DNA of 64,000 nt, from NCBI RefSeq assembly GCF_014489475.1, contig NZ_CP060820.1:2744001-2808000 (forward strand), given 5' to 3'. A program made the position numbers and the translations under genes. Shown here in pieces: positions 1-64,000 of the stretch; within the stretch, counting starts at the first letter, position 1, and the number at the start of each line of letters is the position of its first letter. The notes beneath the pieces were generated by a model. That model saw only the letters and a list, made by a program, of their open reading frames with translations, ran no database searches and was not told the DNA's origin. This stretch comes from Lysobacter terrestris (GTDB lineage: Bacteria > Pseudomonadota > Gammaproteobacteria > Xanthomonadales > Xanthomonadaceae).

Positions 1-1
1 C

Positions 2-859
2 GATGCGCGCCTGATCCACGATTTCGTCTACCGCACGCTCAACGACGCCCTGGCGGAAACACGCGCGGGCAGCGCGCCGTTGCCGATGGCGGCCATGGAG
101 CCGACCGCCGACGCCGGCTACCGCTGGAACGCCGCCGCGCCGCAATCGCCGCTGGGCCTGCAGCAGGTCGCCGAAGCCCGGGCCGGCTACGCATCGCTGT
201 ATGGCAGTGCGACTCCCGCTACTTCGACCGCCTCAGCAGCGCCGATGCCGTTGCCGTCCAGCGAAGAGGCGACCATGCCGCCGCTGGGCTACGCGATCGC
301 GCAGTTGCACGGCATCTACATCCTGGCCGAGAACGCCGACGGTCTCATCGTCGTCGACATGCACGCCGCGCACGAACGCATCGGCTACGAGAAGCTCAAG
401 TACGCGCACGACGGCGAAGGCGTGCGCATGCAGCCGCTGCTGGTGCCATTGACGGTGTCGGTGGCCGAGCGCGAAGCCGACGTGGCCGAACGCGAAGCGG
501 CGACCCTGGCTTCACTGGGCTTCGAGCTGACCCGCAGCGGGCCGCAATCGCTGCTGCTGCGTTCGGTGCCGGCGCTGCTGGCCCATGGCGACGTGGAAGC
601 GCTGTTGCGCGACGTTCTCGCCGACCTGCGCGAGCACGGCGAAAGCCGACGTGTCGCCGCAGCCCGTGACGAACTGCTGGCGACCATGGCCTGCCACGGC
701 GCCGTGCGCGCGAACCGGCGTCTCACTTTGCCGGAAATGAACGCCCTGCTGCGGGAAATGGAAGTGACCGAGCGCTCCGGGCAGTGCAATCATGGCCGCC
801 CGACCTGGGCGCGCTTTTCCCTGCCCGAAATCGATCGCTGGTTCCTGCGAGGACGTTGA
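2..859 (+). CDS. mutL: DNA mismatch repair protein MutL, C-terminal part (5' end outside window)
   Basis: The reading frame is open from base 2, so the gene starts upstream; 285 residues are visible. It holds the end of the N-terminal ATPase half, a low-complexity Ala/Pro-rich linker, and the whole C-terminal dimerisation domain. MutL couples MutS mismatch recognition to strand incision. Visible residues 119-130 read [12 protein letters not shown], which fits the D[QM]HA(x2)E(x4)E metal-binding endonuclease motif of MutL proteins from bacteria without MutH. Further motifs ACHGAVRAN and CNHGRP complete the expected active site, with N where many homologues have P. The TGA stop overlaps the next ATG by one base (TGATG), so the downstream lipoprotein gene is translationally coupled. 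Confidence 0.95.
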
Positions 860-1803
860 TGTCGAAGATGAAGCACCTGGCTCCCCTGTTGCTGCTGGCG
901 TTCGTGGTGGCCGGCTGCAAGGACAAGGAGGCGATCCAGAAGGCCGCCGAAGCGAAGGCGCAGGCATTCAGCGCCACCCAGCAGGGCTGGCGCAACGAAC
1001 GCACCGCGCGGCTGACCCGGCCCGATGGCTGGACCAGCCTGGTCGGCCTGCACTGGCTGGAGGAAGGCGAGCACTACTTCGGCAGCGATGCCGACAACGG
1101 CATCCGCATCGCGGCGGGCCCTGCGCACGTCGGCATGATTTCGCGCAAGGGCGACCGCATCCGCCTGGTGCCCGAGAAGGGTGCAGCGATCACCTTCGAC
1201 GGCGCGCCGCTCAAGGGCGCGGTGACCCTGCTCAGCGACGCCGATCCCGACGGCCCGAGCCAGCTCGGCTTCGACGACGGCAAGGGCATCATCACCGTCA
1301 TCAAGCGTGCCGACCGCTACGCGTTGCGGGTGAAGCACGCCGATGCAACCACGCGCACCCAGTTCAAGGGCATCGAGTACTGGCCGGGCGGCGCGGACTG
1401 GATCGTCAGGGCGAAGTTCGTGCCGAACGCGCCCGGCAAGGTCATCCCCATCGCGAACATCGTCGGCACCACCGAGGACGTGCCCAACCCCGGCACCGTG
1501 GAATTCGAGCGCGACGGCCAGACCTACCGCATCGAGGCGCTGGACGAAGGCGACGGCAGCCTGTCGCTGGTCTTCGCCGACCGCACCAGCGGCCACGGCA
1601 GCTATCCGGCCGGCCGCTTCCTCGAAGCCGCCAAGCCGGACGCCAGCGGCACCGTCGTGCTCGATTTCAACAAGAGCTACAACCCGCCGTGCGCGTTTAC
1701 CGCCTTCGCGACCTGCCCGCTGCCGCCGCCGGAAAACCGCCTCGACCTGCAGATCGTTGCCGGCGAGAAGACCTACCACTTCGAGAAGCCGAAGCGCTCA
1801 TGA
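859..1803 (+). CDS. DUF1684 family lipoprotein
   Basis: This 314-residue protein begins at ATG 859; an upstream in-frame start at 784 would lie inside mutL and hide the signal peptide. The N terminus [20 protein letters not shown] is a lipoprotein signal with a lipobox (VVAGC) and lipidated Cys20, so it should be membrane-anchored. The body carries the DUF1684 signature, notably YWPGGADWIVRAKF and the C-terminal YNPPCAFTAFATCPLPPPEN. The biochemical function of DUF1684 is not established to my knowledge. It overlaps mutL by one base and the next gene by four (ATGA), so it appears to be the middle of a mutL-DUF1684-GumN transcription unit. Confidence 0.85.
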   Translation: MSKMKHLAPLLLLAFVVAGCKDKEAIQKAAEAKAQAFSATQQGWRNERTARLTRPDGWTSLVGLHWLEEGEHYFGSDADNGIRIAAGPAHVGMISRKGDRIRLVPEKGAAITFDGAPLKGAVTLLSDADPDGPSQLGFDDGKGIITVIKRADRYALRVKHADATTRTQFKGIEYWPGGADWIVRAKFVPNAPGKVIPIANIVGTTEDVPNPGTVEFERDGQTYRIEALDEGDGSLSLVFADRTSGHGSYPAGRFLEAAKPDASGTVVLDFNKSYNPPCAFTAFATCPLPPPENRLDLQIVAGEKTYHFEKPKRS

Positions 1804-2798
1804 AACCAGCGGCGATGAAAGCAACGTCCATGAAGTCGGTCCTGTTCGGCCGCCACGGCAAGACTCTCGCCGCCTCCCTGCTGGGCTGCGCGCTGCTGGC
1901 GCCGGCGGTGCATGCATGGACGAAGACGGAAGCGACGCCGGCACCCGCTGTGGCTGCGAAGGCGCCGCCGACGCCCTTGCTGTGGAAGGTGTCGGACCGG
2001 GACAACGCCATCTACCTGCTCGGCTCCTTCCACCTGCTCAAGGCCGATGACTATCCGTTGTCCACGGACGTGGACAGGGCGTTCGAGCGTGCCGGGAAGG
2101 TGGTCTTCGAAGTGCCGCCCGCCGAACTCACCGACCCGGCGCTGGCGCTGAAGATGCAGCAGCTGGCCGGCTACGCCGATGGCCGCACGCTCAGCCAGGT
2201 GCTGCCGCCCGACGTGCGCGAAAAAATGGCGCAGGTGCTCGGCGCGGAACGGTTGGCGCAGCTGGATCCCATCGAGCCCTGGTTCATCAGCCTCGGCCTG
2301 GTGATCGGCGTATCGCAGCAGCTGGGCTTCAGTCCGGAGTACGGGCTCGACATGCACCTGGCGCGTCGCGCTGCCGCCGCCAACAAGCCGGTGTCCGGGC
2401 TCGAAACCGCCGACGAGCAGCTGCGGGTGCTCGACGCTTCGCCCATGGACGAACAGGTCCAAGGGTTGCGCGACTACTTCACCAAGCCAGGTGAAGTGCC
2501 CCGGCAGTTGAACGACACGCACGTGGCCTGGCGCAACGGCGACGTGAAGCGCTTGAGCGCGCTAGCCGTCGATGACGTCCGCAAGGAAACGCCGCGGACC
2601 TACCGCATCCTCAACGTCGAGCGGAACAACGCCTGGGTGCCCCAGCTGCGGCAGATGCTGGACGGCTCGCGCAAGGGCGACGTGCTCGTGGTCGTGGGCG
2701 CCATGCACCTGCTGGGCGCGGACGGCGTCGTCGAGCAGCTGCGGGCGAAGGGCTACAAGGTCGAGCGGATCTGCTCGGCCTGCCGCGCGCCGAAGTAG
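1800..2798 (+). CDS. TraB/GumN family protein
   Basis: The gene starts at ATG 1800, overlapping the previous stop as ATGA; in-frame ATGs at 1815 and 1830 are alternatives. From the first start it is 332 residues. A signal peptide ending near PAVHAW suggests export. The mature part has the TraB/GumN hallmarks: an N-terminal LLWKVSDRDNAIYLLGSFH block with the conserved GSFH, and a C-terminal VVVGAMHLLGADGVVEQL block with a second conserved His. GumN lies at the end of the xanthan gum cluster in Xanthomonas, but no gum gene is present here. Related proteins have been proposed to be metal-dependent peptidases; I do not assign an activity. Confidence 0.85.
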   Translation: MKPAAMKATSMKSVLFGRHGKTLAASLLGCALLAPAVHAWTKTEATPAPAVAAKAPPTPLLWKVSDRDNAIYLLGSFHLLKADDYPLSTDVDRAFERAGKVVFEVPPAELTDPALALKMQQLAGYADGRTLSQVLPPDVREKMAQVLGAERLAQLDPIEPWFISLGLVIGVSQQLGFSPEYGLDMHLARRAAAANKPVSGLETADEQLRVLDASPMDEQVQGLRDYFTKPGEVPRQLNDTHVAWRNGDVKRLSALAVDDVRKETPRTYRILNVERNNAWVPQLRQMLDGSRKGDVLVVVGAMHLLGADGVVEQLRAKGYKVERICSACRAPK

Positions 2799-2826
2799 GC
2801 ATTCGCCAAGGCGCGCCGCCCCGCGG

Positions 2827-3234
2827 TTACGCGGGCACCAGTTCGATGCAATCCACCGGGCAGGCGGGCACGCACAGCTCGCAGCCCGTGCACAGCGGCT
2901 CGATCACCGTGTGCATGTGCTTCGCGCCGCCGATGATGGCGTCCACCGGACAGGCCTGGATGCACTTGGTGCAGCCGATGCAATCGGCTTCCACGATCAG
3001 CGCGACCTGCGCGGGCTTGTGTTCGCCGCGCGTGCGGTCGTAGGGCCGGGCTGGCACGCCCAGCACGCGGGCCAGGGCGTGCGCACCGGCGTCGCCGCCG
3101 GGCGGGCAACGATCGACCTCCGCTTCGCCGCGCGCGAGCGCTTCCGCGTACGGCCGGCAGCCCGCGAAACCGCACTGGCCGCATTGGGTCTGCGGCAGGA
3201 TGCGGTCGAGGCGTTCGATCAGGTCGGGGCTCAT
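2827..3234 (-). CDS. RnfB-like 4Fe-4S ferredoxin protein
   Basis: This 135-residue iron-sulfur protein has two parts. The N-terminal part (about residues 1-48) has the Fe-S motif of RnfB/RsxB ([16 protein letters not shown], then CPPGG). The C-terminal part is a double 4Fe-4S ferredoxin ([16 protein letters not shown] and [16 protein letters not shown]). In the Rnf/Rsx complex RnfB passes electrons between soluble donors and the membrane. Here the usual N-terminal membrane anchor is absent and no other rnf genes lie nearby, so it may act as a free electron carrier. It is 38 bases downstream of metG on the same strand and converges with the GumN gene. Confidence 0.82.
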
Positions 3235-3272
3235 GCAGGGCGGCTCGCCCGTCGACAGCGAGGCGGGCGGCC

Positions 3273-5354
3273 TCAGCGCACCGGCATGCCCGGCTGCACG
3301 CCGCTGTCCGCATCGAGCAGGTGCAGCGAGCCGCCATCGAAGCCGGCGGACAGGATCATCCCTTCGCTCAGGCCGAAGCGCATCTTGCGCGGCGCCAGGT
3401 TGGCGATGAACACGACGCTGCGGCCCACCAGCTTTTCCGGCTCGGCGTAGGAACCGCGGATGCCGGAGAAGATCTGGCGCTTGCCCAGTTCGCCCGCATC
3501 CAGCTCGAAGCGCAGCAGCTTGTCCGAGCCGTCGACGAATTCGCAGGCGAGCACCTTGCCGACGCGCAGGTCGAGCTTGGCGAAGTCGTCGATGCCAATG
3601 GTGGCCGTCGTGGCGGCCGCGGCCGGTTCGCTCGCCGCCGGCTTGGCGGCGGGGGCCGAAGTCGCGGGCGTCGCGGTTGCAGGCGTGGCCGGCGCGGTGG
3701 GCTGCAGGTTTTCCTTGGAAGCGTCGATCATGGTTTCAATCTGTTTCGGGTCAATGCGGGTGAACAGCGGCGCGTAGGCGGCGATGCGGTGCGCCAGCAG
3801 CGGTGCCTGCAGGTCGTTCCAGCCCGCGACCGGCGCGTTGAGGAAGGTCTCGGCTTGCTGCGCGACGCGCGGCAGCACCGGCTTCAGCGCGGCGGTGAGC
3901 ACGCGGAACAGGTTCAGCCCCTGCGTACACACGGCCTGCAGTTCCACGTTGCTGCCTTCCTGCTTCGCCAGCACCCACGGCTTGTGCTCGTCGATGTACT
4001 TGTTGGCGTCGTCGGCCAGCGCCATCGCCAGCCGCAACGCGGTGGCGGCTTCGTTGCGGCCGTAGGCCTCGGCGATCGGTGCGAGCTGCGCGACGAAGCG
4101 CTCGTACATCGCCGGGTCGGGCAGCGTGGCGGCGAGCATCCCGTCGAAGCGCTTCTCGATGAAGCCGGCGCAGCGACTGGCCAGGTTCACGAACTTGCCG
4201 ACCAGGTCCGAGTTCACGCGTGCGGTGAAGTCGGCGAAGTTGAGGTCGACGTCGTCGACGCCGCCCGAGGTCTTGGTCGCGAAGTAGTAGCGCAGCGCTT
4301 CGGGCGCGAGCCCGTGGTCGAGGAAGGTGCGCGCCATGATGAAGGTGCCGCGCGACTTCGACATCTTCTCGCCGTTGACCATCAGGTAGCCGTTGACGTG
4401 CAGGCGCGTCGGCGCGCGATGGCCCGAACCGTGCAGCACCGCCGGCCAGAACAGGCCGTGGAAGTTGACGATGTCCTTGCCGATGAAGTGGTGCATCTCG
4501 GTCGGCTTGCCGGGCGTGAGGTAGCGGTCGAAGTCGATGCCCTCGCGCTCGCTCAGCGCCTTGAAGCTGGCCAGGTAGCCGATCGGCGCATCCAGCCACA
4601 CGTACAGGTACTTGCCCGGGTGGCCGGGGATCTCGAAACCGAAGTAGGGCGCATCGCGCGAGATGTCCCACGCGCGCAGGCCGCCCTCGGCGTCCAGCCA
4701 TTCCAGTAGCTTGGCCTTCACGCCGGGCGTGGCGACGTCGCCGGCCAGCCACTCGCGCAGGAACTGGCTGAAATGGCCGACTTCGAAGAAGAAATGCTCC
4801 GACTCGCGGATCACCGGCGTGGCCCCGCTGATGACCGAGCGCGGCTCCTTCAGTTCCGTCGGCGAGTAGGTGGCGCCGCAGTTCTCGCAGTTGTCGCCGT
4901 ACTGGTCCGGGGTGCCACAGTTCGGGCAGATGCCCTTCACGTAGCGGTCGGGCAGGAACATGCCCTTCACCGGGTCGTACAGCTGCGCCACCGCGCGGCG
5001 CTGGATGTGGCCGTTCTTCTCCAGCGCCAGGTAGAACTGCTCGGTCAGGACGCGGTTGCGCTCGGAGTTGGTCGAGTCGTAGTGGTCGAAGTCGACGCCG
5101 AACGCGGCGAAGTCGCGCTCATGGCCGACCTGGGTCGCGGCGATGAATGCCTCCGGCGTGGTGCCGGCCTTCTCGGCCGCGAGCATGATCGGCGTGCCGT
5201 GGGTGTCGTCGGCGCAGACGAAATGCACGGTGTTGCCCGCCATGCGCTGCGCGCGCTTGAAGATGTCGCCCTGGATGTAACCGACCAGGTGGCCCAGGTG
5301 CAGCGGGCCATTGGCGTAGGGCAGGGCGCAGGTGACGAGCAGGTCGCGGGACAT
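3273..5354 (-). CDS. metG: methionine--tRNA ligase
   Basis: This 693-residue class I aminoacyl-tRNA synthetase charges tRNA-Met and tRNA-fMet in the cytoplasm. The HIGH signature is HLGH at residues 19-22 and the KMSKS loop is at about 331-335 (KMSKSRGTF). A zinc knuckle [17 protein letters not shown] sits in the connective peptide, typical of the zinc-containing MetG1 type. After a low-complexity Ala/Pro/Thr linker (about 555-590) comes a C-terminal tRNA-binding/dimerisation domain beginning near [20 protein letters not shown]. Length agrees with the E. coli enzyme (677). The initiator tRNA it would charge is in this same window at 59.7 kb. Confidence 0.97.
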
Positions 5355-5447
5355 GGAGACGGGGCGTGCGAGGGGGCGGCGATTATCGCACGCGACCGTG
5401 TTCTCCCCGGGGTCCCGTCCGCGGGAGCGCTGTCCTAGAAGCGGCCG

Positions 5448-5891
5448 TCAGGCCGGATCGCGCAGCCACTCCTGCGAGCGGCAGATGAAGGCGATGCAGC
5501 CGGAGACGCCCAGCTTGCGGCCGTCCTCGCGCAGCTGCAGCTTCGATCGGTATGACTTGCCGCGTTCCGGATCCAGCACCATGCCGCCGTCCCAGCCGCT
5601 GCCTGCGGGTCGCAATCCCCACAGGATCACCATGCCTTTGATCGGCTTGTTGCGATTGGCGCCGGCGCATTTGTTGCACAGCGGATTGGGACCATCGCTG
5701 GTATCGAGGATTTCCACCACCTTGCCGGCATAGCTGCCATCGCGCGCCTGGTAGACCTCGACGACGGATTTCGCCTTGCCGGTTTCGTCATCGACCGTGC
5801 GCCAGCGACCGATCGGCGAAGCCTGCTGGGCGTGGGCGATGCCAGGCAGTGCCGCCAGCAGCAGGGCGATGAGCATGGGCTTCAGGAGCAT
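5448..5891 (-). CDS. DUF2147 domain secreted protein (copy A)
   Basis: The protein is 147 residues from the ATG at 5891. A longer frame exists upstream but lacks a signal peptide in register and runs through the terminator region. Residues 1-22 (MLLKPMLIALLLAALPGIAHA) form a cleavable signal peptide, so it is probably periplasmic. The mature domain has the DUF2147 pattern: SPIGRWRTVDDETGKAKSVV, a CxxC pair (CNKCAGANRNKPIKGMVI), and a final GCIAFICRSQEW. The function of DUF2147 is not established. It is a paralogue of the neighbour at 5977-6420, but a strong hairpin separates the two, so they are probably separate transcripts or partly uncoupled. Confidence 0.85.
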   Translation of the reverse strand: MLLKPMLIALLLAALPGIAHAQQASPIGRWRTVDDETGKAKSVVEVYQARDGSYAGKVVEILDTSDGPNPLCNKCAGANRNKPIKGMVILWGLRPAGSGWDGGMVLDPERGKSYRSKLQLREDGRKLGVSGCIAFICRSQEWLRDPA

Positions 5892-5923
5892 GTGTGGATC
5901 CCGGGGATGCGGTGGCTGGATAA

Positions 5924-5951
5924 GGAAACGGCCCGCAGACGGGCCGTTTCC
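5924..5951 (-). terminator. hairpin terminator after DUF2147 copy B
   Basis: A perfect 12-bp stem (GGAAACGGCCCG, loop of 4, CGGGCCGTTTCC) lies 25 bases past the stop of the 5977-6420 gene. On the minus strand the 3' arm ends in TTTCC and is followed by TTATCC, a weak U tract. It may fully or partly end transcription before copy A. Confidence 0.65.
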
Positions 5952-5976
5952 TGCAATGCGTGCATCGTGGCGCGAC

Positions 5977-6420
5977 TCAGTGCTCGCGCGTCCAGGTCTG
6001 GTGCTTGCAGATGAAGCCGACGCAGCCGTAGATGTTGAACTTCTTGCCGCCGTCGACCAGTTCGGCCTTGGACTTGTAGGTCTTGCCGTTGGCGAGCTTG
6101 AGCACCGTGCCGCCGGAGAACTTGTTCTCGCCATCGGGCTTGAGGTTCCAGGCGATGACCATGTCCTTCATCGGCTTGCCCTTGTTGGCGCCGGTGCAGG
6201 AGGTGCAGGTCGCGTCGGGCGCGAACAGGGTCTCGACGACCTTGGCCGCGTAAGAGCCGTTCTTGGCCTGGTAGATGTCGACGATGAGACGCGGCTTGTT
6301 GGTGTCCTCGTCGTAGGTCTTCCAGCGGCCGGCCGGCGAACCCGCCGACTGGGCGAAGGCCATCGCGGACGCCGCGAGCAGCGGCAGGGCAAGCAGCGAG
6401 CAGAGCAGTTTGGTGCGCAT
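5977..6420 (-). CDS. DUF2147 domain secreted protein (copy B)
   Basis: This 147-residue protein has a signal peptide (residues 1-24, ending SAMAFAQ) and a DUF2147 domain. It shares with copy A the layout SPAGRWKTYDEDTNKPRLIV, CTSCTGANKGKPMKDMVI and the ending GCVGFICKHQTW. The identical length and matching motif order indicate a tandem duplication followed by divergence. The paired CxxC cysteines in both copies could form a disulfide or bind metal in the periplasm; this is inference. It is the first gene after the terminator of the TonB-receptor gene, so it should have its own promoter in 6421-6530. Confidence 0.85.
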   Translation of the reverse strand: MRTKLLCSLLALPLLAASAMAFAQSAGSPAGRWKTYDEDTNKPRLIVDIYQAKNGSYAAKVVETLFAPDATCTSCTGANKGKPMKDMVIAWNLKPDGENKFSGGTVLKLANGKTYKSKAELVDGGKKFNIYGCVGFICKHQTWTREH

Positions 6421-6530
6421 CGATCAGTCCCCCTCCGGACTTGTTGATCCAACCGCGCCGGCGGCGTGGTTTACGGTCTTTATACCGCATCCGGTGGCGT
6501 ACTGAGGGCGGGTGCCGATGTTCATTCAGC

Positions 6531-6562
6531 AAAAAAGAAGCCCGGCTTGCGCCGGGCTTCTT
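6531..6562 (-). terminator. intrinsic terminator of the TonB-receptor gene
   Basis: The stem AAGAAGCCCGGC (6535-6546), loop TTGC and stem GCCGGGCTTCTT form a perfect 12-bp hairpin. On the minus strand it is followed by a run of T (complement of A at 6531-6536). It lies 22 bases after the receptor stop codon. Confidence 0.9.
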
Positions 6563-6584
6563 GGTTGCAGCTCTTGCTTGTGGA

Positions 6585-9461
6585 TCAGAACTTGTACGTC
6601 ACCGACAGCGCAAAGCGGCGGCCCAGGGGGTCGGCACCGAGTGCGTAGTTGAAGAACGGATAACCGGTGAAGCTGTTGTCCTCGCGGAACTGGTTGTTCA
6701 GCACGTTGATGATGGTGAAGTCAGCCTTGACGCTGTCGCCGAACTTCTTGCCGAACTGCAGGTTGTAAAGCATGTACGGCTGCAGGCGACGACCGAACTC
6801 CTTGCCGGCCGCGTTCTGGCCGTTGCGCTCAGCATTGCTGAATGCCGAACCGTAGCGGATGCCGAACACCGTCGTCGACCAGTCGCCGCGCTCCCAGCTG
6901 ACCGAACCACGAACTCGGCTGCGCTCCGGGTAGACGATGTTGCGCGACGGCGGGACGTCGCGATAGTCGACCAACGGCTCGTCATCGAACTGGCGGTACT
7001 TGTTGGTGAACACCATCGAGTAACCAAGGTTCAGACCGAACGTGCCCAGACGATCGGTATCAAGCTTGTACTCGAACGTAGCGTCGACGCCGCTGGTGTC
7101 CTGGAGCGCGGTATTGATGTAGGCGTCGTTGATCTGGTTGATCTGGTTGTTCACGCCAGTGCGCGTGATCAGGCTGGCGATCTGCGAGCAGAACGAGGCG
7201 TCCTTGGCCGGAGTGCCATCGGCGTAGGTGCCCAGGCGGCATGCGGCTTCCGATTCGAGGATGTAATCGGAACCCAGCTGCGAAGCAGCGTCTTCGAGCT
7301 TGATGCGGTAGTAATCGGCGGTCAGCGTCATGCCGTCGATGATGTCCCACACGAAGCCGTAGCTGAACGACTCGCCCTTTTCTTCCTCGAGGCCCGGGTT
7401 GCCGGCGATCAGGGTCTTGGCCTGGTACACCGACGGGTCGTTGTCGGCATCAAGGCACTCGTCGCGGGTTTGCGGACCCTGGGCGGCGTTGGTGCCCGTA
7501 CCGCTGCGGCACGCGTATTCGTCGAAGATGGTCGAGAACGATGCGGCGCCAGCGGCGTAGACCAGCTGCATGTCCGGAGCACGGAAGCTGGTTGCGTAGC
7601 TGCCGCGGACGAGCAGGTTGTCGAACGGACGGTATTCCAGGCCCAGGTTGTAGGTAACGGCATCGTCGACGGCGGTGATGTCGTCGTACTTGTCGTAGCG
7701 GGCCGCCAGCTGTGCGCTCAACGTGCTGAAGATCGGCACGCGGAACTCCACGCCCGCCGCGTAGCGGTTGCGCTCGCCTTCGGTGCGGCCGGAGCTGACC
7801 AGGTTGTAGATGGTCTGGTCATCGATCGGGCGGAGCTGATCGGTGCGCGGATCGCTGCGCAGGTCGACGGCCTGTCGGCCGGCTTCAAGCACGCCAGCAA
7901 AGCCCACGGCGCCCGCCGGCAATTCGAACAGGTCGCCGCTGATGTTCGCATTGAACGTGGTCGCGCTGGTGTCGCCCTCGTTGATGACCCGGGTCGACAT
8001 CGAACGGTAGATTTCCGGGGTGATCGGGTTCAGCCAGTGGTCGCGGTTGATCGTATAGATCGGGTAATTCGTGCCGCCGAAGGGCAGGTAACCCTGGAGG
8101 GGGCTGAGGAAGTAGTCGTGCACGGCCTTCGAGAGCAGGCGCGGACGATCGGCGCGGTACTCGTACTTGGAATGCTCGAGTGACGCTTCCCAGTCGAACC
8201 GGTCGCCGAGGGTGCCGCTCGCGCCGCCCATCACCGTGTAGGTCGACTCGTCGAACTTCGTGGTTGCGGCTTCGGGTCCGCCCAGTTCGAACGGATTGAA
8301 GATGCGCTGCAGCAGGACCAGGTCGTCCAGTTCGGGGTCGTAGTAATAGGTGGTCTGGTTGCCACTGTCATCGGCGGTGAACTGGTCACCACTGGTGCTC
8401 CAGAACTCGATGCCGCTGCTGGCCTTGGCCTGGCTGTCGTACATCGTCGCGCTGCCGAACAACTGCACGTTGTCGGTCAGGTCGAACGTGCCGTAGCCAT
8501 AGGCGCTGTAGTAGCGATTCTTGTTGGAGATCGAACGGGCAGCAACCTGGTCGAACGGGCCGCAGAACGTGCCGCGCGACGCCGTGGTGCGCGTGGTGTA
8601 ACCGAAGCGGTCGCAGACGTCGGCGCCAGGGTAGAGGACGTTACGGCCGGTGAAGCCGGAGATAGCGACCAGCGCCAGCGACGGGTTGGCCCGGTCGCCG
8701 AGGGGGCCATGGCGCAGGTCGTTGAGCGCGTCACGCTGCGACGCGAATACCGGTTCGTTTTCGCCGTATTGCAGGGCGTAGACGGTGGACCAGCGGTCAC
8801 CCACCTGGCCGCCGGTGTATTCAAGCGCAACGGAGTCACCGCCGCCTTCGGCCGTGGTTCCGACAGTGCCGCGCAGCTGGTTGCCGTCGAAATTCTTGCG
8901 CGTGACGATGTTGACCACGCCAGCGACCGCGTCGGAACCGTAGATGGCCGAGGCGCCGCCGGTAAGGACTTCGACGCGTTCGATGATGGCGGACGGGATC
9001 GCGCGCACATTGACGATGTTGTTGTCGCGGTTGTACGGCTGCGGGTACTGGGCCGGGCGACGACCATTGATCAGCGTCAGCGTGTAACCGGGACCGAGGT
9101 TGCGCAGGTTCACCACCTGGGCATTCGGCGTGAAGCCCGACACTGCGAGGTCGCCGGTGAACGAGCTGGTCGTGTTCTGGGTCAGCGTTTGCAGCATGTC
9201 GCCGACCGTCTGGAATCCTTCGCGATCGATGTCTGCGCGGGTGATCACCGTGACCGGTGCCGGGCCTTCGATCTCCGCGCGCTTGATGCGCGAGCCGACC
9301 ACGACGACGGAATCGAGCTCAGTGGCTTCTTCCTTCTGGGTGCTGGTGGTCTGCGCATCGCTGTCCTGGGCGAACGCGCCGCCGGCGACAGGCATCAGGA
9401 GCGCCGCGAACAAGGCACGGCTCAGGCGGCTGCGCTGCAGCCGATTATTGCGAACTGGCAT
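6585..9461 (-). CDS. TonB-dependent outer membrane receptor
   Basis: This 958-residue receptor takes up a large substrate (siderophore, cobalamin, carbohydrate or peptide; not determinable here) across the outer membrane using TonB energy. A signal peptide ends near residue 31 (GGAFAQ). A TonB-box-like stretch LDSVVVVGSRIKR follows, then the plug domain (PAPVTVITRADIDREG to about VNIVTRKNFDG) with the LINGRRPAQYP loop and the GGASAIYGSDAVAGVVNIV signature. A long beta-barrel ends in aromatic F after RRFALSVTYKF, as expected for outer-membrane insertion. No FecI/FecR regulators or transport genes adjoin it, so the substrate cannot be guessed from context. Confidence 0.93.
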   Translation of the reverse strand: MPVRNNRLQRSRLSRALFAALLMPVAGGAFAQDSDAQTTSTQKEEATELDSVVVVGSRIKRAEIEGPAPVTVITRADIDREGFQTVGDMLQTLTQNTTSSFTGDLAVSGFTPNAQVVNLRNLGPGYTLTLINGRRPAQYPQPYNRDNNIVNVRAIPSAIIERVEVLTGGASAIYGSDAVAGVVNIVTRKNFDGNQLRGTVGTTAEGGGDSVALEYTGGQVGDRWSTVYALQYGENEPVFASQRDALNDLRHGPLGDRANPSLALVAISGFTGRNVLYPGADVCDRFGYTTRTTASRGTFCGPFDQVAARSISNKNRYYSAYGYGTFDLTDNVQLFGSATMYDSQAKASSGIEFWSTSGDQFTADDSGNQTTYYYDPELDDLVLLQRIFNPFELGGPEAATTKFDESTYTVMGGASGTLGDRFDWEASLEHSKYEYRADRPRLLSKAVHDYFLSPLQGYLPFGGTNYPIYTINRDHWLNPITPEIYRSMSTRVINEGDTSATTFNANISGDLFELPAGAVGFAGVLEAGRQAVDLRSDPRTDQLRPIDDQTIYNLVSSGRTEGERNRYAAGVEFRVPIFSTLSAQLAARYDKYDDITAVDDAVTYNLGLEYRPFDNLLVRGSYATSFRAPDMQLVYAAGAASFSTIFDEYACRSGTGTNAAQGPQTRDECLDADNDPSVYQAKTLIAGNPGLEEEKGESFSYGFVWDIIDGMTLTADYYRIKLEDAASQLGSDYILESEAACRLGTYADGTPAKDASFCSQIASLITRTGVNNQINQINDAYINTALQDTSGVDATFEYKLDTDRLGTFGLNLGYSMVFTNKYRQFDDEPLVDYRDVPPSRNIVYPERSRVRGSVSWERGDWSTTVFGIRYGSAFSNAERNGQNAAGKEFGRRLQPYMLYNLQFGKKFGDSVKADFTIINVLNNQFREDNSFTGYPFFNYALGADPLGRRFALSVTYKF

Positions 9462-9546
9462 CTATTTCCCCTTGGATCGTTGATGGACTGCTTTGTTACT
9501 GAAGTTGCTTCGCCGGCCCCTGGCGTTGGATGAGCAACAACCCGAA

Positions 9547-9574
9547 ATTAACATGTGATTAACAGCGGTGTCAC
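9547..9574 (-). promoter_or_regulatory. candidate promoter of the TonB-receptor gene
   Basis: On the minus strand a GTGACA -35-like box (9569-9574) and a GTTAAT -10-like box (9547-9552) are 16 bases apart, about 85 bases upstream of the receptor start. The -10 region holds two direct copies of TGTTAAT. This comes from consensus matching only. Confidence 0.35.
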
Positions 9575-9681
9575 GGTTGCGCAACCCAAAAGTTTGCCGA
9601 GTCTGCCTGCTTGCTTGTGATCGCAAGCTTTTAGCCGGGCTGGGCAAATGCGCACAAAGACCTAAAATGCTGCAAAGCGAC

Positions 9682-10773
9682 ATGACCTCCCCGGACGACT
9701 CTTCCTTGAACGATTCCCTGCAGTCGCGGCTCGGTAGCCGGGTGTTTTCCGGCAATGGCCTCACCCTGGACCAGATGGGCGCCCGAATCAGGGTCGCCCA
9801 GTCCGATGGTCGGGTTGCGGTGGATGTGTCGCTGGGCTTTCCGGGTGACTGGATGGAAGCCTGGCTTCGCGGCGAAGCAAGCCAAGTGGCGGCCGAGGCC
9901 GGGTTGACCCTCTCCGCGCTGTCCCTGACCTCCCGCATCGCCAGCCACGCCGTACAGGACAAGCTTTCCCCGCTGCCCAACGTCCGCAACGTAATTGCCG
10001 TGGGCGCGGGCAAGGGCGGGGTCGGCAAGTCGACGGTGGCGGTGAACCTTGCCCTGGCCCTCGCTGCCGACGGGGCCAAGGTGGGCGTGCTGGACGCCGA
10101 CATCTACGGGCCGAGCGTACCCGTGATGCTGGGCCTGAGCGGCCGTCCCGACAGCCCGGACGGCAAGACCATCGAGCCGCTGCGCGCCCACGGCGTGGAA
10201 GCGATGTCGATCGGCCTGCTGGTGGACCAGGACACGCCGATGATCTGGCGCGGACCCATGGCCACTTCGGCGCTGACCCAGCTGCTCTCCGAGACGCGTT
10301 GGGGCGACCTGGACTACCTCATCCTCGACCTGCCGCCGGGTACCGGCGACATCCAGCTGACCATGGCCCAGAAGATCCCGGTTGCCGGGGCGGTCGTGGT
10401 GACCACCCCGCAGGACGTGGCCACGCTGGATGCGCGCAAGGCCCTGAAGATGTTCGAGAAGGTCGAGGTGCCGGTGCTCGGCCTGGTGGAGAACATGGCC
10501 GTGCACGTCTGCTCCAACTGCGGCCATGCCGAACACATCTTCGGCGAGGGCGGCGGTCAGCGGATGGCGGCGCAGTACGGCGTCCCCCTCCTGGGCAGCC
10601 TGCCGCTGGAAGCCGCCGTGCGCGAGCAGGGCGATGCCGGCACGCCCATCGTTGCTGCAGAACCTGAATCGGCTGCCGCTCATCACTTTCAGCAAGCCGC
10701 TCGTCGGGTGGCGATCGAGCTCGCCAAGCGCCCCAGCGTTGCAAGGCCGCTTGCCGTTTCGCTTTTGGGGTGA
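9682..10773 (+). CDS. apbC: iron-sulfur cluster carrier ATPase, Mrp/ApbC family
   Basis: This P-loop protein binds and transfers Fe-S clusters in the cytoplasm. It has the deviant Walker A motif GAGKGGVGKST typical of MinD/Mrp ATPases, then DADIYGPSVPVMLGL, the Walker B-like LILDLPPGTGD, and the CSNCGH motif (CxxC) that binds the cluster at the dimer interface. An N-terminal MIP18-like (DUF59-type) part precedes the ATPase. I chose ATG 9682 (363 residues) because a TAAAAT box at 9663-9668 overlaps the alternative ATG at 9667; a still longer frame from 9568 is unlikely. It stands alone between the divergent receptor gene and the protease gene. Confidence 0.9.
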   Translation: MTSPDDSSLNDSLQSRLGSRVFSGNGLTLDQMGARIRVAQSDGRVAVDVSLGFPGDWMEAWLRGEASQVAAEAGLTLSALSLTSRIASHAVQDKLSPLPNVRNVIAVGAGKGGVGKSTVAVNLALALAADGAKVGVLDADIYGPSVPVMLGLSGRPDSPDGKTIEPLRAHGVEAMSIGLLVDQDTPMIWRGPMATSALTQLLSETRWGDLDYLILDLPPGTGDIQLTMAQKIPVAGAVVVTTPQDVATLDARKALKMFEKVEVPVLGLVENMAVHVCSNCGHAEHIFGEGGGQRMAAQYGVPLLGSLPLEAAVREQGDAGTPIVAAEPESAAAHHFQQAARRVAIELAKRPSVARPLAVSLLG

Positions 10774-10839
10774 CCGCCGGGCTGCGGGTGTGCTGCGGCG
10801 CAGCATGCACGCGACCGGTGCGGTAATACATTCGGACTG

Positions 10840-10863
10840 ACGCGGCCGCAGGGCCGCGTTTCC
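10840..10863 (+). terminator. hairpin after apbC
   Basis: An 8-bp stem (ACGCGGCC ... GGCCGCGT, loop GCAG) is followed by TTTCC. It lies about 65 bases past the apbC stop and before the protease start. The T tract is short, so this is a moderate call; it could equally fall in the 5' leader of the protease mRNA. Confidence 0.5.
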
Positions 10864-10919
10864 TTGCACGGTCTGGGCCGGCTGTGCTGCCAAGTCCAAT
10901 CCCCTGAGGGTCCATCGTT

Positions 10920-12293
10920 ATGAAGCATCCGTTCCGTACCGCGGCGCTGTCCGCCGCCGTGATCGCCACGCTGGGTCTGTCTTCCGCCGCCGTTGCCGGC
11001 GGTCGCCCGGATCTCGTGCTGGCGGGCCTGAAGGCCGGCAAGGCTCACCAAGCCGGCGAGCTGCTGGTGAAGTTCCGCGACGGTTCGACCGCGGCGCAGC
11101 AGACGGCCGTCCGCCAGGGACTGGGCGCCGAGAAGCTCGACGTGGTTCGCCAAGGCAACGGCAAGAAGGGCGAGCTCGCCCTGATGCGCCTGCCGGCCGG
11201 CAAGGACATCGCCGCCACCGTGAGCGCGCTGGCTGCCAACCCGAACGTCGAATACGCCGAACCGAACTGGACCTACCAGCACCACGCGACGTCCAACGAC
11301 AGCTACTACTCCAACGGTTCGCTGTGGGGCATGTACGGCGATGCATCGTCGCCAGCCAACCAGTACGGCTCGCAGGCCGCTGAAGCCTGGGCCGCCGGCC
11401 ACACCAGCTGCAATGGCGTCGTCGTCGGCGTGATCGACGAAGGCATCTTCTACAACCACGAAGACCTCGCCGCCAACATCTGGACCAACCCGTACGATCC
11501 GGCCGATGGTATCGACAACGACGGCAACGGCTACGTCGACGACGTGCGTGGCTGGGACTTCGAGGGCAACACCAACAACATCAACTCGGGCGGTGCCAGC
11601 GACGACCACGGCACGCATGTGTCGGGCACGATCGCCGGCATCGGCGGCAACGGCAAGGGCGTGGCCGGCGTGTGCTGGAGCGGCGTCAAGCTGATCAGCG
11701 GCAAGTTCCTCGGTCGCCGCGGCGGTTCCACCGCCAACGCGATCAAGGCGATCGACTACTTCAACGACCTGAAGGCGCGTCACGGCCTGAACATCGTCGC
11801 GACCAACAACTCCTGGGGCGGCGGTGGCTTCTCGCAGGCGCTGCAGGACGCGATCGGCCGCGCCGACAGCGCGGGCATCCTGTTCATCGCCGCGGCCGGC
11901 AACGACGCCTACAACAACGACACCACTGCCAGCTATCCGTCGAACTACCCGAACGCGAACGTCATCGCGGTCGCATCGACCACCAGCACCGGCGGCCTGT
12001 CGAGCTTCTCGCAGTGGGGTCCGACCACGGTCGACATCGGTGCGCCGGGTTCGGGCATCTACTCGACCGTTCCGGTCAGCTCCAAGGGCAAGCTGGTGTC
12101 GGGCTACGCCAGCTACAACGGCACCTCGATGGCCACCCCGCACGTGACCGGCGCCGCGGCGCTGTACGCCTCGTCGCACCCGGGCGCGACCGCGGCCGAC
12201 ATCAAGGCCGCGATCCTGGGCTCGGCCGTGCCGACCGCGTCGCTCAGCGGCAAGGTCCTGACCGGCGGCCGCCTCAACGTCAGCGGCTTCTGA
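10920..12293 (+). CDS. secreted subtilisin-like serine protease (peptidase S8)
   Basis: This 457-residue protein has a signal peptide (about residues 1-26), an inhibitor-I9-type propeptide (about 45-118, ELLVKFRDGS ... VEYAEPNW) and an S8 catalytic domain. The triad is visible: Asp173 in VVVGVIDEGI, His230 in DDHGTHVSG, and Ser403 in YNGTSMATPHVTG; Asn328 in AAAGND supplies the oxyanion hole. There is no C-terminal P-domain or PPC domain, so it ends right after the catalytic fold. It is probably an extracellular degradative enzyme, as is common in predatory or proteolytic Lysobacter-type bacteria. Codon use is strongly GC-biased. It is monocistronic with its own terminator. Confidence 0.95.
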   Translation: MKHPFRTAALSAAVIATLGLSSAAVAGGRPDLVLAGLKAGKAHQAGELLVKFRDGSTAAQQTAVRQGLGAEKLDVVRQGNGKKGELALMRLPAGKDIAATVSALAANPNVEYAEPNWTYQHHATSNDSYYSNGSLWGMYGDASSPANQYGSQAAEAWAAGHTSCNGVVVGVIDEGIFYNHEDLAANIWTNPYDPADGIDNDGNGYVDDVRGWDFEGNTNNINSGGASDDHGTHVSGTIAGIGGNGKGVAGVCWSGVKLISGKFLGRRGGSTANAIKAIDYFNDLKARHGLNIVATNNSWGGGGFSQALQDAIGRADSAGILFIAAAGNDAYNNDTTASYPSNYPNANVIAVASTTSTGGLSSFSQWGPTTVDIGAPGSGIYSTVPVSSKGKLVSGYASYNGTSMATPHVTGAAALYASSHPGATAADIKAAILGSAVPTASLSGKVLTGGRLNVSGF

Positions 12294-12312
12294 TCCAGCA
12301 ACCGTCGTCCCC

Positions 12313-12344
12313 GAAGGCCCGGCTCCTGCCGGGCCTTCTTTTTT
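12313..12344 (+). terminator. intrinsic terminator of the S8 protease gene
   Basis: An 11-bp stem GAAGGCCCGGC / GCCGGGCCTTC with loop TCCT is followed directly by six T. It starts 20 bases after the stop codon. Confidence 0.92.
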
Positions 12345-12394
12345 GGCGGGCGCGGCCAACGAGCGGCCGGGCCAAGCGGTCGGATCAAAACGGC

Positions 12395-12404
12395 TAGAAT
12401 CGCC
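12395..12404 (+). promoter_or_regulatory. -10 region upstream of dcd
   Basis: TAGAAT followed by CGCC lies 30 bases before the dcd ATG. No clear -35 box is seen 16-18 bases upstream. The same TANAAT-YGCC pattern occurs before rimO and prmB. Confidence 0.45.
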
Positions 12405-12433
12405 GTTCCTTACGCCCGGAACGCCGCACCCGC

Positions 12434-13003
12434 ATGAGCATCAAGTCCGACCGCTGGATCCGCCGCATGGCCGAACAACACGGCATGATCGAGCCGTTCG
12501 AACCCGGCCAGGTCAAGACCGACGCCGCCGGCGAACGCATCGTCAGCTTCGGCACCTCCAGCTACGGCTACGACGTGCGCTGCTCGCGCGAGTTCAAGAT
12601 CTTCACCAACATCAATTCGACGATCGTCGATCCCAAGCACTTCGACAGCGGCAGCTTCGTCGACGTCGAAGGCGACTACTGCGTGATTCCGCCCAATTCG
12701 TTCGCCCTGGCGCGCACCGTCGAGTACTTCCGCATCCCGCGCGACACGCTGGTGGTGTGCCTGGGCAAGAGCACGTACGCGCGCTGCGGGATCATCGTCA
12801 ACGTCACGCCGCTGGAGCCGGAATGGGAAGGCCACGTGACGCTCGAGTTCAGCAACACCACGCCGCTGCCGGCGCGCATCTACGCGAACGAAGGCGTCGC
12901 GCAGATGCTGTTCTTCCAGTCCGACGAAGTCTGCGAAACCTCGTACCGCGACCGCGGCGGCAAGTACCAGGGGCAGGTGGGCGTCACGCTGCCGCGGACC
13001 TGA
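12434..13003 (+). CDS. dcd: dCTP deaminase
   Basis: This 189-residue cytoplasmic enzyme deaminates dCTP to dUTP, feeding dTMP synthesis. Length and sequence match the family. Visible features are the N-terminal [19 protein letters not shown], the [18 protein letters not shown] block, the nucleotide-binding [12 protein letters not shown] segment, and the late active-site stretch [20 protein letters not shown] followed by EGVAQMLFF. It follows the S8 protease terminator and has its own likely promoter. It converges with pcp, with only 16 bases between the stop codons. Confidence 0.96.
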
Positions 13004-13019
13004 CCGCAACTGGCGGTCG

Positions 13020-13676
13020 TCAGTGTTCTGCGCCGGCCGCGATCCTGCGGTCGGCACCGGTTTCCAGGGCCGTGCGCAGTGCGATGCGCAGGCCGTCGAC
13101 GACGGTCTCGACCGGCAGGCTCGGCGCACCCGGGTGATGCGCGGCCTGCTCGGGCGAATACGGGATATGCACGAAGCCGCCGCGGATGCGGCGGTTGCGC
13201 AGGGCGTGCATCAATCCGTAGAAGACGTGGTTGCACACGTAGGTGCCCGCCGTCTGCGAGACCTCGGCCGGGATGCCGGCCGCCCGCAGCGCATCGAGCA
13301 TGGCCTTGATCGGCAGGCCGGTGAAGTAGGCCGCGGGGCCATCCACGACTATTGCCGCATCGATCGGCTGCGCGCCGGCGTTGTCGGGAATCCGCGCGTC
13401 GTCGACGTTGATGGCGACGCGCTCCAGCGCGATCGCCGCGCGTCCGCCGGCCTGGCCGACGCACAGCACCAGTGATGGCTTGACCTCGCGGATGGCGCTG
13501 CGCAGTTCCTTCAGCGACGCGCCGAATGCCACGGGCAACTGCCGCGCGACGATGCGATGCCCGCCGATGCGGCGCCCATGCAATTGCTGCGCGGCCTGCC
13601 AGCTTGGATTGACCGTTTCGCCGCCAAATGGCGCGAATCCGGTCAACAGCACCGTGCGCGGCTTCGTCGTGCTCAC
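13020..13676 (-). CDS. pcp: pyroglutamyl-peptidase I
   Basis: This 218-residue cytoplasmic cysteine peptidase of family C15 cleaves N-terminal pyroglutamate from peptides. The catalytic triad is visible: Glu85 in ALERVAIN, Cys148 in [13 protein letters not shown], and His170 in [11 protein letters not shown]. The N-terminal [18 protein letters not shown] is the family start signature. The start is a GTG at 13676 that overlaps the DUF979 stop as GTGA, so it is translationally coupled. It is the last gene of a nine-gene minus-strand run that also encodes 5-oxoprolinase, so its product (5-oxoproline) would be used by its operon neighbours. Confidence 0.96.
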
Positions 13677-14638
13677 CGGAATACCAGCCAGTACATCAGC
13701 ATCAGGTTGGTCAGCATCAGCACGATCGCGGTGGGCAACTGCGCGCGGATGACCGCATTGGGGTCGTCGAGTTCGAGCAGCGCGGCCGGGACCAGGTTGA
13801 AGTTGGCCGCCATCGGCGTCATCAGCGTGCCGCAGTAGCCGGTGAGCATGCCGAGTGCGCCGAGCGCGGCCGGATCGGCGCCGTGGCGCTGGATCAGCAG
13901 CGGCAGGCCGATGCCCGCCATCATCACCGGGAACGCGGCGAACGCGTTGCCCATGATGATGGTGAACAACACCATGCCCAGGCCGAACGCGAGCAGGCAG
14001 GCGATGCGGTTGTCGGCGGGGATCACCGCGGTCACCAGCGACGAAACCGCCTCGCCGACGCCGCTTGCGGCGAAGACGCCGCCCAGCGTGGCCAGCACCA
14101 GCGGCAGCAGCGCGGCCCAGCCGATGGTTTCCAGCAGGCGGCTGCCTTCGATGGGCGCCTGCAGCGGGCGCGTGCGGGTGATCGCGAGTGCCGCGAACGC
14201 CGCAAGGATGCTTGCGACCGCCAGCGCCGGTAGGGCGATGTTGCCTTCGGCGAACAGCGCGACGTTGCCGATGCGCAGCTTCGCGCCGAGCAGCACGATC
14301 AGCACCGTCGCCAGCGGAATCACCAGTGCGGGCCCGAAGAGGCGGTGGCCCAGCCGCTGCGCGGATGCGCGGCGTTGCTCTTCGGGCGCTTCCGCGATGT
14401 GTTCACGGCGCATGCGCGTGGCGAGGACCGCCATCGCGATGACTGCGATGCCCGCCATCTGCGCGGGCAGCTTGTCGCCGGCCTTGCTGGCGGTGAGGAC
14501 GAATTCGCCGGTCGCGAACAGCAGGGCGACCAGGCCCCAGAATCCGGCATGCGCGTAACGTTTCGCCCGCAGGTTGTGCCAGCTGGTGTAGGCCAGGAAG
14601 ACCGCGAGCAGGACGTAGAAGTGCTCAATCCGCAGCAT
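13673..14638 (-). CDS. DUF979 family membrane protein, putative permease subunit
   Basis: This 321-residue polytopic membrane protein starts at ATG 14638 ([14 protein letters not shown]). About nine or ten hydrophobic segments can be picked out, with conserved-looking stretches [20 protein letters not shown] and [30 protein letters not shown]979 proteins regularly occur next to DUF969 proteins and pyroglutamyl peptidase; a transport role is suspected but I know of no proven substrate. It overlaps the DUF969 gene by 14 bases and the pcp start by 4 bases. From context I infer a two-component carrier for 5-oxoproline or pyroglutamyl peptides together with DUF969. Confidence 0.85.
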
Positions 14639-15317
14639 GCGGGGCCTCCTGCACGTTGCGCGGCAGGCGGCGCTGGAACACCGCGATGCGCACGGCATGG
14701 ATGACGAAGGCGGCCAGCGCGGTCGGCGCCGCCCACAGCGCGATCTGGATCGGCGTCAGCGAGATGCCGTGCTGGGCGAAGAAACCCTGGATCAGCAGCA
14801 CCGCACCGAAGGCGATGAACACATCCTCGCCGAAGAAACGGCCGACGTTGTCGGTCGCCGCAGCCAGCGCGTGCACGCGTTGGGTCTGGGCGCGGTCGAG
14901 TTCGCCGTGGGTCTTCTCCGCCGCGGATTCGGCCATCGGTGCCAGCAGCGGGCGCACGGTCTGGGCGTGGCCGGCGATATCGATCAGGCCGACCATGCTC
15001 AGGCCCTGGCGGACGGCGAGGTAGATGATCAACAGGCGCACCATGGTGACGCCGCGCAGGCGTGCGATCCATGCCAGTGCGTGCTCGCGCAGGCCCGCGC
15101 GCTCCAGCAGGCCGATCGTCGGCAGGGTGAAGCAGAACAGCAGCAGGGCGCGGTTCGACACGAAGCTCTCGCCGAGCAGGGCCAGCAGGTCCGGCAGAGA
15201 CATGCCCGCGGCCATCGCGCTGACGATGCCGGCGCTCACCACCACTAGCACCGGGTTCAGGCGCAGGGCGAAGCCGACCACCACCACCGCGATGCCGAGC
15301 AGGGGCCAGTAGTTCAT
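14625..15317 (-). CDS. DUF969 family membrane protein, putative permease subunit
   Basis: This 230-residue membrane protein starts at ATG 15317 (MNYWPLLGIAVVVVGFALRLN); longer in-frame starts fall inside pxpA. It has about five or six hydrophobic helices and a central charged loop with AAATDNVGRFFGEDVFIAFGAVLLIQ. DUF969 is the usual partner of DUF979, and the 14-base gene overlap supports a joint complex. Its ATG overlaps the pxpA stop as ATGA. With pxpABC and pcp in the same operon, the simplest reading is a transporter for pyroglutamate or its peptides; this is inference from context, not from a known activity. Confidence 0.85.
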   Translation of the reverse strand: MNYWPLLGIAVVVVGFALRLNPVLVVVSAGIVSAMAAGMSLPDLLALLGESFVSNRALLLFCFTLPTIGLLERAGLREHALAWIARLRGVTMVRLLIIYLAVRQGLSMVGLIDIAGHAQTVRPLLAPMAESAAEKTHGELDRAQTQRVHALAAATDNVGRFFGEDVFIAFGAVLLIQGFFAQHGISLTPIQIALWAAPTALAAFVIHAVRIAVFQRRLPRNVQEAPHAAD

Positions 15318-16063
15318 GCGATCGCTCCCACCGGCAGGATGTCGACGCCATCGACGTGCAGCGCGTCGCGGATCGCGCGCGCGAACTGCGCGGCATCGGC
15401 GCGGTCGCCGTGCAGGCACAGGGTGTCGGCACGCAGCGCGAGCCGCTCGCCGGTGCGCGCGGTCACGGCCTGCTCGCGGACGAACCCGCGCACCTGGGCG
15501 ATGGCTTCGTCGAGGCCGTGGATCACCGCGTCGTCACGGCTGCGCGGGGTCAGCGTGCCTTGCGCTTCGTAGCGGCGTTCGGCGAACACTTCGTGCGCGA
15601 CGCGCAGGCCCGCGGCTTCGCCGGCGGCGGTGAGCTGCGAGCCCGACAGCCCGAACAGGATCAGTCGTGGATCGAAACGCGCCACCGCGGCGGCGATGGC
15701 ATCGGCCACGACGCGGTCGCGCGCGGCGACGTTGTACAACGCGCCGTGCGGCTTCACGTGCGCGAGGCGCATGCCTTCGGACGCGGCGATGGCGGCGAGC
15801 GTGGCGATCTGCGCCGCGACCATCCGCTCGATCTCCGCCGGTGGCAGCGGCAGCTCCACGCGGCCGAAGTTGGCGCGGTCGGCGTAGCCCGGGTGCGCGC
15901 CGGCGGCGACGCCGTGTTCGCGGCACAGACGCAGGGTCGCGCGCATCGTGGCTTCGTCGCCGGCATGCGCGCCGCAGGCGATGCTGGCCGAGGTGACGAG
16001 GGGGATGATCGCGGCATCGTCGCCGCAGCCTTCTCCCAGGTCGCAGTTGAAGTCGATGCGCAC
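15314..16063 (-). CDS. pxpA: 5-oxoprolinase subunit A (LamB/YcsF family)
   Basis: This 249-residue protein has the LamB/YcsF signature at its N terminus: MRIDFNCDLGEGCGDDAAII, ASIACGAHAGDEATM and VAAGAHPGYADRANFGR, followed by LAHVKPHGALYN. With PxpB and PxpC it forms the ATP-dependent prokaryotic 5-oxoprolinase that opens 5-oxoproline to L-glutamate, removing a damaging metabolite or salvaging it. Unlike the common compact pxpBCA order, pxpA here is separated from pxpC by a 54-codon membrane-protein gene. It overlaps the DUF969 start by four bases. Confidence 0.95.
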   Translation of the reverse strand: MRIDFNCDLGEGCGDDAAIIPLVTSASIACGAHAGDEATMRATLRLCREHGVAAGAHPGYADRANFGRVELPLPPAEIERMVAAQIATLAAIAASEGMRLAHVKPHGALYNVAARDRVVADAIAAAVARFDPRLILFGLSGSQLTAAGEAAGLRVAHEVFAERRYEAQGTLTPRSRDDAVIHGLDEAIAQVRGFVREQAVTARTGERLALRADTLCLHGDRADAAQFARAIRDALHVDGVDILPVGAIA

Positions 16064-16075
16064 GGCGTTCCGGCG

Positions 16076-16240
16076 CTACTTGCGGTTGAACAGCAGGCCG
16101 AGGCCGACCACGATCAGGATCGCCGGCCACCAGGTCGAGATCAGGTTGCCCAGGCCCGGCACGTTGAAGCCGAGGTTCCTGAGCAGGAACAGCGTGCCGA
16201 CGATGATCAGCACGAGCGCGGCGATGATGTTGCCCTTCAT
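16076..16240 (-). CDS. small two-helix membrane protein (LiaF/DUF5668-like)
   Basis: This short gene encodes 54 residues from ATG 16240; a longer in-frame start at 16339 lies inside pxpC and adds a charged, non-hydrophobic stretch. Two hydrophobic helices (about residues 3-20 and 34-51) flank GFNVPGLGNLISTWWPAIL. The pattern NIIAALVLIIVGTLFLLRNLG ... WWPAILIVVGLGLLF resembles the LiaF-type/DUF5668 transmembrane domain, including its WWP motif. Gaps to pxpC (20 bases) and pxpA (12 bases) place it firmly in the operon. Its role there is unknown. Confidence 0.75.
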   Translation of the reverse strand: MKGNIIAALVLIIVGTLFLLRNLGFNVPGLGNLISTWWPAILIVVGLGLLFNRK

Positions 16241-16260
16241 TGATGGGTTCCCCTGAATAG

Positions 16261-17232
16261 TCAGTCGTTGAGTTTCTGGTCGATGAGCTTGCGTTCGATC
16301 ATCAGCGAGATTCTGGCGATGCGCGCGCGCGCGGCGCAAGCGAGGTGCGTCGCGGTTTGCAGGTCGCAGGCCTGGAAGCGCAGGGAATCGCCGGGGCGCA
16401 GCTGCGCCAGGCGCGGCAGGTCCGCGGCGACCACGTGGCCCAGGCGCGGGTAGCCGCCGACCGTCTGCGCGTCGGCGAGCAGCACGATCGGCTGGCCGTC
16501 GGGTGGCAACTGCACGGTGCCGGGCGCGACCGGCGCCGAGATCTCCTCGGGGCGTTCATTGGCGAGCGTTGCGCCCTCCAGTCTCAGGCCCTGGCGGTTG
16601 CTGCGGTTGCCCGCGCGCCATTGCCGGCCATCCAGCAGCGCGCCGCCCGCCTGTGGCGACGGCACGTAACGGATCGGCAGGCCGCGTTCGTCGAAATCGG
16701 GATCGATCCACCAGCGCGGCGAATGCGCCTGTGTGCACGCGAGCGTGCGCGGCGTGCGCAGGGACAATGCATCGCCACTGCGTAGCGCGCGTCCCTCGTG
16801 GCCGCCGAAGCCGCCGCGCAGGTCGGTGCTGCGGCTGCCCAGTACCGGCGGCACGTCGAGCCCGCCGGCGAACGCAAGCCATGCGCGGGCCCCGTTGCGC
16901 AGCGTACCCACGCGCAGGACGCCGGCGGGCAGGGTGGCCGGGCGGCCGGATTCGATCACGCAGCGTTCGCCCGTCGCGGATTCGAAGCGCGCCTGCACGC
17001 CGGCGCCGCAGATCGCGAGGCGCAGTGGCCGGTCGAATTGCAGCGTCGGCCCCTGCAGGGTGAGTTCGAGCACGGCTTCGTCGGCGTCGTTGCCGACCAG
17101 GCGGTTGGCCAGGGTCGCAGCGGTCGCATCGAGCGCGCCGCAATGCGCCACGCCCAGATGGCGCCAACCGGTCCGGCCCCGATCCTGCACCGTCGTGAGC
17201 GGCCCGGGCGAGAGCACCTGCAGCCGGGTCAC
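16261..17232 (-). CDS. pxpC: 5-oxoprolinase subunit C (biotin-dependent carboxyltransferase-like)
   Basis: This 323-residue protein has the family start signature LQVLSPGPLTTVQDRGRTGW and GALDATAATLANRLVGN, and a later LADAQTVGGYPRLGHV. It is homologous to allophanate hydrolase subunit 2 (KipA-like). With PxpB and PxpA it catalyses ATP-driven opening of 5-oxoproline. The start is GTG 17232, overlapping the pxpB stop as GTGA. Its C terminus (to residue 323) carries an extra charged tail ending ERKLIDQKLND. Confidence 0.93.
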   Translation of the reverse strand: MTRLQVLSPGPLTTVQDRGRTGWRHLGVAHCGALDATAATLANRLVGNDADEAVLELTLQGPTLQFDRPLRLAICGAGVQARFESATGERCVIESGRPATLPAGVLRVGTLRNGARAWLAFAGGLDVPPVLGSRSTDLRGGFGGHEGRALRSGDALSLRTPRTLACTQAHSPRWWIDPDFDERGLPIRYVPSPQAGGALLDGRQWRAGNRSNRQGLRLEGATLANERPEEISAPVAPGTVQLPPDGQPIVLLADAQTVGGYPRLGHVVAADLPRLAQLRPGDSLRFQACDLQTATHLACAARARIARISLMIERKLIDQKLND

Positions 17233-17912
17233 GGCGCCGCGTCCACGGCGAGGAAACGCACGCGGTCCCCGGGCGCGAGCAACGCGGGCGGTTCGCGCGC
17301 CGGATCGAACAACGCCAGCGGCGTGCGTCCGAGCAGGCGCCAGCCGCCGGGGCTTTCGCGCGGATACAGCCCGGTCTGCGCGCCGCCGATGCCGACGCTA
17401 CCCGCGGGAACGGACGTCCGCGGTGTCGCCAGGCGCGGCAGGGCGAGGGCGGGATCCAGGCCGAGCAGGTACGGAAAGCCCGGCGCGAAGCCGATCATCG
17501 CGACGACGTACTCGCCCGCGGCGTGGCGTTGCACCAGCTCCTGCGCGGTGATGCCGAGTTCCGCGGCGGCGCTGTCGAGATCCGGACCAGCCTCGCCGCC
17601 GTAGACCACCGGGATTTCCACCGTGCGCGGCGCCGATGTGGCCGCAGGTGCAGCGGACGACGACGCGGCGAGCTGCGCGCGCAGCCATGCGGTGACGGCT
17701 TCCATCCCGATCTGCGCCGGATCGAAGAACACGCCGACGCTGGCGTACGCCGGCACGAGATCGAGCAGCCATGCCGGCCGCCGTGCGCGGATGCGTCCGC
17801 ACAGCGCATGCACGCGGGCATTGGTCGCCGGATCGATGCGTTCGCCGATGCGCAGCAGCAGCGCATCGTCGGCGATGGCTTCGATTAGCGGATCGTCGTG
17901 GCCGGCAGTCAC
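17229..17912 (-). CDS. pxpB: 5-oxoprolinase subunit B (allophanate hydrolase subunit 1-like)
   Basis: This 227-residue protein starts at GTG 17912, overlapping the HIT-gene stop as GTGA; the open frame extends much further upstream but only as antisense to other genes. It carries the KipI/PxpB signature EIPVVYGGEAGPDLDSAA, MIGFAPGFPYLLGLDP, LATPRTSVPAGSVGIGG and QTGLYPRESPGGWRLLGRTP. It is the partner of PxpC (as KipI with KipA). An Ala/Ser-rich insertion (about residues 86-98) interrupts the middle, probably a flexible loop. Confidence 0.93.
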   Translation of the reverse strand: MTAGHDDPLIEAIADDALLLRIGERIDPATNARVHALCGRIRARRPAWLLDLVPAYASVGVFFDPAQIGMEAVTAWLRAQLAASSSAAPAATSAPRTVEIPVVYGGEAGPDLDSAAAELGITAQELVQRHAAGEYVVAMIGFAPGFPYLLGLDPALALPRLATPRTSVPAGSVGIGGAQTGLYPRESPGGWRLLGRTPLALFDPAREPPALLAPGDRVRFLAVDAAP

Positions 17913-18334
17913 GCCAGCGCCGCGCGCAGGCGTTCGATACGGCGCACGAGTTCCTCGGGCGAATACGGCTGGGCGGTGGCCATGCCCCACACCGGTCGCG
18001 GCCAGGCGATGTCTTCGCGGAAGCGTGCGATCACGTGCACGTGCAGCTGCGGCACCATGTTGCCCAGCGCGGCGACGTTGAGTTTGTCCGGACGGAACAC
18101 GGCCTGCAGCACCCGCGAGGCGCGGCTGATTTCCCGGGTGAGTTCGACCTGCTGCGCCTCGTTGAGGTCGATCCACTCCACCGCGTGTTCCACCCGCGGC
18201 ACCAGGATCAGCCACGGGTGGTTGGCGTCGTCCATGAGCTGCAGGTCGCACAGGGTGAAGTGCGCGATCGGATGCGTGTCTTCGGCGAGTTGCGGGTGCA
18301 GGTGCCAGCCGACGGAGGGGGGCGTGCGGTTCAT
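17909..18334 (-). CDS. HIT family protein
   Basis: This 141-residue cytoplasmic protein starts at ATG 18334, overlapping the upstream hydrolase stop as ATGA. The histidine-triad segment is PQLHVHVIARF (His98, His100): the second and third histidines are kept, but the first position of the triad is Gln. HIT proteins are nucleotidyl hydrolases or transferases acting on substrates such as AMP-lysine or Ap4A. The substrate cannot be read from the sequence. It has no obvious link to 5-oxoproline metabolism, although PxpABC uses ATP. Confidence 0.88.
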   Translation of the reverse strand: MNRTPPSVGWHLHPQLAEDTHPIAHFTLCDLQLMDDANHPWLILVPRVEHAVEWIDLNEAQQVELTREISRASRVLQAVFRPDKLNVAALGNMVPQLHVHVIARFREDIAWPRPVWGMATAQPYSPEELVRRIERLRAALA

Positions 18335-19014
18335 CGCAGGTTCTCGGCGAGGAAATCCAGTGTCCGTTGCCAGGCGAGCGCGGCGCTCTCCGCGTGGTAA
18401 TGGCTGTTGTCGACGTCGCGGTTGAAGGCGTGGTCGGCGCTTTCGTAGACGAAGATGCGCGCCGTGGGCTGCTTGGCGCGATGCAGCTCGATGTCGCCCG
18501 CCGGAATGCTCTTGTCGCGCGCACCGAAATGGAACAGCAGCGGCGCGCGCGCCGGCTCGTCGAGGAACGGCACGCTGCGCGCGCCGTAGTAGCTGACCGA
18601 GGGCAGGCCGAGGCGCGTGTTGGCGAGGAAGGCGACGCTGCCGCCCCAGCAGAAGCCGACCACACCGGTGCGCAGGCCTTCCTCTTCCAGCACCTCGGCC
18701 GCGGCGGCCACCACGTCCACGGCGCGGTCGAAGCCGACCTGGTTGCGCAGCGCGACGCCGCGCTGGGTTTCGGCTTCGCCGTAGGCGAGCTCCACGCCGG
18801 ATTCGATCGGATCGAACAGGCTGGGCGCGAGCGCAACGAAGCCCGCGGCGGCAAAACGCTCGGTGACCGCGCGGATGTGTGGATTGACCCCGAAGATCTC
18901 CTGCAGCACGACCACGGCGCCGCGCGAAGGTCCGCTGGGCTCGGCGCGCCAGGCCCGGACCGGTCCGTGGGGCCGGCTTGCGTATGGCACGTTCAGGTCG
19001 ATCCAGCGGCTCAT
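18331..19014 (-). CDS. dienelactone hydrolase family protein
   Basis: This 227-residue alpha/beta hydrolase is the first gene of the minus-strand run. The DLH triad is visible: Cys122 in VVGFCWGGSVAF, Asp167 in GARDKSIP and His195 in SADHAFNRD. An early VVVLQEIFGVNPHIRAV also matches carboxymethylenebutenolidase. It probably hydrolyses a lactone or ester; no chlorocatechol pathway genes are nearby, so the classical substrate is unlikely. Its ATG is preceded by a C-rich stretch with no clear Shine-Dalgarno site. Confidence 0.88.
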   Translation of the reverse strand: MSRWIDLNVPYASRPHGPVRAWRAEPSGPSRGAVVVLQEIFGVNPHIRAVTERFAAAGFVALAPSLFDPIESGVELAYGEAETQRGVALRNQVGFDRAVDVVAAAAEVLEEEGLRTGVVGFCWGGSVAFLANTRLGLPSVSYYGARSVPFLDEPARAPLLFHFGARDKSIPAGDIELHRAKQPTARIFVYESADHAFNRDVDNSHYHAESAALAWQRTLDFLAENLR

Positions 19015-19100
19015 GGGCGGGGGAGAGGGGGCGGGGAGGCCTACTTAAGCGCTTTGCGGCCTTGTCCTGCAAGCCGCCGGTCGGGGGGCGTCCGGGCAGG

Positions 19101-19110
19101 TATAATTGCC
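19101..19110 (+). promoter_or_regulatory. -10 region of the rimO promoter
   Basis: A consensus TATAAT followed by TGCC lies 29 bases before the chosen rimO ATG. No good -35 box is seen 16-18 bases upstream. It also argues against the longer reading frame, whose TTG start would overlap this box. Confidence 0.6.
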
Positions 19111-19135
19111 TGTTTTTTCTGGAAATTTGCGCTCC

Positions 19136-20467
19136 ATGTCCCTCGCCAATCCCAAAGTCGGTTTCGTCAGCCTCGGATGCCCCAAGGCGCTGGTGGATTC
19201 CGAACGCATCCTCACCCAGCTCAAGGTCGAAGGTTACGACCTGGTGCCGAGCTATGACGACGCCGACGTGGTCGTGGTCAACACCTGCGGCTTCATCGAT
19301 TCGGCGGTGACCGAGTCGCTGGATGCGATCGGCGAGGCGCTGGCGGAGAACGGCAAGGTCATCGTCACCGGCTGCCTGGGCAAGCGCGAGGAAGTGATCC
19401 GCGAGGCGCATCCGGGCGTGCTGTCGATCAGCGGTCCGCAGGACTACCAGAGCGTGATGGAAGCCGTGCACAAGGCGCTGCCGCCGAAGCACGATCCTTT
19501 CATCAACCTGGTGCCCGACATGGGCATCAAGCTCACGCCGAAGCACTACGCGTACCTGAAGATTTCCGAAGGCTGCAACCACCGTTGCAGCTTCTGCATC
19601 ATCCCGTCGATGCGTGGCGACCTGGTGTCGCGCCCGGTCGACCAGGTGCTGCGCGAAGCCGAGAAGCTCGCGATGGGCGGCGTCAAGGAACTGCTGGTGA
19701 TCTCGCAGGACACCAGCGCGTACGGCGTCGATGTGAAGTACGCCGAGCGCGAATGGCGCGGCAAGCAGTACCAGACGCGCATGAAGGCCTTGTGCGAGGG
19801 CTTGTCCGAACTGGGGCTGTGGACGCGCCTGCACTACGTGTATCCGTATCCGCACGTCGACGAGATCATCCCGCTGATGGCCGACGGCAAGCTGCTGCCG
19901 TACCTGGACATCCCGTTCCAGCACGCCAGCCCGCGCGTGCTGAAGCTGATGAAGCGACCGGGCGCCGTGGACAAGGTGCTCGAGCGCGTGCACCGGTGGC
20001 GCACGATTGCCCCCGACCTGACGATCCGCTCGACCTTCATCGTCGGCTTCCCCGGCGAGACCGAAGCCGAGTTCGAGGAGCTGCTGGATTTCCTTGACGA
20101 GGCCCAGCTCGACCGCGTCGGCGCGTTCGCCTATTCGCCGGTGGAGGGCGCGGCGGCGAACGCGCTGCCCGACCCCGTGCCGGAGGAAGTGAAGCAGGAG
20201 CGCCTCGCGCGCTTCATGGAGCGGCAGGCGGAAATCTCCGCGGCGCGGCTCGAAGCGAAGGTCGGCAGCGTGCAGCGCTGCCTGGTCGATGCGATCGACG
20301 GCGAACTGGCGATCGCCCGCTCCATGGCCGACGCGCCGGAGATCGACGGCGTGGTGCAGATCCAGAACGGCTTCGAGGCCGGGCTGAAGCCGGGCGAGTT
20401 CGTCGACGTCGAGATCATGGGCAGCGACGAGCACGACCTGTACGGCGAGGTCGCGTTCGACGACTGA
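19136..20467 (+). CDS. rimO: ribosomal protein uS12 methylthiotransferase
   Basis: This 443-residue radical-SAM enzyme adds a methylthio group to Asp88 of ribosomal protein S12. The N-terminal MTTase domain starts [19 protein letters not shown] and carries three conserved Cys (Cys15, one in NTCGFIDSA, one in TGCLGKREE) for the auxiliary cluster. The radical-SAM motif CNHRCSFC has Cys147, Cys151 and Cys154. The C-terminal TRAM domain runs from about residue 375. [11 protein letters not shown] distinguishes RimO from MiaB. I chose ATG 19136 (MSLANPKV) because an upstream TTG at 19106 lies within the promoter. Confidence 0.96.
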
Positions 20468-20592
20468 CGCGGGTATCGGCCGGCGCCGAGCCTGCACAAG
20501 GTGCTTACAAAACCTGTGCTGTAGTGCCCCTGCGGCACCGGCGCAGGGCAGGACGTGCCTGCTTCCGCGATGCCGCGTGAAGGAGGGACTTT

Positions 20593-21102
20593 ATGCCTGC
20601 CATCGTCCATCACCATCCCCACCTCACCGTTCCCGGCGCGCACATCTCGGGCAAGGCCCTGGTGTTCTCGGCGCTCGCCGCCGGCGCGGTTTTCCTGGTG
20701 CTCGAACTGCTGGTCACCCGCTACGTCATGGGGGTCGATCCGGGCGTGATGATCCGCATGATCGCGGCCATCACCCAGGGCACCGCGATGCTGCCGCCGC
20801 CGGAAGCCGCCAACCTGTCGGTCACGCTGGCGGCCGTGGTCCTGCACTTCGCGATGTCGCTGGCGTACGCGTTCGTCTTCGCGTTCTTCGCCAAGGGGCG
20901 TTCGCTCAAGGCGGCCACCCTGCTCGGCGCGGGTTATGGCCTGCTGCTGTACGCGGTGAACTTCTACGGGTTCACGGAGTTGTTCCCGTGGTTCGCCGGC
21001 GCGCGCAACTGGGGTGCGGCGCTCGCGCACGTGGCCTTCGGTGCCGTGTTGGGCGCCGCCTACGTGCACTGGGCCCCGCGCGACGCGTACCACCACGGCT
21101 GA
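20593..21102 (+). CDS. four-helix integral membrane protein, function unknown
   Basis: This 169-residue protein starts after a strong Shine-Dalgarno site (AAGGAGGG, about 6 bases before ATG). It has a short His-rich N terminus (VHHHPHL) and four hydrophobic segments near residues 20-42, 76-100, 106-126 and 141-160. The loop between helices 1 and 2 contains MGVDPGVMIRMIAAITQGT. I do not recognise a family with confidence. It is flanked by rimO (125-base gap) and a repeat-containing gap, so it is probably monocistronic. Confidence 0.75.
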   Translation: MPAIVHHHPHLTVPGAHISGKALVFSALAAGAVFLVLELLVTRYVMGVDPGVMIRMIAAITQGTAMLPPPEAANLSVTLAAVVLHFAMSLAYAFVFAFFAKGRSLKAATLLGAGYGLLLYAVNFYGFTELFPWFAGARNWGAALAHVAFGAVLGAAYVHWAPRDAYHHG

Positions 21103-21165
21103 GCCAGACCGGGTGCGCGATGCATGACGGCGCCGCCGCCGCGGTCGCCGTCATGTGCGTGCGGG

Positions 21166-21239
21166 TTTGAACGTGCCGGTTTGAACGTGCGTGTTGAACG
21201 TGCGCGTTGAACGAGCGTGTTGAACGTGCGGGTTTGAAT
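21166..21239 (+). repeat. 13-14 bp tandem repeat, five copies plus a partial
   Basis: Units at 21166, 21180, 21194, 21207 and 21220 follow the form TTTGAACGTGCGNG or TTGAACGTGCGNG, with a partial TTTGAATCCG at 21233. Each unit shares TTGAACGTGC, except the fourth, which has GAGC for GTGC. It lies in the 222-base gap between two plus-strand genes. No gene is supported across it on either strand. Confidence 0.85.
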
Positions 21240-21324
21240 CCGTCCCGGCCATCGATGCCGGATCGTGTCTGCACGCGAGGCTGGGCATACTCGCCGCATC
21301 GGTCGCCACGCCGGAGCGCGCAAC

Positions 21325-21717
21325 ATGCAGCAGTCCAACACCATGTTCACCCATCTCGCCAAGGCCGCGTCGCGATTCTCCGGGCGACCCCTTTGTTTCG
21401 GCCTGGCCCTGCTCGTGGTCGCGGCGTGGGCCATCACCGGGCCGTTGTTCGGTTTCAGCAACACCTGGCAGCTGGTGATCAACACTGGCACCACCATCGT
21501 CACCTTCCTCATGGTGTTCCTGATCCAGAACACGCAGAACCGCGACACCGAGGCGATGCAGCTCAAACTGGACGAGCTGATCCGCGCCACGCGCGGCGCG
21601 CACAACCGGTTGATGGACCTGGAGGAGCGCGAGGAAGGCGAACTCGACCGCCTGCGCGAGGAGTACGAACAGCTCGCCCGCCGTGATCGCAGCGACGAGG
21701 GGCCGCGCGAGCGCTAG
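21325..21717 (+). CDS. low-affinity iron permease family protein
   Basis: This 130-residue protein starts at ATG 21325; ATG 21343 is an alternative. Two hydrophobic helices (about residues 24-45 and 53-70) surround the family's hallmark [20 protein letters not shown] followed by [20 protein letters not shown]. The C-terminal 45 residues are highly charged (many Glu and Arg) and probably form a cytoplasmic helix. The family is named after yeast Fet4, but bacterial members are much shorter and an iron-transport role is not proven for them. Its TAG stop overlaps the greB stop within a shared CTAG. Confidence 0.82.
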
Positions 21718-22220
21718 CTCCCCGCGTAATCCACTTCGATGATCACGAAGCGCTGCATGCCGCCGGGCAGCTGCGCCTCGAATTCGTCGTCCAGGCGCTT
21801 CTTGAGCATGGCGCGCGCCAGCGGCGAGTCGATGCTGATGTGGCCGAGTTTCGCGTCGGTCTCGTCCGGGCCGACGATGCGGTAGCGATGGGTGTCGCCG
21901 CTCACCACGTCCTCGACTTCCACGATCGCGCCGAAGAACACCGCTTCGCGGTCGCTGGGCGCTTCACCGACGACGCGCAGCACTTCCAGTCGCTTGGACA
22001 GGTAGCGGACGCGGCGGTCGATCTCGCCGAGCTGCTTCTTGCGATACGTGTACTCGGCGTTCTCCGAGCGGTCGCCCTCGGCGGCGGCCGCGGCGAGTGC
22101 CTTCACCACCTCCGGCCGGCGCACGCGCCACAGCTCGTCGAGCTCGGCCTTCAGCCGCGCGTGGCCTTCGCGGGTGATCAAGGCCGTACTTTTCTCGGCG
22201 GGCGGACGCCAGCGACCCAT
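21714..22220 (-). CDS. greB: transcription elongation factor GreB
   Basis: This 168-residue factor enters the RNA polymerase secondary channel and stimulates cleavage of backtracked transcripts. The N-terminal coiled coil carries [21 protein letters not shown], with the acidic tip residues of Gre factors. The C-terminal FKBP-like domain has [15 protein letters not shown] and [21 protein letters not shown]. Start ATG 22220 ([16 protein letters not shown]) fits the GreB N terminus; an earlier in-frame start at 22250 lies inside the preceding hairpin. It converges with the iron-permease gene; the two stop codons share the palindrome CTAG. Confidence 0.95.
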
Positions 22221-22237
22221 GGTGGTTCCAGAACGAA

Positions 22238-22267
22238 GAAGGCAGCCCATTGTGGCGGGCTGCCTTC
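22238..22267 (-). terminator. hairpin between the NlpE-like gene and greB
   Basis: An 11-bp perfect stem (GAAGGCAGCCC / GGGCTGCCTTC) with an 8-base loop lies 46 bases after the NlpE-like stop on the minus strand, followed by TTCGTTCT. It probably ends that transcript just before the greB start. Confidence 0.65.
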
Positions 22268-22313
22268 GGTTTGCGCAAAAACCTGATGAAGCCGCGAAGC
22301 CGCGGCGCGCCGC

Positions 22314-22811
22314 TTACTGCGTGACCGCGCCCGAGCGCTTGAGCGAATGCGGCATCGTGGTCTCGATCGCGTTGCCCGCCGTGTCGAGCTGGTCGATCTG
22401 CTCCGGCGAAGCGACCGCGAACAGACGGTCCTCCTGGCTCTTGGAGTTCGGGTCCAGGCGCACGCGCTTGCCGTTTTCTTCCGCGGTCCAGGTGCCGTCG
22501 CCGGAAAAGCGCTCGGGCTTGCCCTGGTAGGTTTCCTCGATCTGGTAAGTGCCGTCGCGGTTCAGCGCGACGCGGGTGTCGATGCCGGGGCAATCGGCGC
22601 AGGGCAGGGTGCCGGTGAATACGCCGGCGAAGCCCTTGGTGTCGAAGGGGACATCGGCCGGCGCGGCCGCAGGCGCGGATTCGACGGCCACGGGCGCGAC
22701 CGGCTCCGCGGTGGCGGCCGGCATGGCGGCTTCCGCGGGCGGCTGCTCCGGCTTGCACGCGGCAACGGCGATGGTGGACAGCACGGCAAGAAGCAGCAAC
22801 TTGCGATTCAT
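22314..22811 (-). CDS. NlpE-like lipoprotein
   Basis: This 165-residue lipoprotein starts at ATG 22811 and has a lipobox (TIAVAACKPEQ). An Ala/Pro-rich linker (about residues 25-57) precedes a domain with GVFTGTLPCADCPGIDTRVAL, the conserved CxxC region of the NlpE N-terminal domain, then GTYQIEETYQGKPERFSG and GTWTAEENGKRVRL. E. coli NlpE is an outer-membrane sensor that activates the Cpx stress response and is linked to copper tolerance. This protein has only the N-terminal domain. It is followed by a hairpin. Confidence 0.85.
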   Translation of the reverse strand: MNRKLLLLAVLSTIAVAACKPEQPPAEAAMPAATAEPVAPVAVESAPAAAPADVPFDTKGFAGVFTGTLPCADCPGIDTRVALNRDGTYQIEETYQGKPERFSGDGTWTAEENGKRVRLDPNSKSQEDRLFAVASPEQIDQLDTAGNAIETTMPHSLKRSGAVTQ

Positions 22812-22920
22812 TCGTGAGACTCCCTGTTGAGTGAGCGCGTTGCCCAGGCGCGGAGCGCGCATTCGAGTGCAACGCCCGCGGCGGGTCAACCTGCAGTGCA
22901 GCAGATGCGGTCGCGTTCGA

Positions 22921-24453
22921 TCAGCGGCGGCCGCCGAAGATGCCGCCGAGCAGCCCGCGCAGGATCTGCCGGCCGATCTGGTTGCCGACCGTACGCGCGG
23001 TCTGCTTGGCCATGGTTTCGACCATGCCCTGGCGGCGCTTGGTGCCGAACACCGCGTCCTTCACCGACTGGCCAAAGCCACCTTCTTCCGCGTCGTCCTG
23101 TTCGCGCGTCTTCGCGGGTGGGGCCTTGGCCTGCTCGGTGGCGACTTCGGCCTTCTTCATCAGCATTTCGGCCGCGGATTCGCGATCGATGGACTGGTCG
23201 TACTTCGCCCCGACCGGACTGCCGGCGCGCACCTGCGCGCGTTCGGCCTCGGTGATCGCACCCATGCGGCAGCGCGGCGGCGCGACCAGCGTGCGTTCCA
23301 CCGGCATCGGCACGCCCTTGTCCTGCAGCGTCGACACCAGCGCTTCGCCGGTGCCGAGCTTGGAGATCGCCTCGGCGACGTCCAACTTGGGATTGGCGAC
23401 GAAGGTTTCCGCCGCGGTCTTCACCGCCTTCTGGTCGCGCGGGGTGAATGCGCGCAACGCGTGCTGCACGCGGTTGCCGAGCTGGCCGAGGATGTCGTCG
23501 GGCACGTCGTCCGGGAACTGCGAGCAGAAGTACACGCCCACGCCCTTGGAACGGATGATGCGAACGACCTGTTCGACGCGCTGCTGCAGCGCCGCCGGCG
23601 CATCGTCGAACAGCAGGTGCGCTTCGTCGAACACGAACACCAGCTTGGGCTTGTCGAGGTCGCCGACTTCCGGCAACTGCTCGAACAGTTCCGACAGCAG
23701 CCACAGCAGGAAGGACGAGTACAGCCGCGGCTTCAGGATCAGCTGTTCCGAGGCGAGCACGTTGACCATGCCGCGACCGTTGGTGGTCGTGCGCATGAGG
23801 TCGGCGAGTTCCAGCGCGGGTTCGCCGAAGAACATCTCGCCGCCCTCCTGCTCCAGGCGCAGCAGCGAGCGCTGGATCGCGCCGATCGACTGCGCGCTGA
23901 CCAGGCCGTAGGAAGTGGAGATGTCCTTGCGCTCCGCGGCGACCAGGCCGAGCAGGGCGCGCAGGTCCTCCAGGTCGAGCAGCAGCAGGCCGCGGTCGTC
24001 GGCGAGCTTGAAGACGATATCGAGCACGCCGGACTGCGTATCGTTGAGTTCGAGGATGCGTGCGAGCAGGGTCGGGCCCATCTCGCTCACCGTGGTGCGG
24101 ATCGGGTGGCCGTTCTTGCCGAACAGGTCCCAGAACACCACCGGGTTGGCTTCGTTGGCGTAATCGGCGATGCCGATTTCCTGGATGCGCGCCTGCAGCT
24201 TGTCGTTCGAGGTGCCGGGGACCGCGAGCCCGGCGACGTCGCCCTTCACGTCGGCGAGGAAGATCGGCACGCCCATGCGCGAGAAGCCTTCGGCGATCGT
24301 CATCAGCGTGACCGTCTTGCCCGTACCGGTCGCGCCGGCAACCAGGCCGTGGCGATTGCCCAGGCGGCCCTGCAGGAACACCTGGCCGTGGGTCTCGGGC
24401 AGGGAATCGGGCGCGGTGACCGCCTTGCCGATGAGGATCGCGTTGTCTGCCAT
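22921..24453 (-). CDS. HerA-like ATPase, DUF853 (YjgR family)
   Basis: This 510-residue P-loop ATPase starts at ATG 24453 (MADNAILIGKAVTAPDSLPE); the open frame continues upstream only as antisense to the transglycosylase gene. Walker A is GATGTGKT at residues 40-47, and Walker B is KLVFVFDEAHLLFDD near residue 270. The rest matches the DUF853 family, whose E. coli member is YjgR, related to HerA/FtsK ATPases. The C terminus is a Gly-rich segment (LLGGIFGGRR). Its cellular role is not established. No NurA nuclease gene is nearby, so it is not a classical HerA-NurA pair. Confidence 0.9.
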   Translation of the reverse strand: MADNAILIGKAVTAPDSLPETHGQVFLQGRLGNRHGLVAGATGTGKTVTLMTIAEGFSRMGVPIFLADVKGDVAGLAVPGTSNDKLQARIQEIGIADYANEANPVVFWDLFGKNGHPIRTTVSEMGPTLLARILELNDTQSGVLDIVFKLADDRGLLLLDLEDLRALLGLVAAERKDISTSYGLVSAQSIGAIQRSLLRLEQEGGEMFFGEPALELADLMRTTTNGRGMVNVLASEQLILKPRLYSSFLLWLLSELFEQLPEVGDLDKPKLVFVFDEAHLLFDDAPAALQQRVEQVVRIIRSKGVGVYFCSQFPDDVPDDILGQLGNRVQHALRAFTPRDQKAVKTAAETFVANPKLDVAEAISKLGTGEALVSTLQDKGVPMPVERTLVAPPRCRMGAITEAERAQVRAGSPVGAKYDQSIDRESAAEMLMKKAEVATEQAKAPPAKTREQDDAEEGGFGQSVKDAVFGTKRRQGMVETMAKQTARTVGNQIGRQILRGLLGGIFGGRR

Positions 24454-24675
24454 GGGTGGGTCCTTAGCGAAGTTGGAGGGGATTCTATGCCAGCGTCGAA
24501 CTTTCGCCGTGTCGCGCACACCAACCACGGCGGGCACCAGGTCTCCTGGTGGCGGGAAGCCGCCACGCGATCGCCTGAATCCGCGATGTGTCGATCGTGT
24601 TTCCGCGCAAATCCGCCATTGCCGTCGCGCCCGTCGCGGGCATACCCTCCCCAGACCTCCACGCATTCCTTCTCC

Positions 24676-26217
24676 ATGCCGCAGATGTTCCGATCCCTTT
24701 TCGCCGTGGCCGTGCTTGCGGCGATCTCCAGCAATGCCGCCGCGCTCTCGCGCCGCGACCAGGCCAGCGTCGATGCGCTCAACCAGCGCATGCAGGCCGC
24801 CGAGGCCCGCTACCGCGACGCGATGGTGATGATCGGCAACGCCGACCCGGAGGGGCAGAAGCAGAGCGATGCGGCGCTGGAGGACATGGAGGATGTGATC
24901 GCGCAGTGCATGAAGCAACGCGGGTGTTCGGTGCCCACGATGCTCACGGCCTACAAGCGCCTGCTCAAGCTCAATGCCGACGCGGAAGCGGACGTGCCGG
25001 AAGGCGAGGACGAGGGCGACGACCACGCCAGTCCGCTCGCCGCCGACGTGCCGGAAGCGGCGCGTGCGGCGCACCTGCTCGCCGACGACCACCGCTTCGA
25101 CAAGATGGTGCAGTTCAATCCGGCGGTACAGGCCGGCATCCGCCGCTGGCTGACCGACATGCGCGGTCCGCTGATCAGCAGTTACGAGAACTACCAGTAC
25201 ATGCGCCACCTGATGTGGCCGCAGTACGAGCGCGCGGGCCTGCCCGAGGCGCTGCTGTTCGGCATCATGGCCAAGGAATCCAACGGCAAGGTGCATTCGA
25301 CCTCGCGCGCCGGCGCCGCCGGGCCGATGCAGTTCATGTACGCGACCGGACGCCGCTTCGGCCTGGGCGACGACGGCACCGGCTTCGATACGCGTTACGA
25401 CCCGCGCAGCGCGGCGGAAGCCAGCGCCGAATACCTCAACGAGCGCATGGGGCAGTTGAACCGCAGCATTGAGCTGGCGCTGGCCGCCTACAACGGTGGC
25501 GAGGGACGCGCGTTGCGCGTCTACCAGGGCAGCGGCGGGCGCAACTTCTGGGAAGCCGACGTCTACAACCAGTTTCCCTCGGAAACCCAGGACTACGTGC
25601 CGATGGTGATCGCCGCGGCGTGGCTGTTCCTGCATCCGCGCGAGTACGGCCTGAGCTTCCCTCGCGTGGATGCCAAGCCGGCGCCGCTGCGCCTGGCGCA
25701 ACCCAGCTCGATCTACCAGCTCACCATCTGCCTTGGCAATCGCGGCGAGCGCGACGGCTACATGCGCGCGCTGCGCAACCTCAATCCGCGCTACAAGGCG
25801 GAAAGCTGGTTGCCCGCAGGGACGACGCTCAATGCGACCACCCGCATCGTCGGCCTCTACAACCGCTGGTGCACCACCGGCGCGCGCGCAGAGCTGGCAC
25901 GCACGCTGGTGCTGAGCGACCCGACTACCGCCATCGTGCGCATGGGGCCGGTGACTACGGTCGACATGGGCGCCGAGGCGGCCTCGCAGGAGGACGAGGC
26001 AACGGATACCACGGCGCGCGAACAGGCCAAGCCCGCCAAGCCGAGCAAGCCCAAGCGCCCGCGCGACTATCGCGTGCAGCGCGGCGAAACGCTGACCGCG
26101 ATCGCGCAGAAGTTCCAATGCGATACCGGCGACCTGGCCAAGGTGAACAAGATCAAGGGGCCGCGCTTCGCCATCCGGCCCGGGCAGAAGCTGAAGCTGG
26201 ACGGCTGCGGCGAATAA
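24676..26217 (+). CDS. LysM lytic transglycosylase (MltD-like)
   Basis: This 513-residue secreted enzyme starts at ATG 24676 with a signal peptide (about residues 1-23). A long helical region precedes the SLT domain (about 180-330), with the catalytic Glu201 in GIMAKESNGKVHSTS, then AAGPMQFMYATGRRFGL and ALAAYNGGEGRALRVY. One LysM peptidoglycan-binding module ends the protein (about 464-510, RDYRVQRGETLTAIAQKF). It cleaves peptidoglycan to anhydromuropeptides. Upstream frame extension is antisense to the DUF853 gene and not real. Confidence 0.92.
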   Translation: MPQMFRSLFAVAVLAAISSNAAALSRRDQASVDALNQRMQAAEARYRDAMVMIGNADPEGQKQSDAALEDMEDVIAQCMKQRGCSVPTMLTAYKRLLKLNADAEADVPEGEDEGDDHASPLAADVPEAARAAHLLADDHRFDKMVQFNPAVQAGIRRWLTDMRGPLISSYENYQYMRHLMWPQYERAGLPEALLFGIMAKESNGKVHSTSRAGAAGPMQFMYATGRRFGLGDDGTGFDTRYDPRSAAEASAEYLNERMGQLNRSIELALAAYNGGEGRALRVYQGSGGRNFWEADVYNQFPSETQDYVPMVIAAAWLFLHPREYGLSFPRVDAKPAPLRLAQPSSIYQLTICLGNRGERDGYMRALRNLNPRYKAESWLPAGTTLNATTRIVGLYNRWCTTGARAELARTLVLSDPTTAIVRMGPVTTVDMGAEAASQEDEATDTTAREQAKPAKPSKPKRPRDYRVQRGETLTAIAQKFQCDTGDLAKVNKIKGPRFAIRPGQKLKLDGCGE

Positions 26218-26271
26218 GCCGCCACGAGACAGGCGCCCCGACAACGGGCGCGACAACAAAAGGGGACGGGA

Positions 26272-26961
26272 ATGGTGGCGCAGACGATGGCGCCCTCGCG
26301 ATCGGGCGAGGGCAGGTGGATGGCGGCCGTGACCGTGGTGGCATTGCTCGCGATTGCAGGCGCCATCGCGCCCGACCTGCGCGGGCTGCACTACGCCTGC
26401 AAGCCGCTGGCGACCCTGCTGGTCGCGGCGATGGTGTTGCGGGCATCGTGGTGCCGCGGGCGCTATCGGAGCGCGGTGCTGGTCGGCTTGCTGCTGTCGA
26501 CGCTGGGTGACGTCTTCCTGATGTTGCCGCCGGCACCGCAGGGGCCGGACTGGTTCGTGTTCGGGCTGGCGAGCTTCCTGTTCGCGCACGTCGCGTACCT
26601 GGTCGCGTTCTGCAGCCGCGCCCCGCTGTTCGCCAAGCGCTGGCCGTTTGCCGTGTATGCCGTCGTCGCGTTGGGCGTTTCGATGGTGCTGTGGCCGCAC
26701 CTGCCGGGCGAGCTGCGGCCACCGGTGGCGATCTACGTACTGCTGCTCGCAGCGATGGCGGCGCAGGCAGCGGCCGTGTGGGCCCTGTTGCGTGATCGCG
26801 GCAGTGCGCTTGCGGCGCTGGGCGGGGCGTTCTTCGTTGCCTCGGATGCCACGCTGGCGATCGACCGCTTCGTGGCGCCGGTGCCGGCGGCGATCGTCCT
26901 CGTCCTGGTGACCTACTGGATCGCGCAGCTGCTGATCGGCTTGTCCGTACGCTCGCGCTGA
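26272..26961 (+). CDS. YhhN family membrane protein (lysoplasmalogenase-like)
   Basis: This 229-residue membrane protein follows a Shine-Dalgarno-like AAGGGGACGGGA. About seven or eight hydrophobic helices are seen, with family motifs YACKPLATLLVAAMVLRA, LLSTLGDVFLML and, near the end, GGAFFVASDATLAIDRF and VTYWIAQLLIGLS. YhhN relatives include vertebrate TMEM86 lysoplasmalogenase; the bacterial substrate is unproven. It lies 54 bases after the transglycosylase gene and converges with psd across a bidirectional terminator. Confidence 0.85.
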   Translation: MVAQTMAPSRSGEGRWMAAVTVVALLAIAGAIAPDLRGLHYACKPLATLLVAAMVLRASWCRGRYRSAVLVGLLLSTLGDVFLMLPPAPQGPDWFVFGLASFLFAHVAYLVAFCSRAPLFAKRWPFAVYAVVALGVSMVLWPHLPGELRPPVAIYVLLLAAMAAQAAAVWALLRDRGSALAALGGAFFVASDATLAIDRFVAPVPAAIVLVLVTYWIAQLLIGLSVRSR

Positions 26962-26976
26962 AGAATGCGCGCAAGG

Positions 26977-27003
26977 AAAAAGGCGGCCATTGGCCGCCTT
27001 TTT
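26977..27003. terminator. bidirectional terminator between yhhN-like gene and psd
   Basis: A perfect 12-bp stem (AAAAAGGCGGCC / GGCCGCCTTTTT) with loop ATT provides a T run on both strands. It lies between two converging genes. Confidence 0.93.
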
Positions 27004-27025
27004 CGTCTGCTCGCTGACGGTTTGC

Positions 27026-27913
27026 TCAGCCCCGCAGGGCCAACCGCTCGCCCAGCTGCACCGGCAATTGCGCGCGCAACTTCGGATCCAGTTCGGCCAC
27101 GCCCTTGGGCAGCAGCACGATGACCGTGGAGCCGTAGTTGAAGCGCGCCATTTCGGCGAAACGCTCCAGCACGATGGGCTGGCCGCTGCTGTCACCCGAA
27201 CGATAGTCCTTCACCGTGACGGGGCCGCCGTAGGCCGGGATCTCGACGCCGCTCCAGACCGTCTCCACGCCCGACACCAGCAGCGCGCCGACCATCACCA
27301 GCGCCATCGGCCCGAAGTCGGTGTCGAAGTGGCACACCAGGCGTTCGTTGCGGGCGAACAGCTTCGATACCGAGCCGACCGCGTCCGGCCCGACGCTGAA
27401 AAGCCGTCCCGGCACGTGCACGGTTTCGCGCAGCGTGCCGGTCCACGGCATGTGCACGCGGTGGTAATCCTTCGGGGAGAGATACACGGTGGCGTAGACG
27501 CCGCCATCGAAGGCGCGCGCGGCGTCCTCGTCGCCGAGCAGCTCCGCGGTGGTGAAGCCGTGGCCCTTGGCCTGGAAGATGTGGCCGGCGTCCTCGTGCA
27601 GCACGCCTTCGTCGGCGCGGCCGATGTGGCCGCATTCGCTGATCTTGCCGTCGGCGGGCATCAGCAGCGCGCGGGGATCCGGATCGGCGACGCGCGCGCC
27701 CGGCTTCAGCGCGCGGGTGAAGAAGGCATTGAACGTGGCATAGCTGGTCGGGTCCGGATTCGCGGCTTCGGCCAGGTTGACGCCGAACTTGCGCGTCACC
27801 GTGTCGATCAGCCACTGCTTGACCGCGCGGTTGCGCGAATAGGCGAGCCTGCGCGCCAGCGACGACAGGAACCGGTGCGGCAGGACGTAGGTGAGGGCGG
27901 TGATCGGGCTCAC
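27026..27913 (-). CDS. psd: phosphatidylserine decarboxylase proenzyme
   Basis: This 295-residue inner-membrane enzyme makes phosphatidylethanolamine from phosphatidylserine. The sequence has the Psd pattern: [52 protein letters not shown] and the pyruvoyl-forming site near [13 protein letters not shown], where the serine of GST becomes the pyruvoyl group after self-cleavage. Start is GTG 27913, overlapping the SCO1 stop as GTGA. Length matches the E. coli enzyme (322) minus a shorter N terminus. Confidence 0.95.
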
Positions 27914-28554
27914 GGCGCGGCCTCGCTCAGTGCGGCCATGTCGGCGGCGATGTCCTTGGGGTCGAACGGCGGCTGGATGAAGCCGGTCAGCCTGCCCTGC
28001 GGGTCGAGCACGGCGAGCGAGGCGCTGTGGTCCATCGTGTACTGGTCGGCGGCGACGCCTTCGGGCGCCGGCACCTTCGCGAACACCATGCTCAGCGAAC
28101 GCGCGAACGTTTCCAGCGCCGGCACGTCCGCGGTCGCGGCCAGCGTGTCGCGGTGGAAGGCGTGGGCGTACTCGCCGATCAGGTCCGGCGTGTCGCGTTC
28201 CGGATCGACCGACACGAACAGCACGCGCGGGCGGCTCGCTTCCGGCAGCGTGGCCCACTGCTTCTGCGCGCCGGCGAGCTGCGCGAGCGTGGTCGGGCAC
28301 ACGTCGGGGCAATGGGTGAAGCCCAGGAACACCACGGTCCAGTGGCCCTTGAGTTCGCCCGGCACCAGCGGCGTGCCGTCGGACTGGCGCAGCGAGAAGG
28401 CCGGCAGCTCGCGCGGCGGATCGAACAGGCGGGCGGCCTTCAGCGCGGGGCGCGCCGCGGCCGGGGAATGGTCGAACCAGGCCCGGGCGGCCAGCAGGCC
28501 CAGCGCGGCCGCGAGGGCGGCGACCAGGACGTAGACGGTAGTGCGGTTGAACAT
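27910..28554 (-). CDS. SCO1/SenC family copper chaperone
   Basis: This 214-residue protein starts at ATG 28554. One N-terminal membrane anchor (about residues 7-25) holds a periplasmic thioredoxin-like domain. The copper-binding motif CPDVCP has Cys82 and Cys86, with a later His in [13 protein letters not shown] proteins deliver copper to the CuA site of cytochrome oxidase. No oxidase genes are in the window. It is coupled to psd by a GTGA overlap. Confidence 0.93.
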
Positions 28555-28699
28555 GCGCGTTCCTTCGAAAAATCGCCGCCATGATACCGGGGGCACCGGG
28601 TTTCGCCGGCTCGCCGGGCGGATGGTGCGCTGCCTTCGCCGCGGAACGGCGGAAATTCCCGGCATCCGCGGGGGCGGGGCCGCATGGGAACGGGGCCCG

Positions 28700-28709
28700 T
28701 ATAATTGCC
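28700..28709 (+). promoter_or_regulatory. -10 region of the prmB promoter
   Basis: TATAAT followed by TGCC lies 22 bases upstream of the chosen GTG start. A clear -35 box is not seen. The 167-base gap to the SCO1 gene is a divergent promoter region. Confidence 0.6.
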
Positions 28710-28721
28710 GCCCCTTTCGTC

Positions 28722-29681
28722 GTGAACCGTGCCGTGGCTGCCGAATCTTCCCGCTTCAAAGACGTGGCGTTCGCACAGGTCTCCGTCATCGACCTGATCC
28801 GCTACGGCGGCAGCCGCTTCAACGAGGCCGGCCTGACCTTCGGCCACAGCTACGACAACGCGCTGGACGAAGCCACCCAGCTGGTCCTGCACGCGCTGCA
28901 CCTGCCGCACGACCTCAGCCCGGTCTACGGCGCCGCGCGGGTGACCGCCGCGGAGCAGGCCAAGGTGCTGGCGCTGTTCGAGCGCCGCGTCAACGAGCGC
29001 ATCCCGGCGGCGTACCTGACCGGCGAGGCCTGGTTCGCCGGGCTGAGCTTCAAGAGCGATACCCGCGCGCTGGTGCCGCGTTCGCCGATCGCCGAGCTGA
29101 TCCTGGCCGGCTTCGAGCCCTGGCTGGGCGGGCGCGAGGTCGAGCGCGTGCTCGACCTGTGCACCGGCTCGGGTTGCATCGCCATCGCCACCGGCCACTA
29201 CCACCCGAACTGGCAGGTCGACGGCGTCGACATCAACGACGAGGCGCTGTCGCTGGCGACCGAGAACAAGGAACGCCTGCAGGCCGGCAACGTCACCCTG
29301 CGCAAGTCGGACCTCTTCAACGACCTGCAGGGCCAGGTCTACGACCTGATCGTCACCAACCCGCCGTACGTCACCAACGACGAGACCGATGCGCTGCCGA
29401 AGGAATACTCCTTCGAGCCCGAACTGGGCCTGCGCGCCGGCGACGACGGCCTCGACCTGGCACTGAAGATCCTGCGCGACGCGCCCGCGCACCTGAGCGA
29501 GCACGGCCTGCTGATCTGCGAAGTCGGCGAGGCCGAGCACGCGCTGGCGGCGCTGCTGCCGGAGCTGCCGATGGCGTGGGTGGAGTTCAAGGTCGGGCAG
29601 ATGGGCATCTTCGTGGTCGAACGCCACGACCTGGTGGAGCACCACGCGCGGATCAAGCAGCTCGCCGACGCGCGCGGCTGA
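28722..29681 (+). CDS. prmB: 50S ribosomal protein L3 glutamine methyltransferase
   Basis: This protein has 319 residues from GTG 28722; GTG 28734 is an alternative, and longer frames would overlap the promoter. It is a class I SAM methyltransferase that methylates Gln150 of ribosomal protein L3. Motifs include [16 protein letters not shown] (SAM binding) and [15 protein letters not shown] (the NPPY active-site motif that binds glutamine). The phrase [14 protein letters not shown] and the overall length favour PrmB over PrmC. Confidence 0.93.
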
Positions 29682-29718
29682 TTGGGGTGTTTTAGATGAG
29701 TGGGGTGTTTTAGAAGCG

Positions 29719-29822
29719 ACTCGCTGCGCTCGCCTCCCCTCATCCGGCGCTTTGCGCCACCTTCTCCCCGCAAGCGGGGAGAAGATGCCCGAAGGGCAGA
29801 TGAGGGGACGAGCGCAGCGAGT
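29719..29822. repeat. cloverleaf-like inverted-repeat element
   Basis: Outer inverted repeats (29719-29732 with 29809-29822, 14 bp) and a second pair (29736-29744 with 29799-29807, 9 bp) enclose three small hairpins: 29746-29758 (GGCGC/GCGCC), 29761-29784 (11 bp, CTTCTCCCCGC/GCGGGGAGAAG) and 29786-29798 (TGCCC/GGGCA). The whole folds into a four-way, cloverleaf-like shape. It lies between prmB and aroC. It resembles intergenic REP/BIME-type elements; no transposase is nearby. Confidence 0.85.
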
Positions 29823-29944
29823 TGCCGTTGCATCGGTATCGCGACATCGCATAAGCCCGCGTCGCCCGCGCTCGCTCGGTTTCCCGTATATTTCAAGGCC
29901 TTAACCCACCCCTCTGCGCGCCGGAAGACGGCCTCAGGATCCCC

Positions 29945-31117
29945 GTGGCCAGCAACACCTTTGGCAAGCTGTTCGCAGTGACGACCTTCGGCGAGAGCCA
30001 CGGTCCGGCGATCGGCTGCGTGATCGACGGCTGCCCCCCGGGCATCGCCATCGCGCCGGAAGAGTTCCGCCACGACCTGGAGCGCCGCGCCACCGGCAAG
30101 ACCCGGCATACCTCGGCGCGGCGCGAGGCGGATGAGGTCGAGATCCTCAGCGGCGTGTACGAGGGCGTCACCACCGGCACCCCGATCGCGCTGCTGATCC
30201 GCAACACCGATGCGCGCAGCAAGGACTACGCGGACATCGCCGCGCAGTTCCGCCCCGGCCACGCCGACTACACCTACTGGCAGAAGTACGGCATCCGCGA
30301 TCCGCGCGGCGGTGGGCGCTCCAGCGCGCGCGAGACCACGATGCGCGTCGCAGCGGCCGTCATCGCCAAGAAGTGGCTGGCCGAGCGCCACGGCGTGCAG
30401 GTGCGCGGCTGCCTGTCGCAGATCGGCGACGTCACGCCGGGCGCGTTCGATGCGGACACCATCGACTGGACGGTGGTGGAGTCCAATCCGTTCTTCTGGC
30501 CCGACGCGGCCCAGGTCGACGCGCTGGAAAGCTACATGGACGCGCTGCGCAAGTCCGGCGATTCGGTCGGCGCGCGCGTGGACGTGGTCGCCGAAGGCCT
30601 GCCGCCGGGCTGGGGCGAACCGATCTACGGCAAGCTCGACGGCGAACTGGCCGCGGCGCTGATGTCGATCAACGCGGTGAAGGGCGTTGAGATCGGCGAC
30701 GGGTTTGCTTCCGTCGCACAGAAGGGCAGCCACCACCGCGACGAGATCAGCGCGGACGGTTTCCTCAGCAACCACGCCGGCGGCATCCTCGGCGGCATCA
30801 GCACGGGGCAGGCGCTGCGCGTGTCCACCGCGTTCAAGCCGACCTCGAGCCTGCGCCTGCCGGTGCAGAGCCTGGATACCGCCGGCCATGCCGTCGAAGT
30901 GGTGACCACCGGCCGCCACGATCCCTGCGTGGGCATCCGCGCGACCCCGATCTGCGAGGCCATGGTCGCCCTCGTGCTGATGGACCAGGCGTTGCGCCAT
31001 CGCGCGCAGTGCGGCGACGTGGGCGAGGTGGCTCCGCGCATTCCGGCAAAAGTGACCGGCAAGAAGCCGGACGCAGAAAAACTGGACGTAAAAAAACTGG
31101 ACGTAAAAAAACGATAG
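29945..31117 (+). CDS. aroC: chorismate synthase
   Basis: This 390-residue cytoplasmic enzyme makes chorismate from EPSP using reduced FMN, the last shared step to aromatic amino acids. It has the [14 protein letters not shown] start motif, [36 protein letters not shown] and, late, [11 protein letters not shown]. Start is GTG 29945 ([11 protein letters not shown]). The C terminus is unusual: a lysine-rich tail ([18 protein letters not shown]) written by a 15-base tandem repeat. Most of the fold ends near AQCGDVGEV; the tail is an add-on of roughly 20 residues. Confidence 0.95.
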
Positions 31118-31271
31118 CGGCCGGTTGCTTGCCGCCTCCCGGGACCGGGTCCGGGAAGCCCCTGTTGCAGCCGCGCCGCGCGTCCGTTTCGCCCGACAGC
31201 CCAATTCCGCGACCGGCAAGGCGCACAATTCCACTCGCCGCCGGCCGCCACCTCACAGGAACACCGAGACA

Positions 31272-32288
<1,017 letters not shown>

Positions 32289-32304
32289 GGCCCGTCATTT
32301 CTCT

Positions 32305-32351
32305 CCTTCTCCCCGCCAGCGGGGAGAAGGTCGAAACGGGCGCCAGCCCGT
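32305..32351. repeat. second copy of the CTTCTCCCCGC hairpin element
   Basis: A 12-bp perfect hairpin (CCTTCTCCCCGC, loop CA, GCGGGGAGAAGG) and a 6-bp hairpin (32336-32341 with 32346-32351) lie just after asd. The central hairpin is the same as in the 29719-29822 element. It can also serve as the asd terminator stem, although no T run follows. Confidence 0.75.
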
Positions 32352-32427
32352 TGAGGGGAAGGGCGGATGAGGGGCGGTCGGGGCGCAGAAAAAACCTGAA
32401 CCCGCTCAATCATTTGCAGCAGCTTCA

Positions 32428-32457
32428 TTGCAAACCGCCTGCACTGGGGGCTAGAGT
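32428..32457 (+). promoter_or_regulatory. candidate fimV promoter
   Basis: TTGCAA (32428-32433) and TAGAGT (32452-32457) are separated by 18 bases and lie 16 bases before the chosen fimV start. This is a consensus match only. Confidence 0.4.
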
Positions 32458-32473
32458 CGCGCAGGGGAGTGGC

Positions 32474-34303
32474 GTGAGGCCGGTCGTGAAACGAATCGCG
32501 GGAACCGTATTGGCGCTGCTGGCGGCTTCCGCCAGCTTCAGCGCGTCCGCGCTGGGCCTCGGCCAGATCGAGGTGAAGTCGAAAGTCGGGCAGCCCTTCG
32601 TGGCCGAGATCCCGATCGTCACCGGCGACCCCTCCGAACTCGAACAGCTCCAGGCCGGCCTGGCCTCGCCGGAGACCTTCGCCCGCATCGGCCTGCGGCC
32701 GCCGATCGGCATCATCGCCGACCTGCAGTTCACCCAGGCGCTCGACGCGCGCGGCAACCCGATCATCCGCGTCACCAGCACCCAGCCGGTGAGCGAGCCG
32801 CTGCTGACCTTCCTGGTCGAAGTCGACTGGGGGCAGGGCCGGCTGGTGCGCGAGTATTCGGCGCTGGTCGATGCGCCGCGCACCGTGTCCGCACCGTTGC
32901 AGCCCGAAATCGCCGCGCCGACCGTGGCCGCGCCCGCGGTCATCGAGCGCCCGGTCGAAACCGCCGTCGCCGCCGAAACCCCGGCCACCCCGGCCGAAGC
33001 AGCCGCCGGAGACACCGCAGCGGCGCAGGCAACGGCGACTCCCGCGCCGGCCGCCGAAGCGACGCCGCAGGAACGCACGGCCATTGCGCCGACCGAACCG
33101 CCGCCGCAGGTCGCCACCGCCACGCCGATCTCGCGCCCGGCCCTCGATGGCAGCGACTACGAAGTACGCGCCGGCGACACCTTGTCCACGATCGCGGCGC
33201 GCGCGGGCGGCGCGGGCTCGCTCGACCAGACCATGGTCGCGCTGCTGCGCGCGAATCCCGAGGCCTTCATCGACGGCAACATCAACCGCCTCAAGGCCGG
33301 CGCGGTGTTGCGCGTGCCGAGCGGCGCGGCGATGACCGAGCTCGATGCGCAGCAGGCCAGCGCGATCGTCCACAGCCAGATCCAGGAATGGCGCGCCGCG
33401 CGCCGCGCCGCGCCGCAGCCGGCGGATGCCGACGTGGCCTCCGTGCCGAAGTCGGCGCAAGGTCGGTCGTCCTCGACGGCTTCCACTCAATCTTCCAAGC
33501 GCGTTGCCGATGCACGGCTGGAAATCGTTCCGCCGGGCGCCAGCGATGCGACCAAGGCGGGCACACAGTCCGGCTTCAGCGCCGGAGGCGAGGGCGCGAT
33601 GCTGCAGCAGGAACTGACCCAGACCAAGGAAACCCTCGCCGCGCGCGAGGCGGAAACGCAGGAGCTCAAGACCCGCGTGGCCGAGCTGGAGAAGCTGCAA
33701 CAGCAACAGCAGCAGCTGATCTCGATGAAGGACAGCGAGCTGGCCGCCGCGCAGCAGCGCCTGGCCGACGCGCAGAAGCAGCAGCCCCAGGCCTCGGCGA
33801 TGCCGTGGGCGATCGGCATCGGCGGTGCGCTGGTGCTGGGCGGACTGATTGCGTGGTTCATGCGCCGTCGCGATGCCGCGAAGCCGAGCTTCCGCGCGCC
33901 CGTGGCCGCGGCAACGCCTTCGATCGCCGATGCCTTCGCGCCGCGCGCCGACGCAGAGGCTGCCGCGGCGGAAGACGCGCCCGAAACGGCCCCGGCGGTC
34001 GTCGCTGCGGCGCCGCGCGCGCCGGAACACCGCGCTTCTGAACCGCGTGCCCCCGAACCGCGCACTCCCGAGCCGCGGGTCGAGCCGCAACTGCGCGCCG
34101 TTCCGGCCTGGCACACCGGCAACGCGCAGCGCGACCTGCTGGACCCGGCGACGCAAGCGGCCCACGAGCGGCTGGAACTGGCACGCGCCTACCTCGACCT
34201 CGGCGACCTCGCCGGTGCGCGGCAACTGCTGGGGGAGATCGTCATCAACGGCGACCATGTCGCGCGCCAGCAGGCGCAGCGGATGCTGCGCGAACTCGAA
34301 TGA
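32474..34303 (+). CDS. fimV: FimV-like pilus assembly/polarity protein
   Basis: This 609-residue protein starts at GTG 32474, with a GGGGAG ribosome site 5 bases upstream; GTG 32486 is possible. Parts in order: signal peptide (about 1-28); the FimV N-terminal domain (LGLGQIEVKSKVGQPFVAEI); an Ala/Pro/Thr-rich stretch; a LysM peptidoglycan-binding module (about 229-283); a coiled coil (about 376-435) with a Gln run; a transmembrane helix (about 443-463); a charged linker with repeated EPR motifs; and a C-terminal FimV/TPR helix pair ending at residue 609. In Pseudomonas FimV anchors polar proteins and supports type IV pili. It is shorter than P. aeruginosa FimV (919). Confidence 0.92.
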   Translation: MRPVVKRIAGTVLALLAASASFSASALGLGQIEVKSKVGQPFVAEIPIVTGDPSELEQLQAGLASPETFARIGLRPPIGIIADLQFTQALDARGNPIIRVTSTQPVSEPLLTFLVEVDWGQGRLVREYSALVDAPRTVSAPLQPEIAAPTVAAPAVIERPVETAVAAETPATPAEAAAGDTAAAQATATPAPAAEATPQERTAIAPTEPPPQVATATPISRPALDGSDYEVRAGDTLSTIAARAGGAGSLDQTMVALLRANPEAFIDGNINRLKAGAVLRVPSGAAMTELDAQQASAIVHSQIQEWRAARRAAPQPADADVASVPKSAQGRSSSTASTQSSKRVADARLEIVPPGASDATKAGTQSGFSAGGEGAMLQQELTQTKETLAAREAETQELKTRVAELEKLQQQQQQLISMKDSELAAAQQRLADAQKQQPQASAMPWAIGIGGALVLGGLIAWFMRRRDAAKPSFRAPVAAATPSIADAFAPRADAEAAAAEDAPETAPAVVAAAPRAPEHRASEPRAPEPRTPEPRVEPQLRAVPAWHTGNAQRDLLDPATQAAHERLELARAYLDLGDLAGARQLLGEIVINGDHVARQQAQRMLRELE

Positions 34304-34341
34304 CGCCACGCGGCCGAACCGGGTTCGGCACGCCACCCCAC

Positions 34342-34374
34342 TGGCCCCGCGCGATGCGGGGCCAGCACGTTTTT
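34342..34374 (+). terminator. terminator of fimV
   Basis: A 9-bp stem (TGGCCCCGC / GCGGGGCCA) with loop GCGAT is followed after six bases by a run of T (34370-34374). It lies 38 bases past the fimV stop. Confidence 0.7.
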
Positions 34375-34413
34375 CCGGACTGAACATGCCGCCCGCGCGG
34401 CACCATCGAACGC

Positions 34414-35262
34414 ATGTCGCACGCACCTGACCCCGCCACGACTCCAGTGCCCACCGCGCAGCGCTATGCGATGGGCATCGAGTACGACGGCAGCGAATTC
34501 AGCGGCTGGCAGCGCCTGAGCAAGCACGGCGAAAGCGATCCCGAGGGCTACCTGACCCTGCAATCGGTGCTGGAAGACGCGCTGTCGTTCGTCGCCGGCG
34601 CGCCGATCGAAACCATCTGCGCCGGGCGCACCGATGCCGGCGTGCATGCGGCCGGGCAGGTCGTCCATTTCGACAGTCCGGTCGTGCGCGATCCGCGCGG
34701 CTGGGTGCTGGGCACCACCAGCAAGCTGCCGCCGGCGATGGGCGCGCTGTGGTGCGTGCCGGTGACGGACGAATTCCATGCGCGGTTCTCGGCGCGCGCG
34801 CGGCGTTATCGCTATTCGATCCTCAACCGCACGATCCGCCCTGCGCTCAACCGCCACGTGCTGACCTGGGAGCGCCGCCGCCTCGATACCGATGCGATGC
34901 ATCGCGCCGCGCAGGCGCTGCTGGGCGAGAACGATTTCTCCGCGTTCCGCACCGTGCATTGCCAGGCGCCGCACGCGCGCCGCGAGCTGCAGGACATCCG
35001 CGTGTCGCGTGACGGCGACGTGGTGACGGTGGAAGTGCAGGCCAATGCCTTCCTTCACCACATGGTGCGCAACATTGTCGGAAGCTTGCTGGTGGTCGGG
35101 CGCGGCGATGCGCCGGAAGGCTGGATCGCCGAACTCCTTGCCGGGCGCGACCGCACCAAGGCCGGGCCGACGGCGCCGTCGAGTGGGCTGGTGTTCCTCG
35201 GCCCGCGCTATCCCGCCGAGGTCGTCGAGCGGTTCGGCCTGCCCGCGCACATCCGCCTGTGA
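34414..35262 (+). CDS. truA: tRNA pseudouridine(38-40) synthase TruA
   Basis: This 282-residue enzyme isomerises uridines 38-40 in the tRNA anticodon stem-loop. The catalytic Asp74 is in [20 protein letters not shown]. Other family motifs: [15 protein letters not shown] near the N terminus, [16 protein letters not shown], and [19 protein letters not shown]. The C terminus and stop region are touched by a 17-base tandem duplication that repeats the stop context and runs into trpF. Confidence 0.96.
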
Positions 35263-35288
35263 GTGGCCGTCGCCTGTGAGTGGACCGT
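35254..35288 (+). repeat. 17-bp tandem duplication across the truA stop and trpF start
   Basis: CGCCTGTGAGTGGCCGT (35254-35270) is followed at once by CGCCTGTGAGTGGACCGT (35271-35288), differing by one inserted A. The first copy contains the truA stop codon. The second runs into the preferred trpF GTG. Confidence 0.9.
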
Positions 35289-35937
35289 GAAGCCAAACTA
35301 TTTCCGTACCCGCATCAAGTTCTGTGGCGTGACCCGCGCCGGCGACGTCCGCCTCGCCAGCGAGCTGGGCGTGGACGCCGTCGGATTCGTGTTTGCGCAC
35401 CAGAGCAGGCGCCGGGTCGAGGCGGAAGAGGCGCGGGCGATGCGCAGCGCGCTGGCGCCCTTCGTCGATTCGGTCGCGTTGTTCAAGGACAACACGCAGG
35501 AAGAGGTGCGCGAGATCGTGCGGCACATGCGCCCGAGCCTGCTGCAGTTCCATGGCAGCGAGGACGACGCCTTCTGCCGCGGCTTCGGCGTGCCCTACTT
35601 GAAGGCGATCGCGATGGGCGGCGACGACGAATCGACGCTGCCGCTGCGCGCACGGTTTCCCGGTGCCGCCGGCTTTCTGTTCGACAGCCACGCGCCGGGC
35701 GGCGAGGGCGGCAGCGGCGAGACCTTCGACTGGGCCAGGATTCCACAGGATCCGGGCAAGCCGTGGCTGCTCGCCGGCGGCCTCAGTGCCGCGAACGTCT
35801 TCGATGCGGTCGTCGTCACCCGACCCTGGGGCGTGGACGTGTCCAGTGGCATCGAGTTGTCGCCCGGGATCAAGGACGGCGACCTCATGCGCCGCTTCGT
35901 CGAGGAAGTGCGGCGCGCGGACTGCCACGCGCTGTAA
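35287..35937 (+). CDS. trpF: phosphoribosylanthranilate isomerase
   Basis: This protein has 216 residues from GTG 35287 ([14 protein letters not shown]). An in-frame GTG at 35263 would add eight residues coded by the 17-base duplication and is less likely. It is a TIM-barrel enzyme of tryptophan synthesis. The active-site Cys is in [12 protein letters not shown], with later [26 protein letters not shown] and a C-terminal [18 protein letters not shown]. It lies 24 bases past truA and, with trpB and trpA downstream, is split from them by a divergent LysR gene. Confidence 0.94.
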
Positions 35938-35941
35938 GCGC

Positions 35942-36835
35942 TCAGTGCGCGTCGGCGAGCGCGTCCCGCAGCCACGACGCCAGCTTCGCGATGCGCCGGT
36001 CCTCCCGACGCCTGGATGCGCACAGCACCCACTGCGCCTGGGTGGCGACGAAGCCCCAGGGCGCAACCAGTCGCCCCGCGGCGATATCTTCGGCGACCAG
36101 CGGTTCCGGTGCGATCGCCACGCCGAGCCCGGCTTCGGTGGCTTCCAGCAGGTAGTAGAGGTGTTCGAAGCCGGTGCCCAGGCGCAGCGCGCCCGCGTCC
36201 AGGCCGGCGCGGCCCGCCCAGTCGCCCCAGGCCTGCGGCCGCGAGGCGGTGTGCAGCAAGGGCAGTTCGAGCAGGACCTCGGGCGGCGCGGAACGCACCC
36301 GTTCGAAACCGGCAAACCGCGGACTGACGACGGGGCCGATGCGTTCAGGGGCCAGCGCATGCACCTGCCATTCCGGCGGCCACGGTGCCTGCGCGATCAA
36401 CAGCGCGGCGTCCAGTCCACTCAACCCCGCGTCCGGGATGGAGTCGCTGGCCGACAGGTGCAGCTTCAGCTCGGGCTGTTCGCGGGACAGGCGTTCCAGT
36501 CGGGGAATGACCCAGCGTGCCAGCACGCTGCCCGGGCAGCCCAGGACCAGCGGCGCGTGCGCCGATCGCTGTTGCAACTCCGTCCAACCACTACGCAGGG
36601 GTGCGAACGCCGCGTCGGCCGCTTCGTACAGGCGCCGCCCCGCGGCCGTCAGCACCAGCCCGCGGCCCTGGCGCGCGAACAGCGCCGTGCCGGCCGCGTC
36701 CTCCAGCACCCGCAACTGCCGGCTGATCGCCCCGTGGGTCACGTGCAGCTCCTGCGCCGCGCGGCTCACGCTGTCCAGGCGGGCCACGGCCTCGAAGGCG
36801 CGCAGGGCGTTCAGTGGCGGCAGGTCGCGGCTCAT
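35942..36835 (-). CDS. LysR family transcriptional regulator, probably of trpBA
   Basis: This 297-residue regulator has an N-terminal winged helix-turn-helix (about residues 18-37, [20 protein letters not shown]) and a C-terminal inducer-binding domain. LysR regulators are typically transcribed divergently from their target. Here the target would be trpB, whose start is 94 bases away; TrpI of Pseudomonas controls trpBA in exactly this arrangement, activated by indoleglycerol phosphate. The family subgroup (GcvA/TrpI-like) supports that role but I cannot prove the ligand. It converges with trpF, with only four bases between the stop codons. Confidence 0.85.
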
Positions 36836-36847
36836 ATCTGTGACTTT

Positions 36848-36904
36848 TCCTGACAGGATGTCGAGATCTTATCGCTTCGGAGAGGTGGGCCGGCGCGATA
36901 AAGT
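36848..36904 (+). promoter_or_regulatory. divergent LysR/trpB promoter region with inverted repeats
   Basis: A short palindrome TCCTG-A-CAGGA (36848-36858) and inverted arms TTATCGC (36869-36875) and GCGATAA (36895-36901) lie between the divergent starts. A TAAAGT box (36899-36904) could be a -10 for trpB, 26 bases before its ATG. Binding by the adjacent LysR protein is inference. Confidence 0.45.
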
Positions 36905-36929
36905 GAAGTCGTTGCCAGAGGCTGCCGAG

Positions 36930-38147
36930 ATGACTTCCGCCCCGATCCAGGACTTCCACGCCTATCCCGACGCCGCGGGCCATTTCGGCCGGTTCGGCGG
37001 CCGGTTCGTCGCCGAGACCCTGATCGGCCCGTTGGAGCAACTGGCCCGCGCCTACGACGAAGCGCGGGTGGATCCCGCCTTCATCGCCGCCTTCGAGGAC
37101 GACCTGGCCCATTACGTCGGCCGGCCCAGCCCGATCTATCACGCGGAGCGCCTGAGCCGCGAAGTCGGCGGCGCGCGCATCCTGCTCAAGCGCGAGGACC
37201 TGAACCACACCGGCGCGCACAAGATCAACAACACCATCGGCCAGGCGCTGCTCGCCAGCCGCATGGGCAAGACCCGGATCATCGCCGAGACCGGCGCCGG
37301 CCAGCATGGTGTTGCCTCGGCGACGGTCGCCGCGCGCCTGGGCTTGGAGTGCGTGGTCTACATGGGTGCGACCGACATCGAGCGCCAGAAAATCAACGTC
37401 TACCGGATGAAGCTGCTGGGCGCGACGGTGGTGCCGGTGACCAGCGGCTCGGCCACGCTCAAGGACGCGCTCAACGAGGCGATGCGCGACTGGGTGACCA
37501 ACGTGCACGACACCTTCTACATCATCGGCACGGTGGCCGGCCCGGATCCGTATCCGCGCATGGTCCGCGACTTCAACGCCGTGGTCGGGCGCGAAGCGCG
37601 CGCGCAGATGTTGGCCGAATACGGGCGCCTGCCCGACGCGGTGACCGCCTGCGTCGGCGGCGGCAGCAACGCGATCGGCGTGTTCCATGCCTTCCTCAAC
37701 GACCGCGGCGTGCGCCTGGTCGGCGCCGAAGCGGCGGGCGAGGGCATCGCCACCGGCCACCACGCCGCGTCGCTCGCCGCCGGGCGGCCAGGCGTGCTGC
37801 ACGGCAACCGCACCTACGTGCTGTGCGACGACGACGGCCAGATCATCGAGACGCACTCGGTGTCGGCGGGACTGGATTACCCGGGCGTCGGCCCAGAGCA
37901 CGCCTTCCTGAAGGACAGCGGCCGCGCCGAGTACGTTGGCGTCACCGACGACGAAGCACTGGCGGCGTTCCACCAGCTCGCGCGCACCGAGGGCATCCTG
38001 CCCGCGCTCGAATCCAGCCACGCGATCGCGCAGGCGACCAAGCTGGCGCGCGAACTGCCGAAGGACGCCATCGTGCTGTGCAACCTGTCCGGTCGCGGCG
38101 ACAAGGACGTGCACACGATCGCCGGGCGCGAAGGCATCACCTTCTAG
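36930..38147 (+). CDS. trpB: tryptophan synthase beta chain
   Basis: This 405-residue PLP enzyme condenses indole with serine to tryptophan. The PLP lysine is Lys98 in [17 protein letters not shown], with [18 protein letters not shown] and the phosphate-binding [11 protein letters not shown]. Start ATG 36930 gives the usual length; a longer open frame upstream is antisense to the LysR gene. It is followed after 56 bases by trpA, the usual partner. Confidence 0.97.
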
Positions 38148-38203
38148 CTTCGCCGACATCAGACCAAAGCAGATCCCTTGCTTCGCCCGGGATGACAGGA
38201 TCA

Positions 38204-38995
38204 ATGACCCGCATCGACACCCGCTTCGCCCGACTCAAGGCCGCCAACCGCAAGGCCCTGATCCCGTTCATCACGGCCGGCGACCCTTCGCTCGAGGCCA
38301 CCGTTCCGGTGATGCACGCGCTGGCCGCGGCCGGCGCCGACGTCATCGAACTGGGCGTGCCGTTCTCCGATCCGATGGCCGACGGTCCGACGATCCAGCG
38401 CAGCTCCGAGCGCGCGCTCGCGCGCGGTGCGGGCCTCGCCTACGTGCTCGAGTGCGTGCGCGCCTTCCGTGCCGGCGATGCCGCCACGCCGGTCGTGCTG
38501 ATGGGCTACCTCAACCCGGTCGAGGTCCGTGGCGCCGAGCGTTTCGCCCGCGAAGCCGTTGCTGCGGGTGTCGACGGGGTGCTGCTGGTCGACCTGCCGC
38601 CGGAAGAAGCCGCGGACTATCGCGCCGCCTTCGCAACGCACGGGCTGGCGTTGATCCTGCTCGCCGCGCCGACCACCAGCGATGCGCGGCTGGCGACATT
38701 GGGCGCCCAAGCCAGCGGCTACCTCTACTACGTCAGCTTCGCCGGCGTGACCGGCGCCGACCGTCTGGACACCGCGGCCGCCACCGATCGCCTGCAGGCG
38801 ATCCGGGCCCGCAGCCCGGTCCCGGTGGCCGCCGGCTTCGGCATCAAGGACGCCGCCTCGGCGCGGGCGATGGCGCGGGAGGCTGACGGCGTGGTGGTCG
38901 GCAGCGCGCTGGTCGCGGCCCTGGACGGCAGCGCCGACCCGGTCGCGGCGGCCTCGGCCTTCCTGCGCCCGCTGCGCGAGGCGCTCGACGCCTAG
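38204..38995 (+). CDS. trpA: tryptophan synthase alpha chain
   Basis: This protein has 263 residues from ATG 38204; a shortly preceding ATG (38192) lies inside the spacer hairpin. A TIM barrel releases indole from indoleglycerol phosphate and channels it to TrpB. Catalytic Glu49 and Asp60 are in [17 protein letters not shown]. Later motifs [11 protein letters not shown] and [10 protein letters not shown] are typical. An AGGA Shine-Dalgarno site is 3 bases upstream of the chosen start. Confidence 0.97.
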
Positions 38996-39123
38996 CCCGG
39001 ACGCCGGTTTCGCGACGTTCACCACACTAAACCCGTGCCCGGGACCGCCCACGGGCGGGGCGGACCCCGCTCGCGCTAAACTGATCGTTCGCCATTAGCG
39101 CCTTGCAGGGGAACGACCAACGC

Positions 39124-40014
39124 ATGTCCTGGCTGAAGAAACTCATGCCCTCCGGCATCCGGACCGAATCCGGCGCGGCCAAGCGCCGCAGCGTGCCCGA
39201 GGGCCTCTGGGAGAAGTGCGACCGCTGCGGCGTCGTGCTGTACCGCCCCGAGCTCGAGGAGAACCTCGAGGTCTGCCCGAAGTGCAACTTCCACATGCCG
39301 ATCCGCGCCCGCGCGCGACTGGCCTCGCTCTTCGATCCTGACACCACCAGCGAGATCGGCGCCGCGCTCGGCCCGGTCGACGTGCTGAAGTTCAAGGACC
39401 AGAAGAAGTATTCCGACCGCATCAAGGCGGCGCAGAAGTCCACCGGCGAGCGCGACGCGCTGGTCGCCATGCAGGGCAAGCTGAAGGACCGCGACCTGGT
39501 CGCCGCGTCGTTCGACTTCGCCTACATGGGCGGCTCGATGGGTTCGGTCGTCGGTGAGCGCTTCACCCTCGCGGCCGAACGCGCGGCCGACATCGGCTGC
39601 CCCTTCGTGTGCTTCTCCGCCAGCGGCGGCGCGCGCATGCAGGAAAGCCTGTTCTCGCTGATGCAGATGGCCAAGACCTCCGCGGCGCTCGCGCGCCTGC
39701 GCGCCAAGGGCCTGCCGTACATCTCGGTGATGACGCATCCGACCACCGGCGGCGTGTCCGCGTCGTTCGCGATGCTCGGCGACATCAACCTGGCCGAGCC
39801 GGAAGCCCTGATCGGCTTCGCCGGTCCGCGCGTGATCGAGCAGACCGTGCGCGAGAAGCTGCCGGAAGGCTTCCAGCGTTCCGAGTTCCTCGTCGATCAC
39901 GGCGCCGTCGACCAGATCTGCGACCGCCGTGAAATGCGCGACCGCCTGGCCCACCTGCTGGCGCTGATGATGAAGCAGCCGGAGCCGCAGGACGACAGCG
40001 AGGTCGCCGCTTGA
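39124..40014 (+). CDS. accD: acetyl-CoA carboxylase carboxyltransferase subunit beta
   Basis: This 296-residue subunit, with AccA, transfers carboxyl from biotin to acetyl-CoA in the first step of fatty acid synthesis. A zinc finger (Cys32, Cys35, Cys51, Cys54, in [19 protein letters not shown] and VCPKC) opens the protein. The carboxyltransferase core has [38 protein letters not shown] and [22 protein letters not shown] 39124 fits the family N terminus ([12 protein letters not shown]). A TAAACT box at 39077-39082 may be its -10. Its stop overlaps the glmM start. Confidence 0.97.
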
Positions 40015-41372
40015 GCCGCCGTTACTTCGGCACCGACGGCATCCGCGGCCGGGTCGGCGACGGCCCGATCTCCGCCGACTTCGTCCTGCGCCTGGGCAAT
40101 GCCTACGGCCACGCCCTGACCAAGGCCTACGAAGGCCGCCGCGACTGGCGCAAGCCGCAGGTCATCATCGGCAAGGACACGCGCATCTCGAACTATATGT
40201 TCGAAGCCGCGCTGGAAGCCGGTCTGGTCGCGGCCGGTGTCGACGTGCAGCTGATGGGGCCGATGCCGACGCCGGCCGTCGCGCACCTCACCCATTCGAT
40301 GCGCGCCGACGGCGGCATCGTTATTTCCGCCTCGCACAACCCGCACTACGACAACGGCATCAAGTTCTTCTCCGCCGAAGGCGAGAAGCTCGACGACGCC
40401 ACCGAACTGGCGATCGAGGCCGCGCTGGACCAGCCGTTCCGCACGGTCCCGTCGGAGCAGCTCGGCAAGGCGTTGCGCACCCGCGACGCGCTGGGTCGCT
40501 ACATCGAACACTGCAAGGGCTCGGTGCCCAAGGGGTTCGACCTGGGCGGCATGCGCATCGCCATGGATTGCGCGAACGGCGCGACCTACCAGCTCGGCCC
40601 GCTGGTGCTGCGCGAACTGGGCGCGCGCGTCGATGCGATCGGCGTGGATCCCAGCGGCCTCAACATCAACGACGGCGTCGGTTCCACCCATCCGGAAACC
40701 CTCGCCGCGCGCGTCCGTGAAACCGGCGCCGACCTGGGCATCGCCTTCGACGGCGATGGCGACCGGGTGATGTTCGTCGATGGCGACGGCAACGTCTGCG
40801 ACGGCGACGACCTGCTGTACGTGCTCGCGCTCGACTGGAAGCAGAGCGGCCGCCTGGCCGGCCCGGTGGTCGGCACGCTCATGACCAACTACGGCCTGGA
40901 GCGCGCGCTGGCGCGCGAGGGCATCGGCTTCGTCCGCGCCAAGGTGGGCGACCGCTACGTGCACCAGCAGCTCGTCAGCCACGGCGGCGTCCTCGGCGGC
41001 GAAGCCTCGGGCCACATGCTGTGCCTGGACCGCAGCGGCACCGGCGACGGCATCGTCAGCGCGCTGCAGGTGCTGGAGGTGCTGCGTCGCAACGGCATCT
41101 CCCTGCAGGCGGCCTTGCAGGGGCTCGAGCGCGTCCCGCAGAAGACGGTGAACGTGCGCTACGCCGTGGGCGCGGCCAAGCCCGCAGAGGCGCCCTCGGT
41201 GCTGGCGGCCCTTGCCGACGCCCAGGCCGCCGTGGCCGGGCGCGGTCGCGCGTTCCTGCGCCCCTCCGGCACCGAGCCGGTGGTGCGGGTCACGGTCGAG
41301 GCCGACGATGCGGCACTGGTCGATTCCATCCTCGACAACCTCGCCACCGCCGTGCGCGCAGCGGCGGCCTGA
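40011..41372 (+). CDS. glmM: phosphoglucosamine mutase
   Basis: This 453-residue enzyme converts glucosamine-6-phosphate to glucosamine-1-phosphate for peptidoglycan and LPS. The start is a rare TTG that overlaps the accD stop (TTGA), so it should be translationally coupled. The phospho-serine is Ser108 in [17 protein letters not shown]. The metal loop is [15 protein letters not shown]; the sugar-binding GGEASGH and the C-terminal [17 protein letters not shown] also match. Confidence 0.96.
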
Positions 41373-41429
41373 AGCCCTCGTCGCCACCGTTCCGGCACAG
41401 CCACTCCATCCGCACAGAACAGCCGACCC

Positions 41430-42365
41430 ATGAGCCAGATCCCGACCCTCGACATCCGTCGATTCGACACCGACCGCGAGGCGTTCGTCGCCGAACTCGG
41501 TGCGGCCTACCGCGAGTGGGGATTCGCCGGCATCCGCAACCACGGCATCCCGCAGGCATTGATCGACGGTTCCTACGACGTGTTCAAGCGCTTCTTCGCG
41601 CTGCCGGAGGAGGTCAAGCGCAAGTACCACGTCCCCGGCGGCGGCGGCGCGCGCGGCTACACACCGTTCGGCATCGAGACCGCGAAGGACTCCAAGTACT
41701 TCGATTTGAAGGAGTTCTGGCACGTCGGCCGCGAGATTCCGCGCGACTCCAGGCACGCCGCGGTGATGCCGCCGAACCTGTGGCCGGAAGAACTCCCGGA
41801 GTTCCACGAACTGGCCTACGGGCTGTACCAGGCGCTCGATGTACTGGGTTCGCGCGTGCTCAGTGCGTTGGCGCTGCACATCGGCCTGCCGGAGCGCTAT
41901 TTCGCCGACAAGACCGACTTCGGCAATTCGATCCTGCGTCCGATCCATTACCCGCCGATCACCACCGGCGACATTCCCAACGTCCGTGCCGGCGCCCACG
42001 AGGACATCAACCTGATCACGCTGCTGGTCGGTGCGAGCTCGGAAGGGCTTGAGGTGAAGTCGCGCAAGGGCGAGTGGGTGCCGTTCACCGCCGACGCCGA
42101 CACCATCGTGGTCAACATCGGCGACATGCTGCAGCGCCTGACCAACCACGTGTATCCGTCGACGACGCACCGCGTGGTGAACCCGCCGGGCGACAAGGCG
42201 CGCCAGCCGCGTTATTCCACCCCGTTCTTCCTGCACCCGAATCCGGATTTCCTGATCGACGTGCTGCCGTCGTGCATCACCCCCGACAATCCCAGCCGCT
42301 ATCCGGAAGCCATCACCGCGCACGGCTACCTGGAAGAACGTCTGGCGGAAATCAAGCTCAAGTAA
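41430..42365 (+). CDS. isopenicillin-N-synthase-like 2-oxoglutarate/Fe(II) oxygenase
   Basis: This 311-residue non-heme iron oxygenase has an N-terminal DIOX_N part (REWGFAGIRNHGIPQALID) and a C-terminal 2OG-FeII domain. The facial triad is His and Asp of GAHEDINLITLLVG (HxD) and the His of STTHRVVNPP, and the 2OG-binding Arg is in RQPRYSTPFFLHP. Substrates in this family range from beta-lactam precursors to flavonoids and hormones; none can be inferred here. It lies 57 bases after glmM and is followed by a converging, unrelated dioxygenase gene. Confidence 0.9.
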   Translation: MSQIPTLDIRRFDTDREAFVAELGAAYREWGFAGIRNHGIPQALIDGSYDVFKRFFALPEEVKRKYHVPGGGGARGYTPFGIETAKDSKYFDLKEFWHVGREIPRDSRHAAVMPPNLWPEELPEFHELAYGLYQALDVLGSRVLSALALHIGLPERYFADKTDFGNSILRPIHYPPITTGDIPNVRAGAHEDINLITLLVGASSEGLEVKSRKGEWVPFTADADTIVVNIGDMLQRLTNHVYPSTTHRVVNPPGDKARQPRYSTPFFLHPNPDFLIDVLPSCITPDNPSRYPEAITAHGYLEERLAEIKLK

Positions 42366-42477
42366 CGCCTGCTGATGCGGGACGGCCCACCGCTTCCCGC
42401 CAGAGCCGAGCTCGGCTGCTGCTGATTGGTTGGAGCAGAAGCGCAGCCGAGTAGGGGTGGCTCTGCAAGGTCAGTTG

Positions 42478-43155
42478 TCACGCCATCCAGAAAAACACCG
42501 CGGCCATCCGCTTCTTCTCAAGTGTCTGGCCCCAGTAGCCCGTCGCGCTGTGGATCAGGTTGGCGCGATACACCAGCAGGCGGTTGTAGCGGTACGGGAT
42601 CGCGACGTCCTCCGCGAAGGAGCCTTCTGCGACAAAGCGCGTCCCCAGTGCCTCCACCAGATTGTTGTGCGGAGGTTGCACGATATTGCCGCCACGCTGG
42701 CCGCCCGGCAGTCGCTGCCGATAGAAGCTGGTGCCGCAGTCGTCGGGGACGCCCGGATTGAGGTACAGCACGGCGGCATAACGGCACAAGGCGCGCGAAT
42801 CGGTATGCGGGCGCGGTTCGCATTCGTTGTAACCGACCACCTGCACGCAGTTGTGGTTGAGCGTGGCGCCGTCAGCGGCGGTTTCGACCCACAGCTTTGC
42901 CGCGCCGGTGGATTTCTTCACCCAGTCTTCCAGGTGCGTAAGCTCGGCCGGCTCCAGCGCTGGCATCGCGCGCAGGCCGGGCCAGCTCTCGGGTTTGTGC
43001 GGATAGCCTTCGTACCAGTCGGTGCGTGCCAGCAGTCGCGCGCGTACTTCATCGGCGTTCGACAGCGCGTTGTCCAGGATCCAGTAGTCGCGGCCTTCGG
43101 TCGGTTTGCGATACGGCAGGATGGGAAGTCGCGGGGCGGGGGAGCCAGGTTTCAT
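42478..43155 (-). CDS. 2OG-Fe(II) oxygenase-like protein (DUF6445 type)
   Basis: This 225-residue protein starts at ATG 43155 (MKPGSPAPRLPILPYRKP); the frame is open further upstream only as antisense to tpiA. It shows a distant 2OG-FeII oxygenase pattern: PRPHTDSRALCRYAAVLYLN (HxD) and a later NLIHSATGYWGQTLEKKRMA (His and basic residues). This is unlike the IPNS-type neighbour and is best placed in the DUF6445 group of dioxygenase-like proteins. Its substrate is unknown. It is divergent from tpiA, sharing the 102-base gap. Confidence 0.8.
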   Translation of the reverse strand: MKPGSPAPRLPILPYRKPTEGRDYWILDNALSNADEVRARLLARTDWYEGYPHKPESWPGLRAMPALEPAELTHLEDWVKKSTGAAKLWVETAADGATLNHNCVQVVGYNECEPRPHTDSRALCRYAAVLYLNPGVPDDCGTSFYRQRLPGGQRGGNIVQPPHNNLVEALGTRFVAEGSFAEDVAIPYRYNRLLVYRANLIHSATGYWGQTLEKKRMAAVFFWMA

Positions 43156-43257
43156 GCGGCAGCCGGCAGTGGTGGCGCGCCTATTCTGGCAGCCCATGGG
43201 CTGAGGAATGAGTCGCGGCGCGGTAAACTGCGCGCCTTTCGTATTCGAGGTTTGCCC

Positions 43258-44004
43258 ATGCGCCGCAAGATCGTCGCCGGAAACTGGAAGTTGCACGGCG
43301 ATCGCAAGTTCGCCCTCGAGCTCCTCGATGCCGTTGCCGCCGAGAACGCGCCGGCCGGGGTGGAGCGCATCATCCTGCCGCCGCTGCCGTACGTGGGCGA
43401 GCTGGTCGAACGCTACCAGGGGCGCGGCCTGCAGTTCGGCGCGCAGGACGTCAGTGCGAACCAGAAGGGCGCCTACACCGGCGAGGTGTCGGCCGCGATG
43501 CTGGTCGATGTCGGTGCGCGCTACGGCCTGGTCGGCCATTCCGAGCGTCGCCAGCACCACCACGAGAGCAGCGAGGCGGTGGCGCGCAAGTTCTTCGCCG
43601 CCAAGGCCGCCGGGCTGGTGCCGATCCTGTGCGTCGGCGAAACCCTGGGCGAGCGCGAGAGCGGGCAGATGGAATGGCGCCTGCAGGAGCAACTGGCCCC
43701 GATCCTCGAACACGGCGCCGCGGCGGTGCAGGGCGCGATCATCGCGTACGAACCGGTCTGGGCGATCGGTACCGGCAGGACCGCCACGCCGGAACAGGCG
43801 CAGGAGGTCCACGCATTCATCCGTGGCGAAATCGCGCAATACGATGCTAGAATCGCTGGCTCGCTACCGATCCTGTACGGCGGAAGCGTGAAGGCCGACA
43901 ATGCCGCCGCGCTGTTCTCGCAGCCCGACGTCGATGGCGGCCTGGTGGGTGGGGCCTCGCTGGTCGCCGCCGACTTCAACGCCATTGTCGCTTCGGCGGC
44001 ATAA
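43258..44004 (+). CDS. tpiA: triosephosphate isomerase
   Basis: This 248-residue TIM-barrel enzyme interconverts dihydroxyacetone phosphate and glyceraldehyde 3-phosphate. Active-site residues are visible: Asn9 and Lys11 in VAGNWKLHG, His94 in LVGHSERR, Glu165 in AYEPVWAIGTG, and the phosphate loop LPILYGGSVKADN. The start is ATG 43258 after a TAAACT -10-like box (43233-43238). It is followed 19 bases later by secG, the common tpiA-secG pair. Confidence 0.97.
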   Translation: MRRKIVAGNWKLHGDRKFALELLDAVAAENAPAGVERIILPPLPYVGELVERYQGRGLQFGAQDVSANQKGAYTGEVSAAMLVDVGARYGLVGHSERRQHHHESSEAVARKFFAAKAAGLVPILCVGETLGERESGQMEWRLQEQLAPILEHGAAAVQGAIIAYEPVWAIGTGRTATPEQAQEVHAFIRGEIAQYDARIAGSLPILYGGSVKADNAAALFSQPDVDGGLVGGASLVAADFNAIVASAA

Positions 44005-44023
44005 CTTTTCGGATTCCCCCACG

Positions 44024-44476
44024 ATGCTGTTGTTCCTCAACGTCATCTATGTGCTGATCGCGATCGCGATGATCGCGCTGATCCTGATGCAGCGCGGCGC
44101 GGGTGCGCAGGCGGGCTCGGGTTTCGGCTCGGGCGCGTCGGGCACGGTGTTTGGCTCGCGCGGCGCTTCGAACTTCCTGTCGAAGTCGACCAAGTGGCTG
44201 GCCATTGCCTTCTTCGTCATCAGCCTGTTCATGGCCTGGAACGCCAGCAACGGCAACCGGGCCGCCAGCGGACCGGCAGCGGCCGAGCAGGGCGGCTTGA
44301 TGTCGGAAGTCCCGGCAGCCCCGGCAGCGCCCGCTCCGGGCAGCGCCACGGTTCCGACCGCTCCGGCTCCGGCCACGACGGTTCCCGCGGCGCCGGCAAA
44401 CAGCGCGGCGCCGGCGAATCCCGAGCCGGCCACGCAGCAGCAGCCAGCTCCGGCACAGCCCGCCTCTGGCGGTTAA
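44024..44476 (+). CDS. secG: preprotein translocase subunit SecG
   Basis: This 150-residue inner-membrane protein has the SecG fold: two helices (about residues 3-22 and 57-76) around LILMQRGAGAQAGSGFGSGASGTVFG. SecG helps the SecYEG channel export proteins. It is longer than typical SecG (about 110) because of a C-terminal Ala/Pro-rich, low-complexity tail of about 70 residues, likely flexible and cytoplasmic or periplasmic. It lies just upstream of the tRNA-Leu gene. Confidence 0.92.
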   Translation: MLLFLNVIYVLIAIAMIALILMQRGAGAQAGSGFGSGASGTVFGSRGASNFLSKSTKWLAIAFFVISLFMAWNASNGNRAASGPAAAEQGGLMSEVPAAPAAPAPGSATVPTAPAPATTVPAAPANSAAPANPEPATQQQPAPAQPASGG

Positions 44477-44594
44477 ACCGGGTAAACGCGGTACCATATG
44501 CATCTTTCAAGCCCGGCATGGAGTAGCCGGGTGCCGGTCGGCGTCGATGTTTTGGCGGCGGGCGGAACGGTCGGGAAGGCCGGACGTTTTTCAA

Positions 44595-44679
44595 GCCCAG
44601 GTGGCGGAATTGGTAGACGCACTACCTTGAGGTGGTAGCGACTTAGGTCGTGGGGGTTCGAGTCCCCCCTTGGGCACCA
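44595..44679 (+). tRNA. tRNA-Leu (anticodon GAG)
   Basis: The 85-base cloverleaf begins GCCCAGG and ends with an encoded CCA. The D loop is AATTGGTAGACG. The anticodon stem CTACC/GGTAG encloses loop TTGAGGT with anticodon GAG (reads CTC). A long variable arm (CGAC TTAG GTCG) and the T arm GGGGGTTCGAGTCCCCC confirm a class II tRNA. It lies between secG and nuoA. Confidence 0.95.
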
Positions 44680-44684
44680 AACTT

Positions 44685-44718
44685 CTGAAGGGGTTCGCAC
44701 TGCGTGCGGCCCCTTCAG
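44685..44718 (+). other. hairpin between tRNA-Leu and nuoA
   Basis: CTGAAGGGG (44685-44693) pairs with CCCCTTCAG (44710-44718), with an inner CGCAC/GTGCG stem. It starts five bases after the tRNA CCA and lies 72 bases before nuoA. There is no T run after it, so it may act in tRNA 3' processing or in the nuo leader rather than as a terminator. Confidence 0.6.
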
Positions 44719-44790
44719 CGTAAGCAACAACGGCACCCAGATGCCGAGCCAACGCCGCTTCAGCAAGCGGCATCAGCCGAGAGAACGCGA

Positions 44791-45147
44791 GTGCTGGCCG
44801 AATACCTGCCGACCCTGCTGTTCCTGATCGTCGCCGGCGGCATCGGCGTCGCCCTGCTGGTAGTGGGCCGCCTGCTCGGCCCCCAGCGCCCCTCCGTCGA
44901 GAAGCTCTCGCCGTACGAATGCGGTTTCGCCGCGTTCGAGGACGCGCGCATGCAGTTCGACGTGCGCTACTACCTCATCGCCATCCTGTTCATCGTCTTC
45001 GATCTGGAAATCGCCTTCGTCTTCCCATGGGCGCTGGTGTTCCGCGAGCTCGGTGTGTTCGGGCTCATCGAAATGGGCGTGTTCCTCGCGCTGCTGGTGA
45101 TCGGTTTCGTCTACGTGTGGAAGAAGGGCGCGCTCGAATGGGAGTGA
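44791..45147 (+). CDS. nuoA: NADH-quinone oxidoreductase subunit A
   Basis: This 118-residue membrane subunit of complex I starts at GTG 44791 ([18 protein letters not shown]), as in relatives. Three helices are seen. The family motifs SPYECGF and [22 protein letters not shown] are intact. It opens the complete nuo operon; the TGA stop overlaps the nuoB start region by 10 bases. Confidence 0.95.
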
Positions 45148-45710
45148 TCCAGACTGTCTCGGGCCTGATGCACAACCCGCTGCCGGAAGGGCGGCTGGAT
45201 GACCTGCTGTTGCCCGAAGACCAGAACCCGGTGATGCAGCAGGGCTTCGTCACCACCAACCTCGACACGCTGTGGAACTGGGCGCGTACCGGTTCGATGT
45301 GGCCGATGACCTTCGGCCTGGCCTGCTGCGCGGTCGAGATGATGCATGCCGGCGCCGCGCGCCTGGACCTTGACCGCTACGGCGTGGTGTTCCGCCCGTC
45401 GCCGCGCCAGTCCGACGTGATGATCGTGGCCGGCACCCTGGTCAACAAGATGGCCCCGGCGTTGCGCAAGGTCTACGACCAGATGCCCGACCCGAAGTGG
45501 GTGATCTCGATGGGCAGCTGCGCCAACGGCGGCGGCTACTACCACTACTCGTATTCCGTGGTGCGCGGCTGCGACCGCATCGTGCCGGTCGACATCTACG
45601 TGCCGGGTTGCCCGCCGACCGCCGAAGCGCTGGTCTACGGCATCCTGCAACTGCAGAAGAAGATCCGCCGCGGCACCAACTTCGGCGACAACAAGCAGGG
45701 CGTGCGCTGA
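45138..45710 (+). CDS. nuoB: NADH-quinone oxidoreductase subunit B
   Basis: This 190-residue peripheral subunit carries the N2 4Fe-4S cluster that hands electrons to quinone. Ligands are visible: the tandem Cys63-Cys64 in [11 protein letters not shown], Cys128 in [12 protein letters not shown] and Cys158 in [11 protein letters not shown]. The ATG overlaps the nuoA 3' end by 10 bases. One base separates it from nuoC. Confidence 0.97.
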
Positions 45711-45711
45711 C

Positions 45712-46464
45712 ATGGAAACCGCATCCTCCTTCGCCGAACGCCTGCGCGCGCGCTTTCCCGAAGCGCTGGTCACCGTCGCCGAACCGCGCGGTGAAGTGAC
45801 GATCGACGTCGCCGCGAGTGCATGGCTGTCGGCCGCACAGGCGCTGCGCGACGAATTCGGTTTCGAGCAGTGCGTCGACGTCAGCGGCGTCGACTACCTG
45901 GGTTACGGCAGCGACGAATGGGACGTCGACGTCTCCAGCGAAGGCTTCAGCCGTGGCGTGCAGGGGCGCAACGTCGGTCGCTTCAAGTACGGCGAAGCCC
46001 CGAGCCAGCAGCTGCCCGAGCCGCGCGGCGAAGGCCCGATGGTGACGCCGGAGCGCCGCTTCGCCGCCGTCGCGCACCTGCTGTCGTACCAGCACAATCA
46101 GCGCGTGCGCCTGCGCACGTTCGCCGAGAACGACGATTTGCCGGTCGTGGCTTCGCTGACCCCGGTGTGGGCTGGTACCAACTGGTTCGAGCGCGAAGCC
46201 TTCGACCTGTACGGCATCGTCTTCGAAAGCCATCCGGACCTGCGCCGCATCCTGACCGACTACGGTTTCGTCGGTTATCCGTTCCGCAAGGATTTCCCGC
46301 TGATCGGCAACGTCGAAGTGCGTTACGACGCCGAGAAGAAGCGCGTGGTGTACGAGCCCGTTTCGATCGACCCGCGCGTGGGCGTGCCGCGCGTGATCCG
46401 CGACGACGCGCGCTATGAAACCGCCGCCGGCGAAGCTGCGCAGAAGGCGGAGGTGAAGAAGTGA
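45712..46464 (+). CDS. nuoC: NADH-quinone oxidoreductase subunit C
   Basis: This 250-residue peripheral subunit (30 kDa type) has the signature [20 protein letters not shown] and [13 protein letters not shown]. It is not fused to nuoD, unlike E. coli nuoCD. The stop overlaps the nuoD GTG start as GTGA. Confidence 0.95.
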
Positions 46465-47756
46465 GCGCCGTGCCTTCCAATTCCAACGGTTCCGGCGTCC
46501 TCAACGCCGAGATCCGCAACTACACGCTGAACTTCGGCCCGCAGCACCCGGCTGCGCACGGCGTGCTCCGCCTCATCCTCGAGATGGACGGCGAAGTCGT
46601 GCAGCGCGCCGATCCGCACATCGGTCTGCTCCATCGCGGTACCGAGAAGCTGGCCGAATCCAAGCCGTTCAACCAGTCGATCGGCTACATGGATCGCCTG
46701 GACTACGTGTCGATGATGTGCAACGAGCACGCCTACGTGCGTGCGATCGAACAGCTGCTCGGCATCGAGGCGCCGGAACGCGCGCAGTGGATCCGTACGA
46801 TGTTCGACGAGATCACGCGCATCCTGAACCACCTGATGTGGGTCGGTTCGAACGCGCTCGACCTCGGCGCGATGGCGGTGTTCCTGTACGCGTTCCGCGA
46901 GCGCGAAGAGCTGATGGACTGCTACGAAGCGGTCTCCGGCGCGCGCATGCACGCGACCTATTACCGCCCGGGCGGCGTCTACCGCGACCTGCCGGCGCAG
47001 ATGCCGCGCTACAAGGAATCGCCGTGGCGCAAGGGCCAGTCGCTCAAGCGCTTCAACGAATGGCGTGAAGGCTCGCTGCTGGATTACCTCGAGCGCTTCA
47101 CCGAGGACTTCCCCAAGCGCGTCGACGAATACGAGACGCTGCTGACCGACAACCGCATCTGGAAGCAGCGCACCGTCGGCATCGGCGTGGTCTCGCCGGA
47201 ACAGGCCTTCGCCTGGGGCATGACCGGCCCGATGGTCCGCGGTTCGGGCATTGCCTGGGATCTGCGCAAGAAGCAGCCGTACGCCAAGTACGCGGAAGTC
47301 GACTTCGACATTCCGGTCGGCGTGAACGGCGACTGCTACGACCGTTACCTGGTCCGCGTCGCCGAGATGCGTCAGTCCAACCGCATCATCCAGCAGTGCG
47401 TGAAGTGGCTGAAGGCCAATCCGGGCCCCGTGATCGTCGACAACTTCAAGGTCGCGCCGCCCAAGCGCGAAGAGATGAAGGACGACATGGAAGCCCTCAT
47501 CCACCACTTCAAGCTGTTCTCCGAAGGCTATTGCGTCCCCGCCGGCGAAACCTACGCCGCGGTGGAAGCGCCGAAGGGTGAATTCGGCTGCTACCTGGTT
47601 TCCGACGGCGCCAACAAGCCGTTCCGCTGCAAGCTGCGTGCGCCGGGTTTTGCGCATCTGTCGTCGATGGACGAGATCGTCAAGGGCCACATGCTGGCCG
47701 ACGTGGTGGCGATGATCGGTACCTACGACGTCGTGTTTGGTGAGATCGACCGATGA
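46461..47756 (+). CDS. nuoD: NADH-quinone oxidoreductase subunit D
   Basis: This 431-residue peripheral subunit (49 kDa type) shapes the quinone-binding site. It contains [22 protein letters not shown], the histidine-rich [12 protein letters not shown], and the C-terminal [24 protein letters not shown]. Start is GTG 46461. Its stop overlaps the nuoE ATG (ATGA). Confidence 0.97.
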
Positions 47757-48280
47757 AGGCCACTGGCAATTTCGAAAACGCGCGCAACGTCGACCCGATG
47801 GTGGTGCTGTCGGACAAGACGCGCGCCCACATCGACCACTGGCTGAGCAAGTTCCCGCCGGACCGCAAGCGTTCGGCCGTGCTGCAGGGTCTGCACGCCG
47901 CGCAGGAGCAGAACGACGGCTGGCTGAGCGACGAACTGATCGCCGCCGTCGCCAAGTACCTCGATCTCCCGCCGGTGTGGGCCTACGAGGTCGCTTCGTT
48001 CTATTCGATGTTCGAAACCGAGAAGGTCGGCCGCAACAACGTCGCCTTCTGCACCAACATCAGCTGCTGGCTCAACGGCGCCGAAGACCTGGTCAAGCAC
48101 GCCGAGAAGAAGCTGGGCTGCAAGCTGGGCGAATCCACCGCCGATGGCCGCGTCTACCTCAAGCGCGAGGAAGAGTGCGTGGCCGCGTGCTGCGGCGCCC
48201 CGGTGGTCGTGATCAATGGCCATTACCACGAGAAGCTCGACACCGCGAAGGTGGACGAGCTGCTCGACGGTCTGAAGTGA
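47753..48280 (+). CDS. nuoE: NADH-quinone oxidoreductase subunit E
   Basis: This 175-residue peripheral subunit (24 kDa type) binds the N1a 2Fe-2S cluster. Its ligands are Cys100 and Cys105 in [13 protein letters not shown] and Cys142 and Cys146 in [13 protein letters not shown]. It pairs with NuoF in the NADH-dehydrogenase module. Eleven bases separate it from nuoF. Confidence 0.97.
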
Positions 48281-48291
48281 GGCGTCGGTAA

Positions 48292-49674
48292 ATGGCACAC
48301 GACAACCACCATCACGGCAGCCACGACTATTCCCAGGGCTACGGCCCGGTCGGTCCGGTTCCGCAGGAGCACAGCGTCGTCTACACGACGCTGCACTTCG
48401 AGAAGCCGTGGTCCTACGAGAACTACCTGAAGACCGGCGGTTACGCCGCGCTGCGCAAGATCCTCACCGAGAAGATCGAACCGGCGGCCGTCATCGAGAT
48501 GGTCAAGCAGTCCGGTCTGCGCGGCCGCGGCGGCGCGGGCTTCCCGACCGGCCTGAAGTGGAGCTTCATGCCCAAGGGTTCGGGCACCCAGAAGTACATC
48601 CTGTGCAACTCGGACGAATCCGAGCCGGGTACCGCCAAGGACCGCGACATCCTGCGCTACAACCCGCACGCGGTGATCGAGGGCATGGCGATCGCGTGCT
48701 ACGCGACCGGTTCCACCGCGGCGTATAACTACCTGCGCGGCGAGTTCCACCACGAGCCGTTCGAGCACATCGAGGAAGCCCTCGCCGAAGCCTACAAGCA
48801 CGGCTGGTTGGGCAAGAACGTCCTCGGCTCCGGCATCGATATCGACATCTACAACGCACTCGGTGCGGGCGCTTACATCTGCGGTGAAGAAACCGCGCTG
48901 ATGGAATCGCTGGAAGGCAAGAAGGGCCAGCCGCGCTACAAGCCGCCGTTCCCGGCCAACTTCGGCCTGTACGGCAAGCCGACCACGATCAACAACACCG
49001 AGACTTACGCTTCGGTGCCGGCGATCATCCGCAACGGTGCGGAGTGGTTCCTCAATCTGGGTAAGCCGAACAACGGTGGTCCGAAGATCTTCTCGGTGTC
49101 GGGCCACGTCGCCCGTCCGGGCAACTACGAGATCCGCCTGGGCACGTCGTTCGCGGAGCTGCTGCAGCTCGCCGGCGGCATGCGCGACGGCCGCAAGATC
49201 AAGGGCGTGATCCCGGGTGGTTCCTCGATGCCGGTGCTGCCGGGCGAGACCATGATGGGTCTGACCATGGATTACGACTCGATCCAGAAGGCCGGTTCCG
49301 GCCTGGGCTCGGGCGCCGTGATCGTGATGGACGACACCACCTGCATGGTGCGCGCCTGCCAGCGCATCGCGCGCTTCTATTTCAAGGAAAGCTGCGGCCA
49401 GTGCACGCCGTGCCGCGAAGGCACCGGCTGGATGTACCGCATGCTGACCCGCATCGTCGAGAAGCAGGCCACGCTGGAAGATCTGCAGATGCTGCGCGCC
49501 GCCGCCGGCCAGATCGAAGGCCACACCATCTGCGCGTTCGGCGAAGCCGCTGCATGGCCGGTGCAGGGCTTCCTGCGTCATTTCTGGGATGAGTTCGAAT
49601 ACGCGATCGTGAACAAGCGCTTCCTGGTCGACGACCAGCGCGCCGGCACCGTCGTGGAGAAGGTCGCCGCATAA
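48292..49674 (+). CDS. nuoF: NADH-quinone oxidoreductase subunit F
   Basis: This 460-residue subunit binds NADH, FMN and the N3 4Fe-4S cluster. The glycine-rich NADH/FMN motif is [16 protein letters not shown]. Cluster ligands are Cys368, Cys371 and Cys374 in [12 protein letters not shown] and Cys414 in HTICAFGEA. An N-terminal His-rich stretch ([11 protein letters not shown]) precedes the domain and is not part of the core fold. One base separates it from nuoG. Confidence 0.97.
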
Positions 49675-49675
49675 C

Positions 49676-51907
49676 ATGAGCGCACAGCCCATCAATCCGA
49701 ATCTTCCGCCGGACCACGTCACCGTCTTCATCGACGGCGTCGAAACGGCCGCGCCGAAGGGCTCGATGATCATCAATGCCGCCGACAAGGCCGGCATCGC
49801 GATCCCGCGTTTTTGCTACCACGACAAGCTCAGCATCGCGGCCAACTGCCGCATGTGCCTGGTCGAAGTCGAGAAGATGCCCAAGCCGGCGCCGGCCTGC
49901 GCCACGCCGGTAATGGATGGCATGAAGGTCATCACGCGCAGCGAAAAGGCGCTGAAGTCGCAGCGCAACGTGATGGAGTTCCTGCTGGTCAACCATCCGC
50001 TCGACTGCCCGATCTGCGATCAGGGTGGCGAGTGCGAATTGCAGGACCTGTCGATGGGTTACGGCCGTTCGGTCAGCCGCTTCGCCGAGCGCAAGCGCGT
50101 GGTGCCGGACGAGGACATGGGTCCGCTGGTCGCCACGGAAATGACCCGCTGCATCCAGTGCACGCGCTGTGTGCGCTTCACCGCGGAAGTCGCCGGCACG
50201 TACGAGCTGGGCGGCATGTACCGCGGCGAGAACCTGCAGATCGGTACCTTCGACGGCAAGCCGTTGACTACCGAGCTGTCCGGCAACGTCATCGACGTCT
50301 GCCCGGTCGGCGCGCTGACCAACAAGGTATTCCAGTTCAAGGCGCGTCCGTGGGAACTGACCGCGCGCGAATCGCTGGGCTACCACGATGCGCTGGGCAG
50401 CAACCTGTTCCTGCACGTGCGTCGCGGCGAAGTGCTGCGCAGCGTGCCGCGCGACAACGAAGCCGTGAACGAATGCTGGCTTTCGGACCGCGACCGTTAC
50501 TCGCACCAGGGCCTGTACGCTGCCGATCGCGCGACCAAGCCGCTGATCAAGGATGGCGATGATTTCCGCGAAGCCTCGTGGGAAGAAGCGCTGGCCAAGG
50601 CCGCGAAGATCCTGCGCGACAACGGCGCCGACAACCTTGGCGTGCTGGTGCATCCGGCGACCTCGAACGAGGAGGGCGCGCTGCTGGCGCGCCTGGCCGA
50701 GGCGCTGGGCACCGGCAACATCGATCACCGCATCTCGCAGCACGATCTCTCTGACGCCGCTGTCGCCGAAATTTTCGGCATGCCGGTCGCCGATCTCGCC
50801 CATGCCGATGCGATCGTCATCGTCGGCAGCAACCTGCGCCACGAAGTCCCACTGCTGCACGCCCGCGTGCGCAAGGCGTGGACGCGCGGCGCCAAGGTGC
50901 ATGTCGTCAATCCGGTCGACTTCGATTTCACCTTCAAGACCGCAAGCAATCGCATCGTCGCGCCGTCGCAGCTCGCCGCGACGCTGGCCGATACCGGCCT
51001 GCGCGATGCGCTGAAGGATGCGACGCGTGCCGTCGTCATCGTCGGTGGCGTCGCCGAGAATGGCCCGTACGCCGCCGCGATCCGCAAGGCTGCGGCCGAA
51101 CTCGCGACCGCGGCCAACGCCAAGCTGTGCCGCATCCCGCAGGGCGCCAACGCCGTCGGTCTGGGCAAGCATGGCGTGCTGCCGCGTTCGCGTGATGCGC
51201 AGGCGATGCTGGCGCAGCCGCGCTCGGCCTACATCCTGTACGGCATCGAGCCGGGCCTGGACTTCGCCGATACCGCGACCACCAACAAGGCGCTCAAGTC
51301 GGCGCAGGTCGTGGCGTTCAGTCATTTTGCCTGCCGCTCGACGCGCGCCGTGGCCGACGTGATCCTGCCGATCGGTGCGTTGCCGGAAGTCGAGGCGACG
51401 CTGACCAACCTGGAAGGCTTCGAGCAGACCACTGTCGCCGGCGGCAAGCTGCCGGGCGACGCGCGTGCCGGCTGGCGCGTGCTGCGTGCGCTGGGTGGCG
51501 AGCTGGCCGTGGCCGGTTTCGAGTTCACCGACCTCGCCGGCCTGCGTGCTGGCCTGCGCAAGCAGACGGTGCAGGTCGCGGCTGGTCCGGCGCCGAAGCT
51601 GGCGGCTGAAGGGCTCGAACTCGCGGTCAGCACCGCGATCTATCGCAGCGATGCCGTGGTGCGCCGTGCCGCGAACCTGCAGTCGCATCCGCTCAATGTT
51701 GAAGCACGTGCCGTGATGCATCCGACGGACGCCGAGTCGCGCACGCTGCGCGATGGCGTGATCGGCCGGTTCACCTCGGAGGCAGGCACCGCGACGTTGC
51801 CGGTCGTCGTCAGCGACAAGGTCGCGCGCGGCACCGTCTGGATCGAAGACGGCCATGGCGCCACCGCGCCGCTGGGTGCGGGCCGCGTATTGGCGGGGAG
51901 GGCGTGA
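49676..51907 (+). CDS. nuoG: NADH-quinone oxidoreductase subunit G
   Basis: This 743-residue Fe-S subunit has an N-terminal 2Fe-2S ferredoxin part (Cys47, Cys58, Cys61, Cys75), a His-liganded cluster segment ([18 protein letters not shown]), a 4Fe-4S site ([13 protein letters not shown], then [10 protein letters not shown]) and a molybdopterin-oxidoreductase-like C-terminal half that is degenerate. Its stop overlaps the nuoH ATG by one base (TGATG). Confidence 0.96.
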
Positions 51908-52962
51908 TGGAGATGGTCGATACCTTCCGCGACTGGATGCTGGGCCTGGGCTGGGGCGGCAACGTCGCCTGGATCGTGCTGAAGGTGCTGCTGATCGCCA
52001 TGCCGGTGATCATCTCGGTCGCCTTCTACGTGGTCTGGGAACGCAAGCTGATCGGCTGGATGCACGTGCGTCGCGGCCCGATGTACATCGGCAAGGGCGT
52101 GCTGCAGGCCTTCGCCGACGTGTTCAAGCTGCTGTTCAAGGAGGTCATCCAGCCCACGCGCGCGCAGCCGTTCCTGTTCAAGTTCGCGCCGCTGCTGGCG
52201 CTGGCGCCGGCCTTCGCGGCCTGGGCGGTGGTGCCGTTCGACGCGAAGCTGGTGCTTTCGAACGCCAACGCCGGCCTGCTGTACCTGCTGGCGATGACCT
52301 CGATGGGCGTGTACGGCATCATCCTCGCCGGCTGGGCCTCGAACTCGAAGTACGCGTTCCTGGGCGCGATGCGCGCCGCGGCGCAGATGGTGTCCTACGA
52401 GATCGCGATGGGCTTTGCCATGGTCGGCGTGCTGATCGCCGCGGGCAGCCTGAACCTCACCGAGATCGTGATGGCGCAGTCCGGCAACGCCGGCGCGTTC
52501 GAATGGTTCATGTGGCCTCTGCTGCCACTGTTCGTGGTGTATTTCATCTCGGGCGTGGCCGAAACCAACCGCGCGCCGTTCGACGTGGTCGAAGGCGAAT
52601 CGGAAATCGTCGCCGGCCACATGGTCGAGTATTCCGGTTCGGCGTTCGCGCTGTTCTTCCTGGCCGAATACGCGAACATGATCCTGATCAGCTTCCTGGT
52701 CTCGCTGTTCTTCCTCGGCGGCTGGCTGAGCCCGTTCCAGGGCCTGGGCATCCCGTTGCTGTCGGTCGACGGCTGGTGGTGGCTGCTGGCCAAGGTGTTC
52801 TTCTTCGCCAGCTGCTTCATCTGGTTCCGCGCCTCGTTCCCGCGCTACCGCTACGACCAGATCATGCGCCTGGGCTGGAAGGTGTTCATCCCGCTGACCA
52901 TCGCCTGGATCTGCGTCACCGCGCTGCTGGCGTACTACAAGATCTTCTTGCCGTTCGAGTGA
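51907..52962 (+). CDS. nuoH: NADH-quinone oxidoreductase subunit H
   Basis: This 351-residue membrane subunit (about eight helices) links the peripheral arm to the membrane arm near the quinone site. ATG 51907 is chosen; a GTG three bases earlier (51904) is also in frame. Motifs [20 protein letters not shown] and [19 protein letters not shown] are conserved. Confidence 0.96.
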
Positions 52963-52984
52963 GACAGGAAACGCCGAGACCCAC

Positions 52985-53473
52985 ATGAACCGCATCGTTT
53001 CCTACTTCAAGAGCCTGCTGCTCATCGAGCTGCTGCAGGGCCTTGGGCTGACGCTCAAGTACCTGTTCAAGCCGAAGTACACGCTGATGTACCCGATGGA
53101 GAAGACGCCGCAGTCGCCGCGCTTCCGTGGCATCCACGCACTGCGCCGCTATCCCAACGGCGAAGAGCGTTGCATCGCCTGCAAGCTGTGCGAGGCCGTG
53201 TGCCCGGCGCTGGCGATCACCATCGACTCGGAGAAGCGCGAGGACGGCACCCGCCGCACCACGCGCTACGACATCGACCTGTTCAAGTGCATCTTCTGCG
53301 GCTTCTGCGAAGAGTCCTGCCCGGTTGATTCGATCGTGGAAACGCACATCCACGAATACCACTTCGAGAAGCGCGGCCAGAACATCATCACCAAGCCGCA
53401 GCTGCTGGCGATCGGCGACCGGCTCGAGGCCGAGATCGCCGAGCGCCGCGCCACTGACGCCGCGTTCCGCTGA
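52985..53473 (+). CDS. nuoI: NADH-quinone oxidoreductase subunit I
   Basis: This 162-residue subunit has two 4Fe-4S ferredoxin clusters (N6a and N6b): [12 protein letters not shown] (Cys63, 66, 69, 73) and [12 protein letters not shown] (Cys102, 105, 108, 112). An N-terminal amphipathic stretch docks it to the membrane arm. It lies 22 bases after nuoH. Confidence 0.97.
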
Positions 53474-53481
53474 GGGCTGCC

Positions 53482-54108
53482 ATGGATTTCGTGCAGATCG
53501 CTTTCCTTGCCTTTGCCGCGATGGCCACCATCGCGGCGCTGGGCGTCATCACCGTCCGCAATCCGGTCCATTCCGCATTGCTGCTGGTGCTGACGTTCTT
53601 CTCCGTTGCCTGCACCTGGATCATTTCCGGCGCCGAGTTCCTCGGCATCGCCCTGATCCTGGTCTACGTCGGCGCGGTGATGGTGCTGTTCCTGTTCGTG
53701 GTGATGATGCTGGACATCGACGTCGCGCCGTTGCGCGAAGGCTTCGTCCGCTACCTGCCGTTCGGGTTGATCGTCGCGGTGGTGATGCTGGTCGAAATGC
53801 TGACGCTGATCGGCGCAAAGGCGGCGATGGCCACGCCGTTCGCCGACAACCTCGGCGACGTGCCGAACACCAAGTGGCTGGCGCAGGCCCTGTTCACCGA
53901 TTTCATGCTGCCGTTCGAGGTCGCCGCTGTGATCCTCACCATCGCGGTCATCGCGGCGGTGATGCTGACCCTGCGCCGCCGCCCCGGTGCGCGCCACCAG
54001 GATCCGTCCGCGCAGGCCCGCGTGCGCGCCAGCGACCGCATCCGCATGGTGAAGATGGACGCCGTGAAGCCGCAGGCGCCGGCCGCTGGCGAGGAGGTGC
54101 AGTCGTGA
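53482..54108 (+). CDS. nuoJ: NADH-quinone oxidoreductase subunit J
   Basis: This 208-residue membrane subunit has about five helices; [20 protein letters not shown] is the conserved core near the proton path. A charged C-terminal tail follows. Its stop overlaps the nuoK GTG start as GTGA. Confidence 0.95.
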
Positions 54109-54428
54109 GTCTGCTTGGTGAAGGCGTGGCCCTCGGTCACTACCTGGCGCTCGGCGCCGCCCTGTTCTGCATCAGCATCGCCGGCATCGTGCTGAACCGG
54201 AAGAACGTGATCATCCTGCTGATGTCGATCGAGCTGATGCTGCTCTCGGTCAACATCAACTTCGTCGCCTTCTCGCGCCACCTTGGCGATGCGGCGGGGC
54301 AGGTGTTCGTGTTCTTCATCCTGACCGTGGCCGCGGCGGAAGCCGCGATCGGTCTGGCGATTCTGGTCACGCTGTTCCGCAATCGACGCACGATCAACGT
54401 CGGTCAGATCGACACGCTCAAAGGCTGA
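54105..54428 (+). CDS. nuoK: NADH-quinone oxidoreductase subunit K
   Basis: This 107-residue, three-helix proton-path subunit starts at GTG 54105; longer open frames upstream are antisense shadows or overlaps with nuoJ. The conserved glutamate is in [21 protein letters not shown] second conserved acidic residue is in [11 protein letters not shown]. Confidence 0.95.
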
Positions 54429-54497
54429 CCCAGAGTCGCCGACAGCACCGCGGATCCCCATGCCGCGGGCTGCCTGGAAACAAGCATTGGAAAACCG

Positions 54498-56615
54498 ATG
54501 GCCATCTCCAAAACCCATCTGCTGATCATCGTGCTCGCACCCTTGCTGGGTGCGATCCTCGCCGGCCTGTTCGGCCGTCGCATCGGCCGCGTCGGCGCCC
54601 ACAGCGTCACCATCGGTGGCGTGGCGATCAGCTGCGCGCTGTCGATCTACGTGTTGTGGCAGCTGGTGTCGCAGGGTGCTGCGCCGTTCAACGAGAACGT
54701 CTATACCTGGTTCCAGATCGGCGGCATCGACGCCCACGTCGGCTTCATGATCGACAAGCTGACCGCGATGATGATGGTCGTGGTGACCTTCGTGTCGCTG
54801 CTGGTGCACGTCTACACCATCGGCTACATGGAAGAAGACCCGGGCTACCAGCGCTTCTTCAGCTACATCTCGCTGTTCACCTTCTCGATGTTGATGCTCG
54901 TGATGAGCAACAACTTCCTGCAGCTGTTCTTCGGCTGGGAAGCGGTGGGCCTGGTCTCGTACCTGCTGATCGGTTTCTGGTTCAAGCGCCCGACCGCCGT
55001 GTTCGCCAACCTCAAGGCGTTCCTGGTCAACCGCGTGGGCGACTTCGGCTTCCTGCTGGGCATCGCCGCGGTGCTGTGGCAGTTCGGCTCGCTCGACTAC
55101 GCGACCGTGTTCGCGAATGCCCCGACCATCGTGGGCCAGGTGATGCCGATCATCGCCGGGCACGAGTGGTCCGTCGCCACGGTGATCTGCATCTGCCTGT
55201 TCATCGGCGCCATGGGCAAGTCGGCGCAGGTGCCGCTGCACGTGTGGCTGCCCGACTCGATGGAAGGCCCGACCCCGATCTCCGCGCTGATCCACGCCGC
55301 GACGATGGTGACCGCGGGCATCTTCATGGTCGCGCGCATGTCGCCGCTGTTCCAGCTGAGCGAGACGGCGCTGAACTTCGTCCTGTTCATCGGCGCGACC
55401 ACCGCGTTCTGGACCGGCCTGATCGGCATCGTGCAGAACGACATCAAGCGCGTGGTCGCGTATTCGACCCTGTCGCAGCTGGGCTACATGACCGTGGCGC
55501 TGGGCGTGTCGGCGTATTCCGCCGCCGTCTATCACCTGATGACCCATGCCTTCTTCAAGGCGCTGCTGTTCCTCGGTGCCGGCTCGGTGATCATCGGCAT
55601 GCACCACGAGCAGGACATGCGCCGCATGGGCGGCCTGAAGAAGTACATGCCGATCACCTACATCACCATGGTGATCGGCACGCTGGCCCTGGTCGGCACG
55701 CCGTTCTTCAGCGGCTTCTACTCGAAGGACACCATCATCGAGGCCGCCGCCGAACACGCGCACGAAGCGCACAACTGGGTCGCGACCTACGGCTACTGGG
55801 CCGTGCTGCTCGGCGCCTTCGTCACCTCGTTCTACAGCTTCCGCCTGCTGTACATGACCTTCCACGGCAAGGAACATTTCCACGATCCGGCGCCGGACCA
55901 CTACGTGGCACCGGAAGCGGATTCGTCCGAGCACGAGGCTGCGCTCGCGCATGAGCACGAGGCGCACGGCGGCCATGACGACCATGGCCATGGCCACGAC
56001 GACCACGCGCATACGCCGCACGAGTCGCCGTGGGTCGTGACCCTGCCGCTGATCCTGCTGGCGATTCCGTCGATCCTGGTCGGCTTCTTCACCGTCGGCC
56101 CGATGCTGTTCGGTACCGACGTGCTGGGCCACGCCAAGCAGCTGCCGTTCTTCCTCGGCGCCATCGACCTGCCGGCCGCTCAGGACACCGTGGGCAAGCT
56201 GGCCGAGGAGTTCCACGGTCCGGTCGCGTTCGCACTGCACGGCTTCAAGGCCCCGGCGTTCTGGCTGGCCTTCGCGGGCTTCGCCCTCGCGACGTTCCTG
56301 TATCTGATCAAGCCGGAGCTGCCGGCCAAGCTGCGCAAGATGTTCTCGCTGCCGGTGCGCGTGCTCGAAGAGAAGTACGGCATGGACACGCTGTGGATCG
56401 GCGGGTTCGCCGGCGGCGGCGTGCTGATCGGCAAGCTGTCGCGCTGGTTCGACACCAACATCATCGACGGGCTGGTCAATGCCAGCGCCCGTGCCACCGA
56501 ATTCACCGCGCGCCTCGTGCGCCGCGGCCAGACCGGCTACCTCTACCACTACGCCTTCGCGATGATCATCGGCCTGATTCTTTCCCTGGCCGCCGTCATC
56601 CGTTACTGGCGCTGA
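54498..56615 (+). CDS. nuoL: NADH-quinone oxidoreductase subunit L
   Basis: This 705-residue antiporter-like proton-pumping subunit has about 16 helices. Core motifs FFGWEAVGLVSYLLIGFW and MEGPTPISALIHAATMVTAG are intact. A His-rich loop of about 32 residues holding 11 His (about residues 477-509) lies between C-terminal helices; this region is outside the conserved core and could bind metal or simply be disordered. A 69-base gap precedes it. Confidence 0.95.
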   Translation: MAISKTHLLIIVLAPLLGAILAGLFGRRIGRVGAHSVTIGGVAISCALSIYVLWQLVSQGAAPFNENVYTWFQIGGIDAHVGFMIDKLTAMMMVVVTFVSLLVHVYTIGYMEEDPGYQRFFSYISLFTFSMLMLVMSNNFLQLFFGWEAVGLVSYLLIGFWFKRPTAVFANLKAFLVNRVGDFGFLLGIAAVLWQFGSLDYATVFANAPTIVGQVMPIIAGHEWSVATVICICLFIGAMGKSAQVPLHVWLPDSMEGPTPISALIHAATMVTAGIFMVARMSPLFQLSETALNFVLFIGATTAFWTGLIGIVQNDIKRVVAYSTLSQLGYMTVALGVSAYSAAVYHLMTHAFFKALLFLGAGSVIIGMHHEQDMRRMGGLKKYMPITYITMVIGTLALVGTPFFSGFYSKDTIIEAAAEHAHEAHNWVATYGYWAVLLGAFVTSFYSFRLLYMTFHGKEHFHDPAPDHYVAPEADSSEHEAALAHEHEAHGGHDDHGHGHDDHAHTPHESPWVVTLPLILLAIPSILVGFFTVGPMLFGTDVLGHAKQLPFFLGAIDLPAAQDTVGKLAEEFHGPVAFALHGFKAPAFWLAFAGFALATFLYLIKPELPAKLRKMFSLPVRVLEEKYGMDTLWIGGFAGGGVLIGKLSRWFDTNIIDGLVNASARATEFTARLVRRGQTGYLYHYAFAMIIGLILSLAAVIRYWR

Positions 56616-56636
56616 TAACGACAAGGACCTCGCAAC

Positions 56637-58148
56637 GTGACCTCCTGGCCCTTGCTTAGCCTCCTGATCTGGCTGCCGATCTTCGGCGGCTTCGCCACCC
56701 TGGCATTCGGAAACGAGCGCGCGAACGGCGCCCGCTGGTTCGGCATCGCCGTCGCCGCTGCGACGTTGCTGCTGAGCGTGCTGCTGTTCACCGGCTTCGA
56801 CTACGCCAACCCCGGCATGCAGTTCGGCGAAGAGCATGCGTGGATCCCGGTCTACGACATCCGCTACAGCCTCGGTGCGGACGGCATCTCGGTCGCGCTG
56901 ATCGGCCTGACCACGCTGACTTCGCTGCTGGTGCTGATCTCGGCCTGGGGATCGGTCGACAAGCGCGTCAGCCAGTACTACGCCTCGTTCCTGATCCTCG
57001 AAGGCCTGATGGTCGGCGTGTTCTCCGCGCTGGACTCGATGCTGTTCTACGTGTTCTTCGAGGCCATGCTGATCCCGATGTTCCTGATCATCGGCGTCTG
57101 GGGTGGGCCGCGCCGCGTGTATGCGGCGGTGAAGTTCTTCCTCTACACCTTCATCGGCTCGGTGTTCATGCTGGCCGCGCTGATCTACATGTACCTGAAG
57201 GGCGGCAGCTGGCAGCTCGCGGACATGTACGCGCTGCAGCTCACGTCCACGGAACAGACGTGGATCTTCTTCGGTTTCCTCGCCGCATTCGCGGTCAAGG
57301 TGCCGATGTTCCCGGTCCATACCTGGTTGCCGGATGCGCACGTGGAAGCGCCGACCGCCGGTTCGGTGATCCTGGCCGCGATCATGCTGAAGATCGGCGG
57401 TTACGGTTTCCTGCGCTTCACCCTGCCGATCGTGCCGGACGCAGGCACCGAGTGGGCGACCTTCGTGATCGCGCTGAGCCTGATCGCGGTGGTCTACGTC
57501 GGCCTGGTCGCGCTGGTCCAGGACGACATGAAGAAGCTGATCGCGTACTCGTCGGTCTCGCACATGGGCTTCGTCACCCTGGGCACGTTCATCGCCTTCG
57601 CCCTGGTGCGCGACTACGGCAACTACGACGCCGCTCGTCTCGGCCTGCAGGGCGCGATGGTGCAGATGATCAGCCACGGCTTCATCTCGGGCGCGATGTT
57701 CACCTGCGTCGGCGTGCTCTACGACCGCATGCACAGCCGCATGATCAAGGACTACGGCGGCGTGGTGAACGTGATGCCGTGGTTCGCGACGTTCTTCGTG
57801 CTGTTCGCCATGGCCAACTCGGGCCTGCCGGGCACCTCGGGCTTCGTCGGCGAGTTCATGGTGATCCTGTCGAGCTTCCAGAAGCACCCGCTGATCGCCT
57901 TCGCGGCGGCCGCGACGCTGATCATCGGCGCCGGCTACACGCTTTGGCTGGTCAAGCGCGTGATCTGGGGCGAGGTGGGCAATGCGCACGTCGCCGAGAT
58001 GGAAGACATCAACTTCCGCGAAGCCATCGTCCTGGGCGTGTTCGCGGTCGGCGTGCTGGTGCTGGGCATCTATCCCAAGCCGCTCACCGACCTGATGGAA
58101 CCCTCGATCGCCAACCTCGCGACCCAGATCGCTACTTCCAAGCTGTAA
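56637..58148 (+). CDS. nuoM: NADH-quinone oxidoreductase subunit M
   Basis: This 503-residue antiporter-like subunit starts at GTG 56637. It has about 14 helices with conserved VFFEAMLIPMFLIIGVWGG, HTWLPDAHVEAPTAGSVILA and SSVSHMGFVTLG, which carry the charged residues of the proton path. It lies 21 bases after nuoL. Confidence 0.95.
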   Translation: MTSWPLLSLLIWLPIFGGFATLAFGNERANGARWFGIAVAAATLLLSVLLFTGFDYANPGMQFGEEHAWIPVYDIRYSLGADGISVALIGLTTLTSLLVLISAWGSVDKRVSQYYASFLILEGLMVGVFSALDSMLFYVFFEAMLIPMFLIIGVWGGPRRVYAAVKFFLYTFIGSVFMLAALIYMYLKGGSWQLADMYALQLTSTEQTWIFFGFLAAFAVKVPMFPVHTWLPDAHVEAPTAGSVILAAIMLKIGGYGFLRFTLPIVPDAGTEWATFVIALSLIAVVYVGLVALVQDDMKKLIAYSSVSHMGFVTLGTFIAFALVRDYGNYDAARLGLQGAMVQMISHGFISGAMFTCVGVLYDRMHSRMIKDYGGVVNVMPWFATFFVLFAMANSGLPGTSGFVGEFMVILSSFQKHPLIAFAAAATLIIGAGYTLWLVKRVIWGEVGNAHVAEMEDINFREAIVLGVFAVGVLVLGIYPKPLTDLMEPSIANLATQIATSKL

Positions 58149-58184
58149 GGCGCATCGCGCGACCGTACCGCCAGAGATCCAGAC

Positions 58185-59630
58185 ATGCAGATGATCACGC
58201 CCACCCTTGCCGACCTGATGCCGCTGCTGCCCGAGCTGGTGCTCGTCGGCGCGGCCTTCGCCTGGCTGATGCTCGACCTGTTCCTGGACGCGCGGCACCG
58301 CGTGGTCACCCACGTGCTCGCGATCGCGACGCTGGCCGTGGTCATCGGCATGATCGCCACGGGCGTGGGCGGGCAGGGCACGGTGCTCAACGGCATGTTC
58401 GTGCGCGACACCGCGGCGGACGTGATGAAGGTGGCCATCTGCGGCGTCAGCGCCTTCGCCCTGGTCTACGCCTGGCCCTACCTGCGCCAGCGCAACCTTT
58501 ACCAGGGTGAGATCGCAGTGCTGATGCTGTTCGCCATCGCCGGCATGATGCTGCTGGTGTCGGCCGGCAGCCTGGTGATGGTGTACCTGGGTCTGGAAAT
58601 GCTGGCGCTGTGCTCCTACGCACTGGTCGCCGTCGACCGCGACAGCCCGATTGCCTCGGAAGCGGCGATCAAGTACTTCGTGCTGGGTTCGCTGGCCTCG
58701 GGCCTGATCCTGTACGGCCTGTCGCTGGTCTACGGCGCCACCGGCACCCTCGACCTGGCCACGATCGGTGCGGCGGCCGCCGCCGACACGAATTCGACCC
58801 TGCTGCTGACCGGCGTGGTGTTCGTCGTGGCCGGCATCGCCTTCAAGTTCGGCGCGGCGCCGTTCCACATGTGGCTGCCCGACGTGTACCAGGGCGCGCC
58901 GACGCCGATCACGCTGTTCATCGGTTCGGCGCCCAAGCTGGCGTACTTCGGCATGGCCTTCCGCCTGCTCGAAACCGGCGCCGGTCCGCTCGACGACCGC
59001 TGGCGCCTGCTGCTGGCCGTGCTCGCCGTCGCCTCGCTGGTGATCGGCAACCTCAGCGCGCTGGTGCAGAGCAACTTCAAGCGCCTGCTGGCCTATTCGA
59101 CCGTATCGCACGTGGGCTTCCTGTTCCTCGGCCTGGCCGGCGGCGGCGAGCAGGGGATGGCGGCGGCGCTGTTCTACGCGATCAGCTATGCAGTGATGTC
59201 GGCCGCGGCCTTCGGTGCGATCGTGGTGATGGCCGGCAAGGGTTTCGAGGCCGACAACATCGGCGACTACCGCGGCCTGAATACCCGCAACCCGTGGCTG
59301 GCCGGCCTGATCCTGTGCGTCATGGCCTCGCTGGCCGGCGTGCCGCCGTTCCTGGGCTTCTGGGCCAAGCTGGCCGTACTGCGCGCCGCGTTCGAAGGCG
59401 GGCTGTGGTGGCTGGCGCTGACCGGCCTGGTCTTCGCCGTGGTGGGTGCCTTCTATTACCTGCGCGTGATCAAGGCGATGTACTTCGAAGAGGCGCAGGG
59501 CGAACAGCACGCGCCGAACGAGGACCGCCCGCTGCGCGTGCTGTTCGGCGTCAATGCGCTGGCGCTGCTGGCGCTGGGCTTTGCCTGGAACCCGATCATG
59601 GCGTGGTGCAAGTACGCCTTCGGCGCGTAA
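58185..59630 (+). CDS. nuoN: NADH-quinone oxidoreductase subunit N
   Basis: This 481-residue antiporter-like subunit has about 14 helices, with VYLGLEMLALCSYALVAVDR, FHMWLPDVYQGAPTPITLFI and STVSHVGFLFLGLAGGG. It ends the nuo operon; the window holds all fourteen subunits nuoA-N in standard order. The tRNA-fMet promoter follows 57 bases later. Confidence 0.96.
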   Translation: MQMITPTLADLMPLLPELVLVGAAFAWLMLDLFLDARHRVVTHVLAIATLAVVIGMIATGVGGQGTVLNGMFVRDTAADVMKVAICGVSAFALVYAWPYLRQRNLYQGEIAVLMLFAIAGMMLLVSAGSLVMVYLGLEMLALCSYALVAVDRDSPIASEAAIKYFVLGSLASGLILYGLSLVYGATGTLDLATIGAAAAADTNSTLLLTGVVFVVAGIAFKFGAAPFHMWLPDVYQGAPTPITLFIGSAPKLAYFGMAFRLLETGAGPLDDRWRLLLAVLAVASLVIGNLSALVQSNFKRLLAYSTVSHVGFLFLGLAGGGEQGMAAALFYAISYAVMSAAAFGAIVVMAGKGFEADNIGDYRGLNTRNPWLAGLILCVMASLAGVPPFLGFWAKLAVLRAAFEGGLWWLALTGLVFAVVGAFYYLRVIKAMYFEEAQGEQHAPNEDRPLRVLFGVNALALLALGFAWNPIMAWCKYAFGA

Positions 59631-59686
59631 AAGCGGTTGTTTTCCGGGACTTTCTGCGTCGTTGGGATTTTTATTGAAATGATGGC

Positions 59687-59715
59687 TTGCAAGAATTTTC
59701 ACATGCCGTCATAAT
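59687..59715 (+). promoter_or_regulatory. promoter of tRNA-fMet / rimP-nusA-infB
   Basis: TTGCAA (59687-59692) and CATAAT (59710-59715) are 17 bases apart and lie 12 bases before the tRNA. This is a strong consensus match and well placed for a stable-RNA promoter. Confidence 0.75.
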
Positions 59716-59726
59716 TCCGCTCCTGC

Positions 59727-59803
<77 letters not shown>

Positions 59804-59811
59804 AGTTAGAC

Positions 59812-59836
59812 ATACGGCTCACTGCTCAGGCCGTAT
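59812..59836 (+). other. hairpin in the tRNA-fMet to rimP leader
   Basis: ATACGGC (59812-59818) pairs with GCCGTAT (59830-59836), with an 11-base loop, nine bases after the tRNA. No T run follows. It probably marks tRNA 3' processing or a leader fold. Confidence 0.5.
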
Positions 59837-59922
59837 TGGTGTCAGAGGTTGTTTCAGAGGTATGCGGGCTGGCTCGGGTTTCCGACCAGCGTAGCCAGCT
59901 CCCGCTACCAGCTTCGGCTGGA

Positions 59923-59951
59923 GAAAGGCCTCTCAGGAGGCTTTTCTTTTT
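59923..59951 (+). terminator. first intrinsic terminator in the rimP leader
   Basis: A 10-bp stem (GAAAGGCCTC / GAGGCTTTTC, one G-T pair) with loop TCAG is followed by five T. It lies 120 bases past the tRNA and about 185 bases before rimP. Confidence 0.85.
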
Positions 59952-60022
59952 GGTCGCAAGGCTCGGGCTTTGCAGCGATACCGGAACATCGGCATCGCTG
60001 CACCGAAATCCAGTTGTAACGG

Positions 60023-60054
60023 ACAAGGGGCCCGTTGGGCCCCTTGTTGTTTTT
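60023..60054 (+). terminator. second intrinsic terminator in the rimP leader
   Basis: A perfect 11-bp stem (ACAAGGGGCCC / GGGCCCCTTGT) with loop GTT is followed by TGTTTTT. It lies 81 bases before rimP. With the preceding terminator it forms a tandem block that polymerase must pass to reach rimP-nusA-infB. The 332-base stretch 59804-60135 holds no gene. Confidence 0.88.
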
Positions 60055-60135
60055 GCGTTTCACGAATTCGCAAGACGCCACGAATTGCCCGCCTGCGCTG
60101 GCCATCGGTGCAGTGGAATTCCAAGGGAAGACTTG

Positions 60136-60717
60136 ATGGACAAGGCCAACGAAATCACCGCAATGCTGGCCCCGACGGTAGCGTCGCTGGGCCTGGAATT
60201 GCTGGGTGCCGAATACCTGCCCTCGCCGGGCGGCGCGATGCTGCGCCTGTATATCGACGTGCCCGCCGACGCCGCGCAGGGCGAGGAGCCGCGCCTGGTG
60301 ACCATCGAGGACTGCGAAGCCGTCAGCCGCGAGGTCTCCGCCCAGCTCGACGTAGAGGATCCGATCAGCAGCCACTACACGCTGGAAGTGTCTTCGCCGG
60401 GTATCGATCGCCCGCTGTTCGGTGCCGCGCAGTTCGCGCGCTTCGCCGGCGAGTCGGCGAAGGTCGTGCTGCGCCTGCCGCAGGACGGCCGCCGCCGCCT
60501 GCAGGGCGAGATCGTCCGCGTGGCCGGCGAGGACATCACGTTCAACGTCGACGGCAACGAGTTCACCGTGCGCGCCGACAACATCGAAAAAGCCCGCCTG
60601 ATCCCCGACTGGGTCGCGCTGGGTCTAGAGAAAACCAAGCCGGGCAAGGCTCCAAAGCCCGCGGGCAAGAAATCCACCAACAAGCCGGCGGCCACCAAGC
60701 CGTCCCGTGCGGAGTAA
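60136..60717 (+). CDS. rimP: ribosome maturation factor RimP
   Basis: This protein has 193 residues from ATG 60136, after an AAGGGAAG ribosome site. RimP helps 30S assembly. Motifs: [24 protein letters not shown] and [17 protein letters not shown]. The C terminus is a Lys/Ala/Pro-rich tail of about 30 residues, longer than in E. coli (150). It is separated from nusA by six bases. Confidence 0.95.
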
Positions 60718-60723
60718 GTAGAG

Positions 60724-62211
60724 ATGAGCAAGGAACTTCTGCTGGTCGTTGATGCGGTCGCCAACGAGAAGGGCGTCCCGCGCGAAGTCATTTTCGAGGC
60801 GATCGAGGCCGCGCTGGCCTCCGCCGCCAAGAAGCGTTACCACGACCAGGACGTGCTGGTTCGCGTCGCGATCGATTCGAAGGATGGCAGCTACGAAACC
60901 TTCCGCCGCTGGGAAGTCGTTGCAGACGACGTGGTGATGGAGTCGCCGGATCGCCAGATCCGCATGATGGACGCCATCGATGAAGCCGAAGGCGTCGAGC
61001 TGGGCGACTACATCGAAGAACAGATCGAGAATCCCGAGTTCGGCCGTATCGCCGCGCAGGCCGCCAAGCAGGTAATCGTGCAGCGCGTGCGCGAAGCCGA
61101 GCGCGCGCAGGTCGTCGATGCGTGGAAGGATCGCGTCGGCGAACTGGTCACCGGCATCGTCAAGCGCGCCGAGCGCGGCAACATCTATGTCGACCTCGGC
61201 GGCAACGCCGAAGCGATCATCCCGAAGGACAAGGGCATTCCGCGCGACGTGCTGCGCGCCGGCGACCGCGTCCGCGGCTACCTGTTCGACGTACGCACCG
61301 AGCCGCGCGGCCCGCAGCTGTTCATCAGCCGCGCCGCGCCGGAATTCATGATGGAACTGTTCAAGCTCGAAGTGCCGGAAGTCGGCCAGGGCCTGGTGTC
61401 CATCATGGCCTGCGCCCGCGATCCGGGCGACCGCGCCAAGATCGCCGTGCAGGCGCACGACAACCGCACCGATCCGATCGGCGCCTGCATCGGCATGCGT
61501 GGTTCGCGCGTGCAGGCGGTGTCGAACGAGCTCAACGGCGAGCGCGTCGACATCGTGCTGTGGTCGGACAACCCGGCCCAGTTCGTCATCAACGCGATGG
61601 CGCCGGCCGAAGTGCAGTCGATCATCGTCGATGAAGAAAAGCACTCGATGGACCTGGCTGTCGCCGAAGACCGCCTCGCCCAGGCGATCGGCAAGGGCGG
61701 CCAGAACGTGCGCCTCGCCAGCCGCCTGTCGGGCTGGCAGCTCAACGTGATGACGCAGGACCAGGTCACCGCGAAGTCGGAATCGGAACAGGCCTCCGCG
61801 CGCCAGCTGTTCATGGACAAGCTGGAAGTCGACGAGGAAATCGCCGGCATCCTGGTCTCGGAAGGCTTCAACACGGTCGAGGAAATCGCCTACGTCCCGG
61901 TCGGCGAACTGCTCGCCGTCGAGGGCTTCGACGAGGACATCGTCGAGGAGCTGCGTTCGCGCGCCCGCGACGCGCTGCTCAACGAAGCGCTGGCCGCCGA
62001 GGAAGAGCTCGACGAGCACCAGCCGGCCGCCGACCTGCTCGAAGTGGAAGGCATGGACGAGGAACTCGCATTCACCCTCGCCGCGCGCGGCGTGGTGACC
62101 CGCGACGACCTCGCCGACCTCGCCACCGACGAACTGACCGATATCGAAGGCGTCGACGAGGACCGTGCGAAGGCGCTGATCATGGAAGCGCGCAAGCACT
62201 GGTTCGAATGA
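60724..62211 (+). CDS. nusA: transcription termination/antitermination factor NusA
   Basis: This 495-residue factor binds RNA polymerase. The N-terminal polymerase-binding domain is about residues 1-125; the S1 domain is about 132-200 ([20 protein letters not shown]); the KH1 and KH2 domains follow ([18 protein letters not shown] and [18 protein letters not shown]); two acidic C-terminal repeats (about 360-495) match those of gammaproteobacterial NusA. NusA acts in pausing, termination and antitermination, including at leader terminators such as those just upstream of its own operon. Confidence 0.97.
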
Positions 62212-62272
62212 CCCCTCATCCTGCCGCCCACACGGGCCGGCCAGGCGCCACACGTTAGAATCGCTCCATCAC

Positions 62273-62292
62273 GCGCGGGATCCGTCCCGCGC
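62273..62292 (+). other. hairpin in the infB leader
   Basis: GCGCGGGA (62273-62280) pairs perfectly with TCCCGCGC (62285-62292), loop TCCG. It lies 20 bases before the infB ATG and just after a TAGAAT box (62256-62261), which could be an internal promoter. No T run follows. Confidence 0.5.
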
Positions 62293-62311
62293 CACGAGGA
62301 CACGGAACCGA

Positions 62312-64000
62312 ATGTCGCAGCAAACCACCATCCGCAAACTCGCTGAACTGGTAAATACGCCGGTCGAGAAGTTGCTGGAGCAGCTGGCCGAAGCCGGCAT
62401 GACCTTCAGCGGCCCCGACCAGGTCGTGACCAGCATCGAGAAGGTCAAGCTGCTTGGCTTCCTCAAGCGCTCGCACGGCAAGGCAGAGGCTGCCGAAGCC
62501 GTCGAGGCGCCGAAGAAGATCACGCTCAATCGCAGCCGCAAAGAAGAGCTCACCGTCGGCGGTGGCAAGAACAAGGCCACGGTCGACGTCGTCGTGCGCA
62601 AGAAGGTCACGCTGGTCAAGCCGACCGAGAAGTCGGGCGAGCCGGTGACCGACGAGCGCGCGGAGATCCTGCGCAAGCTCGAGGAATCGCGCGCCCGCAA
62701 CACCGCCGAGCAGCAGCGCCTGGCCGAGACCGACCGCCGCCGCGCCGAGGAAGCCGATCGCCTCCGCCAGGAAGCCGAGGAAGCCGCGCGCCGCAAGGCC
62801 GAGGAAGAGGCGCAGGCCAAGCTCGCCGATGCCAGCGCCGTAGCGGGCGACGAGGACGCGCCGGTGCGCAAGCCCGCCGCGCACGGCCATGGCCACGGTC
62901 ATCCCAAGCCCGCTCCCGCGCGTCCCGCCGAGGCGGCGCGTGGCGCTCCCGCGCACAAGAACCGCGGCTCGCACGCGATGGTCACGACCGTCGAGGATGA
63001 CGATCGCACCAACCGCTTCGCCGGCCAGATGCACCTGAGCGCGTCCGATCGCGCACGGCGCACGACCAGCACGCGTGGCAAGGCCCGTCCGCAGCAGCGC
63101 CGCCAGGCCGAGCAGTCGCGTTCCGGCTCGGGCTTCACCCGTCCGCTTGCACCGATCGTGCGCGAAGTCGCCATCGGCGAAACCATCACTGTGGCCGACC
63201 TCGCGCAGAAGCTCGCGCTGAAGGGCGGTGACGTGGTGAAGGCGCTGTTCAAGATGGGCGTGATGGCGACCATCAACCAGTCCATCGACCACGACACCGC
63301 GGCGCTGGTGACCGAAGAACTCGGCCACACCGTGGTCAAGGCCAGCGAGAACACCGCGGAAGACGCGCTGCTCGCCCACGTCGAGGAAGCGCAGGGCGAC
63401 AAGGCCCCGCGTCCGCCGGTCGTCACCATCATGGGTCACGTCGACCACGGCAAGACCTCGCTGCTCGACTACATCCGCCGCACCCGCGTCGCCTCGGGCG
63501 AAGCCGGTGGCATCACCCAGCACATCGGCGCGTACCACGTCGAAACGCCGAAGGGCGTCGTCAGCTTCCTCGATACCCCGGGCCACGCAGCGTTCACGCA
63601 GATGCGTGCGCGCGGCGCCAAGCTCACCGACATCGTGGTGCTGGTGGTCGCCGCCGACGACGGCGTGATGCCGCAGACCAAGGAAGCGGTGCAGCACGCG
63701 AAGGCGGCGAAGGTGCCGCTGATCGTGGCGATCAACAAGATCGACAAGTCCGATGCCGACCCGCTGCGCGTGAAGAACGAGCTGCTGGCCGAACAGGTCG
63801 TGGCCGAAGACTTCGGCGGCGACACGCAGATGGTCGAGCTCTCGGCCAAGACCGGCCAGGGCGTCGACGACCTGCTCGACTCGATCCTGTTGCAGGCCGA
63901 AGTGCTCGACCTGCAGGCCGTGCCGACCGGCCGCGCCACCGGCGTGGTCATCGAATCCTCGCTCGACAAGGGCCGCGGTCCGGTTGCCACCGTGCTGGTG
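62312..64000 (+). CDS. infB: translation initiation factor IF-2, N-terminal part (3' end outside window)
   Basis: The open frame runs from ATG 62312 to the window end, 563 residues without a stop. It starts with an IF2 N-terminal domain ([20 protein letters not shown]), then a long charged Glu/Arg/Ala-rich helix (about 120-170), a His/Pro-rich stretch ([11 protein letters not shown]), a second IF2_N-type region and the GTPase domain. The G1 loop is GHVDHGKTS at about residue 375, followed by [16 protein letters not shown] (G3), NKID (G4) and SAKTGQGV (G5). IF-2 places initiator tRNA-fMet on the ribosome; that tRNA gene starts the same block. Confidence 0.97.

Follow-up and report, generated by a model that had tools for sequence, protein, structure and literature searches.

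The question raised by this locus is what two neighbouring membrane proteins, DUF969 and DUF979, contribute to a set of genes for the salvage of pyroglutamate (5-oxoproline). The window analyzed here, a stretch of 64,000 nucleotides of the Lysobacter terrestris contig NZ_CP060820.1, contains by ORF reading nine minus-strand genes that fill positions 13020-19014. We think it quite probable that these genes constitute a pyroglutamate salvage operon, and that DUF969 and DUF979 together are one secondary transporter of the IT (ion-transporter, clan CL0182) superfamily that imports 5-oxoproline, and perhaps short pyroglutamyl peptides. If this is true, two families of unknown function acquire a role, and a carrier whose repeats sit on different chains may be a surviving intermediate from the evolution of a large superfamily of transporters. 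Both glutamine and glutamate turn spontaneously into 5-oxoproline, so that metabolic models of many bacteria benefit when its importers are known.

The nine-gene run

The features, listed from the DLH end to the pcp end, are as follows.

18331..19014, minus strand: DLH-fold hydrolase, 227 aa (PF01738, E 4e-37)
17909..18334, minus strand: HIT-domain protein, 141 aa (PF01230, E 7e-15)
17229..17912, minus strand: pxpB, 5-oxoprolinase subunit, GTG start, 227 aa (PF02682; TIGR00370 above cut-off)
16261..17232, minus strand: pxpC, 5-oxoprolinase subunit, GTG start, 323 aa (PF02626; TIGR00724 above cut-off)
16076..16240, minus strand: 54-aa membrane protein with LiaI/LiaF-like TM region (PF18917, E 2e-9)
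15314..16063, minus strand: pxpA, 5-oxoprolinase subunit, GTG start, 249 aa (PF03746, E 5e-89)
14625..15317, minus strand: DUF969, 230 aa, one chain of the proposed split transporter (PF06149, E 4e-82)
13673..14638, minus strand: DUF979, 321 aa, second chain of the proposed split transporter (PF06166, E 7e-100)
13020..13676, minus strand: pcp, pyroglutamyl peptidase I (C15), GTG start, 218 aa (PF01470, E 8e-80; TIGR00504 above cut-off)

The original prediction of nine coupled minus-strand genes is confirmed in its coordinates, in its junctions (overlaps of 4-14 bases, gaps of 12-20 bases) and in its Pfam families. In the order of the list, the junctions are overlaps of 4, 4 and 4 bases, gaps of 20 and 12, and overlaps of 4, 14 and 4; the 14-base overlap (14625-14638) joins the adjacent DUF969 and DUF979 genes. 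All nine products reach the Pfam cut-off of their families (DLH, HIT, CT_C_D, CT_A_B, LiaI-LiaF-like_TM1, LamB_YcsF, DUF969, DUF979 and Peptidase_C15). The run is flanked upstream by a divergent plus-strand ORF (19106-20467, rimO by eye), and on the other side by a convergent plus-strand ORF (12434-13003, dcd by eye). Judging from the gene spacing, the nine genes may well share one transcript; a consensus scan of 12900-19300, which shows little, returned no sigma-70-like promoter.

With pxpA, pxpB and pxpC, the PxpABC set is complete in the window. NCBIfam models for PxpA (at the subfamily level), PxpB and Pcp are matched above cut-off, and PxpC passes the domain model TIGR00724 only, staying under the cut-off of the PxpC equivalog NF045499; no NCBIfam model matched DUF969 or DUF979. 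PxpA aligns with YbgL (1xw8) across residues 1-241. Pcp aligns with 3lac across residues 7-207 and keeps the blocks ERVAIN, TYVCNH (TFVCNH in 3lac) and GFVHIP (GFIHIP in 3lac), which presumably hold the catalytic triad Glu-Cys-His.

The eight larger genes recur in this arrangement in 20 of the 80 relatives fetched, a sample biased toward close relatives, in a few cases with one inserted gene, and G154/L028, from another family within the taxonomic order, shows the arrangement minus the 54-aa gene, so that chance is not a sufficient explanation; the recurrence falls in other Lysobacterales. DLH and HIT genes precede pxpB in these 20 relatives and in G154. The 54-aa gene precedes pxpA in 5 of the 80, all Lysobacter or Pseudoxanthomonas, a count in which misses are likely because the query is short. 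The 54-aa protein is by itself too small for a carrier, and it, the DLH-fold hydrolase (as a passenger) and the HIT protein are probably lineage-specific additions.

Together, these genes suggest a model built on the IT fold, in which a transporter has two repeats with a hairpin and a broken helix, usually in one chain. DUF969 and DUF979 would each contribute one repeat, and this split transporter would import 5-oxoproline into the cytoplasm, and perhaps short pyroglutamyl peptides as well. Pcp would cut the pyroglutamyl cap off peptides, and PxpABC would open the released or imported 5-oxoproline to glutamate with ATP. For this species, we infer the DUF969-DUF979 complex, the cation coupling, the inward direction and any peptide substrate.

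Structural models and genomic partners of the pair

The structural models of DUF969 and DUF979 (pLDDT 88.1 and 91.6) fit such a division in part. DUF979, which has about 80 additional N-terminal residues ahead of the repeat, matches VcINDY 41-240 (VIA Z 11.2) and SiaQM 86-385 (Z 10.9), and 13 of its best 14 rows are DASS, TRAP, Pho90, NaS1 or ArsB proteins, with Z values of 8.1-11.2, all short of the 13 recommended for models of helical proteins. DUF969 matches YdaH 248-489 best, weakly so (Z 9.1, compared with 8.4 for an unrelated helical bundle), and SiaQM 405-609 with Z 6.6. On the TRAP chains 8thj_A, 8thi_B and 8y4w_A, the two models cover complementary halves; this split is confined to TRAP chains, since the first half of DASS chains is covered by both models (8uve_B: DUF979 33-303, DUF969 14-303). 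Foldseek gave no PDB match below E 0.001 for either model, hhalign detected no sequence similarity between DUF969 and DUF979, and a sequence search for solved relatives returned none for DUF979 and one chance-level match for DUF969. In 2024, modelling gave the pair an ion-transporter fold built from two chains, with a C. difficile DUF969-DUF979 complex predicted at ipTM ~0.9 (PMC11467057). Among 104 pairs measured by us, the two genes overlap in 60 and are fused in none.

DUF969 was found in 15 of 219 sampled Pseudomonadota genomes, and 14 of these 15 have a 5-oxoprolinase, either PxpABC or the unrelated OPLAH type. The enzyme adjoins the pair in 12 genomes (pxpA in nine, OPLAH in three); pxpA is present anywhere in 10. 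In each of the four genomes that lack pxpA as well as strong pcp (defined below), an OPLAH-type Hydantoinase_B fusion is present (1200-1255 aa), and the sole genome with neither enzyme type (G011) has pcp adjoining the pair. At 17 loci no pxp gene adjoins the pair; among the 14 named genomes taken from these (three short contigs excluded), pxpA is present in three and an OPLAH-length enzyme in 11. In Bacillota, pxpA occurs in 6 of 13 DUF969 genomes and 83 of 286 others, which is not significant (p 0.16, all p values here being optimistic because genomes share ancestry). The idea that the pair always feeds PxpABC is rejected by the four Pseudomonadota genomes with OPLAH, by G011, and by the 7 of 13 Bacillota DUF969 genomes without pxpA, a count that covers pxpA only. 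The outcome feared for the original prediction, a pair mostly found with unrelated pathways, did not materialize, given a 5-oxoprolinase in 14 and strong pcp in 10 of the 15 Pseudomonadota genomes. Its reading of the pair as an uptake (or release) system is supported, and the C. jejuni genetics described below agree with it; the substrate idea had already been published. At one locus (L102), an OprD-family porin lies immediately upstream of DUF969; OccK3, a member of that family, carries pyroglutamate (PMC3260308).

Another transporter is known at pxp loci: the NRAMP-type PxpT/YcsG lies beside pxpABC and is required for growth of C. glutamicum on 5-oxoproline (PMC13274462). NRAMP genes occur at 20 of 76 pxpA loci without DUF969 compared with 1 of 69 that have DUF969 inside the fetched stretch, a count that omits L126 and L129, where pxpA lies just beyond that stretch; adding both gives 3 of 71 (p 2e-4 overall and 0.031 in Bacillota, with the same caveat of shared ancestry). 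A screen for hydrophobic ORFs gave transporter candidates at 40 of the 76 pair-less loci, among them TRAP DctM (6 loci) and ABC branched-chain permease groups (3 and 2 loci), and no candidate at the other 36. Three Bacillota loci (L125, L126 and L129) combine the pair with an NRAMP protein ~5 kb away or less and have pxpA elsewhere on that contig; the pair is therefore not simply a PxpT substitute there. The notion of the pair as a mere second PxpT is weakened by these loci and by pcp, which accompanies the pair and is absent from all 76 pair-less pxpA loci, even though 20 of them carry an NRAMP gene.

Cargo and direction of transport

The pair is bound more tightly to pcp than to pxpABC, and the two proposed cargoes therefore stand on different grounds. 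In Pseudomonadota, strong pcp (PF01470 E below 1e-60, found in 12 of the 27 genomes with any match) is present in 10 of 15 DUF969 genomes and 2 of 204 others; this count and the clustering test below exclude the 15 genomes with weaker matches (best E ~1e-23 to 5e-4), and with all 27 included the figures are 10 of 15 and 17 of 204. In Bacillota, pcp is present in 12 of 13 DUF969 genomes compared with 36 of 286 others, and in all seven that lack pxpA. Where a genome has both pcp and pxpA, the two are clustered (within 8 kb on one contig, coordinates read by hand) in 13 of 14 cases with DUF969, the exception being G246 with the genes on different contigs, and in 0 of 22 without, 18 of which may hide neighbours because a draft contig break separates the genes. 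With both genes on one contig, the counts are 13 of 13 and 0 of 4 (G139, G293, G391 and G498). The 13 include the Bacillota genomes G356 and G390 (~7 kb between the genes) and G467 (~3.4 kb). DUF969, DUF979 and pcp also occur as a unit without annotated pxp nearby, in gene tables that are incomplete, on plasmids of Melissococcus, L. plantarum, E. faecalis and V. campbellii.

These travel patterns suggest that the carrier may also handle pyroglutamate-capped peptides. The enrichment of pcp in both phyla, its clustering with pxpA, its absence from pair-less pxpA loci and the plasmid units all speak for a pair that mainly imports whole pyroglutamyl peptides, with Pcp cutting inside and PxpABC or OPLAH, where present, handling the resulting 5-oxoproline. 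AbgT with an intracellular hydrolase is a precedent for such a scheme, and the best structural match of DUF969, YdaH, is an AbgT-family protein. However, the pcp coupling is also explained by 5-oxoproline as cargo and Pcp as its internal source, four of the 15 Pseudomonadota genomes have OPLAH in the absence of both strong pcp and pxpA, and the contig breaks in 18 of the 22 unclustered genomes blunt the clustering contrast. Moreover, a C. jejuni cj0552-4 mutant (2026) lost growth on free 5-oxoproline in a test that its authors term preliminary (PMC12795558); it does not isolate the pair, since DUF969, DUF979 and DUF2891 were removed together. We regard peptides as the main cargo as possible but doubtful. 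It also seems rather unlikely that a two-chain IT transporter with Pcp as main partner imports pyroglutamyl peptides, possibly in exchange for 5-oxoproline, and became an importer of free 5-oxoproline here as two unrelated oxoprolinases joined it by lineage. Of the two cargoes originally proposed, free 5-oxoproline has some genetic support from the three-gene mutant, and the support for pyroglutamyl peptides lies in gene neighbourhoods only.

In Bacillota without PxpABC, the pair might instead export 5-oxoproline or swap it for pyroglutamyl peptides, the argument being that the enzymes beside it only make 5-oxoproline. The seven pxpA-less genomes, all with pcp, fit this idea, by a count that covers pxpA and pcp. 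So does a GGACT-family gene that lies in one run with the pair in G297 and G440, two genomes that lack pxpA; the GGACT family has members that form 5-oxoproline. In two Enterococcus plasmids, the cluster is preceded by a stand-alone gene for glutamate 5-kinase, an enzyme with a product that cyclises to 5-oxoproline. Export makes little sense in the window's genome, however, because PxpABC is present, and we consider this scenario unlikely. It is very improbable that DUF969 and DUF979 are a transporter or membrane complex of unrelated function, placed in the operon by chance: the operon does carry DLH, HIT and the 54-aa protein, for which a clear 5-oxoproline link is lacking, but the pair associates with two unrelated 5-oxoprolinases, pcp and GGACT, and 5-oxoproline use was lost in C. 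jejuni (PMC12795558).

Comparison with known systems

A role of DUF969/DUF979 in 5-oxoproline transport is not a new idea; it was proposed in 2017 by Niehaus, as cited in PMC11467057 and PMC12795558. Our analysis adds the oxoprolinase association, the alternative transporters at pxpA loci, the link between pcp and the pair, and the complementary halves on TRAP chains. In C. jejuni, cj0552-4 likewise has DUF969 and DUF979 adjacent and a proposed role in 5-oxoproline transport. Its third gene is DUF2891, which is absent from the window's genome; the Lysobacter run instead has pcp, pxpABC, DLH, HIT and the 54-aa protein. For the solved DUF2891 structure (8ieu/8iev), our literature search found no related paper, judged by title. 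PxpT/YcsG resembles the pair in that the transporter gene adjoins pxpABC, but it has an APC superfamily fold in one chain, and pcp occurs at 0 of 20 NRAMP-bearing pxpA loci without DUF969.

The remaining likenesses are structural. The AbgT family (YdaH, MtrF) provides the best structural match of DUF969; its members are one chain, and their substrates are p-aminobenzoyl-glutamate or drugs. Unlike TRAP and DASS transporters, the system in the window consists of two chains, in a nine-gene run without a binding-protein gene. DUF979 aligns to both TRAP (SiaQM) and DASS (VcINDY) proteins, and on SiaQM chains the models of DUF979 and DUF969 cover complementary halves.

The nine-gene run and its relatives

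The original prediction of a nine-gene salvage operon for 5-oxoproline (5-OP, pyroglutamate) was confirmed in its gene order, in its overlaps of 4-14 bases and gaps of 20 bases or less, and in Pfam matches for all genes, with every product above its family cut-off:

13020-19014, minus strand: DLH, HIT, pxpB, pxpC, 54-aa membrane protein, pxpA, DUF969, DUF979, pcp, in gene order (Pfam)

The first three junctions along the run are overlaps of 4 bases each; gaps of 20 and then 12 bases follow, and the last three are overlaps of 4, 14 and 4 bases, in that order. The source genome is a single contig of 3.15 Mb, of which the window is part; whole-genome family searches found one gene each for DUF969, pxpA and pcp, and no match to Hydantoinase_B or DUF2891. 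On the plus strand, a stem-loop with a T run containing TATAAT lies at 19093-19112, between DLH and the divergent gene, and a protease that appears subtilisin-like by eye is encoded at 10920-12293, with one gene between it and pcp.

The operon is genuine and well formed, and it belongs to an association already known; PMC11467057 credits 5-OP operons with DUF969/DUF979 to Niehaus 2017. The gene order is old in this lineage, and a genome from another family of the same order (G154, locus L028) has the identical run minus the 54-aa gene. Among the best 80 of at least 586 DUF979 relatives in named genomes, some of them on short contigs, pcp occurs in 69 stretches, at least one pxp gene in 63, both in 56, DLH and HIT ahead of pxpB in 20, and the 54-aa gene in 5. 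Four of the 20 loci with DLH and HIT (L034, L047, L072, L076) are metagenome bins named to phylum only, and the rest are Lysobacterales. As close relatives are over-represented here, two phylum samples were used for the counts below.

Several neighbourhoods vary. In some Lysobacterales relatives a DUF885 protein with an N-terminus that looks lipoprotein-like by eye is encoded between pxpC and pxpA (L093:4143-6074, L034:4693-6483, L064:3976-5835); DUF885 members may be peptidases. Four Pseudoalteromonas loci (L062, L071, L074, L099) have pxpB and pxpC near the adjacent DUF969 and DUF979 genes (hereafter the pair), with no pxpA match beside it, and Pseudomonas sp. JUb42 has an OprD-family porin immediately upstream of DUF969 (L102:5767-7002). 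DUF979 relatives are encoded on 69 records of a plasmid collection, of which 39 are from Klebsiella. Among the nine plasmid neighbourhoods examined, two from Enterococcus (L138:1232-5250, L143:1105-5139) have a glutamate 5-kinase, stand-alone at 258-260 aa and above the TIGR01027 cut-off, and a large M14 peptidase ahead of DUF969, DUF979 and pcp.

Coupling of the pair to pcp and to 5-oxoprolinases

DUF969 is present in 15 of 219 Pseudomonadota and 13 of 299 Bacillota genomes, and its expected co-occurrence with pcp, the pyroglutamyl peptidase I gene, held in both phyla. Strong pcp matches were found in 10/15 Pseudomonadota genomes with DUF969 versus 2/204 without (p = 3e-12), and pcp in 12/13 versus 36/286 in Bacillota (p = 9e-10), where 11 of the 12 genomes with both genes have them no more than 3 kb apart, and where seven DUF969 genomes have pcp without pxpA. 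When pcp and pxpA are both present, they are no more than 8 kb apart in 13/14 genomes with DUF969 (9/9 Pseudomonadota, 4/5 Bacillota, the exception being G246) and in 0/22 without it (21 Bacillota and G139; p = 6e-9). Draft assemblies limit this test, as just 4 of the 22 have both genes on one contig; for one-contig genomes alone the counts are 13/13 versus 0/4. Moreover, pcp was found in none of 76 stretches of about 12 kb around pxpA in DUF969-less genomes (all 56 Pseudomonadota places, and 20 Bacillota ones taken from among 83 genomes). The pair is what connects pcp with pxp. That pcp tracks the putative transporter and not the 5-oxoprolinase is a new and testable point, and it favours a cargo or role involving pyroglutamyl peptides or 5-OP made by Pcp. 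Of the seven Bacillota genomes with DUF969 and pcp but no pxpA, two (G297, G440) have a GGACT-family gene in the run with the pair (L128:5064-5459, L133:7744-8196); this family includes 5-OP-forming members.

Co-occurrence with pxp, also anticipated, held in Pseudomonadota (pxpA in 10/15 genomes with DUF969 versus 52/204 without, p = 0.0016) but was not significant in Bacillota (6/13 versus 83/286, p = 0.16). Of the five Pseudomonadota DUF969 genomes without pxpA, four (G114, G119, G147, G214) encode a Hydantoinase_B fusion of 1200-1255 aa, of the OPLAH type, a 5-oxoprolinase that by family is not related to PxpABC. It adjoins the pair in three and is on another contig in G114; in G214, Pfam places Hydant_A_N, Hydantoinase_A and Hydantoinase_B on one chain. 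The OPLAH function is assigned by family, and related hydantoinases exist. With PxpA in ten genomes and the OPLAH type in four, 14/15 therefore have a family-assigned 5-oxoprolinase, beside the pair in 12. The fifth, G011, matched neither family genome-wide and has pcp adjacent to the pair. In G126 pxpA is adjacent, and pxpB and pxpC were not found in the 16-kb stretch fetched. Among the best 80 relatives, 17 loci are without pxp; leaving out short contigs (L038, L042, L055), 14 were searched genome-wide. Three of these (L084, L102, L108) have pxpA elsewhere, and 11 have an OPLAH-length Hydantoinase_B (ten Massilia, Duganella and Undibacterium genomes and Sphingobium L101); the L102 genome additionally encodes a 574-aa Hydantoinase_B.

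The literature searched, consisting of passages, titles and abstract openings with most journals outside coverage, nowhere stated that pcp is coupled to the pair or that OPLAH can take the place of PxpABC, which is weak evidence of novelty.

DUF2891 (PF11199) is present in 7/15 Pseudomonadota genomes with DUF969 versus 6/204 others, adjoins the pair in 6/15, and was seen at loci L019, L023, L025, L026, L027, L029, L084, L103, L104, L135 and L142. In G075 the gene lies near pxpA, with no DUF969. The structure of a relative has been solved (8ieu). DUF2891 appears to be a so far undescribed component of the 5-OP gene set.

Transporters at pxpA loci and the role of the pair

PxpT, of the NRAMP family, is reported to be required for growth of C. 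glutamicum on 5-OP (PMC13274462). An NRAMP gene (cluster representative L144, Nramp by Pfam) occurs in 20/76 DUF969-less pxpA loci (6/56 Pseudomonadota, 14/20 Bacillota) versus 1/69 stretches with DUF969 and pxpA (p = 8e-6; Pseudomonadota 0/58, p = 0.012; Bacillota 1/9, p = 0.005). In two further loci (L126, L129) the pair occurs together with an NRAMP gene, and pxpA is on that contig too but beyond the fetched stretch; adding them gives 3/71 (p = 2e-4; Bacillota 3/11, p = 0.031). A screen of the 76 loci for same-strand hydrophobic ORFs up to 2.5 kb from the pxp genes found transporter candidates in 40 and none in 36. The groups were NRAMP (19 loci), one with a TRAP DctM representative (6), two with ABC branched-chain permease representatives (3 and 2), AI-2E (3), one without Pfam match (2), and one further group and several singletons, Pfam-scanned in part. 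The pair thus sits where other genomes often, though not in those 36 loci, keep an importer.

A metabolic model already gives these families pyroglutamate transport (PMC6904757), and a C. jejuni cj0552-4 mutant (DUF969, DUF979, DUF2891) did not use 5-OP as nitrogen source, in an experiment its authors term preliminary (PMC12795558, January 2026). We consider it likely that DUF969/DUF979 is a transporter in 5-OP salvage. Our confidence is slightly lowered because that mutant is also without DUF2891, and because an NRAMP gene accompanies the pair at three loci.

Predicted structures and known transporters

DUF979 has been placed in the ion-transporter (IT) clan, and a C. difficile DUF969-DUF979 complex was modelled in 2024 (PMC11467057). 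Our AlphaFold2 models of the window proteins, built on alignments of 52 (DUF969) and 61 (DUF979) sequences, are confident, with pLDDT values of 88.1 and 91.6 respectively. Foldseek alone gave no match at E < 0.001 for either model. Among the 14 best structural matches of DUF979, 13 are what we take, from record titles, to be DASS, TRAP, Pho90, NaS1 or ArsB transporters. All Z values for both models fall short of what is advised when a model is helical, including those of DUF979 with VcINDY 4f35 (Z 11.2, 175 residues, rmsd 5.4) and SiaQM 8thj (Z 10.9, 239 residues, rmsd 7.9) and of DUF969 with its top match, YdaH 4r0c residues 248-489 (Z 9.1, 204 residues, rmsd 5.0; unrelated helical bundles reach 8.4). 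Judging by the arrangement of its helices, each chain appears to contain a hairpin and a broken helix. In the two alignments, the conserved stretches at these regions are RP..APM and TDNVG in DUF969, and GNAFAAFP and a second stretch of 13 residues in DUF979, for which we infer a role there.

Both models match the first half of DASS chains (e.g. 8uve_B), and DUF979 matches the second half of Pho90 too, as expected when a target's two repeats resemble each other, so the half assignment is not firm. Whereas the models are not separated into halves on DASS, they cover complementary halves of the TRAP transporter SiaQM, DUF979 spanning 86-385 and DUF969 405-609 of 8thj_A, with the same split on 8thi_B and 8y4w_A; at Z values below the advised level, this would fit one transporter cut in two.
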